From contig CACWZA010000001.1 in NCBI GenBank assembly GCA_902765215.1, positions 1 through 64,000 of the forward strand: DNA of 64,000 nt. Reading direction: 5' to 3'. The translations under genes and the position numbers were made by a program. The notes beneath the pieces are model-generated. The model searched no databases, had not been told where the DNA came from, and saw only the letters and a program-made list of their open reading frames with translations. The stretch comes from an uncultured bacterium. GTDB lineage: Bacteria > Cyanobacteriota > Vampirovibrionia > Gastranaerophilales > Gastranaerophilaceae. Positions 1 to 64,000 of this stretch are shown here, in pieces (positions within the stretch are counted from its first letter, which is position 1; each line of letters opens with the position of its first letter).

Positions 1-15
1 ATGGGTGTTACCCAT
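1..15 (-). other. small hairpin 3' of tRNA-Arg
   Basis: A perfect 6-bp inverted repeat (ATGGGT / ACCCAT, 3-nt loop) lies just downstream of the tRNA-Arg gene on the minus strand. It could be the stem of a terminator, but the expected T tract would fall beyond the left edge, so this is not confirmed. Confidence 0.3.
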
Positions 16-28
16 CCTTATTTTTATT

Positions 29-102
<74 letters not shown>

Positions 103-213
103 TTAACCGTTTGCTATACTAGAATAGCATATCAATATCGTTTTGCAAGTTTTTATTTTGTACCGCACCAAACCCTAATCACATGATATTTTGTATTTTT
201 ATTTTGTTTCTTA

Positions 214-219
214 TATAAT
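214..219 (+). promoter_or_regulatory. -10 box 7 nt before the ATG (leaderless geometry)
   Basis: TATAAT at 214-219 is preceded at 17-nt spacing by TTGTAT (191-196). The ATG at 227 begins 8 nt after the box, about where transcription would start. No Shine-Dalgarno lies between. Confidence 0.55.
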
Positions 220-226
220 AAGACCT

Positions 227-1126
227 ATGAAGAGATTTATTATATTCTTACTAATGTTAGCTATCACAATGGGGAATTTGGTATACGCCAAGGAAAAACC
301 GGAAGAACTTCCTATCCGTCAGCGTTTGAATAATTCCAAACCGACCTTTGCTAACAAATATTCAATCGTTAAATTCTTTGAAGAACATGTCTATTATGCA
401 AACGAAAACGATTTAGGCAACTTCTTAAAACTCTATGCTCCGTCATATATCAGCAACGACGGGTTCAACATGGACTCAACAAGAGAGTTGTTTACCGATT
501 TGTGGAAACAATATAACGGCATAAGATACAAGAACAAAGTAAATTCCGTTGCCTTCTTCGGTGACACAGCGATTGTAAATGTATCAGAAATCGCTTCTGC
601 CGCTATCAAAGACGACAGCAAGAACGGTGAATTAAAGAGCTGTGTTGATGTAATTTATTACCTTGAAAGAAAAGGCAAAAGCTGGGTAATAACAGGCGAA
701 AATGTTATATCGGAAGAAATTGCCATCATTTGGGGTGATGCAAGAAGTGTTGCAATGTATCTGGAAGCGCCACAGCTTGTAGGTGCTGGCAACGAATACA
801 GTGCAAAACTCTTTATTGCTCCGCCAAGCGGAATTTTTGCAATAGGTTCTATAAGCAACGAAATCGTTTCTTATCCGCAAAAACCTCAAAAAGATGTATT
901 CAAAAAATTCGCTCAGGACTACACTCTTGAAAGAATTATGATGGCTAATAACAAGAGCACTAACGAATATGTCGTTGCATCTATCGGGTTCTCAAGACCA
1001 TCAGTTAACAAAGCAACAGGGTTTAATATGAATTTATCAGGGTATGCCTGCCTTATAAGACGTGTTAATGTAGTACCTAAAAACAAATATATAGAGGTAA
1101 AAGGTGACACAGCACAAGCAAAATAA
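227..1126 (+). CDS. secreted NTF2-like domain protein
   Basis: A 299-aa exported protein. The N-terminus is a signal peptide: basic MKR, a hydrophobic core, and a likely cleavage after VYA. Residues about 40-170 have the pattern of an NTF2/SnoaL-like domain: a helix with YYANENDLGNFLKLYAP, then YKNKVNSVAFFGDTAIVNV and a strand with GKSWVITGENVI. The C-terminal ~120 residues are a second beta-rich region I do not recognise. The start is the ATG at 227, because the reading frame upstream opens only with a TTG inside the promoter. It is the first gene of an apparent operon and overlaps lspA by 23 nt. Its ligand is unknown. Confidence 0.6.
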   Translation: MKRFIIFLLMLAITMGNLVYAKEKPEELPIRQRLNNSKPTFANKYSIVKFFEEHVYYANENDLGNFLKLYAPSYISNDGFNMDSTRELFTDLWKQYNGIRYKNKVNSVAFFGDTAIVNVSEIASAAIKDDSKNGELKSCVDVIYYLERKGKSWVITGENVISEEIAIIWGDARSVAMYLEAPQLVGAGNEYSAKLFIAPPSGIFAIGSISNEIVSYPQKPQKDVFKKFAQDYTLERIMMANNKSTNEYVVASIGFSRPSVNKATGFNMNLSGYACLIRRVNVVPKNKYIEVKGDTAQAK

Positions 1127-1589
1127 CAGATTAAATCCGATACCTTATTTCATTGTTTGTTTAACTGTTATGATTGCATTCAATATGTATTTTACGAACA
1201 GTATTTTACATAATATTTTTGTCGGGAGTGAAAACTTTAACTTCATAGATATTGTCTATGTTCAAAACACAGGGGCGGCCTTTTCCTCGTTCCAGCACTC
1301 AACTGCGCTTTTAGTATTCATTTCAATACTTGCTATCCTTATGATTCTCATTGAACTTTTCAGGGATATAAACAAATATTCAATTCCGACCTTTTTTGCA
1401 TCAGCAATGCTTGTATCAGGAATTGTCTGCAACACCTACGAAAGAATTACACTCGGGTATGTAAGAGATTATATAAGTCTGAAATTCGTTGAATTTCCCG
1501 TCTTTAACATATCTGATATTCTGATTAATCTCGGTGTTCTTGCAATTGTAGTTTTAATTTTAACGAAAAAGTACAAAAGAAATGACTAA
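1104..1589 (+). CDS. lspA: lipoprotein signal peptidase (signal peptidase II)
   Basis: LspA is the inner-membrane aspartyl protease that cleaves the signal peptide of prolipoproteins after lipidation. The 161-aa length is typical and four hydrophobic segments are visible. Family motifs are present: VQNTGAAFS (residues 53-61), GIVCNTYER (106-114), VRDY with catalytic Asp122, and FNISDI with the second catalytic Asp139. Translation starts at a GTG with the SD GAGG seven bases upstream. It overlaps the preceding gene by 23 nt and the following pseudouridine synthase by 8 nt, so translational coupling is likely. The lspA-rluD order is common in bacteria. Confidence 0.93.
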   Translation: MTQHKQNNRLNPIPYFIVCLTVMIAFNMYFTNSILHNIFVGSENFNFIDIVYVQNTGAAFSSFQHSTALLVFISILAILMILIELFRDINKYSIPTFFASAMLVSGIVCNTYERITLGYVRDYISLKFVEFPVFNISDILINLGVLAIVVLILTKKYKRND

Positions 1590-2505
1590 AAAATTGTTCA
1601 AAATAGACGAAACAGATGCAGAAGTGCGTATTGATACATATCTTTCCGATATGCTTGAATCGTATTCCCGCACAAAAATTCAGGAACTTATAAAATCAAA
1701 AAATGTACTCGTTAACGGAAAACCCTGCAAACCATCATTAACCGTTCACATCGATGATGAAATTATTTGCGATATAACAGATTTAGAAACCCCAATATTA
1801 CCTGAAAATATTGATATTCAGGTTGTTTGGGAAGACGAAAATTTTGCAATCGTAAATAAACCGTCAGGGATGCTCACTCACCCGACATCAAAAGACAAAA
1901 CAGGAACTCTGGTCAATGCACTTATGTTCAAATACGGCGATAACTTGTCAGATCTGAACGGCGATTTCAGAAAAGGGATAGTCCACCGCTTAGACAGGTA
2001 CACCTCAGGGCTTTTGATAATTGCAAAAAACAATGAGGCACACGAAAAAATTGCCAAAATGATAAAAGAAAGAGAAATCGAAAAACGCTACAGAACAATA
2101 GTAAAAGGCCGACTGACTGAAAACGTAATTATAAACGAACCGATAGGCAGAAGCAAAACTAACCCGAATAAAATGTGCGTTACCCCTGACGGGAAACCAA
2201 GCCTGACGGAAGTTAGCCTGATTGAACAGTTTGACGATGCGACCTATTTGGATGTGAACTTAAAAACAGGACGCACCCACCAAATCAGGGTTCATCTTTC
2301 ACATATAAACCATCCCGTTTTTAACGACACACTGTACGGATTTGGGAAAATGAAGATTAAAACAGATGAACAGGTGCTCCAGTCTTATAAAATAAAATTT
2401 GTTAATCCGTTCAACAACCAGCTTGTTGAAGCAGAAATAGAACCTGACGAAAAACTAACCAAGGTTCTGTACTATTTAAGACAGAAAGGAAATAATAATG
2501 AATAA
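1582..2505 (+). CDS. rluD: RluD-family 23S rRNA pseudouridine synthase
   Basis: This enzyme isomerises specific uridines to pseudouridine in large-subunit rRNA. The 307-aa protein has an N-terminal S4 RNA-binding domain (residues about 15-75, with SRTKIQELIKSKNVLVNG) and an RluA/RluD catalytic domain. The signature HRLDRYTSG is at 135-143 with catalytic Asp138, and GRTHQIRVHL lies near 230. It overlaps lspA by 8 nt and the next gene by 8 nt, indicating one transcript. The exact target uridines cannot be assigned from sequence; RluD itself modifies helix 69, but paralogs differ. Confidence 0.88.
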   Translation: MTKKLFKIDETDAEVRIDTYLSDMLESYSRTKIQELIKSKNVLVNGKPCKPSLTVHIDDEIICDITDLETPILPENIDIQVVWEDENFAIVNKPSGMLTHPTSKDKTGTLVNALMFKYGDNLSDLNGDFRKGIVHRLDRYTSGLLIIAKNNEAHEKIAKMIKEREIEKRYRTIVKGRLTENVIINEPIGRSKTNPNKMCVTPDGKPSLTEVSLIEQFDDATYLDVNLKTGRTHQIRVHLSHINHPVFNDTLYGFGKMKIKTDEQVLQSYKIKFVNPFNNQLVEAEIEPDEKLTKVLYYLRQKGNNNE

Positions 2506-2833
2506 AATAACAGGATATTTTTTGTGGCTTGCAATACTGGCTTTTGCCGGTTCAAAAGGGTTTAAAATGATAGTCAGTCTGAACGGCTCACTCCCGACAG
2601 AAGTTTTTTCCGCTGTAATAACAGCAACCGTATATATTGGTTTATGCGGATTTGCCCTCGCTGCAATAATTTATAAAAGCATGTTTTCAAGAACATCAAA
2701 CTCTCTTAACGAATACAAAAGAGAGTTAGAAAAAGAATCTATCGACAAGAACGAAAGTTCATCAAAAATTAAAGTTCTTGAATCAAAAATAGAAGTTCTT
2801 GAAAAAGCACTCGAACAGGCTTTAAAGGGATAA
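2498..2833 (+). CDS. small membrane protein with C-terminal coiled coil
   Basis: A 111-aa protein of unknown function. Two hydrophobic helices (residues about 5-25 and 37-60) are followed by a charged, heptad-rich tail (about 68-110, with repeated KVLESKIEVLEKALEQAL-type spacing) predicted to form a coiled coil in the cytoplasm. The SD AAAGGA precedes the ATG. It overlaps rluD by 8 nt and is the last gene of the operon, because the next gene has its own promoter-like element. Nothing suggests a more specific role. Confidence 0.6.
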   Translation: MNKITGYFLWLAILAFAGSKGFKMIVSLNGSLPTEVFSAVITATVYIGLCGFALAAIIYKSMFSRTSNSLNEYKRELEKESIDKNESSSKIKVLESKIEVLEKALEQALKG

Positions 2834-2855
2834 ATAATTTATACAATTACCCCAA

Positions 2856-2887
2856 CTGGCAAAAAAAATTTTCAGGGGTTTTAATGC
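2856..2887 (+). promoter_or_regulatory. shared promoter-like element, copy 1
   Basis: CTGGCA (2856-2861), exactly 20 nt, then TAATGC (2882-2887), 28 nt from -10 start to ATG. The 20-nt spacer contains TTTTCAGGGG, matching the core seen in the other copies (TTTT[T/C]A[G/C]G). It lies upstream of the first nucleotidyltransferase. Confidence 0.55.
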
Positions 2888-2909
2888 ATACATAAGGAGA
2901 TTCTTATTT

Positions 2910-4145
2910 ATGACAGATATTACCCCAACACTAAGTACTGTGCGTTCTTCAGGCACAATTACCCCAAATAAAACAAATACTCAGAGAACATATATTAATG
3001 GAAAAACTACAGACAGAATAGAAAAAGTTAATAACTCTGCAATAAAAGAAAAGTCTGAAAGAATGCTTTTATCACTTTTAAAGACAGGGCTCAGCGGGGA
3101 AGAACTTGATAAATCCGAGTTTTTAAACGCAACAAAAGAGGACTGGAAGAAAGTTCTTGAACTGGGGAACGAATCATCTGTCACCGCAATCTTACTCGAC
3201 GGAGCAGAAAAACTCCCTAAAAACAGCATACCGCACGAAACACTTATAGAAATGCTCACATACAGAGCAAATGCAGAAAAAGAACACGCTAAACGACTTC
3301 AAATAATAAGCGAACTGACCGAAAAATTTGATAAAAGAGGGGTTGATACAGTCCACCTCAAAGGGGTTGGTTTCTCGATGAATTATCCAAAACCAAACCA
3401 CAGATTTGGCTGCGATATTGATATCTTCACAAGATTACACGGTCAGGAAACAACAAACCTGTCAAATTCTTACAATATCGCTGACGGCGTAATGATAGAA
3501 GAAGGTCTTGAAGTCGGCTCTTACAACAATCCAAACGCAAAACACAGCGAATTCAGATACAACGGGGTTGAAGTAGATAATCACAAGTATTTCATTGCAA
3601 AGAAACAATTCCCTTACGCAGCAAAACTTGATGAATATTTACACAAAAACCTCAAACCGCATGAACAACTTTTACCTAACGGCAAAAAAGTACTTGTTCC
3701 GTCAAAAGAATTTAACACAATTTTTATCTCACATCACGCATTCCAGCACCATGTTATAAACGAGCTTAACCTCCACCACCTTACAGACTGGAGCATGCAT
3801 GTAAAAAATAACGGGTTGGAACTGCCGGAGGAAGCAAAGGGAACACCGTTTGAAAAATTCACTTATGCCCTCACAAACCTGTCTAACAGATACCTCGGCA
3901 CAAATGTAAAAGTTCCTGAGGACAGAAAATATGAAGACAAACTGATGCAGGAAATTATCCACCCGAAATGGATAGATAAACCAAGTCCTGAATTAAACAA
4001 TTTTGAATTACTTATCCATAAAACAAAACGCTGCTTTAAGAATGCGAAACGTTCACACGAACTTGGCGGATACAACACTTTTGCTATCTTCGGTAAGGCT
4101 GCTTTACATAAACTGCTTAATCCGACAACACTTTTTGTAAGATAA
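2910..4145 (+). CDS. NTP_transf_5-like nucleotidyltransferase, paralog 1
   Basis: A 411-aa protein resembling the putative nucleotidyltransferase family NTP_transf_5. The core is LKGVGFSMNYPKP then HRFGCDIDIF (about residues 150-173), with the metal-binding DID at 169-171. A third acidic candidate is in VDNHKYF (about 223). A helical part follows with SHHAFQHH and LHHLTDWSMH. The first ~55 residues are low-complexity and Thr/Asn-rich, containing two ITP tripeptides. No signal peptide or membrane segment is seen. SD AAGGAG precedes the ATG. It is the first of three tandem paralogs, each with its own leader. The substrate is unknown; family members act on small molecules, peptides or polymers. 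Confidence 0.7.
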   Translation: MTDITPTLSTVRSSGTITPNKTNTQRTYINGKTTDRIEKVNNSAIKEKSERMLLSLLKTGLSGEELDKSEFLNATKEDWKKVLELGNESSVTAILLDGAEKLPKNSIPHETLIEMLTYRANAEKEHAKRLQIISELTEKFDKRGVDTVHLKGVGFSMNYPKPNHRFGCDIDIFTRLHGQETTNLSNSYNIADGVMIEEGLEVGSYNNPNAKHSEFRYNGVEVDNHKYFIAKKQFPYAAKLDEYLHKNLKPHEQLLPNGKKVLVPSKEFNTIFISHHAFQHHVINELNLHHLTDWSMHVKNNGLELPEEAKGTPFEKFTYALTNLSNRYLGTNVKVPEDRKYEDKLMQEIIHPKWIDKPSPELNNFELLIHKTKRCFKNAKRSHELGGYNTFAIFGKAALHKLLNPTTLFVR

Positions 4146-4170
4146 CAAAATATTACAAATTTTAATACTA

Positions 4171-4202
4171 CTAGCAAATAATATTTTTAGGCTCCTTAAG
4201 AT
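4171..4202 (+). promoter_or_regulatory. shared promoter-like element, copy 2
   Basis: CTAGCA (4171-4176), exactly 20 nt, then TAAGAT (4197-4202). The spacer carries the core ATTTTTAGGC. The ATG is 26 nt from the -10 start. An inverted repeat AGGCTCCTTA / TAAGGAGTCT (4189-4198 and 4208-4217) overlaps the element and includes the SD. Confidence 0.55.
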
Positions 4203-4222
4203 AAACATAAGGAGTCTTATTT

Positions 4223-5449
4223 ATGAATACAATTACCCCATTAACAAGCACTCAAGGTGCTGTATCAATAAACTCTAAGAACGCAAACCGCAGAGCGTTT
4301 TTAGGAACAAACGGTGTAGATAAAGTAGAAAAAATAGGGAACACAAACCCTAACGAAAAACCGGTAAAAATGTTGTTATCACTGCTTCGTTCTTCACTCA
4401 GCGGAGAAGAAATCCAACAGGAAGCCTTCAAAGGTGCAAACTATCACGACTGGACAACAATGTTAACAATCGCTCACCGTTCATCAACAACCGGTATTGC
4501 ATACGATTCATTAAAAAAACTCCCTAAAGGCACAGTTCCTACAGGCATTTCTTTAAAAATGGCTGAATATATAAGAGAAATTGAAGATAAATATGCAAGA
4601 CAAGAAGCTGTTCTTACAGATTTATCAAAACAATATGGCGAAAAAGGTATCGAAACAATTGCACTCAAAGGGCTCGGTTCATCACTTAACTACCCTGTTC
4701 CACAACACAGACACGGCAGAGATATCGATATCTTCACAAGATTTAAAAACACTGTAACGGAAGATCGTTCAAACTCAACCGAGCTTGTTGACGATATGAT
4801 GATAGAAAAAGGTATACAGGTAGAAGACTACAGAGTTCCAAAAGCTAAACACAGTGAATTTTTATACAACGATTTGGTTGTAGAAAACCACAAATACTTT
4901 GTAAACAAAGAGGCAATGCCGGAAGCAAAAAAAATCGATGCAATTTTACACAAAGTATTGAACCCTGTTGAAAAAACTCTTCCGAGCGGAACAAAAATAT
5001 TAACTCCGTCTAAAGAGTTTAACACAGTTTTCTTGGCACAACACGCATTCCAGCACTATGCCTTCGGCGGAATAGATTTACACAACCTCGTCGACTGGAG
5101 CATGCATATTAAACAAAACGGAATCTGTTTCCCTGAAGAACTTAAAGGTACAAAAGTTGAAGAATTTGCAAATGCACTCACTAATGTGTCAAACAAATAT
5201 TTAGGTACAAATGTTGAAGCACCTAAAAACGAAGCTTACGAAAAAAGATTGTTTGAAAAAATTCTTCACCCTGATCCTGTCAGACCGCCTGAAAACCTCA
5301 GCAATTATGAAATCATAATGTTTAAAACAAAACGTTTCCTTAACAGATTCAATGAAACAAAAGAATTGACAGGAAGAAGCTTATCAAACGCAATAATTCA
5401 TTCCGTAAAAGCACACCTGAGAAAACCCGGTACAATTTTAGGAATATAA
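4223..5449 (+). CDS. NTP_transf_5-like nucleotidyltransferase, paralog 2
   Basis: A 408-aa paralog of the preceding gene, colinear over its whole length. The catalytic region reads LKGLGSSLNYPVP then HRHGRDIDIF, keeping the DID metal triad pair, and VENHKYF supplies a glutamate at the position of the third acid. AQHAFQHYAFGGIDLHNLVDWSMH matches the helical part of paralog 1. The N-terminal ~40 residues vary but keep an ITP near the start and a block NRRAFLGTNGVDKVEK that is shared in pattern with the other two. SD AAGGAG. Function unknown; intact active-site residues argue that it is an enzyme and not a relic. Confidence 0.7.
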   Translation: MNTITPLTSTQGAVSINSKNANRRAFLGTNGVDKVEKIGNTNPNEKPVKMLLSLLRSSLSGEEIQQEAFKGANYHDWTTMLTIAHRSSTTGIAYDSLKKLPKGTVPTGISLKMAEYIREIEDKYARQEAVLTDLSKQYGEKGIETIALKGLGSSLNYPVPQHRHGRDIDIFTRFKNTVTEDRSNSTELVDDMMIEKGIQVEDYRVPKAKHSEFLYNDLVVENHKYFVNKEAMPEAKKIDAILHKVLNPVEKTLPSGTKILTPSKEFNTVFLAQHAFQHYAFGGIDLHNLVDWSMHIKQNGICFPEELKGTKVEEFANALTNVSNKYLGTNVEAPKNEAYEKRLFEKILHPDPVRPPENLSNYEIIMFKTKRFLNRFNETKELTGRSLSNAIIHSVKAHLRKPGTILGI

Positions 5450-5474
5450 GTTTCTTTAACAAATCTTATTAAAT

Positions 5475-5506
5475 CTGGCAAAAAATATTTTTAGGCTCCT
5501 TATAAT
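5475..5506 (+). promoter_or_regulatory. shared promoter-like element, copy 3
   Basis: CTGGCA (5475-5480), exactly 20 nt, then a perfect TATAAT (5501-5506). The spacer carries ATTTTTAGGC. The ATG is 26 nt from the -10 start. The same inverted repeat as in copy 2 is present (5493-5502 and 5512-5521). Confidence 0.6.
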
Positions 5507-5526
5507 AAACATAAGGAGTCTTATTT

Positions 5527-6759
5527 ATGAATGCAACTACCCCGGGCATTTTAGAAACACAAAATATACCGTATATAAAACCCCAAGAAAAAGCCACCGG
5601 CAGAGCGTTTTTGCGTGCAGCAGGCACAGACAGGGTTGAAACAGGAAACATAAACCCGCTCAGCAAACCCGTAACAATGCTTATGTCAATGCTTAAAGCA
5701 TCTCTTGGGGATAAAGAAATCGATATGAATGCGTTCAAAGGCGCAAACTACCACGACTGGAACAAATTACTTGAAATAGCAAATGAATCAACAGTTACAG
5801 GCATGGCGTTAGATGCTGCAAATAAGCTTCCGAAAGGCACTATCCCAACGGGTATTGCAATAAAAATGGCTGAATTTGCCCTTGAAGAAGAAGAAAAACA
5901 TGCTTATCAGGAAAAAATTCTTGGCGAATTATCACAAAAACTGGAAAGCAAAGGGGCTGAAATGATTCAGCTTAAAGGAATAGGTTTCTCAATGAATTAC
6001 CCTGTTCCTCAACACAGATTTGGCGGTGACATTGATGTTTTCACCCGCAAAAAAGGTACAGTAACCGAAGGCTATTCAAACACATGGGATATGTTCAACA
6101 AAATGATGATTGAAGAAGGCTGCCTCGTTGAAGACCACAAACGCAAAAAACACAAACACAGTGAGTTTGATTATAAAGGTGTCAGAATTGAAAACCACAA
6201 TTATTTCTTAAACAAAGAAAGAATGATTGAGGCAGGCAAGATTGATGCATATCTGCACAAAACACTCAATCCGAGAGAACAAATCTTACCAAACGGAACA
6301 AAAATTCTTGTACCTTCAAAAGAATTTAACAGTGTATTTATGGCACATCACGCCTTCCAACACTATGTTTTCGGAGGAATTGACATTCACCACTTAACAG
6401 ACTGGGGTATGCACCTCAAAAAAGACGGATTTACTTTCCCTGAAGAATTAAAGGGCACAAGATTTGAAAAATTCACCTATGCGCTCACAAATCTTTCAAA
6501 CAAATATCTCGGCACAGATGTAAAAGTTCCCGAGGACAAAGAATACGAAGAAAAAATCTTCAAAAAACTTTTATACCAGAAAAAAGAAACTGTTCCTGAA
6601 AATTATAACAGTATTCAAACCTTTGCATTCAAGGTAAAACGCCTGTATGAACACGCAAAAACAGCAAAAGAATACACAGGAACTTCTATCTTCAGAGTTT
6701 TCGTTGATGCAGGGTTAATAAAGGTTGCAAACCCTAAAGCAATTTTAAGAAAATTATAA
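5527..6759 (+). CDS. NTP_transf_5-like nucleotidyltransferase, paralog 3
   Basis: A 410-aa paralog of the two genes before it. The core is LKGIGFSMNYPVP then HRFGGDIDVF, with IENHNYF for the third acid and AHHAFQHYVFGGIDIHHLTDWGMH in the helical part. The N-terminus again has a TTP near the start and a TGRAFLRAAGTDRVE block. Paralogs 2 and 3 look closer to each other than to paralog 1 (shared KGANYHDW and YVFGGID-type segments, near-identical leaders), which suggests a later second duplication. SD AAGGAG. A strong hairpin follows at 6770-6789, but its T tract serves the opposite strand. Confidence 0.7.
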   Translation: MNATTPGILETQNIPYIKPQEKATGRAFLRAAGTDRVETGNINPLSKPVTMLMSMLKASLGDKEIDMNAFKGANYHDWNKLLEIANESTVTGMALDAANKLPKGTIPTGIAIKMAEFALEEEEKHAYQEKILGELSQKLESKGAEMIQLKGIGFSMNYPVPQHRFGGDIDVFTRKKGTVTEGYSNTWDMFNKMMIEEGCLVEDHKRKKHKHSEFDYKGVRIENHNYFLNKERMIEAGKIDAYLHKTLNPREQILPNGTKILVPSKEFNSVFMAHHAFQHYVFGGIDIHHLTDWGMHLKKDGFTFPEELKGTRFEKFTYALTNLSNKYLGTDVKVPEDKEYEEKIFKKLLYQKKETVPENYNSIQTFAFKVKRLYEHAKTAKEYTGTSIFRVFVDAGLIKVANPKAILRKL

Positions 6760-6760
6760 T

Positions 6761-6790
6761 AAAAAAAAAGGCCACTCCCCGGAGTGGCCT
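6761..6790 (-). terminator. rho-independent terminator
   Basis: A 9-bp GC-rich stem GGCCACTCC / GGAGTGGCC with a 2-nt tip lies at 6770-6789. On the minus strand it is followed by nine T residues, so it terminates the 146-aa coiled-coil gene. It may also slow plus-strand transcripts. Confidence 0.85.
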
Positions 6791-6830
6791 AAAATTCGAT
6801 TTAGTAAGATTAGGTAAGTAAAAAATCTTA

Positions 6831-7271
6831 TTATGAAATGCCTTCAGCATAATTGTAATCATTCTTGATATTTTCTGAAATCATTGTCTTATATGAATCC
6901 ATGTAAGAGTTGATTTCCTGCAATTCTGTTGATAATGTTGTGATTTGGTTTTGCAGAATTGCTTCCCAAGAGGTCATTTCTTCTACCTGAGATTCATAAT
7001 AACAATCTACATATTCTATCTCTTCTGCGTACTCAGGTATTTCTGTGTAATCGTGGTATGTGTATTGCGGGTTATTTACATAAGTAGTAGTGAAAATGTT
7101 TTTGCATTCATTACGAACAGCCTTATATCTGTCTGTTCTCCAGTCAGCCAGATCGCGAGTTTGTGCACTAGCAAGGGTCTTGCTATTTTGCATTTGCGTT
7201 ATCTGTGTAGTTATCATGTTACGACGATGAACATACGATAACAGCGTTTCGTTTAAAACTGCTTCTGCCAT
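6831..7271 (-). CDS. hypothetical coiled-coil protein
   Basis: A 146-aa soluble protein of unknown function. The N-terminal part (residues about 5-45, LSYVHRRNMITTQITQMQN and onward) and the C-terminal part (about 105-140, ILQNQITTLSTELQEINSY) are amphipathic helices likely to form coiled coils. A Tyr/Glu-rich loop (about 68-95) separates them. There is no signal peptide. A helix-loop-helix design with similar ends resembles small structural or secretion-apparatus subunits, but I cannot support such a role. A strong terminator follows, so it is probably monocistronic. Confidence 0.55.
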   Translation of the reverse strand: MAEAVLNETLLSYVHRRNMITTQITQMQNSKTLASAQTRDLADWRTDRYKAVRNECKNIFTTTYVNNPQYTYHDYTEIPEYAEEIEYVDCYYESQVEEMTSWEAILQNQITTLSTELQEINSYMDSYKTMISENIKNDYNYAEGIS

Positions 7272-7503
7272 TTTGCTCTCTTACCTTATTGTAAATCTTA
7301 CATGTATATAAAGTAATTTTTTTTAACCTGATTTCAGAGAGTATTTATTTCGTTACAAAAGTTAACATGTCAAAACATGCATGGTTACATGGTTTCGGCG
7401 ATTTTCACTATCCGCAAACAGGAACAGATTAAGGGGCTTTTTATATGTATTCAAAACTTGAAGAAAAAGGTTTTACTCATATAATTAAGAAGAGGATATA
7501 AAA

Positions 7504-9396
7504 ATGGATTGTCACGAATCAAATTGTTCCAAAATTTTTAACAACTCCGATGAACAAAAGACTAAGCAATATTTATACGAAATTATTTTTGCGGCCGCAA
7601 TATATATATGTGCATTTTTTGTAAAAGAACAGTCCTTAAAAATAATTATGTTTCTCACATCATATATTATTGCAGGGGGCGATGTTTTATATAACGCAAT
7701 ACAAGACTTAAAAAAAGGGCTTGTATTTGACGAACACTTTCTTATGAGTATAGCAACACTGGGGGCAATCGGTATCGGCGGATACCCTGAAGCCATTATG
7801 GTTATGATTCTTTATAAAATAGGGGAATCGCTGCAGGAAAATGCTATAAATAAATCAAAAAAATCTATATCTGCACTTATGGATATGCGTCCTGATTACG
7901 CATACATAGAAACAGAAGAAGGGCTAAAGAAGGTTCACCCGACAAGCGTTAAAATCGGGGATATTATAACAGTAAAAGCAGGCGAAAAAATTCCGCTCGA
8001 CGGGATTGTTGTTGACGGAAACACCTATGTTGATACCTCTGCCCTGACAGGGGAAACCATACTTAAAACCATTGGTATCGGTGATTATATTTACAGCGGA
8101 TATATTAACTCATCAGGGGTTATAAAAATTAAGGTTACAAAGAGTTTTTCAGAATCTGCCGTATCAAAAATTCTGGAGCTTGTTGAAAATGCAGGGGAAA
8201 AGAAAGCGAAAGCGGAAAACTATATTACAAAATTTGCAAAGATATACACACCAATCGTTGTTTTATGTGCTTTTCTGCTTGTATTTATACCTGTTGCCTT
8301 TTTAGGCGGGGTATTCACCCTCTGGTTTAAACGCGCCTTAACCTTTTTGATTATATCCTGCCCTTGTGCGTTTGTCCTATCCGTTCCGCTAAGTTTCTTT
8401 GCAGGAATCGGGGCAGCATCAAAACTCGGGATACTCATCAAAGGGAGCTGCTTTATTGAACAGCTTTCAAGACCACACAGTATACTTTTTGATAAAACAG
8501 GTACTCTGACAAAAGGGGTATTTAAAGTTTGCAAAATATGCGGAGATAACAGTGATGAGATTTTGAAATATGCCGCTTACGCAGAATATTACTCAAATCA
8601 CCCTATTGCGCAATCTATAAAAAAAGCAAATAAAACAGAACTCTTTAAGGACAACATTAAAAATGTTGATGAAATTTCGGGGAAAGGAGTTGTCGCAACC
8701 CTTGATGAATGTACCGTTTATGCGGGAAACAAACAACTATTAAAAGATTTCGGAATAACGGCTCCTCCAGTTGATGAAATCGGAACTGTTGTATTTGTGG
8801 CAAAGGATAAAGAATATCTGGGCTATATTCTTATTGCAGATGAAATAAAAGAAACAACAGTCGAAACAATCAGAATATTAAATTCTAAAAAAATAAAAAC
8901 AACAATGCTCACAGGTGATATCGACCGTATCGCAAAAAAAGTCGGACGGGCAATCAACATAGCAGAAGTCCGCTCAGAACTTCTGCCGGAAGATAAAGTT
9001 TCAATACTTGAAGAAAAAATAAAAAACAAACCGACAGCCAAAAGCGTATTATTTGTCGGCGACGGAATTAACGATGCCCCTGTTTTAAGACAGGCAGATG
9101 TCGGTATTGCAATGGGCGGACTTGGTTCAGATGCGGCAATTGAATCCGCAGATGTCATAATTATTGATGATAAAATTGAAAAGATTCCGGTTATGATAAA
9201 CCTTGCACAAAAAACAATGACTATTGTGAGAGAAAATATTATCTTTGCAATCGGGGTGAAGATTCTGTTTTTGATAGCGGGTGCCCTCGGATATATGACT
9301 ATGTGGGGTGCAGTTTTTGCAGATGTTGGTGTAACCTGTATAGCAGTATTGAACTCGCTAAGGACTTTACAAACAAAATCTTTTATTAAAAAATAA
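7504..9396 (+). CDS. zntA: Zn/Cd-type P1B-ATPase exporter
   Basis: A 630-aa heavy-metal P-type ATPase that would pump Zn2+/Cd2+ out of the cytoplasm. It has an actuator-domain TGE (DTSALTGET), the membrane CPC metal site (286-288, SCPCAFVLS), the phosphorylation motif DKTGTLTKG with Asp330, the nucleotide-domain SNHPIAQS, and GDGINDAP (from residue 519). The penultimate helix WGAVFADVGVTCIAVLNSLR has the Asp typical of the zinc/cadmium subgroup. There is no full HMA domain; the N-terminus has only two Cys and a His (MDCHESNC). SD GAGG precedes the ATG. It is followed 15 nt later by a ZIP transporter, supporting a zinc-homeostasis operon. Confidence 0.88.
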   Translation: MDCHESNCSKIFNNSDEQKTKQYLYEIIFAAAIYICAFFVKEQSLKIIMFLTSYIIAGGDVLYNAIQDLKKGLVFDEHFLMSIATLGAIGIGGYPEAIMVMILYKIGESLQENAINKSKKSISALMDMRPDYAYIETEEGLKKVHPTSVKIGDIITVKAGEKIPLDGIVVDGNTYVDTSALTGETILKTIGIGDYIYSGYINSSGVIKIKVTKSFSESAVSKILELVENAGEKKAKAENYITKFAKIYTPIVVLCAFLLVFIPVAFLGGVFTLWFKRALTFLIISCPCAFVLSVPLSFFAGIGAASKLGILIKGSCFIEQLSRPHSILFDKTGTLTKGVFKVCKICGDNSDEILKYAAYAEYYSNHPIAQSIKKANKTELFKDNIKNVDEISGKGVVATLDECTVYAGNKQLLKDFGITAPPVDEIGTVVFVAKDKEYLGYILIADEIKETTVETIRILNSKKIKTTMLTGDIDRIAKKVGRAINIAEVRSELLPEDKVSILEEKIKNKPTAKSVLFVGDGINDAPVLRQADVGIAMGGLGSDAAIESADVIIIDDKIEKIPVMINLAQKTMTIVRENIIFAIGVKILFLIAGALGYMTMWGAVFADVGVTCIAVLNSLRTLQTKSFIKK

Positions 9397-9411
9397 TATT
9401 GGAGAAACAAA

Positions 9412-10248
9412 TTGAACGAGATTTTTACACTGGTAAAAGTAACTGCGTTAGCAGGAATGGTAGGCACAGGACTGGGTGGTGTCTTAAGCGGGCTGTTTAA
9501 GAAAGATTCAGTCAAAACTGTCAGCCTTCTGCTTAGTTTTGCCGGCGGGGTTATGGTATCAATTGTATGTTTTGATTTGATACAAAGTGCCATTGAAAAA
9601 GCTCACATTTTCTGGGTTTGCCTGGGGATAATAACAGGGGTGTCAGTTGTATATCTGCTCAACCTGTTTATTGATAACCACACAAACTTTGAGGTAAGAC
9701 ACATAGGGAAACATCACCCTCAAACAGCCGATAACCTTGACGAAATCATCCACAGTAACCACTTATCCGTTCACTTAAAACGGCACGATACAAAGATTGC
9801 ACTTCTCGGAGCAGGCATTATAATGGCGTGTGCAATTGCACTGCACAACCTGCCGGAGGGTATGACAATCGGGGCATCTTTTGCAAACACACACGGGGTT
9901 ATGGAAGGTTCTGCACTGGTTCTTGCAATTCTTATCGGTATACACAACATCCCTGAAGGGATGGCAATTGCAGTACCGCTAATTAACGGCGGGATACGCA
10001 GACGCTATGCAATTTTAATTACGGCACTCAGCGGTTTTCCGACAATTATCGGTGCATTGATAGGTTATTGGGTTGGAGATATCGGACCTTTAGGACTTGC
10101 AATGAGCCTGAGTTTTGCAAGCGGTGCTATGTTATATGTTGTATTCGGTGAAATTTTGCCTCAGTCAATTCTTATGTATAGAAGTAAATCGCCAACTTTC
10201 TTTGTTATATTAGGGATTCTCGCAGGGCTTATGATTATACACTTCTAA
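9412..10248 (+). CDS. zupT: ZIP-family zinc transporter (ZupT-like)
   Basis: A 278-aa integral membrane protein of the ZIP family, which moves Zn2+ and other divalent metals. It has about eight hydrophobic segments. The two metal-site helices carry ALHNLPEGMTIG (about 143-154) and GIHNIPEGMAIAVP (about 178-191), the H-N-x-P-E-G signature. A cytoplasmic loop (about 95-125) is His-rich. It starts at TTG (9412) with SD GGAG at 9401, 15 nt after the P-ATPase stop, so the two are co-transcribed. Bacterial ZIPs usually import, which makes pairing with an exporter notable. Its 3' end overlaps the convergent DUF3326 gene by 14 nt. Confidence 0.87.
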   Translation: MNEIFTLVKVTALAGMVGTGLGGVLSGLFKKDSVKTVSLLLSFAGGVMVSIVCFDLIQSAIEKAHIFWVCLGIITGVSVVYLLNLFIDNHTNFEVRHIGKHHPQTADNLDEIIHSNHLSVHLKRHDTKIALLGAGIIMACAIALHNLPEGMTIGASFANTHGVMEGSALVLAILIGIHNIPEGMAIAVPLINGGIRRRYAILITALSGFPTIIGALIGYWVGDIGPLGLAMSLSFASGAMLYVVFGEILPQSILMYRSKSPTFFVILGILAGLMIIHF

Positions 10249-11200
10249 TAAGTTCTAAGACTTCACTATATGTTTCTGCTTCAATTATATCAGGGTGAAT
10301 GTCTTTTTTAGACACATCTAAAACAGTGCAGTTTTCTTTTACAGCAAAAACCTTTATACCTCTGCGTATACATTCAAATACAGGCACAGACCCGAGAGAG
10401 TTATACGGCATAACAAGAAAATCTGTATTATCAACAGAAATTCCTTCGTTTTCATAACTCAATAAGGGCGCCTGAGACAACCCGATTAATATACACGGCA
10501 AATAAGTCGGAGTGATATATTCCGCAGAGCATCTCGGATCGACAATTTCCTGAGAAATTGTAATATCATCAAAAGCAGGCGAGTGAGCACAAGGAACCTT
10601 TAACTCTCTTGAAATATAATGCGAAATTATTGCCTCAACCCCGCCTACAGGGTCAACACCAATTCCGTTTGAATAATTATCAAAGTCATCGTCCTCAAAT
10701 CTGCAGACTATCGCAAGAGCATCAGCACCTTTTTCCAACAATTGTTTCCCCGACTCTAAAACAGTAGTAATATTTTTTACAGAACCCGTTGAAATACCGC
10801 TTTCATCAACGGTAAACTCAACCCCCGCCTCAAAGTCGGTTATATCATAACCGATAATATCCAAACCATATATTGTTTTTACGGCGTTAATTGTGTTGAT
10901 ATGAACATTCAAAATCCCCTCAGGAATAGCCTTATCAAAAATAACTCCGATTTTATTTTTCTTATTTACGGGTACGAGATTACATTTACCTCTAAAAAAT
11001 TCATCAAGGGAATAGCCTTCGACATAGAGCATATCAGGGGTAATTCCTGAAAAACACCCCGCATTAACGACATTTGGGTTAACGATTAAGTTATAATCAC
11101 GGGCAAATTCCCTCGCCCAATAACTTGCATCACCCGCATATCCGCCTATTGATGCCCCTACTCCTGTCGGGACTATAAAAGCTCCTGTCTTTCTTTTCAT
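10235..11200 (-). CDS. DUF3326-family protein
   Basis: A 321-aa protein matching my memory of DUF3326, a family found mainly in cyanobacteria and plants. The N-terminus IVPTGVGASIGGYAGDA is the family hallmark and LVNPNVVNAG follows. The C-terminal half has GVDPVGGVEAIISH and VPCAHSPAF. The biochemical function is not known; the glycine-rich start suggests a nucleotide or cofactor pocket, which is inference. SD AAGGA precedes the ATG. It is convergent with zupT, with a 14-nt 3' overlap. Its presence supports a cyanobacterial-lineage host. Confidence 0.7.
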   Translation of the reverse strand: MKRKTGAFIVPTGVGASIGGYAGDASYWAREFARDYNLIVNPNVVNAGCFSGITPDMLYVEGYSLDEFFRGKCNLVPVNKKNKIGVIFDKAIPEGILNVHINTINAVKTIYGLDIIGYDITDFEAGVEFTVDESGISTGSVKNITTVLESGKQLLEKGADALAIVCRFEDDDFDNYSNGIGVDPVGGVEAIISHYISRELKVPCAHSPAFDDITISQEIVDPRCSAEYITPTYLPCILIGLSQAPLLSYENEGISVDNTDFLVMPYNSLGSVPVFECIRRGIKVFAVKENCTVLDVSKKDIHPDIIEAETYSEVLELIRSV

Positions 11201-11229
11201 ATCCTTATCTTATCATAAATTTGTTTTTA

Positions 11230-11820
11230 TTATTCTGTTTTTTCACGAAGTTTTGCAGGGTTCTTACCGCCAAACTTATTTCTCACTTTGATTGCACCCC
11301 ACGCACGATATGCACCGTTTTCATAGGTTATAAGATAATATCCGCCATCTTCTACATATTCTATTTCCGCATTCATATAGACATAATCTTCTTCCGGCGG
11401 AGTGATAGCAGTTTCGGCATATTTTTTTCTCAAAATAGCCCGCATCTTATCCCGATATTTTTGTTTCCCAAATTTAATTTTTCTGTTTCTCTGCTTTTGC
11501 AGTTTTCTTATTTTTTCAACCTCTGCCTGATTTTCCGCAAGTTTAAAAACAGGAATGACCGCAATCAGGTTGTGTGATTCAATAAGAAGTAAAAATTCTT
11601 TATCATCAGACAGCGCCAACTCGTACATCCCCGGAGCGATATAGTTCCCGTTATAATCACAAATATAGTCAGCAAGCTTTAAAATAGGTTCTTTTAAATT
11701 AGAATGTTGATACCTGACAATTGCACTCTGATTTTCATGCATACCAGACGGATACAACGGATAAAGCAAAGTTTCATCGATTACTTTTACATTAGGTGGT
11801 ACTCCGGGATCGACAAGCAT
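11230..11820 (-). CDS. hypothetical protein downstream of rnpA
   Basis: A 196-aa soluble protein I do not recognise. Residues about 1-90 form a beta-rich region (AGMYELALSDDKEFLLLIESHNLIAVIPVF-like strands), followed by a very basic stretch with many Lys/Arg (about 108-132, KIRKLQKQRNRKIKFGKQKYRDK) and another beta region ending in a basic tail. The basic centre could bind nucleic acid, but this is inference. Its ATG overlaps the rnpA stop by one base (TAATG), so the two genes are translationally coupled. The usual neighbours of rnpA (yidD, yidC) are absent here. Confidence 0.6.
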   Translation of the reverse strand: MLVDPGVPPNVKVIDETLLYPLYPSGMHENQSAIVRYQHSNLKEPILKLADYICDYNGNYIAPGMYELALSDDKEFLLLIESHNLIAVIPVFKLAENQAEVEKIRKLQKQRNRKIKFGKQKYRDKMRAILRKKYAETAITPPEEDYVYMNAEIEYVEDGGYYLITYENGAYRAWGAIKVRNKFGGKNPAKLREKTE

Positions 11821-12167
11821 TACACAACCTCCTTAATCAGAGTTTTAATAATTTTATCGATTTCGTCAAAATTTTTACCCAAAGCCGCTGTATGCCCTGT
11901 AAAAATCAAAGAAACATATTTGTTTAAGTCGTCGTTTTCTTTTAGATACAACCTTACACTTTCCCTCATTAAGCGTTTTAACCTGTTTCTCTTAACCGCA
12001 CGCTTGTGAGTTTTTTTGCTGACCACAAACCCAATTCTGACAGGGGTATCATTATCGGACAGTTTCCCCGCATTCAGAGTAATTCCGCCGTGATGGTGAA
12101 AATTCTTAATCTTATATGTGGCATTGAAGGCATATTTGTTTTTTAGTCTGTTTTCTTTCTTTAGCAT
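11820..12167 (-). CDS. rnpA: ribonuclease P protein component
   Basis: RnpA is the small basic protein subunit that helps RNase P RNA bind and cut the 5' leader of pre-tRNAs. The 115-aa length is normal. The RNR signature reads AVKRNRLKRLMRESVR (about 66-81), and RIGFVVSKKTHKRA precedes it. The gene starts only 20 nt after the rpsP terminator and no Shine-Dalgarno is visible in the short leader (TTTTAAAATAAAATT before the ATG). rpmH, which normally precedes rnpA, is not here; rpsP lies upstream instead. Confidence 0.92.
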   Translation of the reverse strand: MLKKENRLKNKYAFNATYKIKNFHHHGGITLNAGKLSDNDTPVRIGFVVSKKTHKRAVKRNRLKRLMRESVRLYLKENDDLNKYVSLIFTGHTAALGKNFDEIDKIIKTLIKEVV

Positions 12168-12184
12168 AATTTTATTTTAAAACA

Positions 12185-12217
12185 AAAAAGGCAGTTTGAT
12201 AACCAAACCGCCTTTTT
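12185..12217 (-). terminator. rho-independent terminator after rpsP
   Basis: On the minus strand the stem AAGGCGGTTTG / CAAACTGCCTT (one G-T pair) is followed by six T residues. It separates rpsP from rnpA, so rnpA is expressed by read-through or from a weak promoter within it. Confidence 0.82.
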
Positions 12218-12236
12218 AAAATCTTTATAAATTAAA

Positions 12237-12737
12237 CTATTCAGCAGAAGTTTCTTCTGCTGCTTCAGGAGCAGGTGCTTCTTCAACAGGAGCTGCTTCT
12301 TCAGCAACTGCTTCTGCTGCAGGAGCTTCCTCAGCAGGTGCTGCTGCTTCTTCAGCTGCCTTAGCTTCAGCTTCAGCCTTTGCTGCTTCAGCTGCTGCTT
12401 TTGCTTCTGCTTCTGCCTGAGCCTTAGCTTCAGCCTCAGCTGCTGCCTTAGCCTGAGCCTTCTTAGAAAGTTTAACTCCGTCTTTCTTTTTATAGTCTAA
12501 TGTACCGTCTGCTTTGCAGTTTTTAAGTAAGTATGCAACTGTTTCAGTAGGTTGAGCACCTTTAGAAATCCATTCTTCTGCTCTTGCCTTGTTGAATTGC
12601 ATAACTTTTGTTTTCGGATTGTAGTGACCTAATTCTTCAATAGGTTTACCTTCACGTTTTGTTGTTGAATTAATAACAATAATTCTGTATGTAGGTGTTT
12701 TTTTCATACCTAATCTTTTAAGTCTGATTTTTAACAT
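12237..12737 (-). CDS. rpsP: 30S ribosomal protein S16 with Ala/Glu-rich extension
   Basis: S16 is a primary-assembly protein of the small ribosomal subunit. Residues 1-80 are a complete S16 (MLKIRLKRLGMKKTPTYRII, ELGHYNPKT, KGAQPTETVAYLLK). The usual length is 80-95 aa, but this protein has 166: the last ~75 residues are a low-complexity tail of Ala, Glu and Pro with a few Lys, first Lys/Ala-rich and then acidic. The reading frame through the tail is intact and the codons vary (GCT, GCA, GCC), arguing for a translated tail and not an assembly error. SD AAGGA. A terminator follows, and the leader is structured. Confidence 0.93.
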   Translation of the reverse strand: MLKIRLKRLGMKKTPTYRIIVINSTTKREGKPIEELGHYNPKTKVMQFNKARAEEWISKGAQPTETVAYLLKNCKADGTLDYKKKDGVKLSKKAQAKAAAEAEAKAQAEAEAKAAAEAAKAEAEAKAAEEAAAPAEEAPAAEAVAEEAAPVEEAPAPEAAEETSAE

Positions 12738-12774
12738 TTTAAATTTTCCTTCTTTTCTTAATACTAGTGTCTTG

Positions 12775-12828
12775 TAAGGATACGCCGCTTTATCCTTAGC
12801 TAAATAATCCCAAGAGGAGAGGACTATT
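12775..12828 (-). promoter_or_regulatory. structured rpsP 5' leader
   Basis: Two hairpins can form in the minus-strand leader. One is TAAGGATA/TATCCTTA (8 bp, plus-strand 12775-12798), the other pairs AATAGTCC with the GGGATTATT side (12803-12828). Leaders like this often bind a ribosomal protein for feedback control. No known r-protein leader motif is recognised. Confidence 0.4.
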
Positions 12829-12847
12829 CCGTAACCATTTAAACACG

Positions 12848-12876
12848 AAGATATCCTGATTGCAAGAAAGTGTAAA
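12848..12876 (-). promoter_or_regulatory. predicted rpsP promoter
   Basis: On the minus strand TTTACA (12876-12871) is followed after 17 nt by TATCTT (12853-12848). Transcription from here gives a leader of about 100 nt before rpsP. Confidence 0.45.
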
Positions 12877-12888
12877 CTATTATTTACC

Positions 12889-12917
12889 CCAAAAGAAAAG
12901 GACGGTTTTGACCGTCC
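12889..12917 (-). terminator. rho-independent terminator
   Basis: Stem GGACGGT/ACCGTCC with a 4-nt loop (12900-12917), followed on the minus strand by TTTTCTTTT. It ends the transcript of the 229-aa gene, 137 nt after its stop codon. Confidence 0.85.
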
Positions 12918-13053
12918 GAACCTTATCTTACTATCTTATTCCCATATCCCATACGGGACTCTACTCCTGCCCCTTCCTTATGACAGTTTCGAAGAAATCT
13001 TTTTTTTATAAAGTTATCTCTTTATTTTCCTCCTTTTTTATTGCTTGATTTTC

Positions 13054-13743
13054 CTATGCCCACAGATCAGGATCACCTAATCTAAATCCGATTGCCTCAT
13101 TTTGAGGACCGAATTCTTCAGTATTTTTCGCAATAGCATCTGCTCTGCCGTTTTCGATTGCATTAGACATATATCTGAATACTTTTGGTGCACTATCGCC
13201 AAGAACTTCCATCAAGTCATTTATATCCTTATCATCAAAACCTGTGAATTTAGTTTTGTTTTCATTATTAACTTCTTTGTTATTTTCGCTGATAATACCT
13301 TTTAAAGAACTTAAAGCTTCACCTGTATCTGCTGCCAATTCTGGGTGTTTTGCATTATATTGGGCAACTTTTTCAGTCATTTCAGCATCCATTGATTCAG
13401 ACAATGCACTCATTAAGCCGGCCAACGCTTCTTCATCGGTAAATACAACTTCTTTTTTACCGTTCTTATCAACTTCTTTTGTTTCAACACCTTTAGTTTT
13501 ACCAAAATCAGCACCCATTAAACCTGCCAATTCTGACTTCATTTGAGATTCTAAAGTTGCCATATCAACGTCATTATTAACGTCTTTATCATTATTTTGT
13601 TGATTTGCCTTTGATTTAATTGCATCCCAACCTGAAACATACGTATTAAGCTCTGCATCAGTATCAATTTTACTTCTGTCGTTCTGCATACTCGCTGAAA
13701 CTTTACCCAAATGATTGAGCAAATTGTTGAAATCAATACCCAT
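13054..13743 (-). CDS. hypothetical acidic helical protein
   Basis: A 229-aa acidic soluble protein of unknown function, rich in Asp, Glu, Asn and Lys. It has no signal peptide or membrane segment. Predicted helices cover about 60-85, 100-130 (EEALAGLMSALSESMDAEM), 140-155 and 172-195 (DKDINDLMEVLGDSAPKVFRYM), joined by polar linkers. The C-terminus ends in FRLGDPDLWA. SD AAGGAG before the ATG. The leader has an AGCA then TA-rich box reminiscent of the shared promoter-like element but without its core. No functional call is possible. Confidence 0.55.
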   Translation of the reverse strand: MGIDFNNLLNHLGKVSASMQNDRSKIDTDAELNTYVSGWDAIKSKANQQNNDKDVNNDVDMATLESQMKSELAGLMGADFGKTKGVETKEVDKNGKKEVVFTDEEALAGLMSALSESMDAEMTEKVAQYNAKHPELAADTGEALSSLKGIISENNKEVNNENKTKFTGFDDKDINDLMEVLGDSAPKVFRYMSNAIENGRADAIAKNTEEFGPQNEAIGFRLGDPDLWA

Positions 13744-13831
13744 TATATTCTCCTTAAATATTTCCTATGTATATATAAAGGATATCTTTTTATAAAAATT
13801 GCTTTTTTGTGACAATTTATATTAAGAAATG

Positions 13832-14365
13832 TTAACAAGAGTATACCATCTTTAATACAAAAATATCGTTCTCACTAGGTACAGACACATTTTTCTGATG
13901 GGGTACATACATAACATCATCAACCTCAACCCCGTGCCCGAGCCCGATCGAATGACCAAATTCGTGCATCATTACAAAAAATATGCTCTCTTTTGTTGTT
14001 TCTTTCGGGGATAATTCATTATATAATCCAACCTCTATAGACACCTTTTTTATCTCATTCCCGATTACCGATAGATATTTGCACATACCCTCAAACACTC
14101 TGCCGACTTTTGTCCAGTGGACTACAATATCAGCGTTTTGAGGTTGCTCGGTAATAACAAAACGAACATTTACACCGACTTCCGCCAGTTTATTATTCCA
14201 GTTTTCCATCGCACGCTTTATTTCGGCATAATAGAAATTCTTGCTTTCTATCTGCATTGTAATTGGGGTTATATAAACGGAAACAGACGGTTTTTTCCAG
14301 CCCGCAAGCTTCCCTCTTATCATCGAATTTTTTATGTATTCATTTATTTTCGCCGAAATAACCAT
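13832..14365 (-). CDS. matrixin-like zinc metalloprotease
   Basis: A 177-aa protein with the metzincin active site HEFGHSIGLGH (HExxHxxGxxH, residues near 137-147) followed by a DVMY Met-turn, as in matrixins. Upstream strands (ADIVVHWTKV and VSIEVGLY) fit the matrixin beta sheet. It lacks a signal peptide and a visible pro-domain cysteine switch, so it is either cytoplasmic, exported by another route, or activated unusually. The start is taken at the ATG at 14365, because a perfect TATAAT lies exactly 6 nt before it; the longer frame starts at a TTG upstream. Confidence 0.78.
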   Translation of the reverse strand: MVISAKINEYIKNSMIRGKLAGWKKPSVSVYITPITMQIESKNFYYAEIKRAMENWNNKLAEVGVNVRFVITEQPQNADIVVHWTKVGRVFEGMCKYLSVIGNEIKKVSIEVGLYNELSPKETTKESIFFVMMHEFGHSIGLGHGVEVDDVMYVPHQKNVSVPSENDIFVLKMVYSC

Positions 14366-14371
14366 AATCAG

Positions 14372-14377
14372 ATTATA
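14372..14377 (-). promoter_or_regulatory. -10 box 6 nt before the protease ATG
   Basis: Minus-strand TATAAT, then six bases, then ATG at 14365. No Shine-Dalgarno is present, so a leaderless mRNA is predicted. Confidence 0.5.
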
Positions 14378-14432
14378 TAACAATCTGTAAATCTATTCAC
14401 CTTTCACTATTCACTATTCTGTTTATTCCATT

Positions 14433-14438
14433 TAAAAT
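14433..14438 (+). promoter_or_regulatory. -10 box 6 nt before the GT9 ATG
   Basis: TAAAAT, six bases (AGGATT), then ATG at 14445. The AGGA in the spacer is too close to act as a normal Shine-Dalgarno. It is divergent from the protease promoter 55 nt away. Confidence 0.4.
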
Positions 14439-14444
14439 AGGATT

Positions 14445-15482
14445 ATGAGTGAGAGAAAAAAAGTTTTATTAGTTCGGTTAAGCGCAATGGGAGATGTAAT
14501 ATTTACAATTCCGCTTGCAAATGCTCTTACGGATAACGGCTATGAGGTCACATGGCTTGTATCGGAAAAGGGGTACTCACTTGTTAAAAATAACCCCTGC
14601 GTGGATAAAGTTATACTTGCCCCGATTGAAAAATGGAAGAAATCACACAACCCGATAAAAAATTTTTTGGAATATATTTCTTTAATAAAACTGATTAGAA
14701 AAGAAAAATTTGATATTGCACTTGATACCCAGCTAATTCTGAAAAGTCTTTTTTGGATGTTGTTTTGCGGGGCAAAAAGAAGAATCGTTGCAAAGAATTA
14801 CAGAGAATTTGCCATACTTGGCGGGAACGAGGTAATAGAAGCAACAAGAACGGGGTACGAACCGCACGCGGTTAAGGGGTACTTAAAATACGCAGAACAT
14901 CTGGGAATTGAAGTTAATCACATAAAAGTAACTCTGCCTGAAACATCAGACGAAACAAAGATAAAGGTAGACGGTTTGCTTGCAAGACTGGACAGAGAAA
15001 AACCGTTTATACTTGTGGCACCCGCAACAACTTGGGCAACAAAACACTGGAATAAAGATAACTGGAAAGAGTTACTTGCAAGACTTAAAGACGATTACAA
15101 CCTTGTACTTACGGGAACAGACAGAGATACAGAGCTGCTCTCGTACATAGATAACGGTTATATTAACCTTGCAGGCAAAACAAATTTAGAGGAATTACAG
15201 GAATTATTAAGCAGGGCAGATTTGGTTATATCAATGGATTCGGGAACAACACACCTTGCGTGGGCAGTCCAAAGACCAAAAATTGTATCAATCTTCTGTT
15301 CAACACCGGAAAGCCTGTATGCACCACTAGGTTATCAGGACCGATATATATCAGTTTCTGCAAAATCTGTATGCGAACCGTGTCACAGAAGAAAATGCCC
15401 GAAAGGAACAAACGAATGCACCCGATACCCGAGTGTTGATGAAGTATATGGTGCTGTTGAAAAATTATTAAAAGGAGAATAG
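14445..15482 (+). CDS. GT9 heptosyltransferase-like glycosyltransferase
   Basis: A 345-aa GT9 (GT-B fold) enzyme of the heptosyltransferase type, which adds heptose to the LPS core at the cytoplasmic face. The N-terminal signature is [22 protein letters not shown]. The C-terminal half has [18 protein letters not shown] and [13 protein letters not shown], the donor-binding region. A Cys-rich segment near the end ([16 protein letters not shown]) recurs in the GT9 at 31761-32747 and is common in this family. The next gene begins one base after the stop, so they form an operon. The acceptor cannot be assigned. Confidence 0.82.
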
Positions 15483-15483
15483 T

Positions 15484-15900
15484 ATGAAATTTGCAACCGA
15501 ATATCTTTGGTTTAATACCGAAAAACACAGAGAATATATAAATATCACAAGAAAAGTACAGGAAATAGTTACAAACAGCGGTATTAAAGAGGGGATGGTT
15601 TTAGTATCAGCCATGCACATAACTGCAGGGATATATGTTAACGATGCAGAATACGGACTTATTGAGGATATTGATAAATGGCTCGAAGAACTTGCACCGT
15701 TTGATATCAACTACAATCACCATAATACCGGTGAAACAAACGGCGACAGCCACCTCAAAAGTTTACTTATAGGTCATGAAATCATCGTTCCTATAACAGA
15801 CGGAAGACTTGATTTTGGACCATGGCAGCAAATTTACTATGCGGAATTTGACGGTCAGCGCAGAAAACGCGTAATCGTAAAAGTCATGGGTGAGGGGTAA
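15484..15900 (+). CDS. yjbQ: YjbQ-family (UPF0047) protein
   Basis: A 138-aa single-domain protein of the YjbQ/UPF0047 family, for which weak thiamine-phosphate synthase activity has been described in Escherichia coli. The family signature is visible: [10 protein letters not shown] (about 41-50), [19 protein letters not shown] (about 79-97) and [17 protein letters not shown] (about 106-122). The clustered His residues suggest a metal site. SD AAGGAG before the ATG. It is co-transcribed with the GT9 gene. The physiological role is uncertain. Confidence 0.85.
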
Positions 15901-15950
15901 ACATACCTGTTAAGTGATAATTAAAAAGTTGTTTAAATTCATAATAATGC

Positions 15951-15956
15951 TATAAT
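15951..15956 (+). promoter_or_regulatory. extended -10 box 6 nt before the ATG
   Basis: TGCTATAAT is an extended -10; TTGTTT lies 16 nt further upstream. The ATG at 15963 is the seventh base after the box, where transcription would begin. There is no Shine-Dalgarno. Confidence 0.55.
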
Positions 15957-15962
15957 ATAGAT

Positions 15963-18900
15963 ATGGAATGTCCAAAATGTGGTAACGAGGTTAGAGATAA
16001 CGACAAAAAGTGCCCCCATTGCGGGAAGGTACTGTTATTAGAGTGCCCGATATGTCATAAACTCAACAGAACAGCTGTCTGCGAAGAATGCGGATATGTT
16101 ATTATTGTAAAATGTCATAGCTGCGGCACCGTAGGACCTAACATTTTGGGCAAATGCCGAAAGTGCGGATTTGACACCTCAAAAAGCGTTATCATGAACG
16201 AGGCCGAAACGGAAGAATATGCTTGTTTGGCCATTACATTCCCAAATATTGAAGACTTACGCCCCGCTCTTAAAAACAAACAAATCTTCAATAAATTTAA
16301 AAAGAAACTAAAACAGGCACTTTTTGGATATGCAAAGAGTCAGGACAACCGTTGTCAGGTGTTCGGCGAAACCTACGTTATCAAATATTATAAAGAGTTT
16401 TCATTTACCAGCTCCGTTAAAAAGGCTGTTAAATCAGCAATCGAGCTGCTGAATAAAATCGGCGGTATCAGTTACAAACTTAAACGGGGCAAAAATGTTC
16501 GTTTACACTGTAAAATGACTATCCTTAAAAAGACCTTTGAAACGGACAGAAACGAGTTTAACACAGGTTTAAACATTAAACTTATCAAAGATACCACAGA
16601 AGAACGATATACTGACGGGCTTCAGCTCATTACAGACCAGTATATCAACAATATTATCTCAAGAGAATATACATTGGAAATGATTTATTCTTCACAGGTG
16701 GGCGACGAACTTTTGATGTTCTACGAGTTCCCGCTTGAAGATCAAATCATCCCTATTGTTATTGAAGAAAAGACAGAGGAAAGAAGCATCCTCAAAGGGC
16801 CAAAAGACTTGCCTAAACTTCAAATCTACGATGATGACGACAAGCTTAACGACATTCTGTACGGTAACAAGGCCATCGACATTTCTACGGAAGGTCAGTT
16901 CCTGTCCGTTCCTGCACACAATATCTTCAATACACTGAACTCAATCATGTCAGGGAATGCGTTTATCACCTTAAAAACAACCGAAAGAAGGGATATTCCT
17001 ACAAACGATTTGATGGATTTCTTAAAGACCAAATCGCAAAATGTTTTGCATGTTACCTGCAATGAAACCTCAAAATACAAGCCTTACATGTTCTTTAGGG
17101 AATTACTCGCAAAGGCAATACATGTCGATTTAAAACAACAGGATATTAGCAAAGAAATCACATCAGGTACAGCAAAAATGAAAAACGGAGTTATGTTTGC
17201 AAACCTGCTTAATAACACTCCTCCTGAAGATTGGGATCCTGATACAGCTTATGTTAACTATGTAAGCGCTTTGAGAGATTTCCTTGCCGATCAAAAACAC
17301 ACGGTTATCTTCATTGAAAACATGGATTTAATTGATGAAACCTCACTAAAAATTATCAATGATTACATCTCAACATTGATCAATGTTGAAGATTTGTCAG
17401 TAACATTTGTTGTTACTGTCCGCTCAGAATACTCGGTATACAAAAGCATTCCAAAACTTTTACATTCACCGTTCTACAAAGAAATCAATGTTACCAAGGG
17501 CGGATATGCGGAATTTCTTGAAACAATTCCTGAAAATACTGACGAAATCATTGAATCCTTCTACATCAAGAAGCTTGAAGAACGCAGTGCCGGCAGTTTG
17601 ATTTACTTCAAGAATGTAATGCAGTATCTTCGTGATTTGAACATCTTTATTGCCTTTGAAGATAAACTGATTATTAACGCAGAAAAAACGATTATCTTCC
17701 CGGGAACAATCAAAGAACTGTTCTCAAGAAGGTTTACATCATTACCTGAAAGTGAAGGATTAGTAATTGCATACTCATTATTTATGGGCGGCTATTCACA
17801 CATAAGCACACTTGAAAAGCTTGAAATAAACAAACTTTCAGAATCAATTCAAAACCTTTTAAATAAAGGACTTATTCTGTTTGAAGACGATATTGTGGAA
17901 GTTGTTAACTACAGAATCTTCCACCCTGCACTTATGAAAACTTTAGCACCTGAGGTTAAACAAACTCTGGCTAACAACCTCATAAATGCTGCTAAATATA
18001 TCGACTATGATTTAATTAAGATTGTAGGACAGCCAATTGACCGTCTGAACAGAATTTATCAGGAAGCAATGAACGACTTGTTCTTTGGTGATTTTAACTC
18101 GTATCTTAACTGCGCAAAAATATACTTCACATTACTGGAAGAGTTCGGAATTGATGATGAAGAAGCAATCGCAAGAAGAAACGAGCTATATTCTATCCTT
18201 GTTAACCACCTGAACAGATATCCGTCTACAAAGGTTTATTCTATTTCAAAAGCAATACTTGCAAACGCAACAGAAAATAACGATGATGCAACTATTGTTA
18301 ATGTATCCAACCTCGTTCTCGACTCGGCTCTGAGCGGCGGGGACTATGTTTTGGCAGAACAATGTATTAAAAACATTTTGACAAGAATACTTAACCCTAA
18401 CTTGTTAGAAGAAGGGCAGGACTTAACTCCGCAATTCCTGTTATATTCGTGCATACAGGCAAAGATTGCCTTCAATCTGTCACACTATAACCAGTGTATT
18501 GCAATCTGCGAAAAGATTATTGCAACAATGACTCCTGAATTTACGGCAGGACTTTCGGCTAAGGGTGTAAATACAACTCAGTTTGTATCATATATGATGG
18601 AAGTTTTGGTATATTCGGCAATATCAAGAATAATCATCTGCGACGGCTCATTAACAGAATTCCTTGAAAGAGTAAAAGAAACACTCGGTTCGGAAATATT
18701 ATCATCAGGCCACTTGTTATTACTTGATAAGCTTTACCACAAAGAAGAATACGACAACAATGCAGGCATATCCAATGATGAAATATCAATCTTCATCACT
18801 AACCTGCTCACAGCCTTCAAGAGTTTCCCTGAAGGGTATAACGCATTTGCTCAAAACATTTACAAAGCAAAATTGTCTACTCAAAATGATGATATGAGAA

Positions 18901-19469
18901 TTTTCTCACTGCTTTGTGACTTATTAATCGGGTATTCTTACCAAAAACTCAACCTTGAATACAGAACCTCATGGAAGAAGAGTGAAACAATCTATGATGA
19001 TGTATACAAAACGGCTCAAAAATCAGGATTTAATACTATTGTTCAACTGACAAACTGGTTCAAGGCAACATTACTGAAAGATAAAGAACTCTACGTTGAA
19101 GCATACGAACTTGTTTCAAATGTATCAAATGCCCTTAAGCGTCAACGTATTAAAAACAGATTATTATCCTTTATGACTTATGTTCTGATGCTGAATATCG
19201 CATCACATCTTGAAAATCTTAAAACAGAGATACCTGTACTTGTATATCGTGTAACATACGAAGCAGAAAAATACGGATTTGAAGAATATTACAATTTAAT
19301 TGAAGATAAGAGAGTATTAGATTCTGAATATATGGCAGAATTTAAAGAAGCAATCGCTGCGGAACAGGCTGCAATATTAGCAGAACAACAAGCCGAAGCG
19401 GAAGCAGATGCAAAAGAAGAAGAAATGATTCAGCAGGAAGGGATTCCGCAGGATGTTAATCCACAGTAA
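15963..19469 (+). CDS. zinc-ribbon / cyclase-like / STAND-like multidomain protein
   Basis: A 1168-aa protein. Residues 1-75 hold several CxxC zinc-ribbon pairs (CPKCG, CPHCG, CPICH, CEECG, CHSCG, CRKCG). Residues about 85-215 resemble a degenerate class III nucleotide cyclase domain (LAITFPNIEDLRPAL, GETYVIKYYKEF). About 310-560 resemble a STAND/AAA_16 ATPase: HTVIFIENMDLIDETSLKII looks like Walker B, but no GxxxxGK[ST] Walker A is present where it should be. The rest is helical, probably TPR-like. The tail is Glu/Ala-rich. This order is typical of ATPase sensor/signalling proteins; loss of Walker A suggests a scaffold. glgA follows 40 nt later and is probably co-transcribed. Confidence 0.6.
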   Translation: MECPKCGNEVRDNDKKCPHCGKVLLLECPICHKLNRTAVCEECGYVIIVKCHSCGTVGPNILGKCRKCGFDTSKSVIMNEAETEEYACLAITFPNIEDLRPALKNKQIFNKFKKKLKQALFGYAKSQDNRCQVFGETYVIKYYKEFSFTSSVKKAVKSAIELLNKIGGISYKLKRGKNVRLHCKMTILKKTFETDRNEFNTGLNIKLIKDTTEERYTDGLQLITDQYINNIISREYTLEMIYSSQVGDELLMFYEFPLEDQIIPIVIEEKTEERSILKGPKDLPKLQIYDDDDKLNDILYGNKAIDISTEGQFLSVPAHNIFNTLNSIMSGNAFITLKTTERRDIPTNDLMDFLKTKSQNVLHVTCNETSKYKPYMFFRELLAKAIHVDLKQQDISKEITSGTAKMKNGVMFANLLNNTPPEDWDPDTAYVNYVSALRDFLADQKHTVIFIENMDLIDETSLKIINDYISTLINVEDLSVTFVVTVRSEYSVYKSIPKLLHSPFYKEINVTKGGYAEFLETIPENTDEIIESFYIKKLEERSAGSLIYFKNVMQYLRDLNIFIAFEDKLIINAEKTIIFPGTIKELFSRRFTSLPESEGLVIAYSLFMGGYSHISTLEKLEINKLSESIQNLLNKGLILFEDDIVEVVNYRIFHPALMKTLAPEVKQTLANNLINAAKYIDYDLIKIVGQPIDRLNRIYQEAMNDLFFGDFNSYLNCAKIYFTLLEEFGIDDEEAIARRNELYSILVNHLNRYPSTKVYSISKAILANATENNDDATIVNVSNLVLDSALSGGDYVLAEQCIKNILTRILNPNLLEEGQDLTPQFLLYSCIQAKIAFNLSHYNQCIAICEKIIATMTPEFTAGLSAKGVNTTQFVSYMMEVLVYSAISRIIICDGSLTEFLERVKETLGSEILSSGHLLLLDKLYHKEEYDNNAGISNDEISIFITNLLTAFKSFPEGYNAFAQNIYKAKLSTQNDDMRIFSLLCDLLIGYSYQKLNLEYRTSWKKSETIYDDVYKTAQKSGFNTIVQLTNWFKATLLKDKELYVEAYELVSNVSNALKRQRIKNRLLSFMTYVLMLNIASHLENLKTEIPVLVYRVTYEAEKYGFEEYYNLIEDKRVLDSEYMAEFKEAIAAEQAAILAEQQAEAEADAKEEEMIQQEGIPQDVNPQ

Positions 19470-19509
19470 TAAATCTTCTGCCAACTGTCAGGATTAGGAA
19501 AGGTTATAT

Positions 19510-20952
19510 ATGAAAATATTGTTCGCATCAGCTGAAGTAGCGCCATTTTCAAAGGCAGGCGGATTATCAGATGTTATCGGGAGTTTGCCAAAGTATCTTG
19601 AAAAAGATGCTGAGATTGCTATTTTTACTCCGTTACACGGCTGTATTGATGTTAATAAATACGGGATAAAAGAGCTGGAAAACTCTGAAAAATGGATAGA
19701 TTTCGGCGGCAGACCTATGAAGTTTCGCCTGTTTATGACAAAACTTCCAGAAACAAATATAAATGTTTTCTTTGTTCATAACGACTGGTATTTCACTTGT
19801 TTTAAAGAAGTATACCCGAAATGGCTTGATACAAGATACGAACACGAAAGATATATTGCATTTTCGCTTGCAACACTTGAATATGCAAAAGATTTGAATT
19901 TCAGAGCGGATATTATTCACTCTAACGACTGGCACACCGCAATGATACCGCTTTATATCAAAGCAAACTACAAGTTTGATGATTTCTGGTGCAGAGCAAA
20001 AAATGTATTTGAAATACACAACCTAGCATATCAGGGGGTCTGGTTTGAAGATATACTTGATTTTGCAAATATGAGAAAAGATATCGTTTATAACGAATGG
20101 GGCTGTGAACACTGGGGCAAGGTTAACTGGATGAAGGGTGCAATAAACTATTCCGATAAAGTTGTTGCGGTATCACCAAGATATGCTCAGGAAATACTCA
20201 CAGGCGAATACGGCGAAGGTATGGACTATACACTAAGAGGACATACAAACAAACTCGTCGGTATACTTAACGGGATAGATTATAGCGTATTCAATCCAAA
20301 AACAGACAAAAATCTTGTTAAAAACTACGATGTAGATTCTATCGGCGGAAAAGATGCGAACAAAAAAATGGTTTGCGAATATTTCGGCCTGAAATACAAT
20401 CCGGAAAGACCTTTGATATCTTTAATATCAAGACTTGTTCCGCAAAAAGGGATTGATTTAATAAGACAAGTAGAAAACGAATTAAAAAATATGAATGCCG
20501 ATTTTATTTTCCTCGGCTCGGGCGAAAGCTCTTATGAAAATCTGTTTATATGGCTTTCAAACAACAGTTCAAATATCAGAACCTATGTCGGCTATAAAGC
20601 AGATTTAGCAAATCAGATATATGCAGGAAGCGACTTCTTCCTTATGCCGTCTGCATTTGAACCTTGCGGATTAAGCCAATTAATCGCTATGCGATACGGC
20701 ACTTTACCTATAGTCAGAGCAACAGGAGGACTTGATAACACAGTTGTCGGCTATCCTCTTGATAACTCAACAGGGTTCAAATTCTGGGGCTACGACGGCT
20801 GGCAGATGAAAGAGGCAATAGATTGTGCCTTAAGAGTATATCAGGACAGATACACCTTTAATGCAATGAGAAAATCTGCTATGCAGGCCGACTTCAGCTG
20901 GAAGAAAAGCTCACAACAATATTTAGACCTTTATAAAAGTCTTGTTGGTTAA
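19510..20952 (+). CDS. glgA: glycogen synthase (GT5)
   Basis: GlgA extends alpha-1,4-glucan chains from ADP-glucose. At 480 aa it has the usual length. The N-terminal ADP-glucose motif KAGGLSDV (residues 15-22) is intact, VHNDWYF and HSNDWHTAMIPLY follow, and the C-terminal lobe has SRLVPQKGIDL and MPSAFEPCGLSQLIAMRYGTLPIVRATGGL, including the E-x7-E-type donor site. SD AAAGG before the ATG. No branching enzyme or glgC is in the window. It is convergent with the next minus-strand gene, 15 nt apart. Confidence 0.95.
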   Translation: MKILFASAEVAPFSKAGGLSDVIGSLPKYLEKDAEIAIFTPLHGCIDVNKYGIKELENSEKWIDFGGRPMKFRLFMTKLPETNINVFFVHNDWYFTCFKEVYPKWLDTRYEHERYIAFSLATLEYAKDLNFRADIIHSNDWHTAMIPLYIKANYKFDDFWCRAKNVFEIHNLAYQGVWFEDILDFANMRKDIVYNEWGCEHWGKVNWMKGAINYSDKVVAVSPRYAQEILTGEYGEGMDYTLRGHTNKLVGILNGIDYSVFNPKTDKNLVKNYDVDSIGGKDANKKMVCEYFGLKYNPERPLISLISRLVPQKGIDLIRQVENELKNMNADFIFLGSGESSYENLFIWLSNNSSNIRTYVGYKADLANQIYAGSDFFLMPSAFEPCGLSQLIAMRYGTLPIVRATGGLDNTVVGYPLDNSTGFKFWGYDGWQMKEAIDCALRVYQDRYTFNAMRKSAMQADFSWKKSSQQYLDLYKSLVG

Positions 20953-20967
20953 TTAAAAAGGGTAAAA

Positions 20968-21834
20968 TTAGTTAGTAGCACCTGTTTCATAGAAAACAGT
21001 GAATGTATCGCTTGTTAAAATTTTTGCGTGCCCGCCATGAATCGGTACGAAAACAAAACCTGCAGCATACAGTAATATATTGCCTGCCTGATAAAGCGGA
21101 TATACCCATATAGAACGGTTAGCGCCCGTTTTTGAAACATTTCCGTAAAAACAGATATCAGGGTTATCTTTTACATAGAAGTTATCAACAACAATATTTG
21201 CAGGGCAGCCCATCTTATCAGATGCGGAAACTGTTTCGACACGACCTATAACCTGAGTCCCTTTAGGTAATATTGTTCCGTTTATGTTAACTTCATTTAC
21301 TGTCTTAAACAAAATCGAATCACCTTCAACAATATTATTTTTTGTTGTGAGATTCTTTATTACTTTCATCTGAACAGGTATCTGAGCCTTTGAAAAATCG
21401 TAGTTAGTTTTTACTTTGATTTTTGCAACATTGTCAGAATCAATATTATTCTTCACAAAATTATCTTCAATTTTGTTTCTGGAATATTTTTTGAGAATAG
21501 ATATTCCGCTTGTTTTTGATACAAATTTTGGAGTAATCAGCTCATCATCAATAGAAACATCTTGTTTTACACCGTTTTTTCGCGCCCAAATTCTGAGTGT
21601 AATACCGTCCTTTTCGTAAGGAACAACAAGTTCATCCACAATAGGTTCAGCAGTATTAACATAACTTGGAATAACCTTTGGAAACGCATTTGATTTAACA
21701 AACTCGTCTTCTATCGGAGCTGCCTTTTTAAGTAACGCAACCTTGTCTGTATTATTAACAGACTTAGTAACACCTGCCAAGGCAGAGATTGGTGATACCA
21801 TCAATATTAATAGTGTTGCGATTAACTTTTTCAT
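20968..21834 (-). CDS. secreted VirB10/TrbI-like beta-domain protein
   Basis: A 288-aa protein with a signal peptide (MKKLIATLLILMVSPISALA). The C-terminal ~130 residues contain the pattern GDSILFKTVNEVNINGTILP, KGTQVIGRVETV, which resembles the beta domain of VirB10/TrbI and related periplasmic proteins. The same pattern is seen in the protein at 30153-30974. The middle is Lys/Val-rich with a repeated motif IEDxFVK (about 41 and 122). A TATAAT sits six bases before the ATG, so it may have its own leaderless promoter, although it follows the M48-like gene by only 15 nt. Envelope role inferred. Confidence 0.5.
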   Translation of the reverse strand: MKKLIATLLILMVSPISALAGVTKSVNNTDKVALLKKAAPIEDEFVKSNAFPKVIPSYVNTAEPIVDELVVPYEKDGITLRIWARKNGVKQDVSIDDELITPKFVSKTSGISILKKYSRNKIEDNFVKNNIDSDNVAKIKVKTNYDFSKAQIPVQMKVIKNLTTKNNIVEGDSILFKTVNEVNINGTILPKGTQVIGRVETVSASDKMGCPANIVVDNFYVKDNPDICFYGNVSKTGANRSIWVYPLYQAGNILLYAAGFVFVPIHGGHAKILTSDTFTVFYETGATN

Positions 21835-21840
21835 TAAATT

Positions 21841-21846
21841 ATTATA
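21841..21846 (-). promoter_or_regulatory. -10 box 6 nt before the ATG
   Basis: Minus-strand TATAAT, six bases (AATTTA), then ATG at 21834, located in the 15-nt gap after the upstream gene. This may allow independent, leaderless transcription. Confidence 0.4.
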
Positions 21847-21849
21847 ACC

Positions 21850-22542
21850 TTAGTATTTGTAATTAAGTTTCTTTTTAGAACCTGTTTCAACTTTTTGCTG
21901 AAGCATCAATCTATTTTGTCTTGATGTTAACAGGAAGTTCTGATAATAAATATTATCTTTATACTCGTTATCAGCCAATATAGACGGATATTTCTGATAA
22001 ATATATTCATATATTTTCATCATACGACGAGAAACAAGGGTATGATTTGAGAAAACATCATATCTGTATTGCTGCATAATTTTGTTCAAAATAACAATAT
22101 AACCTAACGGATTGTAACCTGCATTAACCATATAGTCTACTGCTTTTTTGTCCGCCATCATATCGTACTTATTAGGGGAAACCCAGTAGTTAAGGATTGA
22201 AATATAACCTCTTAAGATTCCGTCATAAGTATCAACCCCGTGTGAGATTTGGTGAGCCAAAATACCTGCAAGCTCATCATCACTGTCTAAGTATGGCAAT
22301 ATTGTAGGTTTAATCCAAACAGTTCTGTTAACTGAACTTACGTCAGCCCAACGGTCACGGGTATAAACTCTGTTTATCACCATAAAAATCATTCTGTGTT
22401 CAATTCTGTTTGCATTAAGAATATTGAATCCGACTTCATTCATTCTCTTCTGAAGATCGGCTTCAGTTTTTACATCCCACGCAAAAGCAGGTGTAATCAG
22501 AACGACAGCAAATATTATCCCTATTAATAATTTTCTTATCAT
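21850..22542 (-). CDS. secreted M48-like protein with degenerate active site
   Basis: A 230-aa exported protein (signal peptide cleaved after AFA, residue ~21) that resembles M48 zinc metallopeptidases of the BepA/YfgC type. The helix DDELAGILAHQISHGVDT holds H97-Q98-I-S-H101, where the family has HExxH: the catalytic Glu is Gln (codon CAA). The third-ligand helix MMADKKAVDYMVNAGYNP reads MAD where the family has EAD. Both changes should abolish hydrolysis, so it may be a pseudo-enzyme, for example a periplasmic chaperone or binder. SD GGAG before the ATG. Confidence 0.68.
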   Translation of the reverse strand: MIRKLLIGIIFAVVLITPAFAWDVKTEADLQKRMNEVGFNILNANRIEHRMIFMVINRVYTRDRWADVSSVNRTVWIKPTILPYLDSDDELAGILAHQISHGVDTYDGILRGYISILNYWVSPNKYDMMADKKAVDYMVNAGYNPLGYIVILNKIMQQYRYDVFSNHTLVSRRMMKIYEYIYQKYPSILADNEYKDNIYYQNFLLTSRQNRLMLQQKVETGSKKKLNYKY

Positions 22543-22652
22543 TTTATATCTCCAAAAAACGACTTATGACAATCTCATACCTTTATTCTATAACAAAATT
22601 AAGGGTATAACAATTATATTAATATAAATTTAAAATCGAAGTATAACTATGG

Positions 22653-24149
22653 TTAATTGGCAACTTTGCTATATTCATCAATCAATTCATTGAGCTTATT
22701 AACCATCACATTTTTATACGCTTCAACTTCCTGTTCCGTTTTACCCTCAAAACGGCATGTAAATACAGGCTCCGTATTACTTTGTCTTATCAAAGCAAAC
22801 CCGCCGTCAAAAACAACTCTCATACCATCCATTGTGATAATATCTTTTATTTCATTTACAAAACAACGAGGATGCCCCTCAACATACTCTTTAAAACCTT
22901 CCAGCACCTGAGTTTTTAATTCATTCGGACAAGGATGTCTGAGTTCCGGAGAAGTTACAACCTCATCAAACGGAGTGAGCAAATCTTCCACAACAAAGTC
23001 TGGATTTGTGCGTTTTTGTCTTGCAATAATTTCAATAATTCTAACCCCTGCATAAATAGCATCGTCAAAACCGTAAAATCTGTCTTTAAAGAAGGTATGA
23101 CCGCTCATTTCACCTGCAAGAATTGCATTCTTTTCTTTCATCATTGATTTTATGTAGCCATGTCCTGTTTTACACATAACAGATTCACCGCCCATTTTAT
23201 CGATTGTATCATACAAAACCTGAGAACATTTTACTTCTGATACTACAACTGGTTTTACTTTGATGTTTGCACTTTTATACTTTTCAATAACATCTAAAGC
23301 ATAAATAAGAAGAAGTTTATCCCCGGTTAACTGTCTGCCTTTAGAATCAACAACCCCTATTCTGTCGCTGTCACCGTCAAAGGCAATACCTAAATCAGCT
23401 TTTTCTTCAATAACTGCCTTTTTGATAGCCTCTAAATTTTTAGGATCACTAGGGTTTGGATGGTGGTTAGGGAATCTTCCGTCAGGAACAGAAAAGAGTT
23501 CAACAACCTTACAGCCCAAATCTCTGTACAGATTAGGAGCAACGACACCGCCTGTGCCGTTTCCGCTGTCTACCACAACCTTAATATTCCCGTTTATTAC
23601 CTGAGGCAAATTATTGAACGCAATTTTAAGCTCCTGCTGATATTGAGGAATTATATCGTATTCAACATAACGCCCTTCGAGTCTTGGCGGATTTTGAGCC
23701 TTATACGCTTCCATTGTATAGTTTTTAACAATTTTAATTTGTTCTTCATTCAAAGATTGTTTTTTGAAGGTCATCTTCATGCCGTTATACTGACTAGGAT
23801 TATGACTTGCAGTAACAATCATTGCACCGTCAATAGGGTTTCCTTGGGTATATTCTTCAGGCACACCAACAACTTCCGAATAATAACCTATCGGAGTAGG
23901 TGCAAGCCCTAAATCAACAACATTAGCGCCCATTGAACGTATACCTTTTATTAACGCATGGGTAAGAGCAGGTGAATGTGTTCTTGCATCACGACAAACG
24001 GTTATCCATAACTGTCTGTAATCTTTTGACAAATTGCTTGAAAGATAATCTACAAACCCTCTGCCTGTATAATAAAACAGTTCCTCTGTAATATCTTTTC
24101 CGTAAATACCTCTGATATCGTTTTTACCAAATGCCGTAAATTCTAACAT
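22653..24149 (-). CDS. phosphomannomutase/phosphoglucomutase
   Basis: A 498-aa alpha-D-phosphohexomutase that interconverts hexose 1- and 6-phosphates and feeds nucleotide-sugar and glycogen metabolism. It has the phosphoserine loop TASHNP (113-118, Ser115), the Mg-binding loop DGDSDR (258-263), the sugar-specificity loop GEMSGH (about 345) and a C-terminal phosphate-binding loop (RQSNTEP). The GEMSGH form is typical of ManB/AlgC-type enzymes acting on mannose and glucose phosphates. SD GAGGGG. It is divergent from the ABC permease gene. Confidence 0.88.
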   Translation of the reverse strand: MLEFTAFGKNDIRGIYGKDITEELFYYTGRGFVDYLSSNLSKDYRQLWITVCRDARTHSPALTHALIKGIRSMGANVVDLGLAPTPIGYYSEVVGVPEEYTQGNPIDGAMIVTASHNPSQYNGMKMTFKKQSLNEEQIKIVKNYTMEAYKAQNPPRLEGRYVEYDIIPQYQQELKIAFNNLPQVINGNIKVVVDSGNGTGGVVAPNLYRDLGCKVVELFSVPDGRFPNHHPNPSDPKNLEAIKKAVIEEKADLGIAFDGDSDRIGVVDSKGRQLTGDKLLLIYALDVIEKYKSANIKVKPVVVSEVKCSQVLYDTIDKMGGESVMCKTGHGYIKSMMKEKNAILAGEMSGHTFFKDRFYGFDDAIYAGVRIIEIIARQKRTNPDFVVEDLLTPFDEVVTSPELRHPCPNELKTQVLEGFKEYVEGHPRCFVNEIKDIITMDGMRVVFDGGFALIRQSNTEPVFTCRFEGKTEQEVEAYKNVMVNKLNELIDEYSKVAN

Positions 24150-24229
24150 CTTCTACCCCTCTATTAAATATTTCAGTTATAATAATATTATAAAAACACC
24201 CTGTTTTCAATAATCAAAGGAAATAGACT

Positions 24230-25111
24230 ATGGGTAACACTCCGTATAACGACAAAAAACAAAATACTATAACAGCATGGCTCTTCATATTGCCTGCCCT
24301 TATAGGAACGCTTGTTTTCATAACTATCCCCGTTATATGCTCGTTTTCTTTGAGTTTTACGGACTGGGATTTGCTGAACAGTATAACCTTTAAAGGGCTG
24401 GATAACTATAAATCCATACTGAATGACGGACTGTTTTGGCAAATGCTGGGAAACACATTTGTTTATGCCCTGTCCGTATCAATACTGGGCGTTATTATAC
24501 CTCTTATTTTAGCCTGTATTCTAAACAGTAAAATAAGAGGGGGTGAGTTTTACAAAACTGCCTACTTTATCCCGTTTATAACTCCAATGATAGTTATAGC
24601 ACTGGTTTGGCAGTGGATATTTGACCCAAATATTGGGGCTGTAAACACACTTCTCAATTTACACATAAACTGGTTATATGATAAAGCCTATGCCATGCCT
24701 GTTCTGATTGCGGTATCTGTATGGAAACTTATCGGATACAATATGATTATTTTTCTTTCGGGACTTGCAGGGATAAATCAGGAGCTTTTAGAGGCATCAA
24801 AAATTGACGGAGCAAATGCAGTTCAGACCTTTAAGCATGTAACTATTCCGCTTCTTTCATCAACCATATTTTTTGTAATAGTTATAACCTCAATCAGCTC
24901 TTTTCAGGTCTTTGATTTAATCTATATGATGACACAGGGCGGGCCTGAAAACTCAACTATGGTTCTGGTATATTCAATCTATAAATATGCCTTCGAATAC
25001 TTTGATGTCGGCAGGGCAAGTGCTATTGCGTATGTTCTTTTTGCAATAATATTCGTACTCGTTCTGTTCCAATGGAAACTGAGAAAGAATTTAGTCTATT
25101 CCGAAGAATAA
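24230..25111 (+). CDS. sugar ABC transporter permease (MalF/UgpA type)
   Basis: A 293-aa inner-membrane permease of carbohydrate ABC importers with six hydrophobic segments. The EAA loop that contacts the ATPase is EASKIDGANAVQTFKHVTIPLL (begins about residue 185, cut here at its core). FQVFDLIYMMTQGGPENST is the conserved stretch of MalF/UgpA-type subunits. SD AAAGGA. No second permease, binding protein or ATPase is adjacent; the next gene is convergent and starts 8 nt after the stop, so partners must lie elsewhere. Confidence 0.85.
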   Translation: MGNTPYNDKKQNTITAWLFILPALIGTLVFITIPVICSFSLSFTDWDLLNSITFKGLDNYKSILNDGLFWQMLGNTFVYALSVSILGVIIPLILACILNSKIRGGEFYKTAYFIPFITPMIVIALVWQWIFDPNIGAVNTLLNLHINWLYDKAYAMPVLIAVSVWKLIGYNMIIFLSGLAGINQELLEASKIDGANAVQTFKHVTIPLLSSTIFFVIVITSISSFQVFDLIYMMTQGGPENSTMVLVYSIYKYAFEYFDVGRASAIAYVLFAIIFVLVLFQWKLRKNLVYSEE

Positions 25112-25119
25112 ATTACGGA

Positions 25120-26730
25120 CTAAACATCCTGACTAAAATCGCGCCCGCCTACAATACGCAGGTGACGATCTTTACCTTCTCCGACAGAACGGCTTTCAAG
25201 GTTGTGCTGTTCAACAAGTGCGTGTTGAAGTTTTCTGATTTGCTGGTTTTGAGGGTTCAATTCAATATTTTTTGCCCCTGCGAGTATTTTATCAATAGCG
25301 GCTTTTGCCTCATCTAACGCACGTTCGGCATCATCATAATAGCCGTGGATAGTTTCATTTGTATCATCTTCAACACATAATGCATCTTTCAGCACCTTTT
25401 GTATCTGAGCCATTGAATTTGTTTTTACAAAGAAAATCTGAAGTCTGTACTCGTTTGCAGTAGAGAGAATTTTTGCACCGCCTTTTGCAAAGTTTTTGTG
25501 TGCAATAACCAAATCTGCATCATCAATGTTACGAGTCAGCTCTGCGTTCAAATCAAGTCGTTCAATTGCTTTTTCAACAATAGTTCTTGATACCGCATAC
25601 AGATATATTTTCTTAATAGGTTTTACACTTTCAACATACTCTTTTCTTGAGAAACTAAACTTGAGAGTGTCCTCAGGTTTTTCAAGGAGTTGTGTTTCAA
25701 TTTTATTTATCTGATCGGCAACGACCTTTACATTTTCAACCGTTGCATTAGAATCTTCCTGAACTTTTCTGATTTCAGGTCTGATTGGCCAGCCTCTTAA
25801 GATATAGTCAACGGCCTCAGATGTGTTCTTATAGACAGCAAGCGTATTTCTGTCAAGAATTTCGATAACAATATCGAAAGTAGGCTGTTTTTCTCTTTCA
25901 AGAACAGTCTTTTGAGAAGCACGGCGTTTTGCCTCATCATCACCAAGAGTAACCGACTGAATACCACCAACAAGGTCAGAAAGTGTCGGGTTCTTGATAA
26001 GGTTTTCTAAAGTGTTACCGTGAGCGGTTGCAATAAGCATAACCCCGCGTTCAGCAATAGTTCTTGCTGCCTGAGCTTCTGCTTCCGTCCCGATTTCATC
26101 AACCACAATAACCTCAGGGGTATGGTTTTCAACCGCTTCAATCATAATATCTTTTTGAAATTCAGGCTGTCTTACCTGCATTCTTCTTGCAGAACCGATG
26201 GCAGGGTGCGGAATATCACCATCACCTGCGATTTCATTTGAAGTATCAACAACTACAACGCGTTTGCCGAGTTCATCAGCAACGAGTCGTGATATTTCAC
26301 GAAGTTTCGTTGTTTTACCTACCCCCGGAGGGCCCAAAAACAATATGCTTTTACCCATAAGACAGAAGTCTTTGATACAAGCAATAGTCCCTGTTACAAC
26401 TCTACCAACCCTGCAAGTTAAACCTACAATCTTACCTTGTCTGTTTCTTATAGCACTAATTCTGTGCAATGTTCCCGGAATACCCGACCTGTTATCTGTC
26501 GTAAATTCAGGTAATTTAGAAGTGACAGCCTCGATATCCTCAATAGTGATTTCTCCAGTATCGAGTTTATCAATTTTGCCGTCCGAGTGCCTTATCTCGG
26601 GTCGACGGCCTATATCCAAAACAATTTCTATAACATCTTCCATTTTGGAATAAGTAATCTGACTCTTTACTTTGTCAGGTAATACAGTTAACAGTAAGTT
26701 AACATCGTTCTGAAATTGTAGGTTGCTCAT
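25120..26730 (-). CDS. R3H domain AAA ATPase (Ycf45/SpoIIIAA-like)
   Basis: A 536-aa protein of the family encoded as ycf45 in some plastids and widespread in cyanobacteria. The ATPase core resembles SpoIIIAA and secretion ATPases: Walker A GPPGVGKT (133-140), VVVVDTSNEIAGDGD and Walker B VIVVDEIGTEAEAQ (207-220), IATAHGNTLENL. The C-terminus has an R3H single-stranded nucleic-acid-binding motif (about 515-530, EQHNLESRSVGEGKDRHL). The role is not established; an RNA- or DNA-associated function is inferred. It is a useful marker for cyanobacterial ancestry. It is convergent with the permease. Confidence 0.88.
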   Translation of the reverse strand: MSNLQFQNDVNLLLTVLPDKVKSQITYSKMEDVIEIVLDIGRRPEIRHSDGKIDKLDTGEITIEDIEAVTSKLPEFTTDNRSGIPGTLHRISAIRNRQGKIVGLTCRVGRVVTGTIACIKDFCLMGKSILFLGPPGVGKTTKLREISRLVADELGKRVVVVDTSNEIAGDGDIPHPAIGSARRMQVRQPEFQKDIMIEAVENHTPEVIVVDEIGTEAEAQAARTIAERGVMLIATAHGNTLENLIKNPTLSDLVGGIQSVTLGDDEAKRRASQKTVLEREKQPTFDIVIEILDRNTLAVYKNTSEAVDYILRGWPIRPEIRKVQEDSNATVENVKVVADQINKIETQLLEKPEDTLKFSFSRKEYVESVKPIKKIYLYAVSRTIVEKAIERLDLNAELTRNIDDADLVIAHKNFAKGGAKILSTANEYRLQIFFVKTNSMAQIQKVLKDALCVEDDTNETIHGYYDDAERALDEAKAAIDKILAGAKNIELNPQNQQIRKLQHALVEQHNLESRSVGEGKDRHLRIVGGRDFSQDV

Positions 26731-27007
26731 TAATTTATCATATCTCCAACAGAATTATAACATATCTTTCTTAAGTTTTCATTTTATGCATTATCTTTTG
26801 ATGATAAATCGAGTGTATATGCTGTTTTCACTGGAATTCAGCATTATTTATATTACATTAAGTTTTGTATAGTTTTGGGCTTTTACAATGTTCGATAGTT
26901 GTTGAGTTCGTTGGATATTCAGGGTGCAGATTACCCTACTTTCTAAATTCCATGAAACCCTTTATTTATAACACATTATTAAGTAATATATAGGGTAAGT
27001 TTTACAA

Positions 27008-27850
27008 CTAATGCCTTACATGTTCGTAGTCGTGATAGTTCTCAGGAGTGCTATATTGAGTAGTTCTCGACATCTGAAATCTGCCGACAAAATTATTCAC
27101 AATTCGTCTTGTCCCCTCAGGGAAATTCAGAATAGGCTGGTGTCTGTAACTCATAATTACAGGTTTAATAACTCTAACCGCATAATTGGTATACGAATCA
27201 GGAACAGCCCAAACCTTCACATTTGACATATTGCCGTATTTATCAATGGTAAAAGTAAAATGGAACTGAGTGCCGAGTGGTGCTCTGATATTTGAGTCCA
27301 TCATAACCTGATTTTGAATCCTGCTGTGCCATTTATTCCACGCAATAATTTCTTCCTGCTCAGTAAGGAACGGTTTTGATTTGTTTTCTATATTCTGAGT
27401 CGGCTTAACTGCAACTGTTTTTTGCTGAGGAACAGTTTGCGGCTGTGAAGTCTGAGTTTTATTTTCCTTTGGCTGAGTCCGGGCAGTCTGTTTTGGCTGC
27501 TGCTTTACAGCGGACTGATTAGATGCGGGTTTAGGAACATTCTGTTTTACCGCAGGTTTTGTAGTTTGAGCGGGAACATTCCTTACTGTTGTTCTAACAG
27601 GGGTAATATTGTTATTCCCTGTTGTTAAAGGGCGCGTTTCTGTCTGCTGAGGAACAACATTTATGTTTGCAGGAGTATACCCGCCGTTATCATTAACTCC
27701 TAACTGAGATGGCGGAGCTTCAATTGTCATAATGCCATATTCCGCATCAGAAATCATTGCCTGCTTATGCATTTCCGGTTTTGCAATAACCACAAACAAG
27801 CTGATAATTATTAGTGAAATTATACATAATATACTTCTGATGCCTAACAT
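27008..27850 (-). CDS. TonB/TolA-like envelope protein
   Basis: A 280-aa protein with TonB architecture: one N-terminal membrane helix (about residues 5-23), a long Pro/Gln/Thr/Lys-rich linker (about 50-155) that could span the periplasm, and a C-terminal ~95-residue domain with FHFTFTIDKYGNMSNVKVWAVP, the TonB/TolA C-terminal beta pattern. TonB proteins transmit proton-motive force to outer-membrane receptors. No ExbB/ExbD genes are adjacent. It is the last gene of the minus-strand envelope locus, 11 nt after the FHA-like gene. Confidence 0.6.
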   Translation of the reverse strand: MLGIRSILCIISLIIISLFVVIAKPEMHKQAMISDAEYGIMTIEAPPSQLGVNDNGGYTPANINVVPQQTETRPLTTGNNNITPVRTTVRNVPAQTTKPAVKQNVPKPASNQSAVKQQPKQTARTQPKENKTQTSQPQTVPQQKTVAVKPTQNIENKSKPFLTEQEEIIAWNKWHSRIQNQVMMDSNIRAPLGTQFHFTFTIDKYGNMSNVKVWAVPDSYTNYAVRVIKPVIMSYRHQPILNFPEGTRRIVNNFVGRFQMSRTTQYSTPENYHDYEHVRH

Positions 27851-27861
27851 TCTGCTGACTG

Positions 27862-29379
27862 TTATCCTTGATTAACTCTTGCAAGAAGTTCTTCTGAAGC
27901 ATAAATATCAAACTTGGTTTGACTGAGCATATAAGTTTCGGCAATCAATAATGCTGTAGGAACTAATGCTGCAATAACACTCAGGAAGATACCCTGCAAA
28001 TCGCCGCCTATTTCTCCAAAGAAATATGATGTATTCATTGTAAATTCGATAAGAATAATCGCACAACCGATTATCAGAGAACGGTTTTTTTCGCTTTCAA
28101 GTTTTCTTACACCCTGAATACCGAAAATATCAACACCGTGTGATAAATAGTTGCTAAAACCGTCCTGCTTAATAACATTTGAGCCCTGAATTTTTCTTAT
28201 GGTAAAGAATGCATTTACAAAAGCAAAGAACGCAAAGATAATCATAAATGTTGCAAGAACGAGGAACACAGGGCTGAATCTTAACCCTGATACTCTTATC
28301 CAGCCTGCTGCTTCAGGGAAACACATTGCCAAAGTGTTAGAAACACCATAAGCAAGGAACGGAGCCGTAATAAAGCCCAAAACCATTTCTCCCACTGATT
28401 TCAGCTGTAAACTGAATAATCTGTCTTTAATATTTGATAACTTAGCAGAACTGAGAGCATTAATGTATTTCTCAATCCATTGTCTGTATTCGTTTAAAAC
28501 AACTTCAAAATCTTCTCTGTATTCGTTTTGGTCAAGAGAATATGTCATTTGATGTCCCATATATTTAAAATACCCGCAAGCCATAGCAACAATAATTGCC
28601 AGACCTACAAAGAACATTGAAACAAGAATTGCAAAAACTCTGCTAATATTCACATAATACAAAAGGTTAATTACATAAATACCTGCAAAGAACACCCCTG
28701 TTGAAATGAGCATAAAGTGTTGTGCCGCAATTGATGATGCGGTGGTTTTATCTTTGTTTTGGAAGTACAGATATATGCCCTGTTTTAAAATCAGACAAAG
28801 TCCGTACATAACGACAGTAAACCCAACCAAAAGTTTTATATTAGTCGGAAGGTGAATAAAGTTCTTGGTTTCTTCAATTTCCAACCCTGTCAAATAGTTT
28901 GCAACACCAAACGCTGTTACAAGTGAAGTCAATATCATTGCAATATGCAAAAAGATTGATGCACGATAATTAAGAGTCAGTTTAGTTTTCAAATCGTTGA
29001 TAACAAAACCTGTTTTCTTAATAACACCGACTCTTGCTTTTTCAATTTCAGCCTTTTTCTGTTCTATCGGGCTGACATCATAATTTTGTTGTTCGACGAT
29101 TTTAACCGAAATAAATTCGTCGTTTACCCCTGACATAAGTTTGCAGACTTTTTCAATTTCAACTCTCTGTGCAAGCGGTTTACCCTTAAACAAAATTTGC
29201 TGATTATTAAAGGTATTCAAGAGAGAACACTTGTTTGAACCGCTGTCACACTGAAGTGTCAGTACCAAATCAAACCCCATATCTACGACAAAATCGCAGC
29301 TCGGGTTTGAGCCGATATTAATAATTTCTTTGTCAGTAAAAGTTTTTTCATTGTTTTTCGATGTCAGTGTAATTATCAT
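27862..29379 (-). CDS. FHA-like domain polytopic membrane protein
   Basis: A 505-aa protein. Residues 1-95 resemble a forkhead-associated domain (IINIGSNPSCDFVV matches the conserved G-R/S-x-x-x-C-D strand, though the phosphothreonine-binding Arg is replaced). A charged segment follows (about 105-125), then about eight hydrophobic segments between residues 140 and 485. A cytoplasmic phosphopeptide sensor joined to a membrane domain is implied; no transporter family is recognised. It sits between the VWA and TonB-like genes in one apparent operon. Confidence 0.5.
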   Translation of the reverse strand: MIITLTSKNNEKTFTDKEIINIGSNPSCDFVVDMGFDLVLTLQCDSGSNKCSLLNTFNNQQILFKGKPLAQRVEIEKVCKLMSGVNDEFISVKIVEQQNYDVSPIEQKKAEIEKARVGVIKKTGFVINDLKTKLTLNYRASIFLHIAMILTSLVTAFGVANYLTGLEIEETKNFIHLPTNIKLLVGFTVVMYGLCLILKQGIYLYFQNKDKTTASSIAAQHFMLISTGVFFAGIYVINLLYYVNISRVFAILVSMFFVGLAIIVAMACGYFKYMGHQMTYSLDQNEYREDFEVVLNEYRQWIEKYINALSSAKLSNIKDRLFSLQLKSVGEMVLGFITAPFLAYGVSNTLAMCFPEAAGWIRVSGLRFSPVFLVLATFMIIFAFFAFVNAFFTIRKIQGSNVIKQDGFSNYLSHGVDIFGIQGVRKLESEKNRSLIIGCAIILIEFTMNTSYFFGEIGGDLQGIFLSVIAALVPTALLIAETYMLSQTKFDIYASEELLARVNQG

Positions 29380-29436
29380 ATTTTTTCCTTTACTTTTTAT
29401 CTTTTGTTTAACATTTAAAACTTCTATACGCTTACC

Positions 29437-30105
29437 CTATCTACCGATAGCATTGATAAACTTTCTGAGCGACTTATCAACATTTTGTTCGGGAGCCAAA
29501 ATCAATTTATCCTCACCGAGAATAGGGCTCAATTTTTCCTTTACCATATCAAGTTTTTGAGGGTGTGCATATAAAAACATCATTGAAATATCAGGAGCAT
29601 ACTTTTTCACATTTCTGATATTTTGAGGAAGTGTATTCCAGTCAATTTGTTTTGCTGTTGCACCTTCATTTTCAAGATCCCCGATAACAACAACCGCAGG
29701 AACAAAGCCATCTTTTTTCATGTTAAGAGCATAAGAAAGCGCCTTCTTTAACCCTTCTCCGTATGCTGTTCCCATATCGGAAGGAGAAAACTTAGTGAAA
29801 GCTTCCATTGATTTTGTTATACCGCTTGTATTTTGAGGGGAACCCTCATAAATAATATACGCATCCTGAGATACCTTAATAATTTTTATCTGATCCTCAG
29901 GGTCTAACTGAGCGCATATTTGTTTTAAAAACCTTTTTTGTTCAGGCAATTTAGCCTGATTAGAAGCGGATGAATCCACTACAAACATAACTGCCGCAGG
30001 ATGAAAGTCATCAACCTGAATATTTTTCAACCCTGCCCACACAAGTTTTATAACCACACAGGTCATAAGTATTACCAAACCAAGTATTATTATTCTCTTA
30101 TTCAT
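29437..30105 (-). CDS. von Willebrand factor A domain protein
   Basis: A 222-aa protein with one N-terminal membrane anchor (residues about 4-24) and a VWA domain that projects outside the cytoplasm. The metal-ion-dependent adhesion site starts with VVDSSAS (DxSxS, about 43-47); the conserved threonine position falls in DMGTAYGEGL and the acidic position in VVIGDLENEG. VWA domains mediate protein contacts through a bound Mg2+. SD GAGGGA before the ATG. It lies between the FHA-like and VirB10-like genes. Confidence 0.75.
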   Translation of the reverse strand: MNKRIIILGLVILMTCVVIKLVWAGLKNIQVDDFHPAAVMFVVDSSASNQAKLPEQKRFLKQICAQLDPEDQIKIIKVSQDAYIIYEGSPQNTSGITKSMEAFTKFSPSDMGTAYGEGLKKALSYALNMKKDGFVPAVVVIGDLENEGATAKQIDWNTLPQNIRNVKKYAPDISMMFLYAHPQKLDMVKEKLSPILGEDKLILAPEQNVDKSLRKFINAIGR

Positions 30106-30152
30106 TAGTCCCTCTATATTAAAAATTATTCCTATACTATAATAGCATAATC

Positions 30153-30974
30153 TTATTCATATGGCACTACTTCAACAGGTTCAATTAATCTGACCATAAC
30201 AACACTGCCTGCAGGAACCTCTGCACCTTCACCCTTTGAGCCTACAGCAGACATAAGTCCGACAGAACCGCCTACTGCAGCACCTATGGCAATCCCGCTT
30301 GCGACATTTCCTGATGACATTACCGTTGCCAACGCAGCAACGGCAACACCGGCTACTGCACCGACAGCAACATTTCTTGCAGTTTTTAAGAAACGATTGC
30401 CTTCTACATTTATATAAACTTTTGTTGAAGTAAGTCTTATTCTGTCACCGCTCGGAGTAAGCACTTCATCAAAGGTAAGTGCAAGTTTCCCATTAGCATA
30501 AGCGTAACCTGCTTTCTTTACATCGGTTGCTTTGCCGTATACAACGCTGCCCTGAGGCGCAATAATACGGCCTTTGTAAACCCAGTCTTTACTCAAAACT
30601 GCAGCAATAATATCGTTTTCGGACAAACTTTCAGAGTTTATTGATGACTGGATTTGTGCCTCAAATTCTTCACCCTTAGGAACAAGCAAAACTGTTCCGC
30701 TTATTGTTCTGTCAACAGGTTCAGGGTGAATAACTTCCTGTGGCTGATATACACCTTTTGCTCTTTCTTTGACCTTTGATTTTTCAAGTTTTGGGCCTGT
30801 TTTTATCTCAATTGCAGCTTCTTTTTGTATCTTGGCCTTTTCTGCTGCTTCCTGACGGTTAAATTCCTCCTGTGCTTCATCACTGAAGTCATAGACGGTA
30901 TCTTCCGCAAAAGCCGGCATAGTTTGCACAGATAGAGTTAATACTGCAATTATCAGACATAAAATCTTTTTCAA
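30153..30974 (-). CDS. secreted VirB10/TrbI-like protein with glycine zipper
   Basis: A 273-aa exported protein: signal peptide cleaved near PAFA (residue ~23), a charged coiled segment (about 30-70), then a beta domain with GRIIAPQGSVVYGKATDV and LALTFDEVLTPSGDRIRL, resembling the VirB10/TrbI beta barrel. A glycine-zipper stretch (about 205-245, alternating Gly/Ala) could insert in or oligomerise at a membrane. It starts at TTG (30974) with SD AGGAG eight bases upstream; the nearby ATG is out of frame. No VirB4/VirB11 neighbours, so this is not a type IV secretion operon by itself. Confidence 0.55.
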   Translation of the reverse strand: MKKILCLIIAVLTLSVQTMPAFAEDTVYDFSDEAQEEFNRQEAAEKAKIQKEAAIEIKTGPKLEKSKVKERAKGVYQPQEVIHPEPVDRTISGTVLLVPKGEEFEAQIQSSINSESLSENDIIAAVLSKDWVYKGRIIAPQGSVVYGKATDVKKAGYAYANGKLALTFDEVLTPSGDRIRLTSTKVYINVEGNRFLKTARNVAVGAVAGVAVAALATVMSSGNVASGIAIGAAVGGSVGLMSAVGSKGEGAEVPAGSVVMVRLIEPVEVVPYE

Positions 30975-31003
30975 GTTTTCATCTCCTGAACAGGGTTCAA
31001 TTA

Positions 31004-31678
31004 TTACTTAAATAACACATTTATGGTTTCTTTTGTTTCGTAGGTTACATAACCCACCACTGCGCGTTTTTTAACATCCGGAGTTTTCAGATACATTGTG
31101 AAGTGTCCGAAAATACCTGTATGCTGGCTGTTTGCAGTGCGTTTAAGATTAATTATATCAATATAGTCTATTTTATTCAAGTCAAAGTCTTTTTTACGAT
31201 CGTTAACAAGCAACACACCGTTTTTGTCCATTCTCACAAATCTGATTCTTGCCCTCTTTAATTCTGCAGCAGATATTTTTGAATGATCACCGTCAGAATT
31301 AAGCGCGATTAATGAAGCAAATCTGTTATTTTTAGGGTCGTTTATCCCAAGTATATCGTCAGGTGACCAGTTCTTGTCATTTCTATCTGTTACAAGAACA
31401 TAACGAACGCCGTCAATCGTAACGACATAAGGGTCCATAACCAGTGCAAGCAACGCACCGCCTGCAATAGCACCTGCACTCAGAGCACCTGCAACATCAC
31501 GACCATCAAATAAAGATGAATTGAATTTTGACTCCATTTTGACATATTCGTTGCACCCTCTTGTCTTAATCGAATTAGCATCGTTAATAGGTCTTGTATT
31601 TTTGTAATCAAACATATCCAATGCAAAAGCCGGAGTTGCCATAAGTCCAATAAATAAGAGAGCCAGTAATTTCTTCAT
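31004..31678 (-). CDS. secreted protein with EF-hand-like loop
   Basis: A 224-aa protein with a signal peptide (MKKLLALLFIGLMATPAFA) and a short glycine/alanine-rich hydrophobic helix (about 64-82, GALSAGAIAGGALLALV). Residues about 128-141 (LNSDGDHSKISAAEL) look like a calcium-binding EF-hand/dockerin-type loop. The rest is beta-rich. SD GAGGTGA before the ATG. It is the first gene of a five-gene minus-strand run with gaps of 11-57 nt, probably one operon for an envelope function. The family is not recognised. Confidence 0.5.
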   Translation of the reverse strand: MKKLLALLFIGLMATPAFALDMFDYKNTRPINDANSIKTRGCNEYVKMESKFNSSLFDGRDVAGALSAGAIAGGALLALVMDPYVVTIDGVRYVLVTDRNDKNWSPDDILGINDPKNNRFASLIALNSDGDHSKISAAELKRARIRFVRMDKNGVLLVNDRKKDFDLNKIDYIDIINLKRTANSQHTGIFGHFTMYLKTPDVKKRAVVGYVTYETKETINVLFK

Positions 31679-31760
31679 AATTCACCTCATCAACTAATAG
31701 TTTTTTCATCCTTACATCTATTTAACGATAAATTATTATATTTGTTCATTTTTTGTGAAG

Positions 31761-32747
31761 TTATATTAAGACATTGTTTATTGCATTGATAACTTCGTCA
31801 TAAGTGATTGCTTCCATACATTCAGCAGCCTTATTTTTACACCTTTTATTTCTGCTTGATGCAAACATACATGGAGAACATTCATAATTTTTAGTTAAAA
31901 CCGTACACTTTTCGCTTCTCGGCTGCCAACGAACGAGTGATGTAGGGCCATTTAACAGAATTGACGGAATGTCAGATGCAGCAGCCATATGTATAACCCC
32001 TGAATCTATACCCAGTACAAGATCCATTTTTGAGACCAAACTCATTGTTTCCTGAATATTACACATACCGCACAAATTTATCACTTTTGAATTAATATCA
32101 GAATTTAACTCTATACCGCTATAATATTCATTATCTGAATTACCGCCGACAAAGAATATATTTGCAGATTTTTCACCTGCCAGATATTCTATAACCTTTG
32201 CCCAATTAGCTTTATTCCAGTTTTTTTGAGGAAAACGGCTTGATGCATGAATCAAAACCTTTTTCCCTGAACGGTTATTAACAGTTTCTTCAACTTTCTC
32301 TGATGGGGATACCCACATTTCGGTTTTATCATTTTCAACCTTGTATCCGCATACTTTGAGCAAATCCAAATAAAAATCAATTTCGTGTTTGTCGTTTTTA
32401 TATGGGGCAGTTTTAGTCAGCCTGAAATTTCGTCTTACATCAAACCCTATTCTGTTTTTAACTCTTGCCAGAAACGCAACTTTGGATAAAAAATTATCAT
32501 TTTTCAAAAAGAAAATGGTGTCATAATTTTTAAACAACCTATAGTAATAGAAGAAATCTCTGTACTTCTTCTTCAGCTTTATAAGGTTATTTATATACGG
32601 GCAATTTAACATAATACTCTCTGCAACCCCATCAACAAGAGCATCTATCTGTGCATTTGGAAGATTCTTTCTTAACTCTCTGTAAAACGCACTCGCAAAG
32701 ATTGTATCACCAATCGTACCGTATCTTATTACCAATATTTTATCCAT
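31761..32747 (-). CDS. GT9 heptosyltransferase-like glycosyltransferase (second copy)
   Basis: A 328-aa GT9 enzyme of the heptosyltransferase type, distinct from the one at 14445. It begins MDKILVIRYGTIGDTIFASAFYREL, and the C-terminal half has VLIHASSRFPQKNWNKANW and VLGIDSGVIHMAAASDIPSI. A Cys-rich stretch near the end (CSPCMFASSRNKRCKNK) parallels the other copy. The start is the ATG at 32747, which has TATATT six bases upstream; the frame also opens at a TTG two codons earlier. LPS core or O-antigen assembly is likely. Confidence 0.8.
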   Translation of the reverse strand: MDKILVIRYGTIGDTIFASAFYRELRKNLPNAQIDALVDGVAESIMLNCPYINNLIKLKKKYRDFFYYYRLFKNYDTIFFLKNDNFLSKVAFLARVKNRIGFDVRRNFRLTKTAPYKNDKHEIDFYLDLLKVCGYKVENDKTEMWVSPSEKVEETVNNRSGKKVLIHASSRFPQKNWNKANWAKVIEYLAGEKSANIFFVGGNSDNEYYSGIELNSDINSKVINLCGMCNIQETMSLVSKMDLVLGIDSGVIHMAAASDIPSILLNGPTSLVRWQPRSEKCTVLTKNYECSPCMFASSRNKRCKNKAAECMEAITYDEVINAINNVLI

Positions 32748-32753
32748 ACTCAA

Positions 32754-32759
32754 AATATA
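32754..32759 (-). promoter_or_regulatory. -10 box 6 nt before the GT9 ATG
   Basis: Minus-strand TATATT, six bases (TTGAGT), then ATG at 32747. No Shine-Dalgarno is visible. It is divergent from the marR promoter. Confidence 0.45.
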
Positions 32760-32806
32760 TAATAAAATTCATTTTTATGCAAAACAACATTGTTGTTTTT
32801 TTCAAC

Positions 32807-32839
32807 TGGTTGACATGTCAACCAACATTTTTATATAAT
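32807..32839 (+). promoter_or_regulatory. marR promoter with palindromic operator
   Basis: An 18-bp perfect palindrome TGGTTGACATGTCAACCA (32807-32824) contains the -35 box TTGACA (32810-32815). TATAAT (32834-32839) follows at 18-nt spacing. A regulator bound here would block RNA polymerase, as expected for MarR autorepression. A second palindrome (AAAACAACA/TGTTGTTTT) lies at 32781-32799. Confidence 0.7.
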
Positions 32840-32859
32840 AAAAGAAAGAGGGCGGAAAT

Positions 32860-33318
32860 ATGAAAGAGATTAAAGCAAAACACTATGTTGATACGATTAT
32901 TTTTTCTATAGATCTGATTATTAAAGGCTTAAAAGCGGAATTAAAACAAAAGATAGATAACCTTAATATCGGAATAACGGGAGAACAGTTTGTCGTATTA
33001 GATACAATATATTGTTACCCTAATATTTACCAGCAAAAACTGTCCGACTTATTATCAAAGGATAAATCTAACACAACCCGTATTTTAGGGGTATTAGAGA
33101 GCAAAGGGTTTATCAAAAAGACCGTAAGCAAGAACAAAAACAGACTTGTTAACCTCCTTAACATCACAGATGCGGGCGAAAAGGTCATAAAAGATAATAT
33201 GCCTAATATGAAAAAGTTTCTTACTACTGTTTTTGAAAACATTACGGATGAAGAAATCGACCTTCTGCACAGTTTGAGTGCAAAGTTCCAAAAAGATTTG
33301 TCAAATGCTTTGGGGTAA
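32860..33318 (+). CDS. MarR-family transcriptional regulator
   Basis: A 152-aa MarR-type winged-helix dimer. The recognition region reads YQQKLSDLLSKDKSNTTRILGVLESKGFIKK (about 53-83), followed by the wing KNKNRLVNLLNITDAGEKV. Helical dimerisation segments flank it. The gene is preceded by a promoter whose -35 box lies inside an 18-bp palindrome, so it probably represses itself. No obvious target enzyme is next to it; the divergent GT9 gene could share the operator. SD is GAGGGCGG. Confidence 0.86.
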   Translation: MKEIKAKHYVDTIIFSIDLIIKGLKAELKQKIDNLNIGITGEQFVVLDTIYCYPNIYQQKLSDLLSKDKSNTTRILGVLESKGFIKKTVSKNKNRLVNLLNITDAGEKVIKDNMPNMKKFLTTVFENITDEEIDLLHSLSAKFQKDLSNALG

Positions 33319-33349
33319 TGAATCAAACATCAAACCTTACAGCATTAAA

Positions 33350-33390
33350 CCCGTTCCTCCGCCAACTTGGAGGAGGCTAGGAGGAGGAGC
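33350..33390. repeat. left terminal inverted repeat of DUF559 cassette
   Basis: Read in reverse from 33390 this segment begins GCTCCTCCTCCTAGCCTCC and ends near GGCGGAGGAA. It matches, imperfectly but along its length, the segment at 33772-33808. The pair is inverted and brackets the DUF559 gene. Each copy can also form its own small hairpin (CCTCC/GGAGG). Confidence 0.65.
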
Positions 33391-33418
33391 GATTTAAATT
33401 TATGTTAAACTATACTGT

Positions 33419-33769
33419 ATGAATCATAATAATATTGAATTAGCACGCAATTTAAGAAAAAATATGACACCTCAGGAAAGAAAACTGTGGTCTTTGTTAA
33501 GAAACAAACAGTTTCATAATCTTTCTTTCCGCAGACAATACCCAATAGGCGACTATATCGTTGATTTTATTTGTTGGGAATTAAATTTTGTTATTGAAAT
33601 TGATGGCGGACAACATAACGAACCGAAAAACATTGAATATGATAAGGAAAGAACAGAATTTTTAAATAGACAAGGCTTAAAAGTAATACGCATTTGGAAT
33701 AACGATATTGACAACAATATTGAAAGTGTATTTGAAGAATTGAGCAATTTTATTAACTCAATCAAATAA
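33419..33769 (+). CDS. DUF559-family Vsr-like endonuclease domain protein
   Basis: A 116-aa protein of the DUF559 family, related in fold to Vsr-type mismatch nucleases and PD-(D/E)xK enzymes. It opens with ELARNLRKNMTPQERKLW and has LSFRRQYPIGDYIVDFICWELNFVIEIDGGQH, where Asp, Glu and His/Gln positions form the putative active site. LKVIRIWNNDI ends the core. The function is unknown; these genes are often scattered singly in genomes. Here it is bounded by inverted repeats and has no clear Shine-Dalgarno, suggesting a small mobile cassette. Confidence 0.8.
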   Translation: MNHNNIELARNLRKNMTPQERKLWSLLRNKQFHNLSFRRQYPIGDYIVDFICWELNFVIEIDGGQHNEPKNIEYDKERTEFLNRQGLKVIRIWNNDIDNNIESVFEELSNFINSIK

Positions 33770-33771
33770 TT

Positions 33772-33808
33772 GCTCCCCACCCTAACCCTCCCCAAGTCGG
33801 GGAGGGAA
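33772..33808. repeat. right terminal inverted repeat of DUF559 cassette
   Basis: Begins GCTCCCCACCCTAACCC and ends CGGGGAGGGAA. It aligns with the reverse complement of 33350-33390 over about 37 nt with several mismatches. Confidence 0.65.
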
Positions 33809-33885
33809 ATTCTGAACGACAAACTTTTTCTTCCTTTGGTTTATAAGAAGAAAAAGCAGTTTAAATTAAATATATTTACCCCCAC

Positions 33886-34860
33886 TTATAACATAGTTTT
33901 GCGGAGTTCTTCGCCTGATTTTGCGCTTAAATATGCAGGCGGAATATCAAATACCGTTTTACAACCTGACTGACCTTCTTTGTTCAGTCTGTATGCTGCA
34001 CGGGCATAAGCAACAAGCACGCTTGAAGTAAATTCAGGGTTAGAATCAAGTTTAAGATTATATTCAATAACATGGTTATTAGCACCGCCTGCCGTTACAC
34101 CTGTTCTAATTACGCAACCGCCGTGAGGAATACCTGAATGATTTGCTTTTAACTCATCCAATGAAATAAAGTGAACTGTTGTGTCATAGTCAGCAAAATA
34201 GTTTGGCATTTCTTTGATTTCTTTCTCAATTCTTGCCTTGTCTGCGCCGTCTTTTGCGACAACGAAACATTCTCTTGTGTGTTTTTCTCTCGTTGTGAGT
34301 TCAGGGTTTTCGCAATTTTTAACCGCCGTCAAAGCTTTTTCAACAGGGATAGTATACTGTTTTGCATCCAGCACCCCATCAATTCGCCTTATCGCATCAG
34401 AATGTCCCTGACTAACCCCTTTGCCCCAGAAGGTATAATCTTTACCCTCAGGCAAAATAGCATTTGCATACATTCTGTTCAGAGAGAATAACCCCGGATC
34501 CCAGCCAACAGAGATAATACCGATTTTCCCGCTTTCTTTTGCAGATTTATCAACATTTGCAAAATGTTCAGGTATCTTTGCGTGGGTGTCAAAACTATCG
34601 ACCACATTAAACATCTTTGCATATTCAGGTGTCTGAACGGGTAAATCTGTTGCACTCCCGCCGCATAAGATTAATACATCAATTTTATCTTTCCAGTCTG
34701 CTATTTCTGACACATTCAAAACCTTTGCATCAGAATTAACCTTCAAATCCTGCGGATTTCTTCGTGTAAATATTGCTACCAAATCTATATCAGGGTTTTG
34801 TTTTACAGCGTGTTCAACACCTCTGCCCAAATTCCCGTAACCTAAAATCGCTAATCTCAT
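33886..34860 (-). CDS. ddh: meso-diaminopimelate dehydrogenase
   Basis: Ddh makes meso-diaminopimelate in one NADPH-dependent step from tetrahydrodipicolinate, serving lysine and peptidoglycan synthesis. The 324-aa length is typical. The N-terminal Rossmann motif is LGYGNLGRGVEHAV (residues 6-19). GWDPGLFSLNRMY, WGKGVSQGHSDAIRRIDGV and GVTAGGANNHVIEYNL are family-specific stretches for the substrate pocket. SD GAGGGA. It stands alone, after the DUF559 cassette that lies between it and marR. Confidence 0.93.
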   Translation of the reverse strand: MRLAILGYGNLGRGVEHAVKQNPDIDLVAIFTRRNPQDLKVNSDAKVLNVSEIADWKDKIDVLILCGGSATDLPVQTPEYAKMFNVVDSFDTHAKIPEHFANVDKSAKESGKIGIISVGWDPGLFSLNRMYANAILPEGKDYTFWGKGVSQGHSDAIRRIDGVLDAKQYTIPVEKALTAVKNCENPELTTREKHTRECFVVAKDGADKARIEKEIKEMPNYFADYDTTVHFISLDELKANHSGIPHGGCVIRTGVTAGGANNHVIEYNLKLDSNPEFTSSVLVAYARAAYRLNKEGQSGCKTVFDIPPAYLSAKSGEELRKTML

Positions 34861-34990
34861 CTTATATCCCTCTTTTATTTATCACTGTTTAATACTATAT
34901 ATCAAACCCAAACGGGGTGCAAATTTATAAATTACTCAGCAAAACATGCCTCTTTATAAGAGGAAACAAATACTATTCCCACACTAACTC

Positions 34991-35461
34991 TTAGCGGGAA
35001 GCAGACTCTTTAACAACCTTTTCTGATAATGCGATTTCATCTAAGATTTTTGCATTCATATTTTTATTTTTTGCAAAAAATGTGAGCATATATGCCATCG
35101 TATCAGCACCAAAATCTTTGAAATTGATTGGGAAATAGCTGTTTTTTGAAGCCATATCATAAGTTTCATCAGCCTTATCGCCAACAAACCCTGTTGAATT
35201 ATGCATTATCTCATTCTTTTTATCAACAACTCCGCCCTTTAATATAAGCTGATAGTTGTAACTAAATCTTTCGTGGAGTTTTGCAGGTGCATGACAAAAT
35301 TCCAAAACGGTATCATCAAACCCGTTATTCACGATATCCTTAAGTACCTGACGGTTTTCCTGAGTAATCCATTCAGGATGAGTTTCCAGTTTATGCATAA
35401 GTTTCGGACCTATTTTTGTCCCAAATGCAGTGTTAGAATTATAGTTGGTTGATAATTGCAT
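34991..35461 (-). CDS. small Phe-motif protein A1
   Basis: A 156-aa protein of unknown function. The start at 35461 has a good SD (AAAAGGGG), whereas the longer frame starts at TTG. It begins MQLSTNY with the short motif NTAFGTKIGPK soon after. The body, from NGFDDTVLEFCH through LKGGVVDKKNEIMHN to YFPINFKDFGADTMAYM, is clearly paralogous to the next gene (GGVMDKKNEVMRG, RFPIYIKNDGAETVRHI). There is no classical signal peptide. It has a shared promoter-like element upstream. Secretion or a host-directed role is speculation. Confidence 0.6.
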   Translation of the reverse strand: MQLSTNYNSNTAFGTKIGPKLMHKLETHPEWITQENRQVLKDIVNNGFDDTVLEFCHAPAKLHERFSYNYQLILKGGVVDKKNEIMHNSTGFVGDKADETYDMASKNSYFPINFKDFGADTMAYMLTFFAKNKNMNAKILDEIALSEKVVKESASR

Positions 35462-35492
35462 ATATAATCCCCTTTTAACATTCAAATGTATT

Positions 35493-35524
35493 TATATAAC
35501 ACCCGTAAAAAATAAATTTGCTAA
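35493..35524 (-). promoter_or_regulatory. shared promoter-like element, copy 4
   Basis: On the minus strand TTAGCA (35524-35519), exactly 20 nt containing TTTTTTACGGG, then TATATA (35498-35493). The SD-led ATG follows 37 nt after the -10 start. Confidence 0.5.
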
Positions 35525-35571
35525 AGGGGTAAATAAAGTGGTAAAGACAAAAGTTATAAAAGCAATTAAAT

Positions 35572-35600
35572 AGGAAGTGAATAATCACTTCCTGTTTTTT
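35572..35600. terminator. hairpin with plus-strand T tract
   Basis: A 9-bp stem AGGAAGTGA/TCACTTCCT with loop ATAA. The plus-strand side is followed by GTTTTTTAT, a good T tract, but no plus-strand gene precedes it. On the minus strand, where it would end the 165-aa gene, the T tract is weak. Confidence 0.5.
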
Positions 35601-35631
35601 ATATAGTTAGTTTAAACTCTTTTTACTTGCT

Positions 35632-36129
35632 TTATATACTTTCTTTGAACTGTTCAAACTCTTTATTAATTATTTTTGATTGTTCATATTCTTTTTCTAT
35701 TTTTTCAACAAGCAAATTTTTGCTGTCAAACTGTTTTGCAATATGGCGGACAGTTTCAGCACCATCATTTTTTATGTAGATAGGGAATCTGTCATCTGTT
35801 GCAAGTGTTTTACCTGTATAATTACCTGCGATGTAATTTTTAAAGATATAATAAATTCTGTCATAACCTCTCATGACTTCATTTTTCTTATCCATAACCC
35901 CGCCTGTGAGGTTTAATTTATAGTTGCAATGATAGAGTTCTCTTTCTTTTAAAGAAACATCTTCAAGCTCCAGCACGGAATTTATCCCGTTATTTCTAAT
36001 CATAGAAAGATTCTTAAAATTGTCACTCGTAAGAATATCTTTATTTCTCTGAATAAATCCCTGCAAATTTCTTCCGTATCTTGTTCCGAAAGAAGTGTTG
36101 TTCGCCGGTTGTACATTAACTATCTGCAT
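35632..36129 (-). CDS. small Phe-motif protein A2
   Basis: A 165-aa paralog of the gene at 34991. It begins MQIVNVQPANNTSFGTRYGRN: a short polar leader and the TSFGTRY motif. The shared core includes KLNLTGGVMDKKNEVMR and FPIYIKNDGAETVRHIA. The C-terminal ~35 residues are a Lys/Glu-rich helix. SD AAAGGA. Its leader does not contain a convincing copy of the shared element. Function unknown. Confidence 0.6.
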   Translation of the reverse strand: MQIVNVQPANNTSFGTRYGRNLQGFIQRNKDILTSDNFKNLSMIRNNGINSVLELEDVSLKERELYHCNYKLNLTGGVMDKKNEVMRGYDRIYYIFKNYIAGNYTGKTLATDDRFPIYIKNDGAETVRHIAKQFDSKNLLVEKIEKEYEQSKIINKEFEQFKESI

Positions 36130-36206
36130 AATATTATCCTTTTTCTTTTAATCGGTAACACTTGTGGTAAAACTAAATATATATTTACCCCTTATTACAT
36201 TTACCC

Positions 36207-36530
36207 CTAGCCCTTTTGTTTACCGTATTGACGGTATTCGTTGTTTTTAAGGGCATCTTTGATATAGTTATCCATTTTACCTTGAGTTTTAGGAACATTG
36301 TGTTTTTCAAACTTTTGGAAAACTTTGAACCCGATTTGTCTCAACTTTTGTTCAAACCCTTCATCAAGTCTTTTTCTTATTGAAACACGAACATTACCCT
36401 GATTACCGTTCGGGTATAATACATTCTGATATTTTGATGCCATGGCTTTTAGGGCATCTCTCTTTGCAGGTGATACATTCTGAGCCACCAGCGGTATTCT
36501 GTAAGTTGATGTAAATGATATGTCTGACAT
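36207..36530 (-). CDS. small Phe-motif protein B
   Basis: A 107-aa basic protein beginning MSDISFTSTYRIPLVAQNVSP. The ISFTSTYRIP stretch matches the position and pattern of the Phe motif in its neighbours, but the body (KRDALKAMASKYQNVLYPNG, helical and Lys-rich) is unrelated. SD AAGGAG. A shared promoter-like element lies upstream. Function unknown. Confidence 0.55.
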   Translation of the reverse strand: MSDISFTSTYRIPLVAQNVSPAKRDALKAMASKYQNVLYPNGNQGNVRVSIRKRLDEGFEQKLRQIGFKVFQKFEKHNVPKTQGKMDNYIKDALKNNEYRQYGKQKG

Positions 36531-36552
36531 AAATTACTCCTTATAAGTTTAT

Positions 36553-36584
36553 ATTTTAAAACCCGTAAAAATAAAATTTGCCGG
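36553..36584 (-). promoter_or_regulatory. shared promoter-like element, copy 5
   Basis: On the minus strand CCGGCA (36584-36579), exactly 20 nt containing ATTTTTACGGG, then TAAAAT (36558-36553). The ATG is 28 nt from the -10 start, as in copy 1. Confidence 0.55.
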
Positions 36585-36645
36585 ATAAAAATAAATTAAA
36601 AATTTATTTTATGATATATTAAAGGAAAAACAGGAGTTTAACAGA

Positions 36646-37299
36646 ATGATTACATTTCCAAAGGTTAGGGCAGTGAGTTATGCAATAGGCAAAAGATTGC
36701 AGGGGTATCATTTACTCCAAAACCCGAAGGGCACACCTCAAACCGAAGTTAATATGGTAAAAGAAAATTTTTACGGAACCACATCCTGTTGGGATGATAT
36801 TTTTCATATAACAAGATTAAAAAAGACTTTTTCAAAAGACGGCAACCATACAGAAAAAAGATTTTTAATGTCGACGCATTATATGGATGTTAACAGTATG
36901 AAAATGACCAAGCCGAGAAAAAAAGATATTAATTACAGTGTAAAAAAAGATGGGGATTATACTGTTTTTAAAGAAAGAGAAGATTTGGCATGGGAAGTAG
37001 CCGAAAAAAGAAAAGTGTCAAAATTATCATATAAACGCAGCGACTTATTTAAGCACGACAGTGAATACGATAAAATGTGTGCAACTAAAAGACACGCACA
37101 ATGGGACAGAGGGTATTACAAAACACACTATCCGTTGATGACTAAAATTCTTTCACTCGGTATGCATAAAAGAATGGCATATCCGTCAGACAACAGACCA
37201 AACTTCTTTAAGGTTTTATACCAAAATTTAACAAACAAACCAAACCTTCCGCCGGAACAAAAATATGATATAAGACCTAATTTTAAACATTTAGTCTAG
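36646..37299 (+). CDS. hypothetical basic protein
   Basis: A 217-aa strongly basic protein, rich in Lys, Arg, His and Tyr, with no signal peptide or membrane segment. The N-terminal MITFPKVRAVSYAIGKRL has a Phe-Pro near the start but not the typical neighbour motif. SD AGGAG. It is divergent from protein B and shares its intergenic region. Nothing in the sequence identifies a fold; nucleic-acid binding is possible from the charge. Confidence 0.5.
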   Translation: MITFPKVRAVSYAIGKRLQGYHLLQNPKGTPQTEVNMVKENFYGTTSCWDDIFHITRLKKTFSKDGNHTEKRFLMSTHYMDVNSMKMTKPRKKDINYSVKKDGDYTVFKEREDLAWEVAEKRKVSKLSYKRSDLFKHDSEYDKMCATKRHAQWDRGYYKTHYPLMTKILSLGMHKRMAYPSDNRPNFFKVLYQNLTNKPNLPPEQKYDIRPNFKHLV

Positions 37300-37408
37300 T
37301 GAAGTTATATCGTAAATTTTTATTTAATTTTTGAACAAAATCACTTGTATTTGTTTTAAATTATGATACATTATACTTATCTGTAATCTTAAAAATTTAG
37401 GGGTCTTA

Positions 37409-37936
37409 ATGCAAGTACAAAAGCTGCAAACTAACAATTATAATCCGCAGTTTAAAATGAAAATACTTCCAACCGAATCGGTGAAGTATGCTGTTTTGAC
37501 ATCAAGAAATATGATTGAATCGCCGAATTATTACGACACCCACAGGGGTTTTGTCAGAACTTTTTGTAACAGTCTTGCAAGGATATTAAAAAGCAAGCAG
37601 GCAGAACGAATATGGGCAAGTGTATGCAGGGGCAGTCGTAACGAAATCACCCCTTCTTATGTTGAAGAATATTATAAAACAGGCGAGTCAAAACATGTGC
37701 TTTCCTTAAACAGCATACAGGAAAACGAACATCGTTACGGGGATATGGCATATTCACAGGAAGGCGGGAATATGATGAGAACGATAATTGAATATTCTAA
37801 AACAATCAAAGATGTTCCGGAACAAAACCTGAATCTGAAAATGGATGCAGACTTAGCCAATTATGCGTACGATGTATTAAAGGAAGATTTACACAATGAC
37901 ATTACAGGGTTTTATAACCCGGGATTTAAAATTTAA
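37409..37936 (+). CDS. small Phe-motif protein C
   Basis: A 175-aa protein beginning MQVQKLQTNNYNPQFKMKILPTE: a Gln/Asn-rich leader followed by PQFKMKI at the position of the Phe motif in proteins A1, A2 and B. The body is unrelated and mostly helical (LARILKSKQAERIWASVCRG, MMRTIIEYSKTI). It ends in FYNPGFKI. SD AGGGG. Its 3' end is two bases from the convergent tyrS stop. Function unknown. Confidence 0.55.
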   Translation: MQVQKLQTNNYNPQFKMKILPTESVKYAVLTSRNMIESPNYYDTHRGFVRTFCNSLARILKSKQAERIWASVCRGSRNEITPSYVEEYYKTGESKHVLSLNSIQENEHRYGDMAYSQEGGNMMRTIIEYSKTIKDVPEQNLNLKMDADLANYAYDVLKEDLHNDITGFYNPGFKI

Positions 37937-37938
37937 CC

Positions 37939-39165
37939 CTAGCCTTTATAAATTGCCTTGTTAAAATGTTTTTTACCTTTTTTAATCTTGAGCCCTGATT
38001 TTAAATCATCAGCGGTAAATGTTTTATTCAGCTCATTTATTGGAGCATCATCAACTGTTACCCCGCCCTGCTGGATAAGGCGTTTTGCTTCCCCTCTGCT
38101 TTGAGCGAATTTGCACTTAATAAGCAGATTTAAAATATCAATAACACCGTTTTCTAAATCAGAATCAGCGATTTCAGTTTCAGGCATGTTTGCATCATCA
38201 CCCGCACCGCCAAACAATGCTCTTGCTGATGCCTGCGCTTTATCTGCTTCTTCTTTACCATGAACAAGTTCTGTAAGATGATATGCAAGAAGTTCTTTCT
38301 TTTCGTTAATTCTTGAATCTTCCCAGTTTGCGATTTCTTCTATTTCTTCAATAGGAATAAATGTTAACAGTTTAAAGCACTTCATAACATCAGCGTCATC
38401 AACATTTCTCCAGTATTGATAGAACTCAAACGGGCTTGTCTTATTCGGGTCTAACCAAACAGCACCTTTAGCGGTTTTACCCATCTTCTTACCTTCAGAA
38501 TTCATTAAAAGTGTAATTGTCATAGCATAAGCATCATCACCGGTTTTCTTTCTGATAAGTTCAGTACCCGCAAGCATATTACTCCACTGGTCATCACCGC
38601 CAAACTGCATATTGCAGCCAAAGTGTTCATGGAGATAGTAGAAGTCAAATGCCTGCATAATCATATAGTTAAATTCAAGAAAACTTAAACCTTTTTCCAT
38701 TCTTTGTTTATAACATTCCGCTCTGAGCATATTGTTTACGGAAAAACATGCCCCAACCTCTCTCAAAAGTTCGATATAATTCAGTTTCAAAAGCCAGTCT
38801 GCGTTATTAACCATAATCGCATCGTCTTCGCCGAATTTAATAAATCTTTCCATCTGTTTTTTGAAACAGTCACAATTATGCTGAATAACCTCAGGTGTCA
38901 TCATAGAGCGCATATCCGTTCTGCCTGACGGATCACCGATATAACCGGTTCCGCCCCCAATCAGAACAACAGGTTTATTACCTGCCATTTGTAACCTTTT
39001 CATAAGGCATAATGCCATAAAGTGACCTACATGAAGAGAATCCGCAGTAGGATCAAACCCGATATAAAATCTTGCACCGCCGTTATTTATCAGCTCTCTG
39101 ATTTCATCATTATCGGTAACTTGTGCAATTAATCCTCTCGCCTGTAACTCTTCAAATATTTTCAT
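37939..39165 (-). CDS. tyrS: tyrosyl-tRNA synthetase
   Basis: TyrS charges tRNA-Tyr. The 408-aa class I synthetase has the HIGH-type motif FDPTADSLHVGHF (about residue 39), the tyrosine-binding GGDDQWSNM (about 187) and the KMSKS-type loop KMGKTAKGAVW (about 226). A C-terminal S4 RNA-binding domain runs from about 340 (IDILNLLIKCKFAQSRGEAKRLIQQGG). The start is the ATG at 39165; the frame opens at a TTG just before it. SD AAAGGGA is present. Length and domains are normal. Confidence 0.96.
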   Translation of the reverse strand: MKIFEELQARGLIAQVTDNDEIRELINNGGARFYIGFDPTADSLHVGHFMALCLMKRLQMAGNKPVVLIGGGTGYIGDPSGRTDMRSMMTPEVIQHNCDCFKKQMERFIKFGEDDAIMVNNADWLLKLNYIELLREVGACFSVNNMLRAECYKQRMEKGLSFLEFNYMIMQAFDFYYLHEHFGCNMQFGGDDQWSNMLAGTELIRKKTGDDAYAMTITLLMNSEGKKMGKTAKGAVWLDPNKTSPFEFYQYWRNVDDADVMKCFKLLTFIPIEEIEEIANWEDSRINEKKELLAYHLTELVHGKEEADKAQASARALFGGAGDDANMPETEIADSDLENGVIDILNLLIKCKFAQSRGEAKRLIQQGGVTVDDAPINELNKTFTADDLKSGLKIKKGKKHFNKAIYKG

Positions 39166-39219
39166 CAATATGTCCCTTTCTTCTATAACACAATGATAGC
39201 ATAAACATTATTTTTTGAA

Positions 39220-39483
39220 TTATGATTTCTTATCCCGTTTTTTATAGCGTAAATAAAGACCTATATCTACGATTAAAAACATCATATTAAACAGATAAAG
39301 CCATATTACCCAGTCATAATAATAAAACAGTTTATGGATAACCCCGCAGATGTATCCGAGCAAAATCAGGCAGGTAAAGGTACAACTTTTACCTTTTACA
39401 CTTTTTGCCTTAAAAGTTTTGTAAACCGATACAGGCCAGCTAACTCCGAAACACGCCATCATTCCCGCTTCAAATATACTCAT
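39220..39483 (-). CDS. SemiSWEET/PQ-loop-like membrane protein
   Basis: An 87-aa protein with three hydrophobic segments, the size of a bacterial SemiSWEET half-transporter. The first helix and loop, ACFGVSWPVSVYKTFKAKSVKGKS, resemble the PQ-loop repeat (a Pro in the helix followed by a basic loop). Such proteins dimerise and move sugars or amino acids. The Pro-Gln pair itself is Trp-Pro here. SD GAGGGGG. Substrate unknown. Confidence 0.65.
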   Translation of the reverse strand: MSIFEAGMMACFGVSWPVSVYKTFKAKSVKGKSCTFTCLILLGYICGVIHKLFYYYDWVIWLYLFNMMFLIVDIGLYLRYKKRDKKS

Positions 39484-39579
39484 ATTTTTGCCCCCTCAAT
39501 TAGTTTTAATATATTCAATTTTATCATAATCAGGTATTTATGATAGAATAAGACGGTAAAATAATTTGGAGTTAAGGAT

Positions 39580-40221
39580 ATGGAACAAGAAAGAAAATAC
39601 ACACCGATTGAAGAATTTATGAATGCTTTCAGCCATTCACTAGGAGCATTGTTTTCAATATACGCAATAGTTATGCTTGCCGTAGCATCACAGAACGCAA
39701 TTGAAGCATCTTCAACCGCTATTTTTGGAGCTACCCTGTTTATACTTTTCCAGTCATCGGCACTTTACCACGCGATGGTAAACGAAACCGCAAAAAAAGT
39801 TTTTAGAAAAATAGACCATAGTGCAATATTTATGCTGATTGCAGGAACTTATACCCCAATATTACTTCTTGTAGTAGACTTCCCTTTGTCTGTCGCACTC
39901 CTTGCAATGACTTGGTATATAGCAATAACAGGGATAATTTATTCATGCCTGACTCTCAAATTCAAATATTTATCAACAGGTTTGTATCTTGTTATGGGCT
40001 GGTTATCACTGTTCCTTTTCTTTGCAATCTGGAATAATGCGAGCCATCTTGCAGTATGGTATTTGCTGCTTGGCGGACTGTTCTACTCATCAGGATGCAT
40101 TTTCTACCTTTCAAAGAGAAAATTTATGCACTGTATCTGGCATATTTTTGTACTCCTCGGAGCAGCATCGCACTACTGGAGTATTATGGAAATCCTTAAA
40201 TCCATAAAGACTGCGGGATAA
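39580..40221 (+). CDS. hemolysin III family membrane protein
   Basis: A 213-aa protein of the HlyIII/PAQR family with seven predicted membrane helices. Family motifs are visible: EEFMNAFSHSLGALFS (about 9-24), SSALYHAM (about 64-71), FRKIDHSAIFMLIAGTYTP (about 81-99) and the C-terminal HCIWHIFVLLGAASHYW, whose His residues with the Ser/His/Asp of the N-terminal motifs bind zinc. Bacterial members are linked to membrane lipid homeostasis; hemolysis is not a safe inference. SD TTAAGGA. Confidence 0.88.
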   Translation: MEQERKYTPIEEFMNAFSHSLGALFSIYAIVMLAVASQNAIEASSTAIFGATLFILFQSSALYHAMVNETAKKVFRKIDHSAIFMLIAGTYTPILLLVVDFPLSVALLAMTWYIAITGIIYSCLTLKFKYLSTGLYLVMGWLSLFLFFAIWNNASHLAVWYLLLGGLFYSSGCIFYLSKRKFMHCIWHIFVLLGAASHYWSIMEILKSIKTAG

Positions 40222-40236
40222 TCAACCCCGATTTGG

Positions 40237-40872
40237 TTATCTTATAAAGTTTGTATAAGTTACCTGTTCCTGTTTCGGAGGTTCTATGCCTGCCTTTTCG
40301 CCTGCCTCTTTACATTTAAGGAACCAAGCCATATTACGGGCAAGAAATCTCATATTTTGCATACCTTCCAAATCCTGCTTGGCTTCATCTGCATTTGCAC
40401 CGTGAACCATATTCCAATACCTGCCTGAAATAATCGGCATTTGGGTGATGGTAAAATATTTGTTTAACTGATCTAAGGTTGCCGTCGTTCCGCTCCTTCT
40501 TGCACAAGCTATTGCAGCCCCGGGTTTATGTTTGAATACATTCCCTTTTTGCCATCTTGATGCTGTAAAAAACGCCCTGTCAAGAAATGCAGTAATTCCA
40601 CCGCTTGCAGACGCATAGTGGACAGGCGAACCAAAGATATAACCGTCAAACCCCGATGCATAATCAACAAATTCGTTTACCTTATCATCTATAACACATC
40701 TGCCGAGTTTACCGCAGCAATAACATCCTCTGCACGGAGATATCGGTTCAGTTCCTATCTGATAAATCTCTGAATCTATACCTTCTTCTTTAAGCGTTTT
40801 TGCTATTTCTTCAAGCGCCGTATAAGTACAACCATTTTTATGTGGTGAGCCGTTAAATAATAATACTTTCAT
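40237..40872 (-). CDS. flavodoxin-like NAD(P)H-dependent oxidoreductase 1
   Basis: A 211-aa FMN protein of the NADPH-dependent FMN reductase/iron-sulfur flavoprotein group. The FMN-phosphate loop is LFNGSPHKNGCTYTAL (about 4-19); a Cys-rich segment CRGCYCCGKLGRC (about 49-61) may hold an Fe-S cluster or disulfides; GSPVHYASASGGITAFLDRAF contacts FMN. The SD AGGAG precedes the ATG, and it follows the next paralog-like gene by nine bases. Substrate unknown. Confidence 0.85.
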   Translation of the reverse strand: MKVLLFNGSPHKNGCTYTALEEIAKTLKEEGIDSEIYQIGTEPISPCRGCYCCGKLGRCVIDDKVNEFVDYASGFDGYIFGSPVHYASASGGITAFLDRAFFTASRWQKGNVFKHKPGAAIACARRSGTTATLDQLNKYFTITQMPIISGRYWNMVHGANADEAKQDLEGMQNMRFLARNMAWFLKCKEAGEKAGIEPPKQEQVTYTNFIR

Positions 40873-40881
40873 TGTAATCTC

Positions 40882-41547
40882 CTATGGTTTCATTTCCGCC
40901 AATCGTTTACCCAAATCAAAGGCACTTTCTTTGTCTTTAGGGAACTGAGTTTCTTTAACACTGCGTTTATGCCCTTCATCAAAAACATCACAGTCATATT
41001 TTGAATAGTCATTAAACTGATAAGTGTCGTAAGAATTGAGGGTTTCACAATACCCGTAAATCATTTTCAGGAACATCTCGTTTGCGCCGAGAATTGTCGG
41101 ATACGCAAACTGGTCTGCCATAGATTCAGGGCAATTCATTGTAAAAATCAACCCGACAGGAATATCTCTTGTAAGATTTCTTTTCCAGCCGCCTTTCCCG
41201 TCCTGCATATATGTTCCGCCCGCAAACAACATTCTTTCAATCAGGTTTCTAAACATACCAGTAGGGTAAGAATAATAAATAGGACTGCCGATTATAACGG
41301 CATCTGCGTTTAAAATCCTTTGTAAAACAGGCTGGAGCTCATCTCTCCACGCACACAACCCGCCAAGGTCAGCACCCTTTCTTTTGCAGGCAAAACAACT
41401 CATACACCCTTTAAAATTCATATCAACAAGGTTAATATATTCTACTTCCGCCCCGACTGATTCAGCACCTTTTTGTGCCTCTTTCAAAAGCTGTGCGGTA
41501 TTAAAATTTTTACGCGGACTCCCGTTCAAAACAATTACTTTTTTCAT
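40882..41547 (-). CDS. flavodoxin-like NAD(P)H-dependent oxidoreductase 2
   Basis: A 221-aa flavoprotein of the same superfamily as its downstream neighbour. FMN loop VLNGSPRKNFNTAQLL (about 5-20), Cys segment GCMSCFACKRKG (about 48-59), then IGSPIYYSYPTGMFRNLIERM. The start at the ATG at 41547 has SD GGGGAG; the longer frame starts at a GTG. The two genes form an operon and may act on related substrates (quinones, nitro compounds or metals). No regulator is adjacent. Confidence 0.84.
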   Translation of the reverse strand: MKKVIVLNGSPRKNFNTAQLLKEAQKGAESVGAEVEYINLVDMNFKGCMSCFACKRKGADLGGLCAWRDELQPVLQRILNADAVIIGSPIYYSYPTGMFRNLIERMLFAGGTYMQDGKGGWKRNLTRDIPVGLIFTMNCPESMADQFAYPTILGANEMFLKMIYGYCETLNSYDTYQFNDYSKYDCDVFDEGHKRSVKETQFPKDKESAFDLGKRLAEMKP

Positions 41548-41602
41548 AATAAACACTCCCCTTTTTTCGTAATATTACCACAAACGGAATAAAACAAAAA
41601 TA

Positions 41603-42640
41603 TTATTTCTTAAACTGACTCAAGGGAGTATAATCAAACCGGACATACTTATCAAATACCGCTTTTCTGTCTTTAAATTCCTGTTCCGTTGTTTTCTTCC
41701 ACTCACCGTTATCGGAAGAATATGTAATATACCAACTGCTGTCTGCATCTTCCTGCCCGACTTGTTTAAAAAATACCTGCGGGTACAAGGTTGTTGAGTT
41801 TTCAACAAGAATAAATATTTTCCAGACGCGCTCATCGGCTCCTGACGGAAATTCATTACAAAGAAAAACTTCATCAGTAGCGAAATATCTGTCACGATTT
41901 CCGCCACTCACAACATGGACAGGTTTTCTGTCAACCATTGTATAAATATCGTAGATTACACCCTTCATAACACCCTGTTCAATCTCACCTATAAAGAGTT
42001 CCTCTATCCCGTCAGCATTAACATCATAATAAGCATATCCTATTTTATCCAAAAGGTTTTTATTATTAGCAGCCAAAGCATTATACATATAACTCATATT
42101 TTCTTTTTCAAGTTTGTTTGAATCCCAATGCTCGTTTATGGCTTTTATATGTTTTTCAATTATTTCGTTATATAAATCTTTCCCTCGTGTACCTCTGCCG
42201 TTATAGTATTTTGTATAACTTTTGTCCAGAATCTTCTCTCCGATAGTATTTGCCAAATGATAAAGACGATAATATGAAGCGGAATTTCCCGTTACATAGT
42301 CATACTGAACATCTGTCGGCTGAATAAGTACCATATCATATACTGTTCCGTAACGGTCAACCAGTTCACCCAGCTTCTTACTACCGGGGTATGATGCGTA
42401 TTCTGACGGTTTCTTAAAAATACGCAGTCCGAAAGCATAACCGCCAAACCCCGCTTTTTTGGAAACCTTGTCATATATCAAAATACCATGATCGTTTTTT
42501 ATAACACTATAAGTACCCCTTACTTCATTAGGAAGCACAATCGCAAACAGGTTGTTAGAAACCCTTATCCCTGAGGCATACGCACCGTAATACAGGGCAG
42601 AACACAGCAGTACCAAAAATCCTATAAATATTTTTTTCAT
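41603..42640 (-). CDS. secreted protein with EF-hand-like loop
   Basis: A 345-aa exported protein (signal peptide with core IFIGFLVLLCSALYYGAYA). Residues about 210-225 (YYDVNADGIEELFIGE) look like an EF-hand/FG-GAP-type calcium loop. The rest is beta-rich with many aromatic residues. No clear Shine-Dalgarno lies directly before the ATG. No family is recognised; an envelope or extracellular role is inferred from the signal peptide. Confidence 0.55.
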   Translation of the reverse strand: MKKIFIGFLVLLCSALYYGAYASGIRVSNNLFAIVLPNEVRGTYSVIKNDHGILIYDKVSKKAGFGGYAFGLRIFKKPSEYASYPGSKKLGELVDRYGTVYDMVLIQPTDVQYDYVTGNSASYYRLYHLANTIGEKILDKSYTKYYNGRGTRGKDLYNEIIEKHIKAINEHWDSNKLEKENMSYMYNALAANNKNLLDKIGYAYYDVNADGIEELFIGEIEQGVMKGVIYDIYTMVDRKPVHVVSGGNRDRYFATDEVFLCNEFPSGADERVWKIFILVENSTTLYPQVFFKQVGQEDADSSWYITYSSDNGEWKKTTEQEFKDRKAVFDKYVRFDYTPLSQFKK

Positions 42641-42743
42641 ATTATCAACTGTCCCAAAATTATTTTATTATTTCTCTCTTTTTCTATATTATCACAAATG
42701 TTGACTCAATTAAAGGTAAGTATGTAGTATAAATGCCCGATTT

Positions 42744-42778
42744 TATCAAAAGAAAAGGGAACTATTTTAAGTTCCCTT
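42744..42778 (-). terminator. rho-independent terminator after hsp20
   Basis: Stem AAGGGAAC/GTTCCCTT with an 8-nt loop (42755-42778), followed on the minus strand by TTTTCTTTTGATAAAA. Confidence 0.85.
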
Positions 42779-42803
42779 CTTTGTGTACTACGTATGAAAT
42801 TGA

Positions 42804-43268
42804 TTATTTAACCGCTAATTTTTTAGTTGTTTCTTTTTCTATTTCTTTTTTAGGAGCGTGTATTTTCAAAATACCGTGTTCAAGTTTAGCATCGGTTTTT
42901 TCCACATCTATATCCTTAGGGAAATAAACTGTTCTTGAAAATTCACCGTATCTGAACTCTGATTTTGTATAATTAGAGTCTTTTTCTTCTTTTTCTTCTT
43001 CTTTTTTAGCATTAATTGTCAAATGATTTTTATCGATATCAATATCTAAATCTTCTTTTTTAACCCCCGGAAGCTCGGCATTTACACAATATTCGTTGTC
43101 GTGTTCATGGAGTTCCACAGGCATTGCCAGTTTGTCTAAATCTTTGTAATCTTCGTCGCAGACAAATTCAGGGAACAAACTGTCAAAGTTTCTGTTTAAA
43201 ATAGTGTTGATTTCATCATTTACTGATTTAATAAAGCCATCAGGCGATTTTTTAATTAAGAATTTCAT
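42804..43268 (-). CDS. hsp20: Hsp20/alpha-crystallin small heat-shock protein
   Basis: A 154-aa ATP-independent holdase that binds unfolding proteins during heat stress. The alpha-crystallin domain (about 48-150) contains MPVELHEHDNEYCVNAELPGVKKEDLDI, FRYGEFSRTVYFP and the family signature GILKIHAPK (A-x-x-x-n-G-v-L-type). The N-terminal ~45 residues are short and variable, as is usual. The leader folds into hairpins that cover the SD GGAG (see the regulatory feature), so translation is probably temperature-controlled. A strong terminator makes it monocistronic. Confidence 0.92.
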   Translation of the reverse strand: MKFLIKKSPDGFIKSVNDEINTILNRNFDSLFPEFVCDEDYKDLDKLAMPVELHEHDNEYCVNAELPGVKKEDLDIDIDKNHLTINAKKEEEKEEKDSNYTKSEFRYGEFSRTVYFPKDIDVEKTDAKLEHGILKIHAPKKEIEKETTKKLAVK

Positions 43269-43272
43269 ATTG

Positions 43273-43320
43273 TACTCCTTTCTTGGGAGTAATATTTAGG
43301 GATCTGTCGGTAAATATTAC
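43273..43320 (-). promoter_or_regulatory. candidate RNA thermometer in the hsp20 leader
   Basis: On the minus strand two hairpins can form just before the ATG. The inner one pairs TACTCC with GGAGTA (7-nt loop, plus-strand 43273-43291) and buries the SD GGAG. The upstream one pairs GTAATATTTA with TAAATATTAC (12-nt loop, 43289-43320), an AT-rich 10-bp stem. They share three bases, so they could compete or stack. Confidence 0.6.
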
Positions 43321-43459
43321 CCTTAACATAATGTATATCACTTTCAACACTATTATTATGACTCCATTTTTAGAAAAAACGGAGATAATTAACCAAAATT
43401 TAACAATTCAAACAGACAGGCATTATATAATACCTGCTCTTCAAAGGAATACAAACATA

Positions 43460-44023
43460 TTATTCAATAATATATGCGTTGACGATTTCACCGTAATACA
43501 GGGTATGGAAATCGCAATTAGCCATAGGGTTATCCGAAGGAATACCCTCAGGATAGCAGTCCTCAAGAATCTCTCTTGGGATTTGGCTGACATCTTGTTC
43601 CTGCCTATATGTAACCTTACATTCAATTGTAAGAGGGAGCTCTTTTATTGCAGGAGAACTGACACTGATACCGTCGACAGGAGTCAGAGAAAAATCCTCA
43701 TATTCCATATCTTCAAACTTATTTCCGTCTCTGCCGGAGTTTGCACCGCAATAACCTATTGCTCTTGCAACAAGTTTTCTGCTCTCACTGTTGAGCGGAA
43801 CGGATACCGTAAACTCTTTGCTCTCTTCTATTAACTGGTGGGTAAATCTTCCGTGTCTTATGAAAGCGGTAAAGAACATTTTGTTCCACTTAATACCGAT
43901 TTGCCCCCATGAGATTGTCATTGTATTAACCTTGTCGCCGCTCCTTGTATTCAAAAGGATACCGCTTCTCAGCTGACTCATAATTGTCGGTAAGTAGTCC
44001 ACAACATCAATTTGTTTAACCAT
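43460..44023 (-). CDS. flavin reductase-like domain protein
   Basis: A 187-aa flavoprotein of the flavin reductase/FMN-binding split-barrel family. NTMTISWGQIGIKWNKMFFTAFIRHGRFTHQLI (about 34-66) is the FMN-contacting region (T-S/T-x-x and R-x-x-x-T-x-x-x-I patterns). FTVSVPL, GYCGANSGRDGNKFE and LTIECKVTYRQE follow the family order. The start is the ATG at 44023 with SD GGAGG. Members range from flavin reductases to unknown oxidoreductases. The gene is divergent from the YjbR gene. Confidence 0.83.
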   Translation of the reverse strand: MVKQIDVVDYLPTIMSQLRSGILLNTRSGDKVNTMTISWGQIGIKWNKMFFTAFIRHGRFTHQLIEESKEFTVSVPLNSESRKLVARAIGYCGANSGRDGNKFEDMEYEDFSLTPVDGISVSSPAIKELPLTIECKVTYRQEQDVSQIPREILEDCYPEGIPSDNPMANCDFHTLYYGEIVNAYIIE

Positions 44024-44125
44024 ACTGGCCTCCATTAGAACAATATAATTATAACATATTTGTCAATACCTTTGAATACCACGCAAATTTCGGCTAGAAA
44101 ATACTGCCGCTTAAAATTTTTGACA

Positions 44126-44131
44126 TATAAT
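44126..44131 (+). promoter_or_regulatory. -10 box 6 nt before the YjbR-like ATG
   Basis: TATAAT, six bases (AAAGAT), then ATG at 44138. No canonical Shine-Dalgarno. Confidence 0.45.
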
Positions 44132-44137
44132 AAAGAT

Positions 44138-44797
44138 ATGAATTTAGACAAACTTAAGAACAAAAAATATGTACCTGACAAACTGAAGAAATTCGGGTTT
44201 AAAAAGTCGCAAGGCGGCTGGATATACAAAGGGGATATTCTGAACGGCGATTTTAAACTGACCGTCGCTATTACAGAGGATAAGATAAAAACCGAACTCA
44301 TTGAAACAGAAACCTCTGAACCGTACACCCTTCACCTTGTAGAAGGGGCAGAGGGGGAATTTGTCGGGAAAGTACGCTCAGAATATGAAAAAGTTATGGA
44401 TAAAATTGCCCAAAACTGTTATGAGATGAGTGTTTTTGAGTTTGAGCAGTCGCTGTCAGTTTTGGAATACGCAAAGGAAAAATACGGGAGCGAAGCGGAA
44501 TACCTTTGGGAAAAGTTCCCGAGAAACGCCGTTTGCAGAAGAAACGATAACAAGAAATGGTATTTTGCAGTACTGTCAGTCAAAGCGGACAGGCTTGGGT
44601 TTGATAATGACGAAATTATTGAAGTCATTGATTTAAGGGCGAAAAAAGAGGATGTGCCCGATTTATTAAAACAGAACAACATTTACCCCGCATATCACAT
44701 GAACAAGAAAAGCTGGATAACAATTGTTCTTGATAACTCGATGGACACAAATAAACTGTTTGAAATGATAGATACCAGCTACGACCTTGCAAAATAA
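44138..44797 (+). CDS. MmcQ/YjbR-family protein
   Basis: A 219-aa protein. The C-terminal ~120 residues match the MmcQ/YjbR (DUF419) family, a small alpha/beta fold resembling DNA-binding CyaY-like structures: KYGSEAEYLWEKFPRNAVCRRNDNKKWYFAVL and ending NKKSWITIVLD. The N-terminal ~90 residues (KLKKFGFKKSQGGWIYKGDI) form an additional domain present in some members. The start is the ATG at 44138, because the longer frame lacks support and a -10 box lies six bases upstream. The role is unknown. Confidence 0.75.
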   Translation: MNLDKLKNKKYVPDKLKKFGFKKSQGGWIYKGDILNGDFKLTVAITEDKIKTELIETETSEPYTLHLVEGAEGEFVGKVRSEYEKVMDKIAQNCYEMSVFEFEQSLSVLEYAKEKYGSEAEYLWEKFPRNAVCRRNDNKKWYFAVLSVKADRLGFDNDEIIEVIDLRAKKEDVPDLLKQNNIYPAYHMNKKSWITIVLDNSMDTNKLFEMIDTSYDLAK

Positions 44798-44817
44798 TAT
44801 TGCTGATATTATTGTGA

Positions 44818-44823
44818 TATACT
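44818..44823 (+). promoter_or_regulatory. extended -10 box 6 nt before the MBL ATG
   Basis: TGATATACT (extended -10), six bases (TGGTTT), then ATG at 44830, only 32 nt after the previous stop. No Shine-Dalgarno. Confidence 0.45.
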
Positions 44824-44829
44824 TGGTTT

Positions 44830-45612
44830 ATGAAACTAACAATGCTCGGAACAGGGAATGCACTTGTGACAAAATGCTACAACACCTGTTTTATACTAAA
44901 TGACAATAATGAATATCTGCTTGTTGACGGTGGAGGCGGAAACCAAATCTTATCCCAGCTGGAACAGGCAAAAATATCCTGCGGAGATTTGCACAACATT
45001 TTTGTTACCCACAAACATATAGATCACATATTAGGGATAGTCTGGGTAATCAGAATAATACTTCAAAACCACAAAAACGAGGGTGAATACTATGTTTATG
45101 GGCACAAAGAAGTTATTGAAATACTTGAAAATATGTGCAGAACCCTAATCAGAGAAAAAGAAACAAAACTAATCGGAACGGTTTTAAAATTCATAACGAT
45201 AGAAAACAACGAAGAAATCGACCTCATCGGGCACAGGTTCAGATTCTTTGATATACACTCAGACAAGGCAGCCCAGTTTGGGTTTACCATAGATAATGAA
45301 ATCGTATGCTGCGGAGATGAACCTTATAATGACACAATAAAAGACTTCGTTAAAAACGCAAAATGGCTTATGCACGAAGCTTTTTGTTTAGATTCAGAAG
45401 CCGACCTTTTCAACCCTTACGAGAAAAAACATTCAACCGTAAAGGATGCCTGCAAAAAAGCACAGGAAAACAACATTAAAAACCTTATTCTCTACCACAC
45501 AGAGGACAAGAATATAAAGAACAGAAAAGAGTTATACACCGCAGAAGGCAGACAATACTTCAGCGGGAATATATATATCCCTGATGATTTGGAAAGTATT
45601 GACCTGATTTAA
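44830..45612 (+). CDS. MBL-fold hydrolase (RNase Z-like)
   Basis: A 260-aa metallo-beta-lactamase-fold protein. The metal site is THKHIDH (His61, His63, Asp65, His66), preceded by MLGTGNA and VDGGGGNQ, which resemble RNase Z/arylsulfatase-type members. Further ligands are in LMHEAF (His near 180) and LILYHTED (His near 225). The length is short for a full RNase Z and the exosite arm is not obvious, so tRNA 3' processing is not assured. A terminator follows 140 nt later. Confidence 0.8.
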   Translation: MKLTMLGTGNALVTKCYNTCFILNDNNEYLLVDGGGGNQILSQLEQAKISCGDLHNIFVTHKHIDHILGIVWVIRIILQNHKNEGEYYVYGHKEVIEILENMCRTLIREKETKLIGTVLKFITIENNEEIDLIGHRFRFFDIHSDKAAQFGFTIDNEIVCCGDEPYNDTIKDFVKNAKWLMHEAFCLDSEADLFNPYEKKHSTVKDACKKAQENNIKNLILYHTEDKNIKNRKELYTAEGRQYFSGNIYIPDDLESIDLI

Positions 45613-45751
45613 CGACTTCAACACAAGACAGAGTATCACTATGTAAATAAATGATACAAAATTAGCCTGTCAGGGGTTGAAAAACCGAAAAAATAGTAAA
45701 TAATAAAAGTAGCAGTTAAAAATACTGTTTTTATGTTCATCATTTAGAATG

Positions 45752-45783
45752 GAAAGGGGCGACAAGCCCCTTTCTATTTTTGT
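45752..45783 (+). terminator. rho-independent terminator
   Basis: Stem GAAAGGGGC/GCCCCTTTC with loop GACAA, followed by TATTTTTG on the plus strand. It terminates the MBL transcript or an unannotated RNA between 45613 and 45752. Confidence 0.8.
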
Positions 45784-45795
45784 TGGTTAAATCCT

Positions 45796-46116
45796 TTAAC
45801 CCTTTACCAAAGCGAGTTTGAGCTTTGTTTTTGCAAAGAGTGCGTGAATTTTATCCTTAGGCATTAAAATTTTATCGCCTTCGAAGATATCATAATTTTT
45901 GCCTGCAATCATAACTTCTGCCTGCCCTTCCAATATATGTATCATCACATTTGAAGGTGAGATACAAGGCATTATTGATTGCCCTCTGTCAAATGCTAAC
46001 CCAGCCACTGTTTGAATATCTGTCTTATATATAGTTGTGGTCATAATTGACCCTTTTTCATAATAGAGATTCTTCTTCAACTTGATAAGTTCGTGCTCAG
46101 TTATAGTAGGTTCCAT
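45796..46116 (-). CDS. small cupin-domain protein
   Basis: A 106-aa single cupin barrel. MPCISPSNVMIHILEGQAEVMIAGKNYDIFEGDKILMPKDKIHAL covers the two cupin motifs (G-x-A-E-V and the P-x-x-x-x-H ending with His), though several canonical metal-binding His residues are replaced. The start is the ATG at 46116 with SD AAGGAGG. It follows the Rrf2-type regulator by 41 nt in the same direction. Such Rrf2-cupin pairs may sense redox or small ligands; the ligand is unknown. Confidence 0.78.
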   Translation of the reverse strand: MEPTITEHELIKLKKNLYYEKGSIMTTTIYKTDIQTVAGLAFDRGQSIMPCISPSNVMIHILEGQAEVMIAGKNYDIFEGDKILMPKDKIHALFAKTKLKLALVKG

Positions 46117-46157
46117 ACATACCTCCTTATCAGTCTGTAAAATTATAGTTTTTATTG

Positions 46158-46568
46158 TCACACATTTAAATTCGGTAGATGTTTAAAATCTGCTATTGTA
46201 GTGCCAGTCATATATTTTTCAAATTTGCTATTCATTTCGGTTACAAAGTTGCACATAATGCAGTCTATACAAGTACCATCGCCACTAGAAAACAAACATT
46301 TTCGGCATTCAAATTTGCCTTCAAATATTTCATACACATCCATTAACGACATATTCTTATATTCATCTTTTATTGAAAAACCACCCTTTGGACCTTTCAC
46401 GGATACTAAAATGCCTTCCTTCACGAATCGTTGAAGGACTTTTGATAAGTGATTATCTGAAATTCCGAATTTGGTTGATATTTCTTTTACTGTTGAGGGT
46501 TCACCCTTGTTGTTGATATAAACAATCGAATGCAGTGCGATAGCAGTTCCTTCGGAAAGTTTAATCAT
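46158..46568 (-). CDS. Rrf2-family transcriptional regulator
   Basis: A 136-aa Rrf2 winged-helix regulator. HTH: VKEISTKFGISDNHLSKVLQRFVKEGILVSVKGPKGGFSI (about 26-65), with the family-typical GxKGG wing. A Cys cluster CRKCLFSSGDGTCIDCIMC (about 90-108) could bind an Fe-S cluster as in IscR/NsrR, although the spacing differs. The start is the ATG at 46568 with SD GGGGA. It is divergent from two flavodoxin genes, which are plausible targets. Confidence 0.84.
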   Translation of the reverse strand: MIKLSEGTAIALHSIVYINNKGEPSTVKEISTKFGISDNHLSKVLQRFVKEGILVSVKGPKGGFSIKDEYKNMSLMDVYEIFEGKFECRKCLFSSGDGTCIDCIMCNFVTEMNSKFEKYMTGTTIADFKHLPNLNV

Positions 46569-46762
46569 AAGTTCCCCTTTTTGGTATAAGGGTACTATAA
46601 TATTTTTTTCGGGGTCTGTCAATAAAATATTAAGAACTCGTTATATAATTATACATTTTTTAATATTTTATTCGACAATATAGTGTAAAAATGCGGTTAT
46701 TTCACAATATATTGACATCTTTGATTAAAATCACTAATATTAAATTACGGAATGAGGTTTTC

Positions 46763-47338
46763 ATGAAAAAACTTTTGATATGTTTGTTTGCGTTGCTGTT
46801 GGTAAGTACGGGAGTCGTTTTTGCAGGTAGCAAATCTGTTCAAAAATCCCATATCAATTTTGCAAAAAAGAATATCTTAATCGCCTATTACTCCCTGAGC
46901 GGGAACACAAAATATGTGGCAGAACACCTTCAGGCACAAATCGGCGGAGATATTTTTGAAATCACAACCAAAAACAAATACCCGACCGAACAAAGGCTGT
47001 TAAAAGAGGTAACAAAATATCAGAATGAAAACGATATTTTCCCTGAGATAAACAACACAGTAGATGTGAGCAAATATGATATAATATTTGTGGGAACACC
47101 GGTATGGTACTCTACAATGGCAATGCCTGTAAAAACATTTCTTTCAGTGAACAACTTCAAGGGCAAGACCATTATACCGTTTATCACTCACGGAGGCGGC
47201 GGTTGGGGCGACATTGATATTGATATGGACGATTTGTCTAACGGCAGGGTTGTACAAAATGTGTTTGCCGTACAGGGCAAGGGAACGGCAAACCTTGACA
47301 ATGACCTTAAAAAATGGATAAAATCACTTAGGAAGTAA
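46763..47338 (+). CDS. exported flavodoxin
   Basis: A 191-aa flavodoxin with an N-terminal signal peptide (core LLICLFALLLVSTGVVFA). The mature part has the FMN-phosphate loop AYYSLSGNTKYVAE (about 47-60), GTPVWYSTMAMPVKTFL and THGGGGWGDIDID near the isoalloxazine. Start ATG 46763 with SD GAGG; the longer frame lacks support. Flavodoxins are normally cytoplasmic, so an exported version suggests periplasmic electron transfer. It is followed nine bases later by a cytoplasmic flavodoxin. Confidence 0.82.
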   Translation: MKKLLICLFALLLVSTGVVFAGSKSVQKSHINFAKKNILIAYYSLSGNTKYVAEHLQAQIGGDIFEITTKNKYPTEQRLLKEVTKYQNENDIFPEINNTVDVSKYDIIFVGTPVWYSTMAMPVKTFLSVNNFKGKTIIPFITHGGGGWGDIDIDMDDLSNGRVVQNVFAVQGKGTANLDNDLKKWIKSLRK

Positions 47339-47347
47339 GGAGCAAAA

Positions 47348-47881
47348 ATGTCTGATATACTGATAGCATATTTTTCAAAAAGGGGCAGCAACTATGTTGG
47401 CGGCAGCGTTGTAGAGCTTGAGAAAGGAAATACTGAAGTTGTTGCAGAAAAAATAAAAAATATGACAAATGCTGATATCTTCCATATTGAAACGGTAAAA
47501 GAGTACCCTAATGATTACTATGCCGTTACAGAAGTTGCAAAAGACGAGCTCAACAACAACGAAAGACCTGAACTTACGGGAAAGGTTGAGGATATCTCAA
47601 AATATGACACTATCATTTTGTGTTACCCAAACTGGTGGGGGACATTCCCCGTAGCGGTTATGACATTCTTGGAAACCTACGACCTCACAGGTAAAAAGAT
47701 TTTGCCGTTATGCACCCACGAAGGGAGCGGAATGGGGAACAGCGAAAAAGATTTAAAAACGAAGTTCTGCCCAAATTCAGAGATAGTAAAAGGGCTTGCA
47801 CTGTATGGGAATGCAGTCAGTATGTCAGGCACAAAGATTGCCAACTGGCTTCGTGAAAACGGGATTGCGATACAGGATTAA
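47348..47881 (+). CDS. flavodoxin
   Basis: A 177-aa flavodoxin-like protein without signal peptide. The N-terminus DILIAYFSKRGSNYVGG replaces the usual SxTGNT loop with KRGSNYVGG, and a short insertion follows (SVVELEKGNTEVVAEKI). FLCYPNWWGTFPVAVMTFL-like and LPLCTHEGSGMGNSEKDL segments are conserved. It is in an operon with the exported flavodoxin; SD AAGGAG. An NAD(P)H-dependent or electron-carrier role is likely. Confidence 0.82.
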   Translation: MSDILIAYFSKRGSNYVGGSVVELEKGNTEVVAEKIKNMTNADIFHIETVKEYPNDYYAVTEVAKDELNNNERPELTGKVEDISKYDTIILCYPNWWGTFPVAVMTFLETYDLTGKKILPLCTHEGSGMGNSEKDLKTKFCPNSEIVKGLALYGNAVSMSGTKIANWLRENGIAIQD

Positions 47882-47977
47882 AAGCCGTTTATAAATATCA
47901 GTATTATTTTTATGAAAAATTTTACTTTACATTTAAATGTGTTTTTAGTAATATGAGAACACATCCAAGCAACAGAT

Positions 47978-48067
47978 GGAGGAATGCCAGAGTGGTTGAT
48001 TGGAGCAGTCTTGAAAACTGTCGTACCTTCACGGGTACCTAGGGTTCGAATCCCTATTCCTCCTCCA
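47978..48067 (+). tRNA. tRNA-Ser (anticodon TGA)
   Basis: A class II tRNA with acceptor stem GGAGGAA/TTCCTCC, anticodon stem GCAGT/ACTGT around loop CTTGAAA (anticodon TGA at 48012-48014), a long variable arm, and T arm TAGGG-TTCGAAT-CCCTA. A CCA follows at 48065-48067. The discriminator base is T73, whereas tRNA-Ser in most bacteria has G73. A terminator hairpin follows directly. The 3' end is repeated in the downstream tandem units. Confidence 0.95.
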
Positions 48068-48253
48068 TTTTAAAACAGAGTCTATATCGGGCTCTGTTTT
48101 TTTGTGCATAATGGAGGAGGCGGGATTCTCACGCATCAAGCAAAGCTTGATGGGTTCTCCCCTCCATTGGCTTATTCCTAAATACTACGATAATATTTTC
48201 TATCAACGCAAAACAATACTTAATTGTTTTGCTGTGCGCCAACGGAGTCCTTC
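48055..48253 (+). repeat. tandem repeat unit 1 (starts in the tRNA-Ser 3' end)
   Basis: A 199-nt unit starting TATTCCTCCTCCATTTT, the last bases of tRNA-Ser plus its flank. It contains the terminator, then a hairpin-rich segment: TGGAGG...CCTCCA around CATCAAGC/GCTTGATG, and GCAAAACAAT/ATTGTTTTGC. Nearly identical to unit 2. Confidence 0.9.
48073..48104 (+). terminator. terminator after tRNA-Ser
   Basis: AAACAGAG/CTCTGTTT stem with an 11-nt loop and seven T residues. The same structure is repeated at 48273-48304 in repeat unit 2. Confidence 0.85.
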
Positions 48254-48453
48254 TATTCCTCCTCCATTTTAAAAACAGAGTCTATATCGGGCTCTGTTTT
48301 TTTGTGCATAATGGAGGAGGCGGGATTCTCACGCATCAAGCAGAGCTTGATGGGTTCTCCCCTCCATTGGCTTATTCCCATATACTACAATAATATTTTT
48401 TATCAACGCAAAACAATACTTAATTGTTTTGCTGTGCGCCAACGGAGTCCTTC
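48254..48453 (+). repeat. tandem repeat unit 2
   Basis: A 200-nt near copy of unit 1, differing by one inserted A and a few substitutions (for example GCAAAGC to GCAGAGC in the hairpin loop). It ends in the next copy of the tRNA-like end. Confidence 0.9.
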
Positions 48454-48510
48454 TATTCCTCCTTATAAAATCGGATAGACTTAACAGGCTCTGTTTTTTT
48501 TATGCACAAT
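48454..48510 (+). repeat. partial third repeat unit
   Basis: Starts with TATTCCTCC as in units 1 and 2, then diverges but keeps GGCTCTGTTTTTTT and a TATGCACAAT resembling GTGCATAAT. It marks the end of the repeat array. From here to 48691 the DNA is AT-rich and holds no gene that I can see. Confidence 0.7.
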
Positions 48511-48679
48511 AGAAAAAAAGGTATATTTTTTCACCTCAGATGAAAATTTATTAGGTGGCGAAATTAAAAAATAAGGTCGGAAATTTTTTACAAAAGGCAG
48601 GAAGTTAAAAAAATTTTGTTTAATCCTTTGAGAACAAAAAGGTTTAATTGCTCAATTGTGCAATAGTTTGTGTTTGTTA

Positions 48680-48685
48680 TATATT
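48680..48685 (+). promoter_or_regulatory. -10 box 6 nt before the ATG
   Basis: TATATT, six bases (GACAAT), then ATG at 48692. No Shine-Dalgarno upstream. Confidence 0.4.
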
Positions 48686-48691
48686 GACAAT

Positions 48692-49666
48692 ATGAATAAT
48701 AATCTTGATTTTATGAAAACCTTAAAAAAACATCTTGACGAAACTGTATCCAAAACGGTATTGGACAATTGGGAAAAATACTTACAAATAACTCCAATGA
48801 TGCAGAATGTTTCAAGTTGGATGATTTTTAGCGATTACTGTATTGGTAATGCGGAAAAACATAACGACAGTATTTCTATTGTAATTTGTCCAACAACAGA
48901 TATTGAACTTTTATCAAATGAAATTAACAAATTTATTCCTAATGATATAAAAAAAACAAGAGACGTAAAAAAAGGAACATTAGATTATTTAAAGTCGCCA
49001 TACTATTTTAGTATAAATTTTACAGTTGATAATATAAAAAGCTTTCGCAAATTATATGCTCCAAGTGGTGATAAAAAAGGATTAATTAGGGATATAGAGT
49101 TTATATATAACGACTTGAAATCTGTTACAGTAAGAACTGAATTTCAGGAGGGCTTTTATAAAAAAATAAAAATGTTAAGAGAAGAAATAAAATCGAAAAG
49201 TTTTGGAATAAATAGCTACTGCAAGATTTGTTTTGTTGCATTTTTGGTAGCATATGTGGCATTATTTATAACAATACATGCCAAAGTAAAAGAATTACTT
49301 TGGCTGTCAGACAGAGGTTTGGTATTCGATTTTTTAGATGGTTTGTGTCTTGATTTTTATTATCAGATTTATTTCAATATGCTTATAGAAACAAATATAT
49401 TAATACCTATGCCAAATCCATTTGGAATTGCTACCAACAAAGATGAAAAGTCTCTTTGGTATGATAGTTTAATAAAATTGCCTGATTATTATGCTGGAAC
49501 TATTGCTTCTTGGGATTTAAATACTAATAATGCTGACGAAGATAAACATGTGCAAGTTATTGACAAAGTATTTGCTGATAATCCAAACTTTAATTTGATA
49601 AAAATAAATTTTAAAGACAAATTATTTCAAAGTGGAAAAATTGATATAAAAAAAGTTCAAGTATAA
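48692..49666 (+). CDS. hypothetical island protein with one membrane helix
   Basis: A 324-aa protein I do not recognise. One hydrophobic helix lies about residues 178-200 (CFVAFLVAYVALFITIHA). The N-terminal half has LDNWEKYLQITPMMQNVSSW and IVICPTTDIELLSNEI; the C-terminal half NPFGIATNKDEKSLWYD. It is richer in Ile, Asn and AT-ending codons than the flanking housekeeping genes. The start is the ATG at 48692. It lies just inside the tRNA-Ser island, next to a restriction-modification gene on the other strand; a defence or accessory role is possible but unproven. Confidence 0.55.
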   Translation: MNNNLDFMKTLKKHLDETVSKTVLDNWEKYLQITPMMQNVSSWMIFSDYCIGNAEKHNDSISIVICPTTDIELLSNEINKFIPNDIKKTRDVKKGTLDYLKSPYYFSINFTVDNIKSFRKLYAPSGDKKGLIRDIEFIYNDLKSVTVRTEFQEGFYKKIKMLREEIKSKSFGINSYCKICFVAFLVAYVALFITIHAKVKELLWLSDRGLVFDFLDGLCLDFYYQIYFNMLIETNILIPMPNPFGIATNKDEKSLWYDSLIKLPDYYAGTIASWDLNTNNADEDKHVQVIDKVFADNPNFNLIKINFKDKLFQSGKIDIKKVQV

Positions 49667-49711
49667 TTTCATTTATACTAGATATTTGTTTTTTAATATC
49701 AAAAGATAAAT

Positions 49712-49924
49712 TTATTTAGTTTCATTGTCAATAAAAAACGCATTTAATAAATCTGCATTTTGTTTCAAATTCTTTATTACAGGTGCGAGGTTGTAACATT
49801 CTTCTATTTCAGGTTGATTTGATATGAAATAATCAACAATAACGGCTATATTATATACATTCTCTGCCCATTTGCTAATCTGCTTAAATTCTTTATTTGT
49901 AATATTGTATCCTACTTCTTCCAT
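49712..49924 (-). CDS. small hypothetical protein
   Basis: A 70-aa acidic helical protein, MEEVGYNITNKEFKQISKW to FFIDNETK, with a strong Shine-Dalgarno (GGAGGGG) before the ATG. It lies 97 nt downstream of the restriction-modification gene on the same strand. No domain is recognised. Candidates are an accessory or antitoxin-like protein, but nothing supports this beyond size and location. Confidence 0.5.
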   Translation of the reverse strand: MEEVGYNITNKEFKQISKWAENVYNIAVIVDYFISNQPEIEECYNLAPVIKNLKQNADLLNAFFIDNETK

Positions 49925-50021
49925 AATCCCCTCCGACTATCACGAAACACAATACATGAAAGAAATAATAAAAGCGAAAAGATTGGAAAAATTTTACAAA
50001 AGAACATCTATAATATAAATT

Positions 50022-52682
50022 TTATAATATTATTTCTTTTTTTAACAATGTTTTTAAATCGCTTTGTGCCTTATATAGAGATTCTTGTAGCGTCATTATC
50101 TTATGATATTTTTCTGCAATAACATTTTGCTCTTCTATAGAAGGAATATCAATGCAAACGTGTTCAAAAAAGCCCGTCATATTCCAAGTGCCATTATCAC
50201 TATTGGAAGCATATTCTAAGAAAGTTTTTCTATATGCTATGGCTAACCATTGTAAGTTAATTTTATATTTACATTCTTCGTTCTTATATAAAATATATGC
50301 ATGATCATTTATTGTATAATTACCTTTCGGTAAAAATTTTGTATAACCAGCTTTTCCATTCCTTGTTACTAAAAGTCCTTCTTTGTCTTTAAAAACTTTT
50401 AAATCCTTACCTTTAATTTTAATTTTTGAGATTTCTCCCATACTTGTATCATCTTCGGTAGAAGATGATAGTATTTTATATTTCTCGCCATTAATCTTGA
50501 TAGATTGATATATTATATCTTCAGTTAGCCCAGAATTTCCGCTCATATATTTCAAAACCTTGTTAATCGGCTCGCTATATACCTGATAAGGATGTTCTAT
50601 TACTTTTAAAGAATCATTGGTAACATTTTTAAATTTAATTTTTAAAGAATTTAATATATTTATAGAAAGTTCTTTATTCTCATCAAAGGTTGTGTATTCA
50701 GGATCATATGGTCTTAGGTAATATTCTGGTAATAATGTACAATATTTATCATTTGCAATATCTTTAATATTAATATTTCCACCCTTGCGGAATCTACATA
50801 TTTCACCTTTTTCGTTTATCCATTCAGTACCTTTTGTATCTTTATCATCAAAAGTCAACCAACGAGACTCTAAAAGACCTGGCATTTCTTCTCCACCAGT
50901 ACTAACCCATCCTGATATTTCATCATGCATCCAACCATTCCGATTATTTCTTAATTTAGTAGGGAAACGTTTATCTGAATTCGCCAAACCATCATTATCT
51001 ATTATATACATCCATATTGGTTTTGATTGTATTTTTGTACTTTTATCACTTCTTTTAGTTATAAATACAGCATAAGTTTTTTCTTTTGTATATGGTGCAA
51101 AAGCAAATTTAGGTAAAGAAATAATAGCATCTATATTACATTTTTCCAAAAGTTCTTTTCTTAATTCTTTTAATGTTGGATTTTCTAATACTCCATCGGG
51201 AATTATTATACAAGATCTTCCTCCAACTTCTAATAACTCTATTATTCTAAATAAAAATGCTACTTCACATCTTGTTGAAGATAAACTGGTTGTTTTCGCT
51301 TTAATCGTTCCATTGCCGTATGGTGGATTTGTAATTATATACTGATATTTCTTTTTATCTAATAAATCTGAAGTAATTTTCTTTAGAGGTTTTAATGAAT
51401 TATCATCATACATATTTGTATGACCATCACCAACAAGAAACATGTTAAGTCTTGTTCTAGATATATTTTCACCTCTAACATCTATTCCATAAAAACATTC
51501 TTCTGATAAAAATTTAATAGCATCTTTGTTTAATGTCCCAGATTTTTCCCAATTATTTTTCAACACTTTAAAACTTTCAGTTAAGAATCCCCCAGTACCG
51601 CAAGCAGGGTCAAGAATATTAAATTTATGATTTTGATTAAAGAATTGTTCATTCTGTAATAATAATTTTGCAAATATATGTGTATAATGTCTTCTTGTAA
51701 AATATTCGCCAAAATCTTTCTTTTCTTTTGCATTTGCAAACATTTCGTATACTGCACCAAATAAATCAAAGCCAGTACCATGTAGTGGTTTCATACTATC
51801 AATAGTGTCATATATTAATTTTACATTAGATTTACCAATTAAGGGTTTTTCACCATTTATACCATTTATTAAATCATATACTACATCCATCAAATTTTTA
51901 AATTCACCAAATGATGTTTCTTGTTCGAGATTTGCTATATACTGGCTTAGATTACCGACTAATTTTGTTTCTTTTAAAGTTTCATTTTTTTCATTATTAT
52001 CAAGACAACCTGACCAATACATTAAACTATTGTCTATACGATTATCAATTTTTTGTTTTTCTTCAAAATACTCTAATGCAATAAAACCAATAGTAAAATC
52101 TATTTTTTGAACATTATCTTTAAAGTTTATTCCTCTATATATATTTGCCAATTCCCATAATTTTTTATTAAAAATTGCTTCCGATATAGTTGAAATTGAA
52201 TCAACATTAGTTAATATATTTGTCAATTCAGGATCTTTTGTTAATCTGTTTTTAATTAGCCTAAATATATCTATTGTCTGAAATTCCCTAATAGGATTTC
52301 CATTTAATGAAATTTCTTTTAAATTTTTAGCATTATAAAATATAGTTTTTTTGCAATTTGTTACTATAAAATAAGGTAATTTAAGTTTTTTGGATTTAGT
52401 GATACCTTGTTTTATTGCATCTTTCCAATCCTTATCTCCAACTACACAATCATCTTTTGCTTCCGCATATGCTACGAGATTTTCAATATATTGTGTGTCA
52501 TTTGAACCATCATATTCAAATTCAGATATCAATATATCTGGTCTTTTAGAACCCGTATATTTTGAAAAAGTAGTATCATTAACTATTTGCCTAAAAGGAA
52601 TACTTAATTGATTTACCAAGACTTCATTAATTAATCTTGATACGGACAATGCTTCTTGTTTTTTAGGTTTATTATTTGCCAT
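50022..52682 (-). CDS. single-chain restriction-modification protein (nuclease-N6-MTase-specificity)
   Basis: A protein of about 886 aa that combines three activities. The N-terminus resembles an HsdR-type PD-(D/E)xK nuclease: RPDILISEFEYD and LVAYAEAKDD supply Asp, Glu and Lys. The middle is an N6-adenine methyltransferase with motif I DPACGTGGF (about 358) and motif IV NPPYG (about 453), preceded by FGEYFTRRHYTHIFAKLL typical of HsdM. The C-terminal ~220 residues resemble a type I specificity domain, ending SIEEQNVIAEKYHKIMTLQESLYKAQ. This is the type IIG layout. The ATG at 52682 is preferred; an ATG at 52694 is also possible. AT-rich, likely horizontally acquired. Confidence 0.85.
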   Translation of the reverse strand: MANNKPKKQEALSVSRLINEVLVNQLSIPFRQIVNDTTFSKYTGSKRPDILISEFEYDGSNDTQYIENLVAYAEAKDDCVVGDKDWKDAIKQGITKSKKLKLPYFIVTNCKKTIFYNAKNLKEISLNGNPIREFQTIDIFRLIKNRLTKDPELTNILTNVDSISTISEAIFNKKLWELANIYRGINFKDNVQKIDFTIGFIALEYFEEKQKIDNRIDNSLMYWSGCLDNNEKNETLKETKLVGNLSQYIANLEQETSFGEFKNLMDVVYDLINGINGEKPLIGKSNVKLIYDTIDSMKPLHGTGFDLFGAVYEMFANAKEKKDFGEYFTRRHYTHIFAKLLLQNEQFFNQNHKFNILDPACGTGGFLTESFKVLKNNWEKSGTLNKDAIKFLSEECFYGIDVRGENISRTRLNMFLVGDGHTNMYDDNSLKPLKKITSDLLDKKKYQYIITNPPYGNGTIKAKTTSLSSTRCEVAFLFRIIELLEVGGRSCIIIPDGVLENPTLKELRKELLEKCNIDAIISLPKFAFAPYTKEKTYAVFITKRSDKSTKIQSKPIWMYIIDNDGLANSDKRFPTKLRNNRNGWMHDEISGWVSTGGEEMPGLLESRWLTFDDKDTKGTEWINEKGEICRFRKGGNINIKDIANDKYCTLLPEYYLRPYDPEYTTFDENKELSINILNSLKIKFKNVTNDSLKVIEHPYQVYSEPINKVLKYMSGNSGLTEDIIYQSIKINGEKYKILSSSTEDDTSMGEISKIKIKGKDLKVFKDKEGLLVTRNGKAGYTKFLPKGNYTINDHAYILYKNEECKYKINLQWLAIAYRKTFLEYASNSDNGTWNMTGFFEHVCIDIPSIEEQNVIAEKYHKIMTLQESLYKAQSDLKTLLKKEIIL

Positions 52683-52777
52683 ACTACCTACCATCCTTTA
52701 CGAACTATGTAAACAGACTTTATTCCACAGTAATTGTAAAGAAATGTTAAGAAAAATTCATCATCTGTTTAGATTAT

Positions 52778-52969
52778 TTAAAACCCTCTTTCTCGATCCT
52801 TTTCAGGTGGTTTTTGTGCCTCTCTTGGTATTAGCCAACATTGTCCACATTTAAAAGCTCTTTCAATTCTACCTTCAGCACAATAAATCTGTACTCGCCT
52901 TTGCGAAATACCCCATTCCTTTGCACATTCTCTTGCTGTTTTTAAATAATCAGATATGTTTTTCTTCAT
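52778..52969 (-). CDS. small HTH DNA-binding protein
   Basis: A 63-aa protein that begins MKKNISDYLKTARECAKEWGISQRRVQIYCAEGRIERAFK, a helix-turn-helix of the excisionase/MerR-like class (a W-G-I-S-x-R-R-V-Q core), and ends in a basic tail. Such small HTH proteins occur beside restriction-modification and mobile genes. The start is the ATG at 52969; the longer frame runs through a terminator stem. It lies 95 nt upstream of the restriction-modification gene in the same direction and could control it. Confidence 0.72.
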   Translation of the reverse strand: MKKNISDYLKTARECAKEWGISQRRVQIYCAEGRIERAFKCGQCWLIPREAQKPPEKDRERGF

Positions 52970-52984
52970 AATAATGAAACAAAT

Positions 52985-53014
52985 AAAAAAGGCTCTCTTT
53001 TGAGAGCCTTTTTT
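52985..53014. terminator. bidirectional rho-independent terminator
   Basis: A 13-bp perfect stem AAAAAAGGCTCTC/GAGAGCCTTTTTT with loop TTTT. It ends the class III aminotransferase transcript on the minus strand and separates it from the island genes. Confidence 0.9.
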
Positions 53015-53030
53015 ACTATATTTTATGTTA

Positions 53031-54470
53031 CTACGATAACTTAGTAAATAACTGATCGAGCAATGAAAGTGCCATATCAATTTCTGCGTAAGAAATAGTT
53101 ACTGCAGGAACTAAAGTTATTGTATTATTATAATGGCTTCCTTTGTTAAGAATCAAGCCGCATTTCTTGCCATTGTATGACAAGTTACCCTTTAATCCTT
53201 CAGCCAAAATCTTGTTCAGTAATTCAGGGTCAGGAGTATATCCGTCCTCTGTTACACATTCGATTCTTAAAGCCAAGCCCAAACCGTCAACGAAACCGAT
53301 GCGTTTATGGCGTTTTTCTAATTCTTTTAAGCCATCTAAGAAGTATTTACCCTTGTTAGCAACTTCTCTTTCAAAATCGCCTTCTTCAAATGTACTCATA
53401 ACTTCATAACCTGCTCTCATACCGATAGGGTTGTTGCAGAAGGTTGAGTGAGTTCTGCCGTTTGGCCATATTTCAGGGTTGATTAATTCTTCTTTTGCCC
53501 ACATACCACCAAGCGGATTTAAACCGTTTGTTAACGATTTGCTGAAGGTAATTACATCAGGTTTAACATCATAGTGTTCCATAGCCCACAATTTACCTGT
53601 TCTGTAGAAGCCCATTTGGATTTCGTCGTCTACAAGTAATACACCAAAATCGTCTAATACTTTCTTTAATTCTTTGAAGTATCCCTTTGGTGGAATAATA
53701 TATCCGCCTGAACCCTGAACCGGTTCAACGAAGAATGCACCCATTGCACATTCTTTTGAAGAATGGTCATAAATACCTGCGCAATTATCTTCAAATTCGC
53801 GTCTTAACTGTTGAACACAATAGTAGTTGCAAGAGTCACATTTCTTTCCGTAAGGACATCTGAAACAATATGGATATGGAACAAAGTGAGCCTCATCAGC
53901 AAAATGTCCAAATGCCTTTCTGTATCTGTAACCTGCTGTCAAGCAGCTTGCACCTAATGTTCTTCCGTGGAAACCACCAAAGAAAGAAAACATTCTGTTT
54001 TTGTGAGTGTAATTTCTAACGAGTTTCAAAGCATCTTCAATAACTTGTGAACCGCCTACATTGAAATGTACACGACCTTTTCTTCCGAATCTTTTGATGT
54101 TTGCCTTAGCAATTTTTTCGGATAATAAAACCTTATAATCATATTGGAAGTGTGAAGAAATTTGTGGTAAAGTATCCAACTGATTAACAACAGCATCTCT
54201 GATTCTTTTGTTTTTATATCCCAAGTTACATGCTGCAAACCACATTTCTAAATCCAAATATGGTACATTTTCTGAATCATACATAAATGATCCGTTACAA
54301 TCTCTGAAAACTTTAGGGTTAGCATCAGCGTGAATTTTATCACCGTATGTACAATATTCTTTGTCTATACTTGCGAGTTCCTCATCTGATATATCAAGTC
54401 TAGAGATTTCTTCTTCTTTTCTGTTGATTTTCTTTAAATTTGTTGCAAGTTCTTTTTCCAGTATCGCCAT
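53031..54470 (-). CDS. class III PLP-dependent aminotransferase
   Basis: A 479-aa fold-type I aminotransferase (ornithine/GABA/lysine type) that would move an amino group from a terminal amine or amino acid to a keto acid. It has GGSQVIEDALKLVR and FGGFHGRTLGASCLT, FVEPVQGSGGYIIPPKGYF, the PLP-ring Asp in LLVDDEIQMGF and the PLP lysine in TFSKSLTNGLNPLGG. A Cys-rich insertion CFRCPYGKKCDSCNYYC (about 203-219) may bind metal. The start is the ATG at 54470 but is uncertain; a second ATG lies four codons upstream. Substrate unknown. Confidence 0.8.
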   Translation of the reverse strand: MAILEKELATNLKKINRKEEEISRLDISDEELASIDKEYCTYGDKIHADANPKVFRDCNGSFMYDSENVPYLDLEMWFAACNLGYKNKRIRDAVVNQLDTLPQISSHFQYDYKVLLSEKIAKANIKRFGRKGRVHFNVGGSQVIEDALKLVRNYTHKNRMFSFFGGFHGRTLGASCLTAGYRYRKAFGHFADEAHFVPYPYCFRCPYGKKCDSCNYYCVQQLRREFEDNCAGIYDHSSKECAMGAFFVEPVQGSGGYIIPPKGYFKELKKVLDDFGVLLVDDEIQMGFYRTGKLWAMEHYDVKPDVITFSKSLTNGLNPLGGMWAKEELINPEIWPNGRTHSTFCNNPIGMRAGYEVMSTFEEGDFEREVANKGKYFLDGLKELEKRHKRIGFVDGLGLALRIECVTEDGYTPDPELLNKILAEGLKGNLSYNGKKCGLILNKGSHYNNTITLVPAVTISYAEIDMALSLLDQLFTKLS

Positions 54471-54768
54471 ATTCCCATCCATTTTTACTAATACACTTAC
54501 TTTATCTATTTTACCGCAAAATAAACAAAATAAATAATTTTGTAATATTTTATTAAGAAGTGTAATATTTACCATATTTCAAAAAATATGGCTATTCTAC
54601 TGATATTAGCGATTTTGAGGCACTTTTATACATGATGGGTGATATACTTTTTGCAACACATAAAGTTACATTTTATGACTTATATTAAGAATATGTCATG
54701 CAAAAATGATTCACGCACGCATACAAAAACAAGCCACAAATTCCCAATTTCCCCAATAATGATTATGA

Positions 54769-55398
54769 TTAATCCCACTCTTTCAATACATCTATAACAT
54801 CACGGAAAGATGTGAAATGAGTATGTTGTATATTATTTTCTTTACAATACTTATGCAAATTCTTTGAAGCAAAGAGAAAATCAGCCTTTGATGCTATACA
54901 TAAATCACTTGTTCCGTCACCTATGTAACAAAATTCTTTCTCTTTTACCTTTTGGCACTTGCACATGCCCGCTTTTTTATCGCAATCTTCATTGTAATAA
55001 GGAAATTCAATACTAAACTCCCCGTCTTTATAAATCAGATTGTTTGCATAATATGGGATATCCAGATTATAGCGTTCAAGAATTTTTTGGATAAATAAAT
55101 CAAATCCGTCACTTACTATTGTTAATTTAATATTTTTTGATTTAACATAATCTACAAACTCTAAGAAATAATCATCAATTTCAATGGAATTAATATAATC
55201 GTCTAATTGTTTCTGAGAAACATTTTTCAACAGACCAACCTGAATGACCGCATTTTCCCTTGATGAAATTTTACCTTCCACCCAAAGTTTTTCCGATTCC
55301 ATCCAGTTTGGAGCATATAACTCAAAGAAACAATTAACTGAATCGTCTTTTGTTATAGTTCCGTCAAAATCACAATATATTGCTTCTATCTTCTTCAT
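54769..55398 (-). CDS. HAD-superfamily phosphatase (MtnX-like)
   Basis: A 209-aa haloacid dehalogenase-type phosphatase. The nucleophile motif is IYCDFDGTIT (Asp10 and Asp12 region), motif II is IVSDGF (about 95), and motif IV is YIGDGTSDLC (about 155), with Lys in KKAG and KEKE between. The layout matches the HAD-IB/MtnX-like phosphatases, which remove phosphate from small substrates such as those of methionine salvage. Four Cys residues (DCDKKAGMCKCQK) may bind metal. A TATAAT lies seven bases before the ATG. Confidence 0.82.
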   Translation of the reverse strand: MKKIEAIYCDFDGTITKDDSVNCFFELYAPNWMESEKLWVEGKISSRENAVIQVGLLKNVSQKQLDDYINSIEIDDYFLEFVDYVKSKNIKLTIVSDGFDLFIQKILERYNLDIPYYANNLIYKDGEFSIEFPYYNEDCDKKAGMCKCQKVKEKEFCYIGDGTSDLCIASKADFLFASKNLHKYCKENNIQHTHFTSFRDVIDVLKEWD

Positions 55399-55405
55399 AT
55401 TTTTA

Positions 55406-55411
55406 ATTATA
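55406..55411 (-). promoter_or_regulatory. -10 box 7 nt before the HAD ATG
   Basis: Minus-strand TATAAT, seven bases, then ATG at 55398; no Shine-Dalgarno. Same geometry as the promoter at 214-219. Confidence 0.4.
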
Positions 55412-55438
55412 CAATAACGAAAGAAAAATATTAAATTA

Positions 55439-58036
55439 TTATTTTATTTCCTTAAAAATTAAATTAATCTTGTTGTTATTAATATCCCCGTCTAAATGTA
55501 CTCTGTAATAAATTGTATGCTTCTCATCGGCTTTTATTGCAGGAATTTTTGAGAGTTCTGCTTTATAGATTTCCTTTGATTTTTCAGGTCTGAACACAAC
55601 CTTTAAAATTAATCTTAAAGGCACACAGAAAACTCTTATCCCTTTTGGCGCTTCTTTGTTATATTTCCAAAACAGCTGCAAATCAGCGAGCTGTTTTTCC
55701 ATTTCATAATTGCCTTTCAGATACATTGCAGATAATTCATGCCAAGTTGTTACATTTATATTTTTTATTTCTGTATTATGAACATCAAATGTACCCTTTA
55801 TGTCATCCTTCATTAAATCTTTTTGTGACAAATCAATATTTATTATTTCCGATAATTTATACTTTGAGTTTTGAATCATAAACTCAGTATCGCCAAGTTT
55901 AGGCAAAAACCCTTCTTTTACTTCAAAATCACAATGAGCATCTATATATTTGAACATGTCTTTTGCGCTAAGTTCGACTTTTGCACTTGCAGTCCCGTCG
56001 ATTTGATCCTGAAGGTTAAGCATCATATTAGCCGCCTTATTTGAATCTATATTTTTTGCTTCAAACGACATTTTTGATATATTTTTGCCGAAATCATAAA
56101 TACCTTTTGCAAACACTGTTCCGCCTGCAAAATTCAGCTGATTCATTTTGAAATCAAACACATTATTTTTCATACTGCCGAGCAGTTTTACATTATTGAG
56201 TACAAACTTATCTCTCTTTATCTCATTAATCGCTATTTCCCAGTTATTGATTGTAAGATCAAACTCTTTAACTTTTCTTGAAATATCTTTTGAATCTAAT
56301 CTGTTAGCTTTAGCAGGCTTTTGGGCGGTTTCATTTGTTGTTTTCAACACAAGTTTATCCAAAAAAAGTTTCATGTTATAAACCAAATTTTCACCAAAAA
56401 TATTATTTTTTGCAGTTAGTTCTGCCGAATATTTTTCACCTTTGTATAACCCGTCAGATGTTATATTAAACAACCCGTCTTTTGATACAATATGTGCTTT
56501 TTCAATATGAAACGCCTTAAGTCTTGCTTTCACAATATCAAAGGTTCCCAATACCTGATTGTTTTTGAAATCATATTTTAAATCACCCTGAAATTCGCCG
56601 CCTCTTACCTTCTCGCCAAATGAACCCATAACAGAGATTGGGGCATATCCGTTCGTATGACACGATATATATTGAGGAACAAATCTGTCAGGGTCTGATT
56701 TATCTATATTTTTAATAAATAAACCGTCACCTGAAAGGATAATATTTTCTCCGTTTGAATTGAAATAAGAATATTTATATTTTCTCAAATACAAATCGCT
56801 ATTGTCTTTGAAGGTATTCCCGTATATTTTTCTTTTATAATCTCTCAACCCCAGATAAAAAGAATTGAAAATCATGTCACTTTTTTCAGGAATATCTATA
56901 TTGTAATATACATCGGGTTTCCTTAATTTTAACTTATAAACAAGATTAACCTTAACAGAGTTTAATACGGTAAGATTAGGAACATACTTAAACTTATTGG
57001 TAAGGGTTGTGTCCATCGTACCGACAACCAATTTCTTTTGAGGATTTAATAAATCCGTAATCTTTAGAGTGTGGGTAACTTTTTCTTTTCCTAATGTACC
57101 GACTGCAGTCGAGTCAACATTTTGCCCTCTAAAATAAAAAACTGCATCTTTAAAATATAAAGGAATACCAAACCATGCTTCTGCACCGAGATTGTTTGCA
57201 GTACAAGTTCCCCAAATACCGTCTTTATCTAATTTCAAATCTACATTAGCAGTTCCTTTAAAATTTGTGAAATTTTCAATAAACTTTCTTTCATGCTCTT
57301 TTAATTTCTGAATATGCAGAATTGTTGCCATAAGCTCAGATGCCGGAAGCTTTTCACCAATTATTTTAAAATCAGGATTTTTATTTTTATTAACCAAAGT
57401 ACCGTCTAAATACAAGTGAGAATTACCTAAGGTTACTTCAAACTTATTTGCTTTAAGTTTATTATCTACAACTTGCAGCGAACCGGAATCTCCTATATTT
57501 ACCCCTTCTTTTAAAAACGGGGTATTGACGGTGATTTTTAAATTTATAACACCCTTTACTGCATCTATCTTCTGAACATTTATATTTGCTTCATCAGATT
57601 TATAAACCAAATTTGAAATATGAATTTCAGGAATGTTCTTTAATTCAAATTTGCTCTTTTTTTTGTTTGGTTTTTCTTTTTTAAACTGCTTAAAATAATT
57701 TCCGTCAATAAATATATTATTTGCACTAACAAAAGCCAGATGCTTATTTAACAGTTTGTATTTCAAATAAAAATTATTTATATCCGCAACAGAAACATTA
57801 TTATTTTTTGCATTAAGGTTATCGAATTTAAAAACAACCGTAAGCAGAGGGGATATTTTCAGATTTAAACCCGTAACAGTTGTTTCTGTCCCGCTTTTTT
57901 GATTAACAAAATGACAAAGGTCTTTTTGTACAGATTTGCTGTTTACCAATTGAGGGAGCAATAACACTATCCCCAGATACAAACCAACAACTAATAATAA
58001 TAAAACACAAAAGGTTATTTTAAAAATCTTCTTCAT
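55439..58036 (-). CDS. AsmA-like envelope protein
   Basis: An 865-aa protein with one N-terminal membrane anchor (about 5-28) and a long repetitive beta-rich periplasmic part, as in the AsmA/TamB/YhdP family, whose members form grooved beta structures that help move phospholipids to the outer membrane. AsmA-like features are SKSVQKDLCHFVNQKSGTETTVTGLNLKISPLLTVVFKFDNLNAK at the start (split here by function: chain-like strand repeats) and SFEAKNIDSNKAANMML near 660, typical of the AsmA C-terminal region. It has no partner gene here. Confidence 0.72.
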   Translation of the reverse strand: MKKIFKITFCVLLLLVVGLYLGIVLLLPQLVNSKSVQKDLCHFVNQKSGTETTVTGLNLKISPLLTVVFKFDNLNAKNNNVSVADINNFYLKYKLLNKHLAFVSANNIFIDGNYFKQFKKEKPNKKKSKFELKNIPEIHISNLVYKSDEANINVQKIDAVKGVINLKITVNTPFLKEGVNIGDSGSLQVVDNKLKANKFEVTLGNSHLYLDGTLVNKNKNPDFKIIGEKLPASELMATILHIQKLKEHERKFIENFTNFKGTANVDLKLDKDGIWGTCTANNLGAEAWFGIPLYFKDAVFYFRGQNVDSTAVGTLGKEKVTHTLKITDLLNPQKKLVVGTMDTTLTNKFKYVPNLTVLNSVKVNLVYKLKLRKPDVYYNIDIPEKSDMIFNSFYLGLRDYKRKIYGNTFKDNSDLYLRKYKYSYFNSNGENIILSGDGLFIKNIDKSDPDRFVPQYISCHTNGYAPISVMGSFGEKVRGGEFQGDLKYDFKNNQVLGTFDIVKARLKAFHIEKAHIVSKDGLFNITSDGLYKGEKYSAELTAKNNIFGENLVYNMKLFLDKLVLKTTNETAQKPAKANRLDSKDISRKVKEFDLTINNWEIAINEIKRDKFVLNNVKLLGSMKNNVFDFKMNQLNFAGGTVFAKGIYDFGKNISKMSFEAKNIDSNKAANMMLNLQDQIDGTASAKVELSAKDMFKYIDAHCDFEVKEGFLPKLGDTEFMIQNSKYKLSEIINIDLSQKDLMKDDIKGTFDVHNTEIKNINVTTWHELSAMYLKGNYEMEKQLADLQLFWKYNKEAPKGIRVFCVPLRLILKVVFRPEKSKEIYKAELSKIPAIKADEKHTIYYRVHLDGDINNNKINLIFKEIK

Positions 58037-58069
58037 AGATAATATTTTATTATAAAAATATTATTCAAA

Positions 58070-58101
58070 CAAAAAACGGACTCTTTAATCAAGAGCCCGT
58101 T
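58070..58101 (-). terminator. rho-independent terminator
   Basis: On the minus strand ACGGGCTCTT/AAGAGTCCGT (one G-T pair) is followed by six T residues. It ends the two-gene AI-2E transporter operon. Confidence 0.85.
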
Positions 58102-58116
58102 TCATATAAATATTTA

Positions 58117-59142
58117 TTAGTATGTAAACTTATAAGTTTGTCCGCCCTTTTTGATTGTAAACTGAAGCGGTTTCGGATCATCCTTGAATTTTAAACAAAG
58201 TATTCTCATTGAAGAATTTGCCTTTAACTCATAATTTTCAGGTAAAGAATGAGCATATCTTGACGCTTCTTTTATAACTCTTGCAAGTCTTACATTGTTT
58301 GCAACGGTAAAACCTAATGACAATCCGCCGGTAGCAACTGCTAACGGAACGCCTAAATTATCAGCAAGGTCTAATCTGTCCATATCCACAAATGTTGATG
58401 TTGTAACATCCTTAAGTGATGCAAGTCTTTCTGAGGAAACTTTTTCTACCATTATGTCAGCATCCGAATTATTTTTAACAACATATTCAAATGCGTGAAC
58501 ATATTTATTTTCTTTATTCTTTAAACGATATTCATTGACTGTAACAGTAACATCAGCATTTGCATTATAAAATTCTTCTGAGTCAACACAAGTTAAATCA
58601 ATCGGATCATTATCCTCTGAATACTCAATAGCAGAAGTTTTTTCATTCCCTTTTGACATTTTATCATTTAATTTACTCATACCTTTTTTAAGCGGTTTTA
58701 AACCGTCAGGAAGCGTAAATAAACCGTCTAACGCACCTGATCTTGCATAATCTACAAAATCAAACTTATATTCTTTGTATGCCTCCTCATCTTCAAGTGT
58801 TTCATAATCATAGTTCTGACTTTTAAAGAACTCAGTAACTCCGTTATCATCTTTATCATATTTAGTATCCGTTACAATGTATACATCAGTATCGTGCAAA
58901 GCAGGATAGAATTTCATATAATAATGTTCATCACCGTACGCTGCATAATACGCATTTCTTGCAAGCTTCTTTACCTCGACTTCTTTACCTAAAATGCTGT
59001 CTACCACAGGTACAACTTTTCTGATATTTTGACCTTTGATTCTGTATGCGTGATAGTCTTTTATCATTCCGGCAGCATTTGCTGTTGCTGCGAATAGTAC
59101 AAGTAACGATAAAACACAAAAACCTTTTAGCAATTTTTTCAT
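58117..59142 (-). CDS. secreted paralogous protein 1 (with 60409-61455)
   Basis: A 341-aa exported protein (signal peptide MKKLLKGFCVLSLLVLFAA, cleaved near NAA). It is a paralog of the protein at 60409-61455: shared blocks are ENKYVHAFEYVVKN, SERLASLKDVTTSTFVDMDRLDL, ALPENYELK and LKFKDDPKPLQFTIK. Residues about 240-260 have Gly-rich hydrophobic sequence. The start at the ATG 59142 follows the SD AGGAGA and overlaps nothing, one base after the transporter stop. Fold and function are unknown; location suggests an envelope role. Confidence 0.6.
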   Translation of the reverse strand: MKKLLKGFCVLSLLVLFAATANAAGMIKDYHAYRIKGQNIRKVVPVVDSILGKEVEVKKLARNAYYAAYGDEHYYMKFYPALHDTDVYIVTDTKYDKDDNGVTEFFKSQNYDYETLEDEEAYKEYKFDFVDYARSGALDGLFTLPDGLKPLKKGMSKLNDKMSKGNEKTSAIEYSEDNDPIDLTCVDSEEFYNANADVTVTVNEYRLKNKENKYVHAFEYVVKNNSDADIMVEKVSSERLASLKDVTTSTFVDMDRLDLADNLGVPLAVATGGLSLGFTVANNVRLARVIKEASRYAHSLPENYELKANSSMRILCLKFKDDPKPLQFTIKKGGQTYKFTY

Positions 59143-59143
59143 A

Positions 59144-60208
59144 TTAATCATTCTCCTTTGCCGGTATTCCGACATTTTCTTCTTTCTCTCTTATGTTTCT
59201 AACATATAATTCATCGAGCAGAACACAAATTGTTGCTGCCATTGCAGGGCCGAAAAGAACCCCGATAAAGCCAAAATACTTCCCGCCTAAAATTAATGAC
59301 AAAAATATGATTGTCGGGTGTAAATCCATTAATTTACTGAAAGCATAAGGTCTGACAAAATTATTTTCTACAAGTTGTGCCAGAACCATAACAATGAGTG
59401 TTGTAATAAGTACTTTCGCACCAAATTCATAAACCCCTACCAAACAAATTACAATTGCAATAGCAGGCCCGACAACAGGAACGATGTCCAAAATAGCCGC
59501 GATAATCGCAATAGAAATTGCATAAGGGTTTTGCAAAATTAATAAACCGACTGCGTTTACAACAAAAACGCTTAATACAGCCATTGTCTGAGCAAACACA
59601 TATCCGCCCATTTTTGAAGATATATTGTCTATGATTTCTTCAGTTCTTTCCTTTATACTTACAGGGAAATAGTTCAAAACTGTTTCTTTAATACTCTTTT
59701 TATCCTGCATAAAGAAAAACAGAAAAATTAAACCGGTTAAGCAATAAGCAAAACCTGAGCCCATACCTTTTATTAAGCCTGCAATATAATCTATTGCACC
59801 TTCGGTAGAACTTGCCATAGAAGCAGTCATTCCGTCAATGTCTATTTTGGTTATGCCCATTGCCTGAAATAAAGCACTTCCCTTAACCGCTTCATTCAAA
59901 TTTTTAACATAATTCGGATATTCTTTAATTAATTCACTGATTTGGTATGCACCCAGCATAAATATAAATGTAAATAATATACCTAATATTGAAAGTGCCC
60001 CAAATAATACAATGCATGTTGCTGCAGGTCTCGGCATCTTCTTTTCTAATTTGTCAACAATCGGATTTAAAGAACACGCAAATACTAATGAAATAAAAAG
60101 CATTATTGCAACATCAACATTTGTGCACATAAAAAACAAACAAAGTACAAAAAATAATCCAAAAAGGATCGTACTAAGTGAAACTTCATTATTAAACAAT
60201 TTTATCAT
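59144..60208 (-). CDS. AI-2E/PerM-family transporter
   Basis: A 354-aa inner-membrane protein of the AI-2E transporter (UPF0118/PerM) family with about eight hydrophobic helices. Typical stretches are SLVFACSLNPIVDKLEKKMPRPAAT, the amphipathic segment with IDGMTAS, and the C-terminal IAAILDIVPVVGPAIAIV and MDLHPTIIFLSLILGGKYFGFIGVLFGPAMAA. Members export small molecules or ions (autoinducer-2 in one case). The AI-2 substrate is not implied. It forms an operon with the secreted protein downstream (one-base gap). Confidence 0.85.
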   Translation of the reverse strand: MIKLFNNEVSLSTILFGLFFVLCLFFMCTNVDVAIMLFISLVFACSLNPIVDKLEKKMPRPAATCIVLFGALSILGILFTFIFMLGAYQISELIKEYPNYVKNLNEAVKGSALFQAMGITKIDIDGMTASMASSTEGAIDYIAGLIKGMGSGFAYCLTGLIFLFFFMQDKKSIKETVLNYFPVSIKERTEEIIDNISSKMGGYVFAQTMAVLSVFVVNAVGLLILQNPYAISIAIIAAILDIVPVVGPAIAIVICLVGVYEFGAKVLITTLIVMVLAQLVENNFVRPYAFSKLMDLHPTIIFLSLILGGKYFGFIGVLFGPAMAATICVLLDELYVRNIREKEENVGIPAKEND

Positions 60209-60408
60209 ATTCCCACCTATAATCTTTTACAACCACAGAAGAATCATAGCCCAAACATGATTATTATTCAATTTACACTAAAACCATTATAGAGAGAAAT
60301 TAAAATTTTACTATATGAAAATTCCATGCTATCATACAACATATAAATTAAGAAACAGGAGTTTTATTTAGATAATATATTATATGCACGAAGTATAGGA
60401 GTACAAAA

Positions 60409-61455
60409 ATGAAAAAGATTGTAAGATTATTGGTTTTAGTGTTGATGATAACACTGGTAAATTCAGGCATTGTTTCTGCGAAAATCTCAAAGAATTTTTA
60501 CGGTTATCAGGTAAAAGATGTCAATATCAGACAACTTACCTATGAAATAAACAATGCTATTGAAGAATATAAGGGTGACGATAAATTCGTACCGCTGGAA
60601 AATGTTCAAAATGCTTATATATATACTGATCCTAATTGCACATATTTCATTAAAGTATATCCTGCAAAAGGGGATACTAATATTTATGTAGTTTCAAACG
60701 AAAAATATGATGTTGAAAAAAATGAACTGATTGATTTTTTCAATCAGGCAGGTTATAAAGTTACGAAATTAGAAGACAGAGATGCTTTAAGAGAATACAA
60801 ATTTGATTTCTTCACTTTGGCAAGAAAAAATGAATTAGGTAATTTCTACATTTCACCTGATTTGGTAAAACCATTAAAAACAGGTATGAAAAAATTAAAC
60901 AACAAAATGGCTAAAGATAACAAAAAGACATCCGTATTCGCTTATACTCCGGATAAAGATCCTATCGATCTTAATTGCATAGATTCAACAAACATGTATG
61001 ATGAAGCGGCAAAAATATCTATTGTTCAAAACGAATATCGTCTGAAACAAAAAGAAAACAAATATGTTCACGCTTTTGAATATCTTGTAATCAATAAAAA
61101 TAATTCAACGGCAACGGTTAATGCAACGAGTGAAAGATTAGCATCACTTAAAGATGTAACAACAGAATCATTCGTCGATTTAGACAGACTTGATTTGATT
61201 GATACAGTCGGCTCTTTCCCTCCTGTAGTTGTTTGTACCGCAGGTACTTCATTATTATGTAGTGTTCCTAACTGGGTAAGACTGGCAAGAATTACGGCTG
61301 AATCAAAGAGATTTACCAATGCTTTGCCTGAAAATTATGAACTTAAACCACAGGCTGAAATGAGAATTTTAGTTTTGAAATATAAAGACGATCCTAAACC
61401 GATTAATTTTAATTTTAAATTTGCAAACGGTGAAACTTACAATATTTCATTCTAA
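60409..61455 (+). CDS. secreted paralogous protein 2 (with 58117-59142)
   Basis: A 348-aa exported protein (signal peptide with core LLVLVLMITLVNSGIVSA). It aligns along its length with the protein at 58117-59142: KENKYVHAFEYLVIN, SERLASLKDVTTESFVDLDRLDL, LPENYELK and LKYKDDPKPINFNFK are shared. The two lie on opposite strands either side of the transporter gene. SD AGGAG before the ATG. Function unknown; the conserved beta-rich core suggests a new envelope family. Confidence 0.6.
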   Translation: MKKIVRLLVLVLMITLVNSGIVSAKISKNFYGYQVKDVNIRQLTYEINNAIEEYKGDDKFVPLENVQNAYIYTDPNCTYFIKVYPAKGDTNIYVVSNEKYDVEKNELIDFFNQAGYKVTKLEDRDALREYKFDFFTLARKNELGNFYISPDLVKPLKTGMKKLNNKMAKDNKKTSVFAYTPDKDPIDLNCIDSTNMYDEAAKISIVQNEYRLKQKENKYVHAFEYLVINKNNSTATVNATSERLASLKDVTTESFVDLDRLDLIDTVGSFPPVVVCTAGTSLLCSVPNWVRLARITAESKRFTNALPENYELKPQAEMRILVLKYKDDPKPINFNFKFANGETYNISF

Positions 61456-61477
61456 GAAATACAATTTATAATAAGTT

Positions 61478-61509
61478 AAAAGGTCGGGTTATCAAATCCG
61501 ACCTTTTAA
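61478..61509. terminator. bidirectional rho-independent terminator
   Basis: A 12-bp stem TTAAAAGGTCGG/CCGACCTTTTAA with a 10-nt loop lies between two convergent genes and has T-rich flanks on both sides. Confidence 0.85.
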
Positions 61510-61514
61510 ACTTT

Positions 61515-63914
61515 TTAGTGAAATCCTGTTTCATCAAATTTATTAAAGATATATTCGCCGTTTTCAGCAACTAATCTGTCATCGTGACCTGTAATTTTCA
61601 ACTCATAAAAGTTTGGCCCGAGTTTCTTTATCCCCGATGTTCCGCGTTTTGTCGCAATCTGAGGGAGTGCATATTCAAACGCATCAAAGTATTCCAAACA
61701 TTTAGGGAAATGATAATATTCAAGTATTTCCTGTTTTGCTTTTGGTGCTATTGTTGCCTTTACCTTCTTTGACTCGTTCAGCTGAGCCATATCCGTTGTC
61801 GGAACTTTAGTATATTCCTCCTCTATAATTGCTTTCAAGAGGGTTTTATCCAGTTCATCTTTTTTATCAAAAATAGAAAGTATTTTAGAAATTTTTGATT
61901 TCTCAACATCTGACATATCGAGATAATCATCATATTTGCACAAATATTCAACTGCCTTATCCGTATCTTTACCCAAATTGTTCATAATGGTATCAGCAGC
62001 ACTTCTGTTTCTTGCAAATGCGAATGTCTTAGGGTTCATTACAGCATCATAATTAATCAGATATTTACCTGCCTTATCGTAATCTATTTTGCCGTCTTTC
62101 CCTGTCGCAAATTCTTCAGCTTTCTTTAAGCCAACACTTTCAGGATAAAGTTTTTTATATTCAAGATATTTCTTCCATCTTGTTATCTCTGTTGCCATTC
62201 TGTCTTTATTCAGAATTATATTTTTGTCGTTTTTATCTCTGTATTTATCAATCGTTTTAATTATATAATCACTTTTTAAATTCTGTTCCTTATCCAGAGT
62301 TGCAGGTCTGAACGGCGCACACAACTCTGCTGTATATGCCATATTATTCAGATAAAGCAGATTAATTCTGTCGTCAAATTTTGACTGAATATGTTTCAGT
62401 TCGGCAACCGTTTTTTGTTCGGCTTTCATAATGCCTATTTGCTTTTGGCGTTCTGCCTCGTTAATTTTTTCTGTTCCGCTCGGTCTGATATTGTTTCTTT
62501 CAACATACTTAACAACATCCTGAACACTCTTTTTCCCGTCAAGTGCATCATCGGCTTCTCTGAGGAATTTTTTGAGCATATCGATATCCTCAGGGGTGAA
62601 CATACAAGAATTGAAGTTTACAAGTATATCAAGAAATCTTTCATCAGGGACTTGTCTATCGGCGTGAAATTCTAATCTTTTTCTGAAATCATCAACAGAG
62701 AAATAATCATAATTTCTCTGAGTGAATTTCATTTCATCACCCTGATTTATCAGAGTTTTTACTTTTTCCGGCATCTTAGAAAACTTATATTCAGAATTAC
62801 TTAATTCTGCTATTTTAATAGACTTTTGAACCCTGTTCCCCGGTTTGCCTTTGTTATACGAATATACAATTTCATTAGGTTTTTTAAACCCTAAATACTG
62901 CTCACGGATAACTGAAAGAACAAAATCGTTATAATCAACCGTCAACAGTTTTTTATCTCTGTCTGTTATAAGCTGCTGATTTTGTTTTCTTAAACAAGGA
63001 ATAGTAGAGAAACTGTCATTATCTCTCAGTTTTCTGTATCGTCTGCCAATATACGCAACCGTTGTTGAGAAGAGTTTTCTGTTTATTTCCGTCTTTTCTG
63101 CAGGAGTGGATTTTTTTAGCTGCTCGTCTAAAACAGAATTAACCTTTGCCGCAACAAATTCTTTTGCCCTGTCCTTATCCCCGCTTTTTTGTATATCGTC
63201 TAATTCTTCATAAAAATCTCTTGTCAGAGAACCTTCAATCTTTTTGGCAACAACCTCCTGCGGGTTTTTCGGGATATCAATTTTAGGATATCTCTGTTTC
63301 AGTTCTCTTATTGTTTGTACCTCATTAAGCCCTGAATAATAGTCTGTATAAACCCGACGCAAATCAAAATTTTCGTCCGTAACTGCAGACTTAAATTTGT
63401 TAATCAAAGCAAAATCCATTCTTGCATATTGAGGATCAACCTTAACCTTCGGGAGCTCAATAACAACATCAGAGTCAGACAATCGTTTTATCTTGTTCAT
63501 TTCTCTTTTTATCTTTTGCGCCTGCTCTCTTGCACTATGAGAAGAAGGGTCTGACACCATAGTCAGAATATTTGCTTCCTGTTGAAGCTTCAGTGCCTTA
63601 TTTGCCAGACTTTCCCAATACGCGTTTGCTTTGTTTAATTTATAAAGATGTATTTCCTCTTTAGTCATTTCCATTTCGGTAACATCATTCTTTAAAATCT
63701 CGTCAAACTGCCTTATCAGGTTTTCTTTTGACAATGCCAAATCAATCTTTGACGGAATGAATTTTTGAGGATTAAACTTAGCCGTAAAATAAACAGCAGG
63801 ATAACTGTATGACGGCAGTTTCTCGGCAGAAACAGGATTACTTACCGATGGATGCACACAATCTCTTGATTTATGGTTTGTTTGTAAACTTGGTATACCT
63901 TGAATTATTTTCAT
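61515..63914 (-). CDS. large helical Phe-motif protein with beta-rich C-terminus
   Basis: A 799-aa protein of unknown function. It begins MKIIQGIPSLQ, followed after a polar stretch by YPAVYFTAKFNPQK, matching the N-terminal Phe motif of the small proteins at 35-38 kb. The main body (about 70-730) is highly charged and helical. The last ~45 residues (IKKLGPNFYELKITGHDDRL, then EYIFNKFDETGFH) form a compact beta pattern that recalls RelE-like or other RNase-type toxin ends, but the match is weak. The start at 63914 is chosen because it fits the N-terminal pattern. An effector role is speculation. Confidence 0.5.
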   Translation of the reverse strand: MKIIQGIPSLQTNHKSRDCVHPSVSNPVSAEKLPSYSYPAVYFTAKFNPQKFIPSKIDLALSKENLIRQFDEILKNDVTEMEMTKEEIHLYKLNKANAYWESLANKALKLQQEANILTMVSDPSSHSAREQAQKIKREMNKIKRLSDSDVVIELPKVKVDPQYARMDFALINKFKSAVTDENFDLRRVYTDYYSGLNEVQTIRELKQRYPKIDIPKNPQEVVAKKIEGSLTRDFYEELDDIQKSGDKDRAKEFVAAKVNSVLDEQLKKSTPAEKTEINRKLFSTTVAYIGRRYRKLRDNDSFSTIPCLRKQNQQLITDRDKKLLTVDYNDFVLSVIREQYLGFKKPNEIVYSYNKGKPGNRVQKSIKIAELSNSEYKFSKMPEKVKTLINQGDEMKFTQRNYDYFSVDDFRKRLEFHADRQVPDERFLDILVNFNSCMFTPEDIDMLKKFLREADDALDGKKSVQDVVKYVERNNIRPSGTEKINEAERQKQIGIMKAEQKTVAELKHIQSKFDDRINLLYLNNMAYTAELCAPFRPATLDKEQNLKSDYIIKTIDKYRDKNDKNIILNKDRMATEITRWKKYLEYKKLYPESVGLKKAEEFATGKDGKIDYDKAGKYLINYDAVMNPKTFAFARNRSAADTIMNNLGKDTDKAVEYLCKYDDYLDMSDVEKSKISKILSIFDKKDELDKTLLKAIIEEEYTKVPTTDMAQLNESKKVKATIAPKAKQEILEYYHFPKCLEYFDAFEYALPQIATKRGTSGIKKLGPNFYELKITGHDDRLVAENGEYIFNKFDETGFH

Positions 63915-64000
63915 AATAAAACCTATGGTCATATAACGCATTGAAACATATTTTTTTGCTACCAAAAATCAGGAAAAACGGGATATTTTTACATTTTTTT

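What the first reader, a model, noticed from the sequence alone, without database searches (positions are those of the whole stretch)
34991..37936. Unrelated small proteins share an N-terminal Phe motif
Proteins at 34991, 35632, 36207 and 37409, plus the large protein at 61515, all carry a short polar leader and then a Phe-centred motif: TAFGTKI, TSFGTRY, ISFTSTY, PQFKMKI, YFTAKFN. The bodies are unrelated except for one paralog pair. Repetition of a motif at the same place in unrelated proteins points to a targeting or export signal, or a conserved interaction tag. Three of the five have leaders with the shared or a related promoter-like element.
Basis: partly seen in the sequence, partly recalled or inferred. 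Interest (0 to 1): 0.65.

Follow-up and report, generated by a model that had tools for sequence, protein, structure and literature searches.

The report
N-terminal Phe tag in gut Melainabacteria
Dozens of otherwise unrelated proteins of this probably gut-dwelling, non-photosynthetic relative of cyanobacteria start with the same kind of short asparagine-rich leader ending in a phenylalanine motif, which looks like a real address label, possibly for export through a flagellum-like secretion machine that the bacterium keeps although no flagellin gene was found.

Summary
A leader/motif model trained on 16 proteins from one part of the genome finds 28 more in 865 held-out proteins, against 0.8 expected from internal segments and 2.3 from shuffled N-termini. 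It finds 0 in 806 Clostridia proteins and 0 in 272 from sister-clade genomes without FlhB. The motif is [N][NKQ][PVIT][SN]-F-[GTK]-[GASM]-[KRAN] at residue 5-43, after an Asn/Ser/Gln/Thr-rich, acid-poor leader. In one motif-bearing family found in 135 of 146 genomes of the order, F is kept in 31 of 32 sequences while leaders drift in length (9-38) and sequence. The genome lacks flagellin and VirB4 but keeps a flagellar-type type III export apparatus with rod genes. The leaders have type III-like composition and no Sec/Tat core. Best explanation: an N-terminal sorting signal, most likely for export by this filament-less apparatus. Export is inferred: linkage to the machinery is not significant, and a cytoplasmic docking tag remains possible.

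The parts
34991..35461 (-). motif protein, 156 aa; leader+motif MQLSTNYNSNTA-FGTKI at 35411-35461
   Evidence: PSSM score 9.6; paralog of 35632
35632..36129 (-). motif protein, 165 aa; leader+motif MQIVNVQPANNTS-FGTRY at 36076-36129
   Evidence: PSSM 11.7; homologs with the motif kept and the leader changed in L003 and L004
36207..36530 (-). motif protein, 107 aa; leader+motif MSDIS-FTSTY at 36501-36530
   Evidence: PSSM 5.5
37409..37936 (+). motif protein, 175 aa; leader+motif MQVQKLQTNNYNPQ-FKMKI at 37409-37465
   Evidence: PSSM 10.5; no other match in its own genome
61515..63914 (-). motif protein, 799 aa (start corrected from 63965); leader+motif ending AVY-FTAKFN at 63774-63914
   Evidence: PSSM 8.8; homologs in 29 of 117 family genomes, full-length alignments starting at residue 8-60
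35494..35523 (-). promoter-like element TAGCAAA-N14-GTGTTATAT upstream of 34991
36556..36583 (-). promoter-like element CGGCAAA-N12-GGGTTTTAA upstream of 36207
63931..63961 (-). promoter-like element TAGCAAA-N15-GCGTTATAT upstream of 61515
2857..2884 (+). same promoter-like element upstream of 2910-4145, first of three adjacent genes (2910, 4223, 5527); its leader is polar but has no Phe motif

Best explanation
It is a modular N-terminal sorting signal. A disordered, Asn/Ser/Gln/Thr-rich, acid-poor leader that usually begins M-[NRQK]-[IV] is followed by [N][NKQ][PVIT][SN]-F-[GTK]-[GASM] at the junction to the body (SHOWN: motif, position, conservation). It has been attached to many unrelated, mostly soluble bodies (SHOWN), many of them under one shared upstream element (SHOWN statistically; that it is a promoter is INFERRED). 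Most likely the leader is read by the flagellar-type type III export apparatus (FlhA, FlhB with NPTH, FliOPQR, FliH, FliI, FliE, FliF, rod proteins) that this genome keeps although no flagellin was found (apparatus SHOWN; that it reads the leader is INFERRED). The Phe motif would dock the substrate at the export gate or a chaperone, and the unfolded leader would be threaded first (INFERRED by analogy). Several bodies resemble enzymes that use acetyl-CoA, SAM or ATP, so delivery into another cell is more plausible than release into gut fluid (INFERRED).
For: Held-out enrichment 28 against 0.8/2.3, 0/806 in Clostridia, 0/272 in clade f8; the four f8 genomes sampled (G081, G102, G121, G147) are all listed without FlhB. 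Motif F 31/32 and +2 G/A 32/32 in a family present in 135 of 146 order genomes, leader identity 28% against 51% for the body, leader length 9-38. Leader disordered in the model, pLDDT 30-39. No Sec-type core: TM-like segment in 5 of 57 against 287 of 1263. First 25 residues match the published type III composition (Ser, Thr, Pro up; Leu, Ala, acidic down, PMC2669295). Apparatus: FHIPEP and FliP in 57 of 58 genomes, own genome without flagellin; FliE, FliF, FliH, FlhA; FliM/O/P/Q/R-like genes by reading, FliP by search; FlhB with NPTH and FliI-type ATPase; rod genes. No VirB4. Unsupervised upstream motif LL 97.5 against 36-54 in six control gene sets.
Against: No secretion has been measured. 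Motif genes are not significantly near apparatus genes (4 against 2.1 expected within 5 kb, p=0.16). The apparatus genes lack the shared upstream element. Some class members have FlhB but no hit at score >=5, and two same-family genomes gave 0 of 124 at score >=3, though leaders are visible by eye in one of them (G039: L166:6874; L257). The bodies' cofactors are equally available in the bacterium's own cytoplasm. The leader fails the flagellar gate-recognition criteria. A2-family bodies have several hydrophobic helices and might simply sit in the inner membrane.
Confidence: 0.5

Rival explanations
1. A cytoplasmic docking tag: the leader and Phe motif bind one conserved partner inside the cell (a pole, the inner face of the envelope, a scaffold, a chaperone or protease adaptor) and recruit many enzymes there. 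Nothing is exported.
For: Bodies include GNAT, AAA and CheR/methyltransferase-like domains that need cytoplasmic cofactors; no significant linkage to the export genes; the A2 family is near-universal in the order, like a housekeeping protein.
Against: Patchy distribution of many bodies (3/98, 29/117, 39/117 genomes) and the type III-like composition fit effectors better.
Confidence: 0.28
2. A signal for another export or processing route (for example a dedicated ABC exporter/protease, or an unknown envelope-sorting system).
For: The motif is tighter than the type III signal described in the paper read here, and F-x-[GAS] could mark a processing site.
Against: No hydrophobic core, no VirB4, bodies of 91-1426 aa are unlike peptide-exporter substrates, and no candidate protease or exporter was identified.
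Confidence: 0.14
3. Disordered N-terminal tails of fast-evolving orphan genes in an AT-rich genome, with a Phe at the domain boundary by chance or as part of the fold.
For: Leaders are low-complexity and Asn-rich; the literal F-x-x-[KR] is not enriched.
Against: Shuffled N-termini of the same composition give 2.3 against 28; specific residues at -2, -1, +1, +2; F kept 31/32; shared upstream element.
Confidence: 0.06

Closest known systems
N-terminal type III secretion signal of injectisome effectors (EffectiveT3 description, PMC2669295)
   Same: Extreme N-terminal, disordered, Ser/Thr/Pro/polar-rich, Leu- and acid-poor; attached to unrelated soluble bodies; patchy effector-like distribution.
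   Different: The signal as described there is a composition without a sequence motif; here there is a sharp Phe motif and a strong Asn/Gln bias. Secretion not shown.
Gate recognition motif plus N-terminal hydrophobic signal of early flagellar subunits (PMC8983047)
   Same: Two-part N-terminal signal: a non-polar residue near the start (I/V at residue 3 in 30 of 52) and a downstream short hydrophobic docking motif.
   Different: The hydrophobic +4 of F-x-x-x-hydrophobic (criterion recalled, not taken from this paper) is not significantly enriched (p=0.09). Phe lies at median residue 18.5; the paper places the motif >=30 residues from the N-terminus with at least 26 between the signals.
Filament-less flagellar basal bodies of Buchnera (PMC8109811)
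   Same: Basal body and flagellar type III export genes kept in a host-associated bacterium with a doubtful use for motility.
   Different: In Buchnera no secreted proteins have been recognised; here a large candidate substrate set exists, and flagellated relatives carry a second set of export genes.
Non-flagellar T3SS (PMC3459982), including the secretin-less Myxo group
   Same: Export apparatus used without a flagellum.
   Different: Here rod genes FlgB/FlgC/FlgG-like, FliE and FlhA/FlhB closest to flagellar ones are present; no injectisome needle or secretin was identified (secretin not searched by profile).

Membership tests
Sec/Tat signal peptide | hydrophobic core of about 10-15 residues in the N-terminus | tested here: not met
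   TM-like segment anywhere in 5 of 57 motif proteins against 287 of 1263; leaders are 19% Asn and polar
Type III secretion signal | composition of the first 25 residues: Ser, Thr, Pro up; Leu, Ala, acidic down | tested here: met
   p=0.002, 0.01, 5e-7, 1e-14, 0.03, 2e-12; criteria from PMC2669295. Basic residues, said there to be depleted, do not differ (p=0.9)
Type III secretion signal | genome encodes a type III export apparatus | tested here: met
   FlhA, FlhB (NPTH), FliOPQR, FliH, FliI, FliE, FliF
Type III secretion signal | substrate genes enriched near apparatus genes | tested here: inconclusive
   4 against 2.1 expected within 5 kb, p=0.16
Type III secretion signal | leader drives export | not testable with these tools
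   needs an export assay
Flagellar gate recognition motif | F-x-x-x-hydrophobic | tested here: not met
The F-x-x-x form of the criterion is recalled, not taken from the paper read
[quoted passage not shown]
   Phe at residue 5-43, median 18.5; criterion from PMC8983047
Non-flagellar T3SS | lacks flagellum-specific genes | tested here: not met
   rod genes and FliE present; by gene content it is a filament-less flagellar-type apparatus
Complete flagellum | flagellin | tested here: not met
   no Flagellin_N match in own genome or the 7 same-genus genomes; present in 31 of 58 genomes searched
VirB/D4-type IV secretion | VirB4 ATPase | tested here: not met
   0 of 25 genomes including own

The most novel reading that the evidence does not exclude
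Members of this order of non-photosynthetic Cyanobacteria relatives have turned a flagellar basal body into a dedicated protein-injection device and use a new motif-based N-terminal signal, partly under one promoter class, to send dozens of rapidly changing effector proteins into neighbouring cells such as gut protists, host cells or other microbes.
Probability: 0.33. Interest if true: 0.87.

Novelty: new variant of a known kind. Interest (0 to 1): 0.72.

Why it matters
Members of this order are described from animal guts and are mostly uncultured. Their incomplete flagellar gene sets have been read as genome reduction (PMC3787301) or as a sign of non-motility (Soo et al. 2014 as cited in PMC5877343). 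If the tag is an export signal, those sets are a working secretion machine with a readable substrate list, and a motif search would name its candidate substrates genome by genome. Even as an internal tag it would be a lineage-specific sorting code on about 4% of the genes called here. It also gives a direct test of what filament-less basal bodies do.

Tried and rejected
Unsupervised protein motif discovery on all N-termini found signal peptides or amphipathic helices first, so a supervised model with held-out testing was used. F-x-x-[KR] and plain FG are not enriched. A looser regular expression defined on the first part alone gave weaker held-out enrichment, 61 against 32. Homologs of the 61515 protein could not be found in genome contigs. 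Pfam and NCBIfam matched few bodies. The model of the window paralogs is poor (pLDDT 56) and was not searched; the A2 model (pLDDT 82) has no PDB match better than E=0.088. A double-glycine or RiPP leader was considered and rejected because the bodies are large and no GG site exists. TyrRS hits were used only for orientation: homologs in Clostridia-labelled records make it a poor taxonomic marker.

Full report
What was checked. The window is contig C1:1-64000 of a 2.15 Mb draft genome. The organism is most likely a Candidatus Gastranaerophilales bacterium: a record of that name (L027) matches its TyrRS at 80% and its RimO-type protein at 69%. 1.66 Mb of the genome was read and 1372 genes were called with a home-made caller.

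The observation. All five proteins carry the leader and motif. Two starts move to downstream ATGs (35461 and 63914), because the promoter-like elements (35494-35523, 63931-63961) lie where the longer readings begin. The bodies are unrelated apart from the 34991/35632 pair.

Is it more than chance? Listing N-termini from the first 0.46 Mb showed many similar leaders. A position-specific model was built from 16 proteins of that part and tested on 865 proteins of the rest. Score >=5: 28 found, 0.8 expected from internal segments, 2.3 from shuffled N-termini. 0 of 806 Clostridia-locus proteins and 0 of 272 proteins of clade f8 reach that score. A few held-out hits are paralogs of each other (for instance the L163 trio, L141/L119 and L107/L129), so the number of independent families is somewhat below 28. 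The 16 training proteins were chosen by eye, which affects sensitivity, not the held-out false-positive estimate. Five of the 57 genome-wide hits at score >=4.5 were removed by hand as likely false positives; these removals are judgements and were applied, while one search used a fuller list.

What the signal looks like. In 52 proteins the Phe lies at residue 5-43. Position -2 is P/V/I/T in 45, -1 is S or N in 37, +1 is G/T/K in 42, +2 is G/A/S/M in 44; I or V is residue 3 in 30 of 52 (p=2e-10). The leader is 19% Asn and 3% acidic (proteome 6% and 13%). Integral membrane proteins are rare in the set.

Conservation. A motif-bearing family (L119:6842, L141:531) occurs in 135 of 146 genomes of the order. 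In 32 aligned members F is kept in 31 and +2 is G or A in all, while leaders run from 9 to 38 residues with 28% identity against 51% for the bodies. AlphaFold2 leaves residues 1-18 disordered. Homologs of the window pair in G008 and G005 keep SFGT[KR] behind changed leaders, and all three genes called in the G008 locus L004 carry a leader. L026, another record, has two more beside its TyrRS gene (read by eye). The tag is modular: L139:7244 and L127:2002 have paralogs without it.

Shared upstream element. A bipartite element near T[AG]GCAAA-N12-15-GCGTT[TA]TAT lies mostly 30-80 bases before the start codon. An unseeded search of the 51 upstream regions found GGCAAA-N13-17-GTTTTT with log-likelihood 97.5, against 36-54 for six equally large control gene sets, although those had 20 restarts each and the motif set 40. 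The 22 genes with a strict match at 40-75 bases include 11 of 59 motif-scoring genes (p=2e-10; circular in part, because the pattern came from motif genes). Among non-motif genes the link to leader score is weak (p=0.05). Export-apparatus genes do not carry it.

Machinery. 57 of 58 genomes encode FHIPEP and FliP; the exception, G081, belongs to clade f8. 31 of 58 have flagellin; own and the same-genus genomes have none. Genomes with flagellin mostly carry two FliP genes, those without mostly one. Own: FliE-FliF-FliG-like-FliH-FlhA (L017), FliM-like/FliO/FliP/FliQ/FliR (L110; FliP by search, the others by reading), FlhB with NPTH (L020) and a FliI-type ATPase (L107), FlgB/FlgC/FlgG-like rod genes (L140). 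FlhA and FlhB are closest to flagellar structures. A stand-alone FlhA cytoplasmic-domain protein (L113:6405) matches a third FHIPEP class seen in many of these genomes. In the class sample the A2 family occurs in families f1, f9 and f15, all of which have FlhB; the listed genomes of f8 and of f10-f14 have no match although several of f10, f11, f12 and f14 have FlhB, and one A2-positive genome (G047) showed no FlhB. The order-level families f2-f7 are covered.

Mechanism. The best-supported reading is a two-part N-terminal sorting signal. That it feeds the filament-less type III apparatus rests on composition, absence of a Sec-type core, absence of VirB4, effector-like patchiness of some bodies and body types such as GNAT, methyltransferase, AAA and a PHP-like protein. 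It is weakened by the lack of significant linkage, by the failed gate-recognition criteria and by the absence of any export experiment. An internal docking tag explains much of the same evidence.

Comparison and novelty. Published work on this group describes flagella or their partial loss. Five literature searches on this group showed no paper whose title or abstract describes an N-terminal motif or a type III role; subscription papers and preprints are not in that library. It is a new variant of a known kind if the export reading holds.

Noticed in passing
L113:6405-7865 (G000:C2:106828-107835): Stand-alone protein with only the cytoplasmic domain of FlhA/SctV (FHIPEP positions 321-655) behind an unrelated N-terminal part; a matching class of partial FHIPEP proteins appears in many genomes of the order.
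   Followed up: partly
window 2910-6759: Three adjacent genes of about 410 aa (2910, 4223, 5527) with near-identical ribosome-binding regions; the first has the shared promoter-like element but no Phe motif. A similar start occurs at L152:2323, which also has the element.
   Followed up: partly
window 37939-39168: TyrRS whose closest database relatives (about 70-83%) include many Clostridia-labelled genomes, suggesting transfer between the groups or mislabelled MAGs.
   Followed up: no
L107:13113-14090 and L107:14193-14378: Two neighbouring genes next to the FliI-type ATPase share the N-terminal stretch VYSPSYNAVQINMDTPTVNA before different bodies: perhaps a second N-terminal tag.
   Followed up: no
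window 37409-37936: The protein has a similar motif at both ends: NPQFKMKI near the start and NPGFKI as its last residues.
   Followed up: no
window 58117-59142 and 60409-61455: Two similar signal-peptide proteins (both with YKFDF and SERLASLKDVTT stretches) lie on either side of a predicted membrane protein gene, on opposite strands.
   Followed up: no
L017:8971-9891: Subtilase-like protein (PF00082, E=7e-6) directly behind FlhA on the opposite strand, without the leader; next to it the motif protein L017:9991.
   Followed up: no
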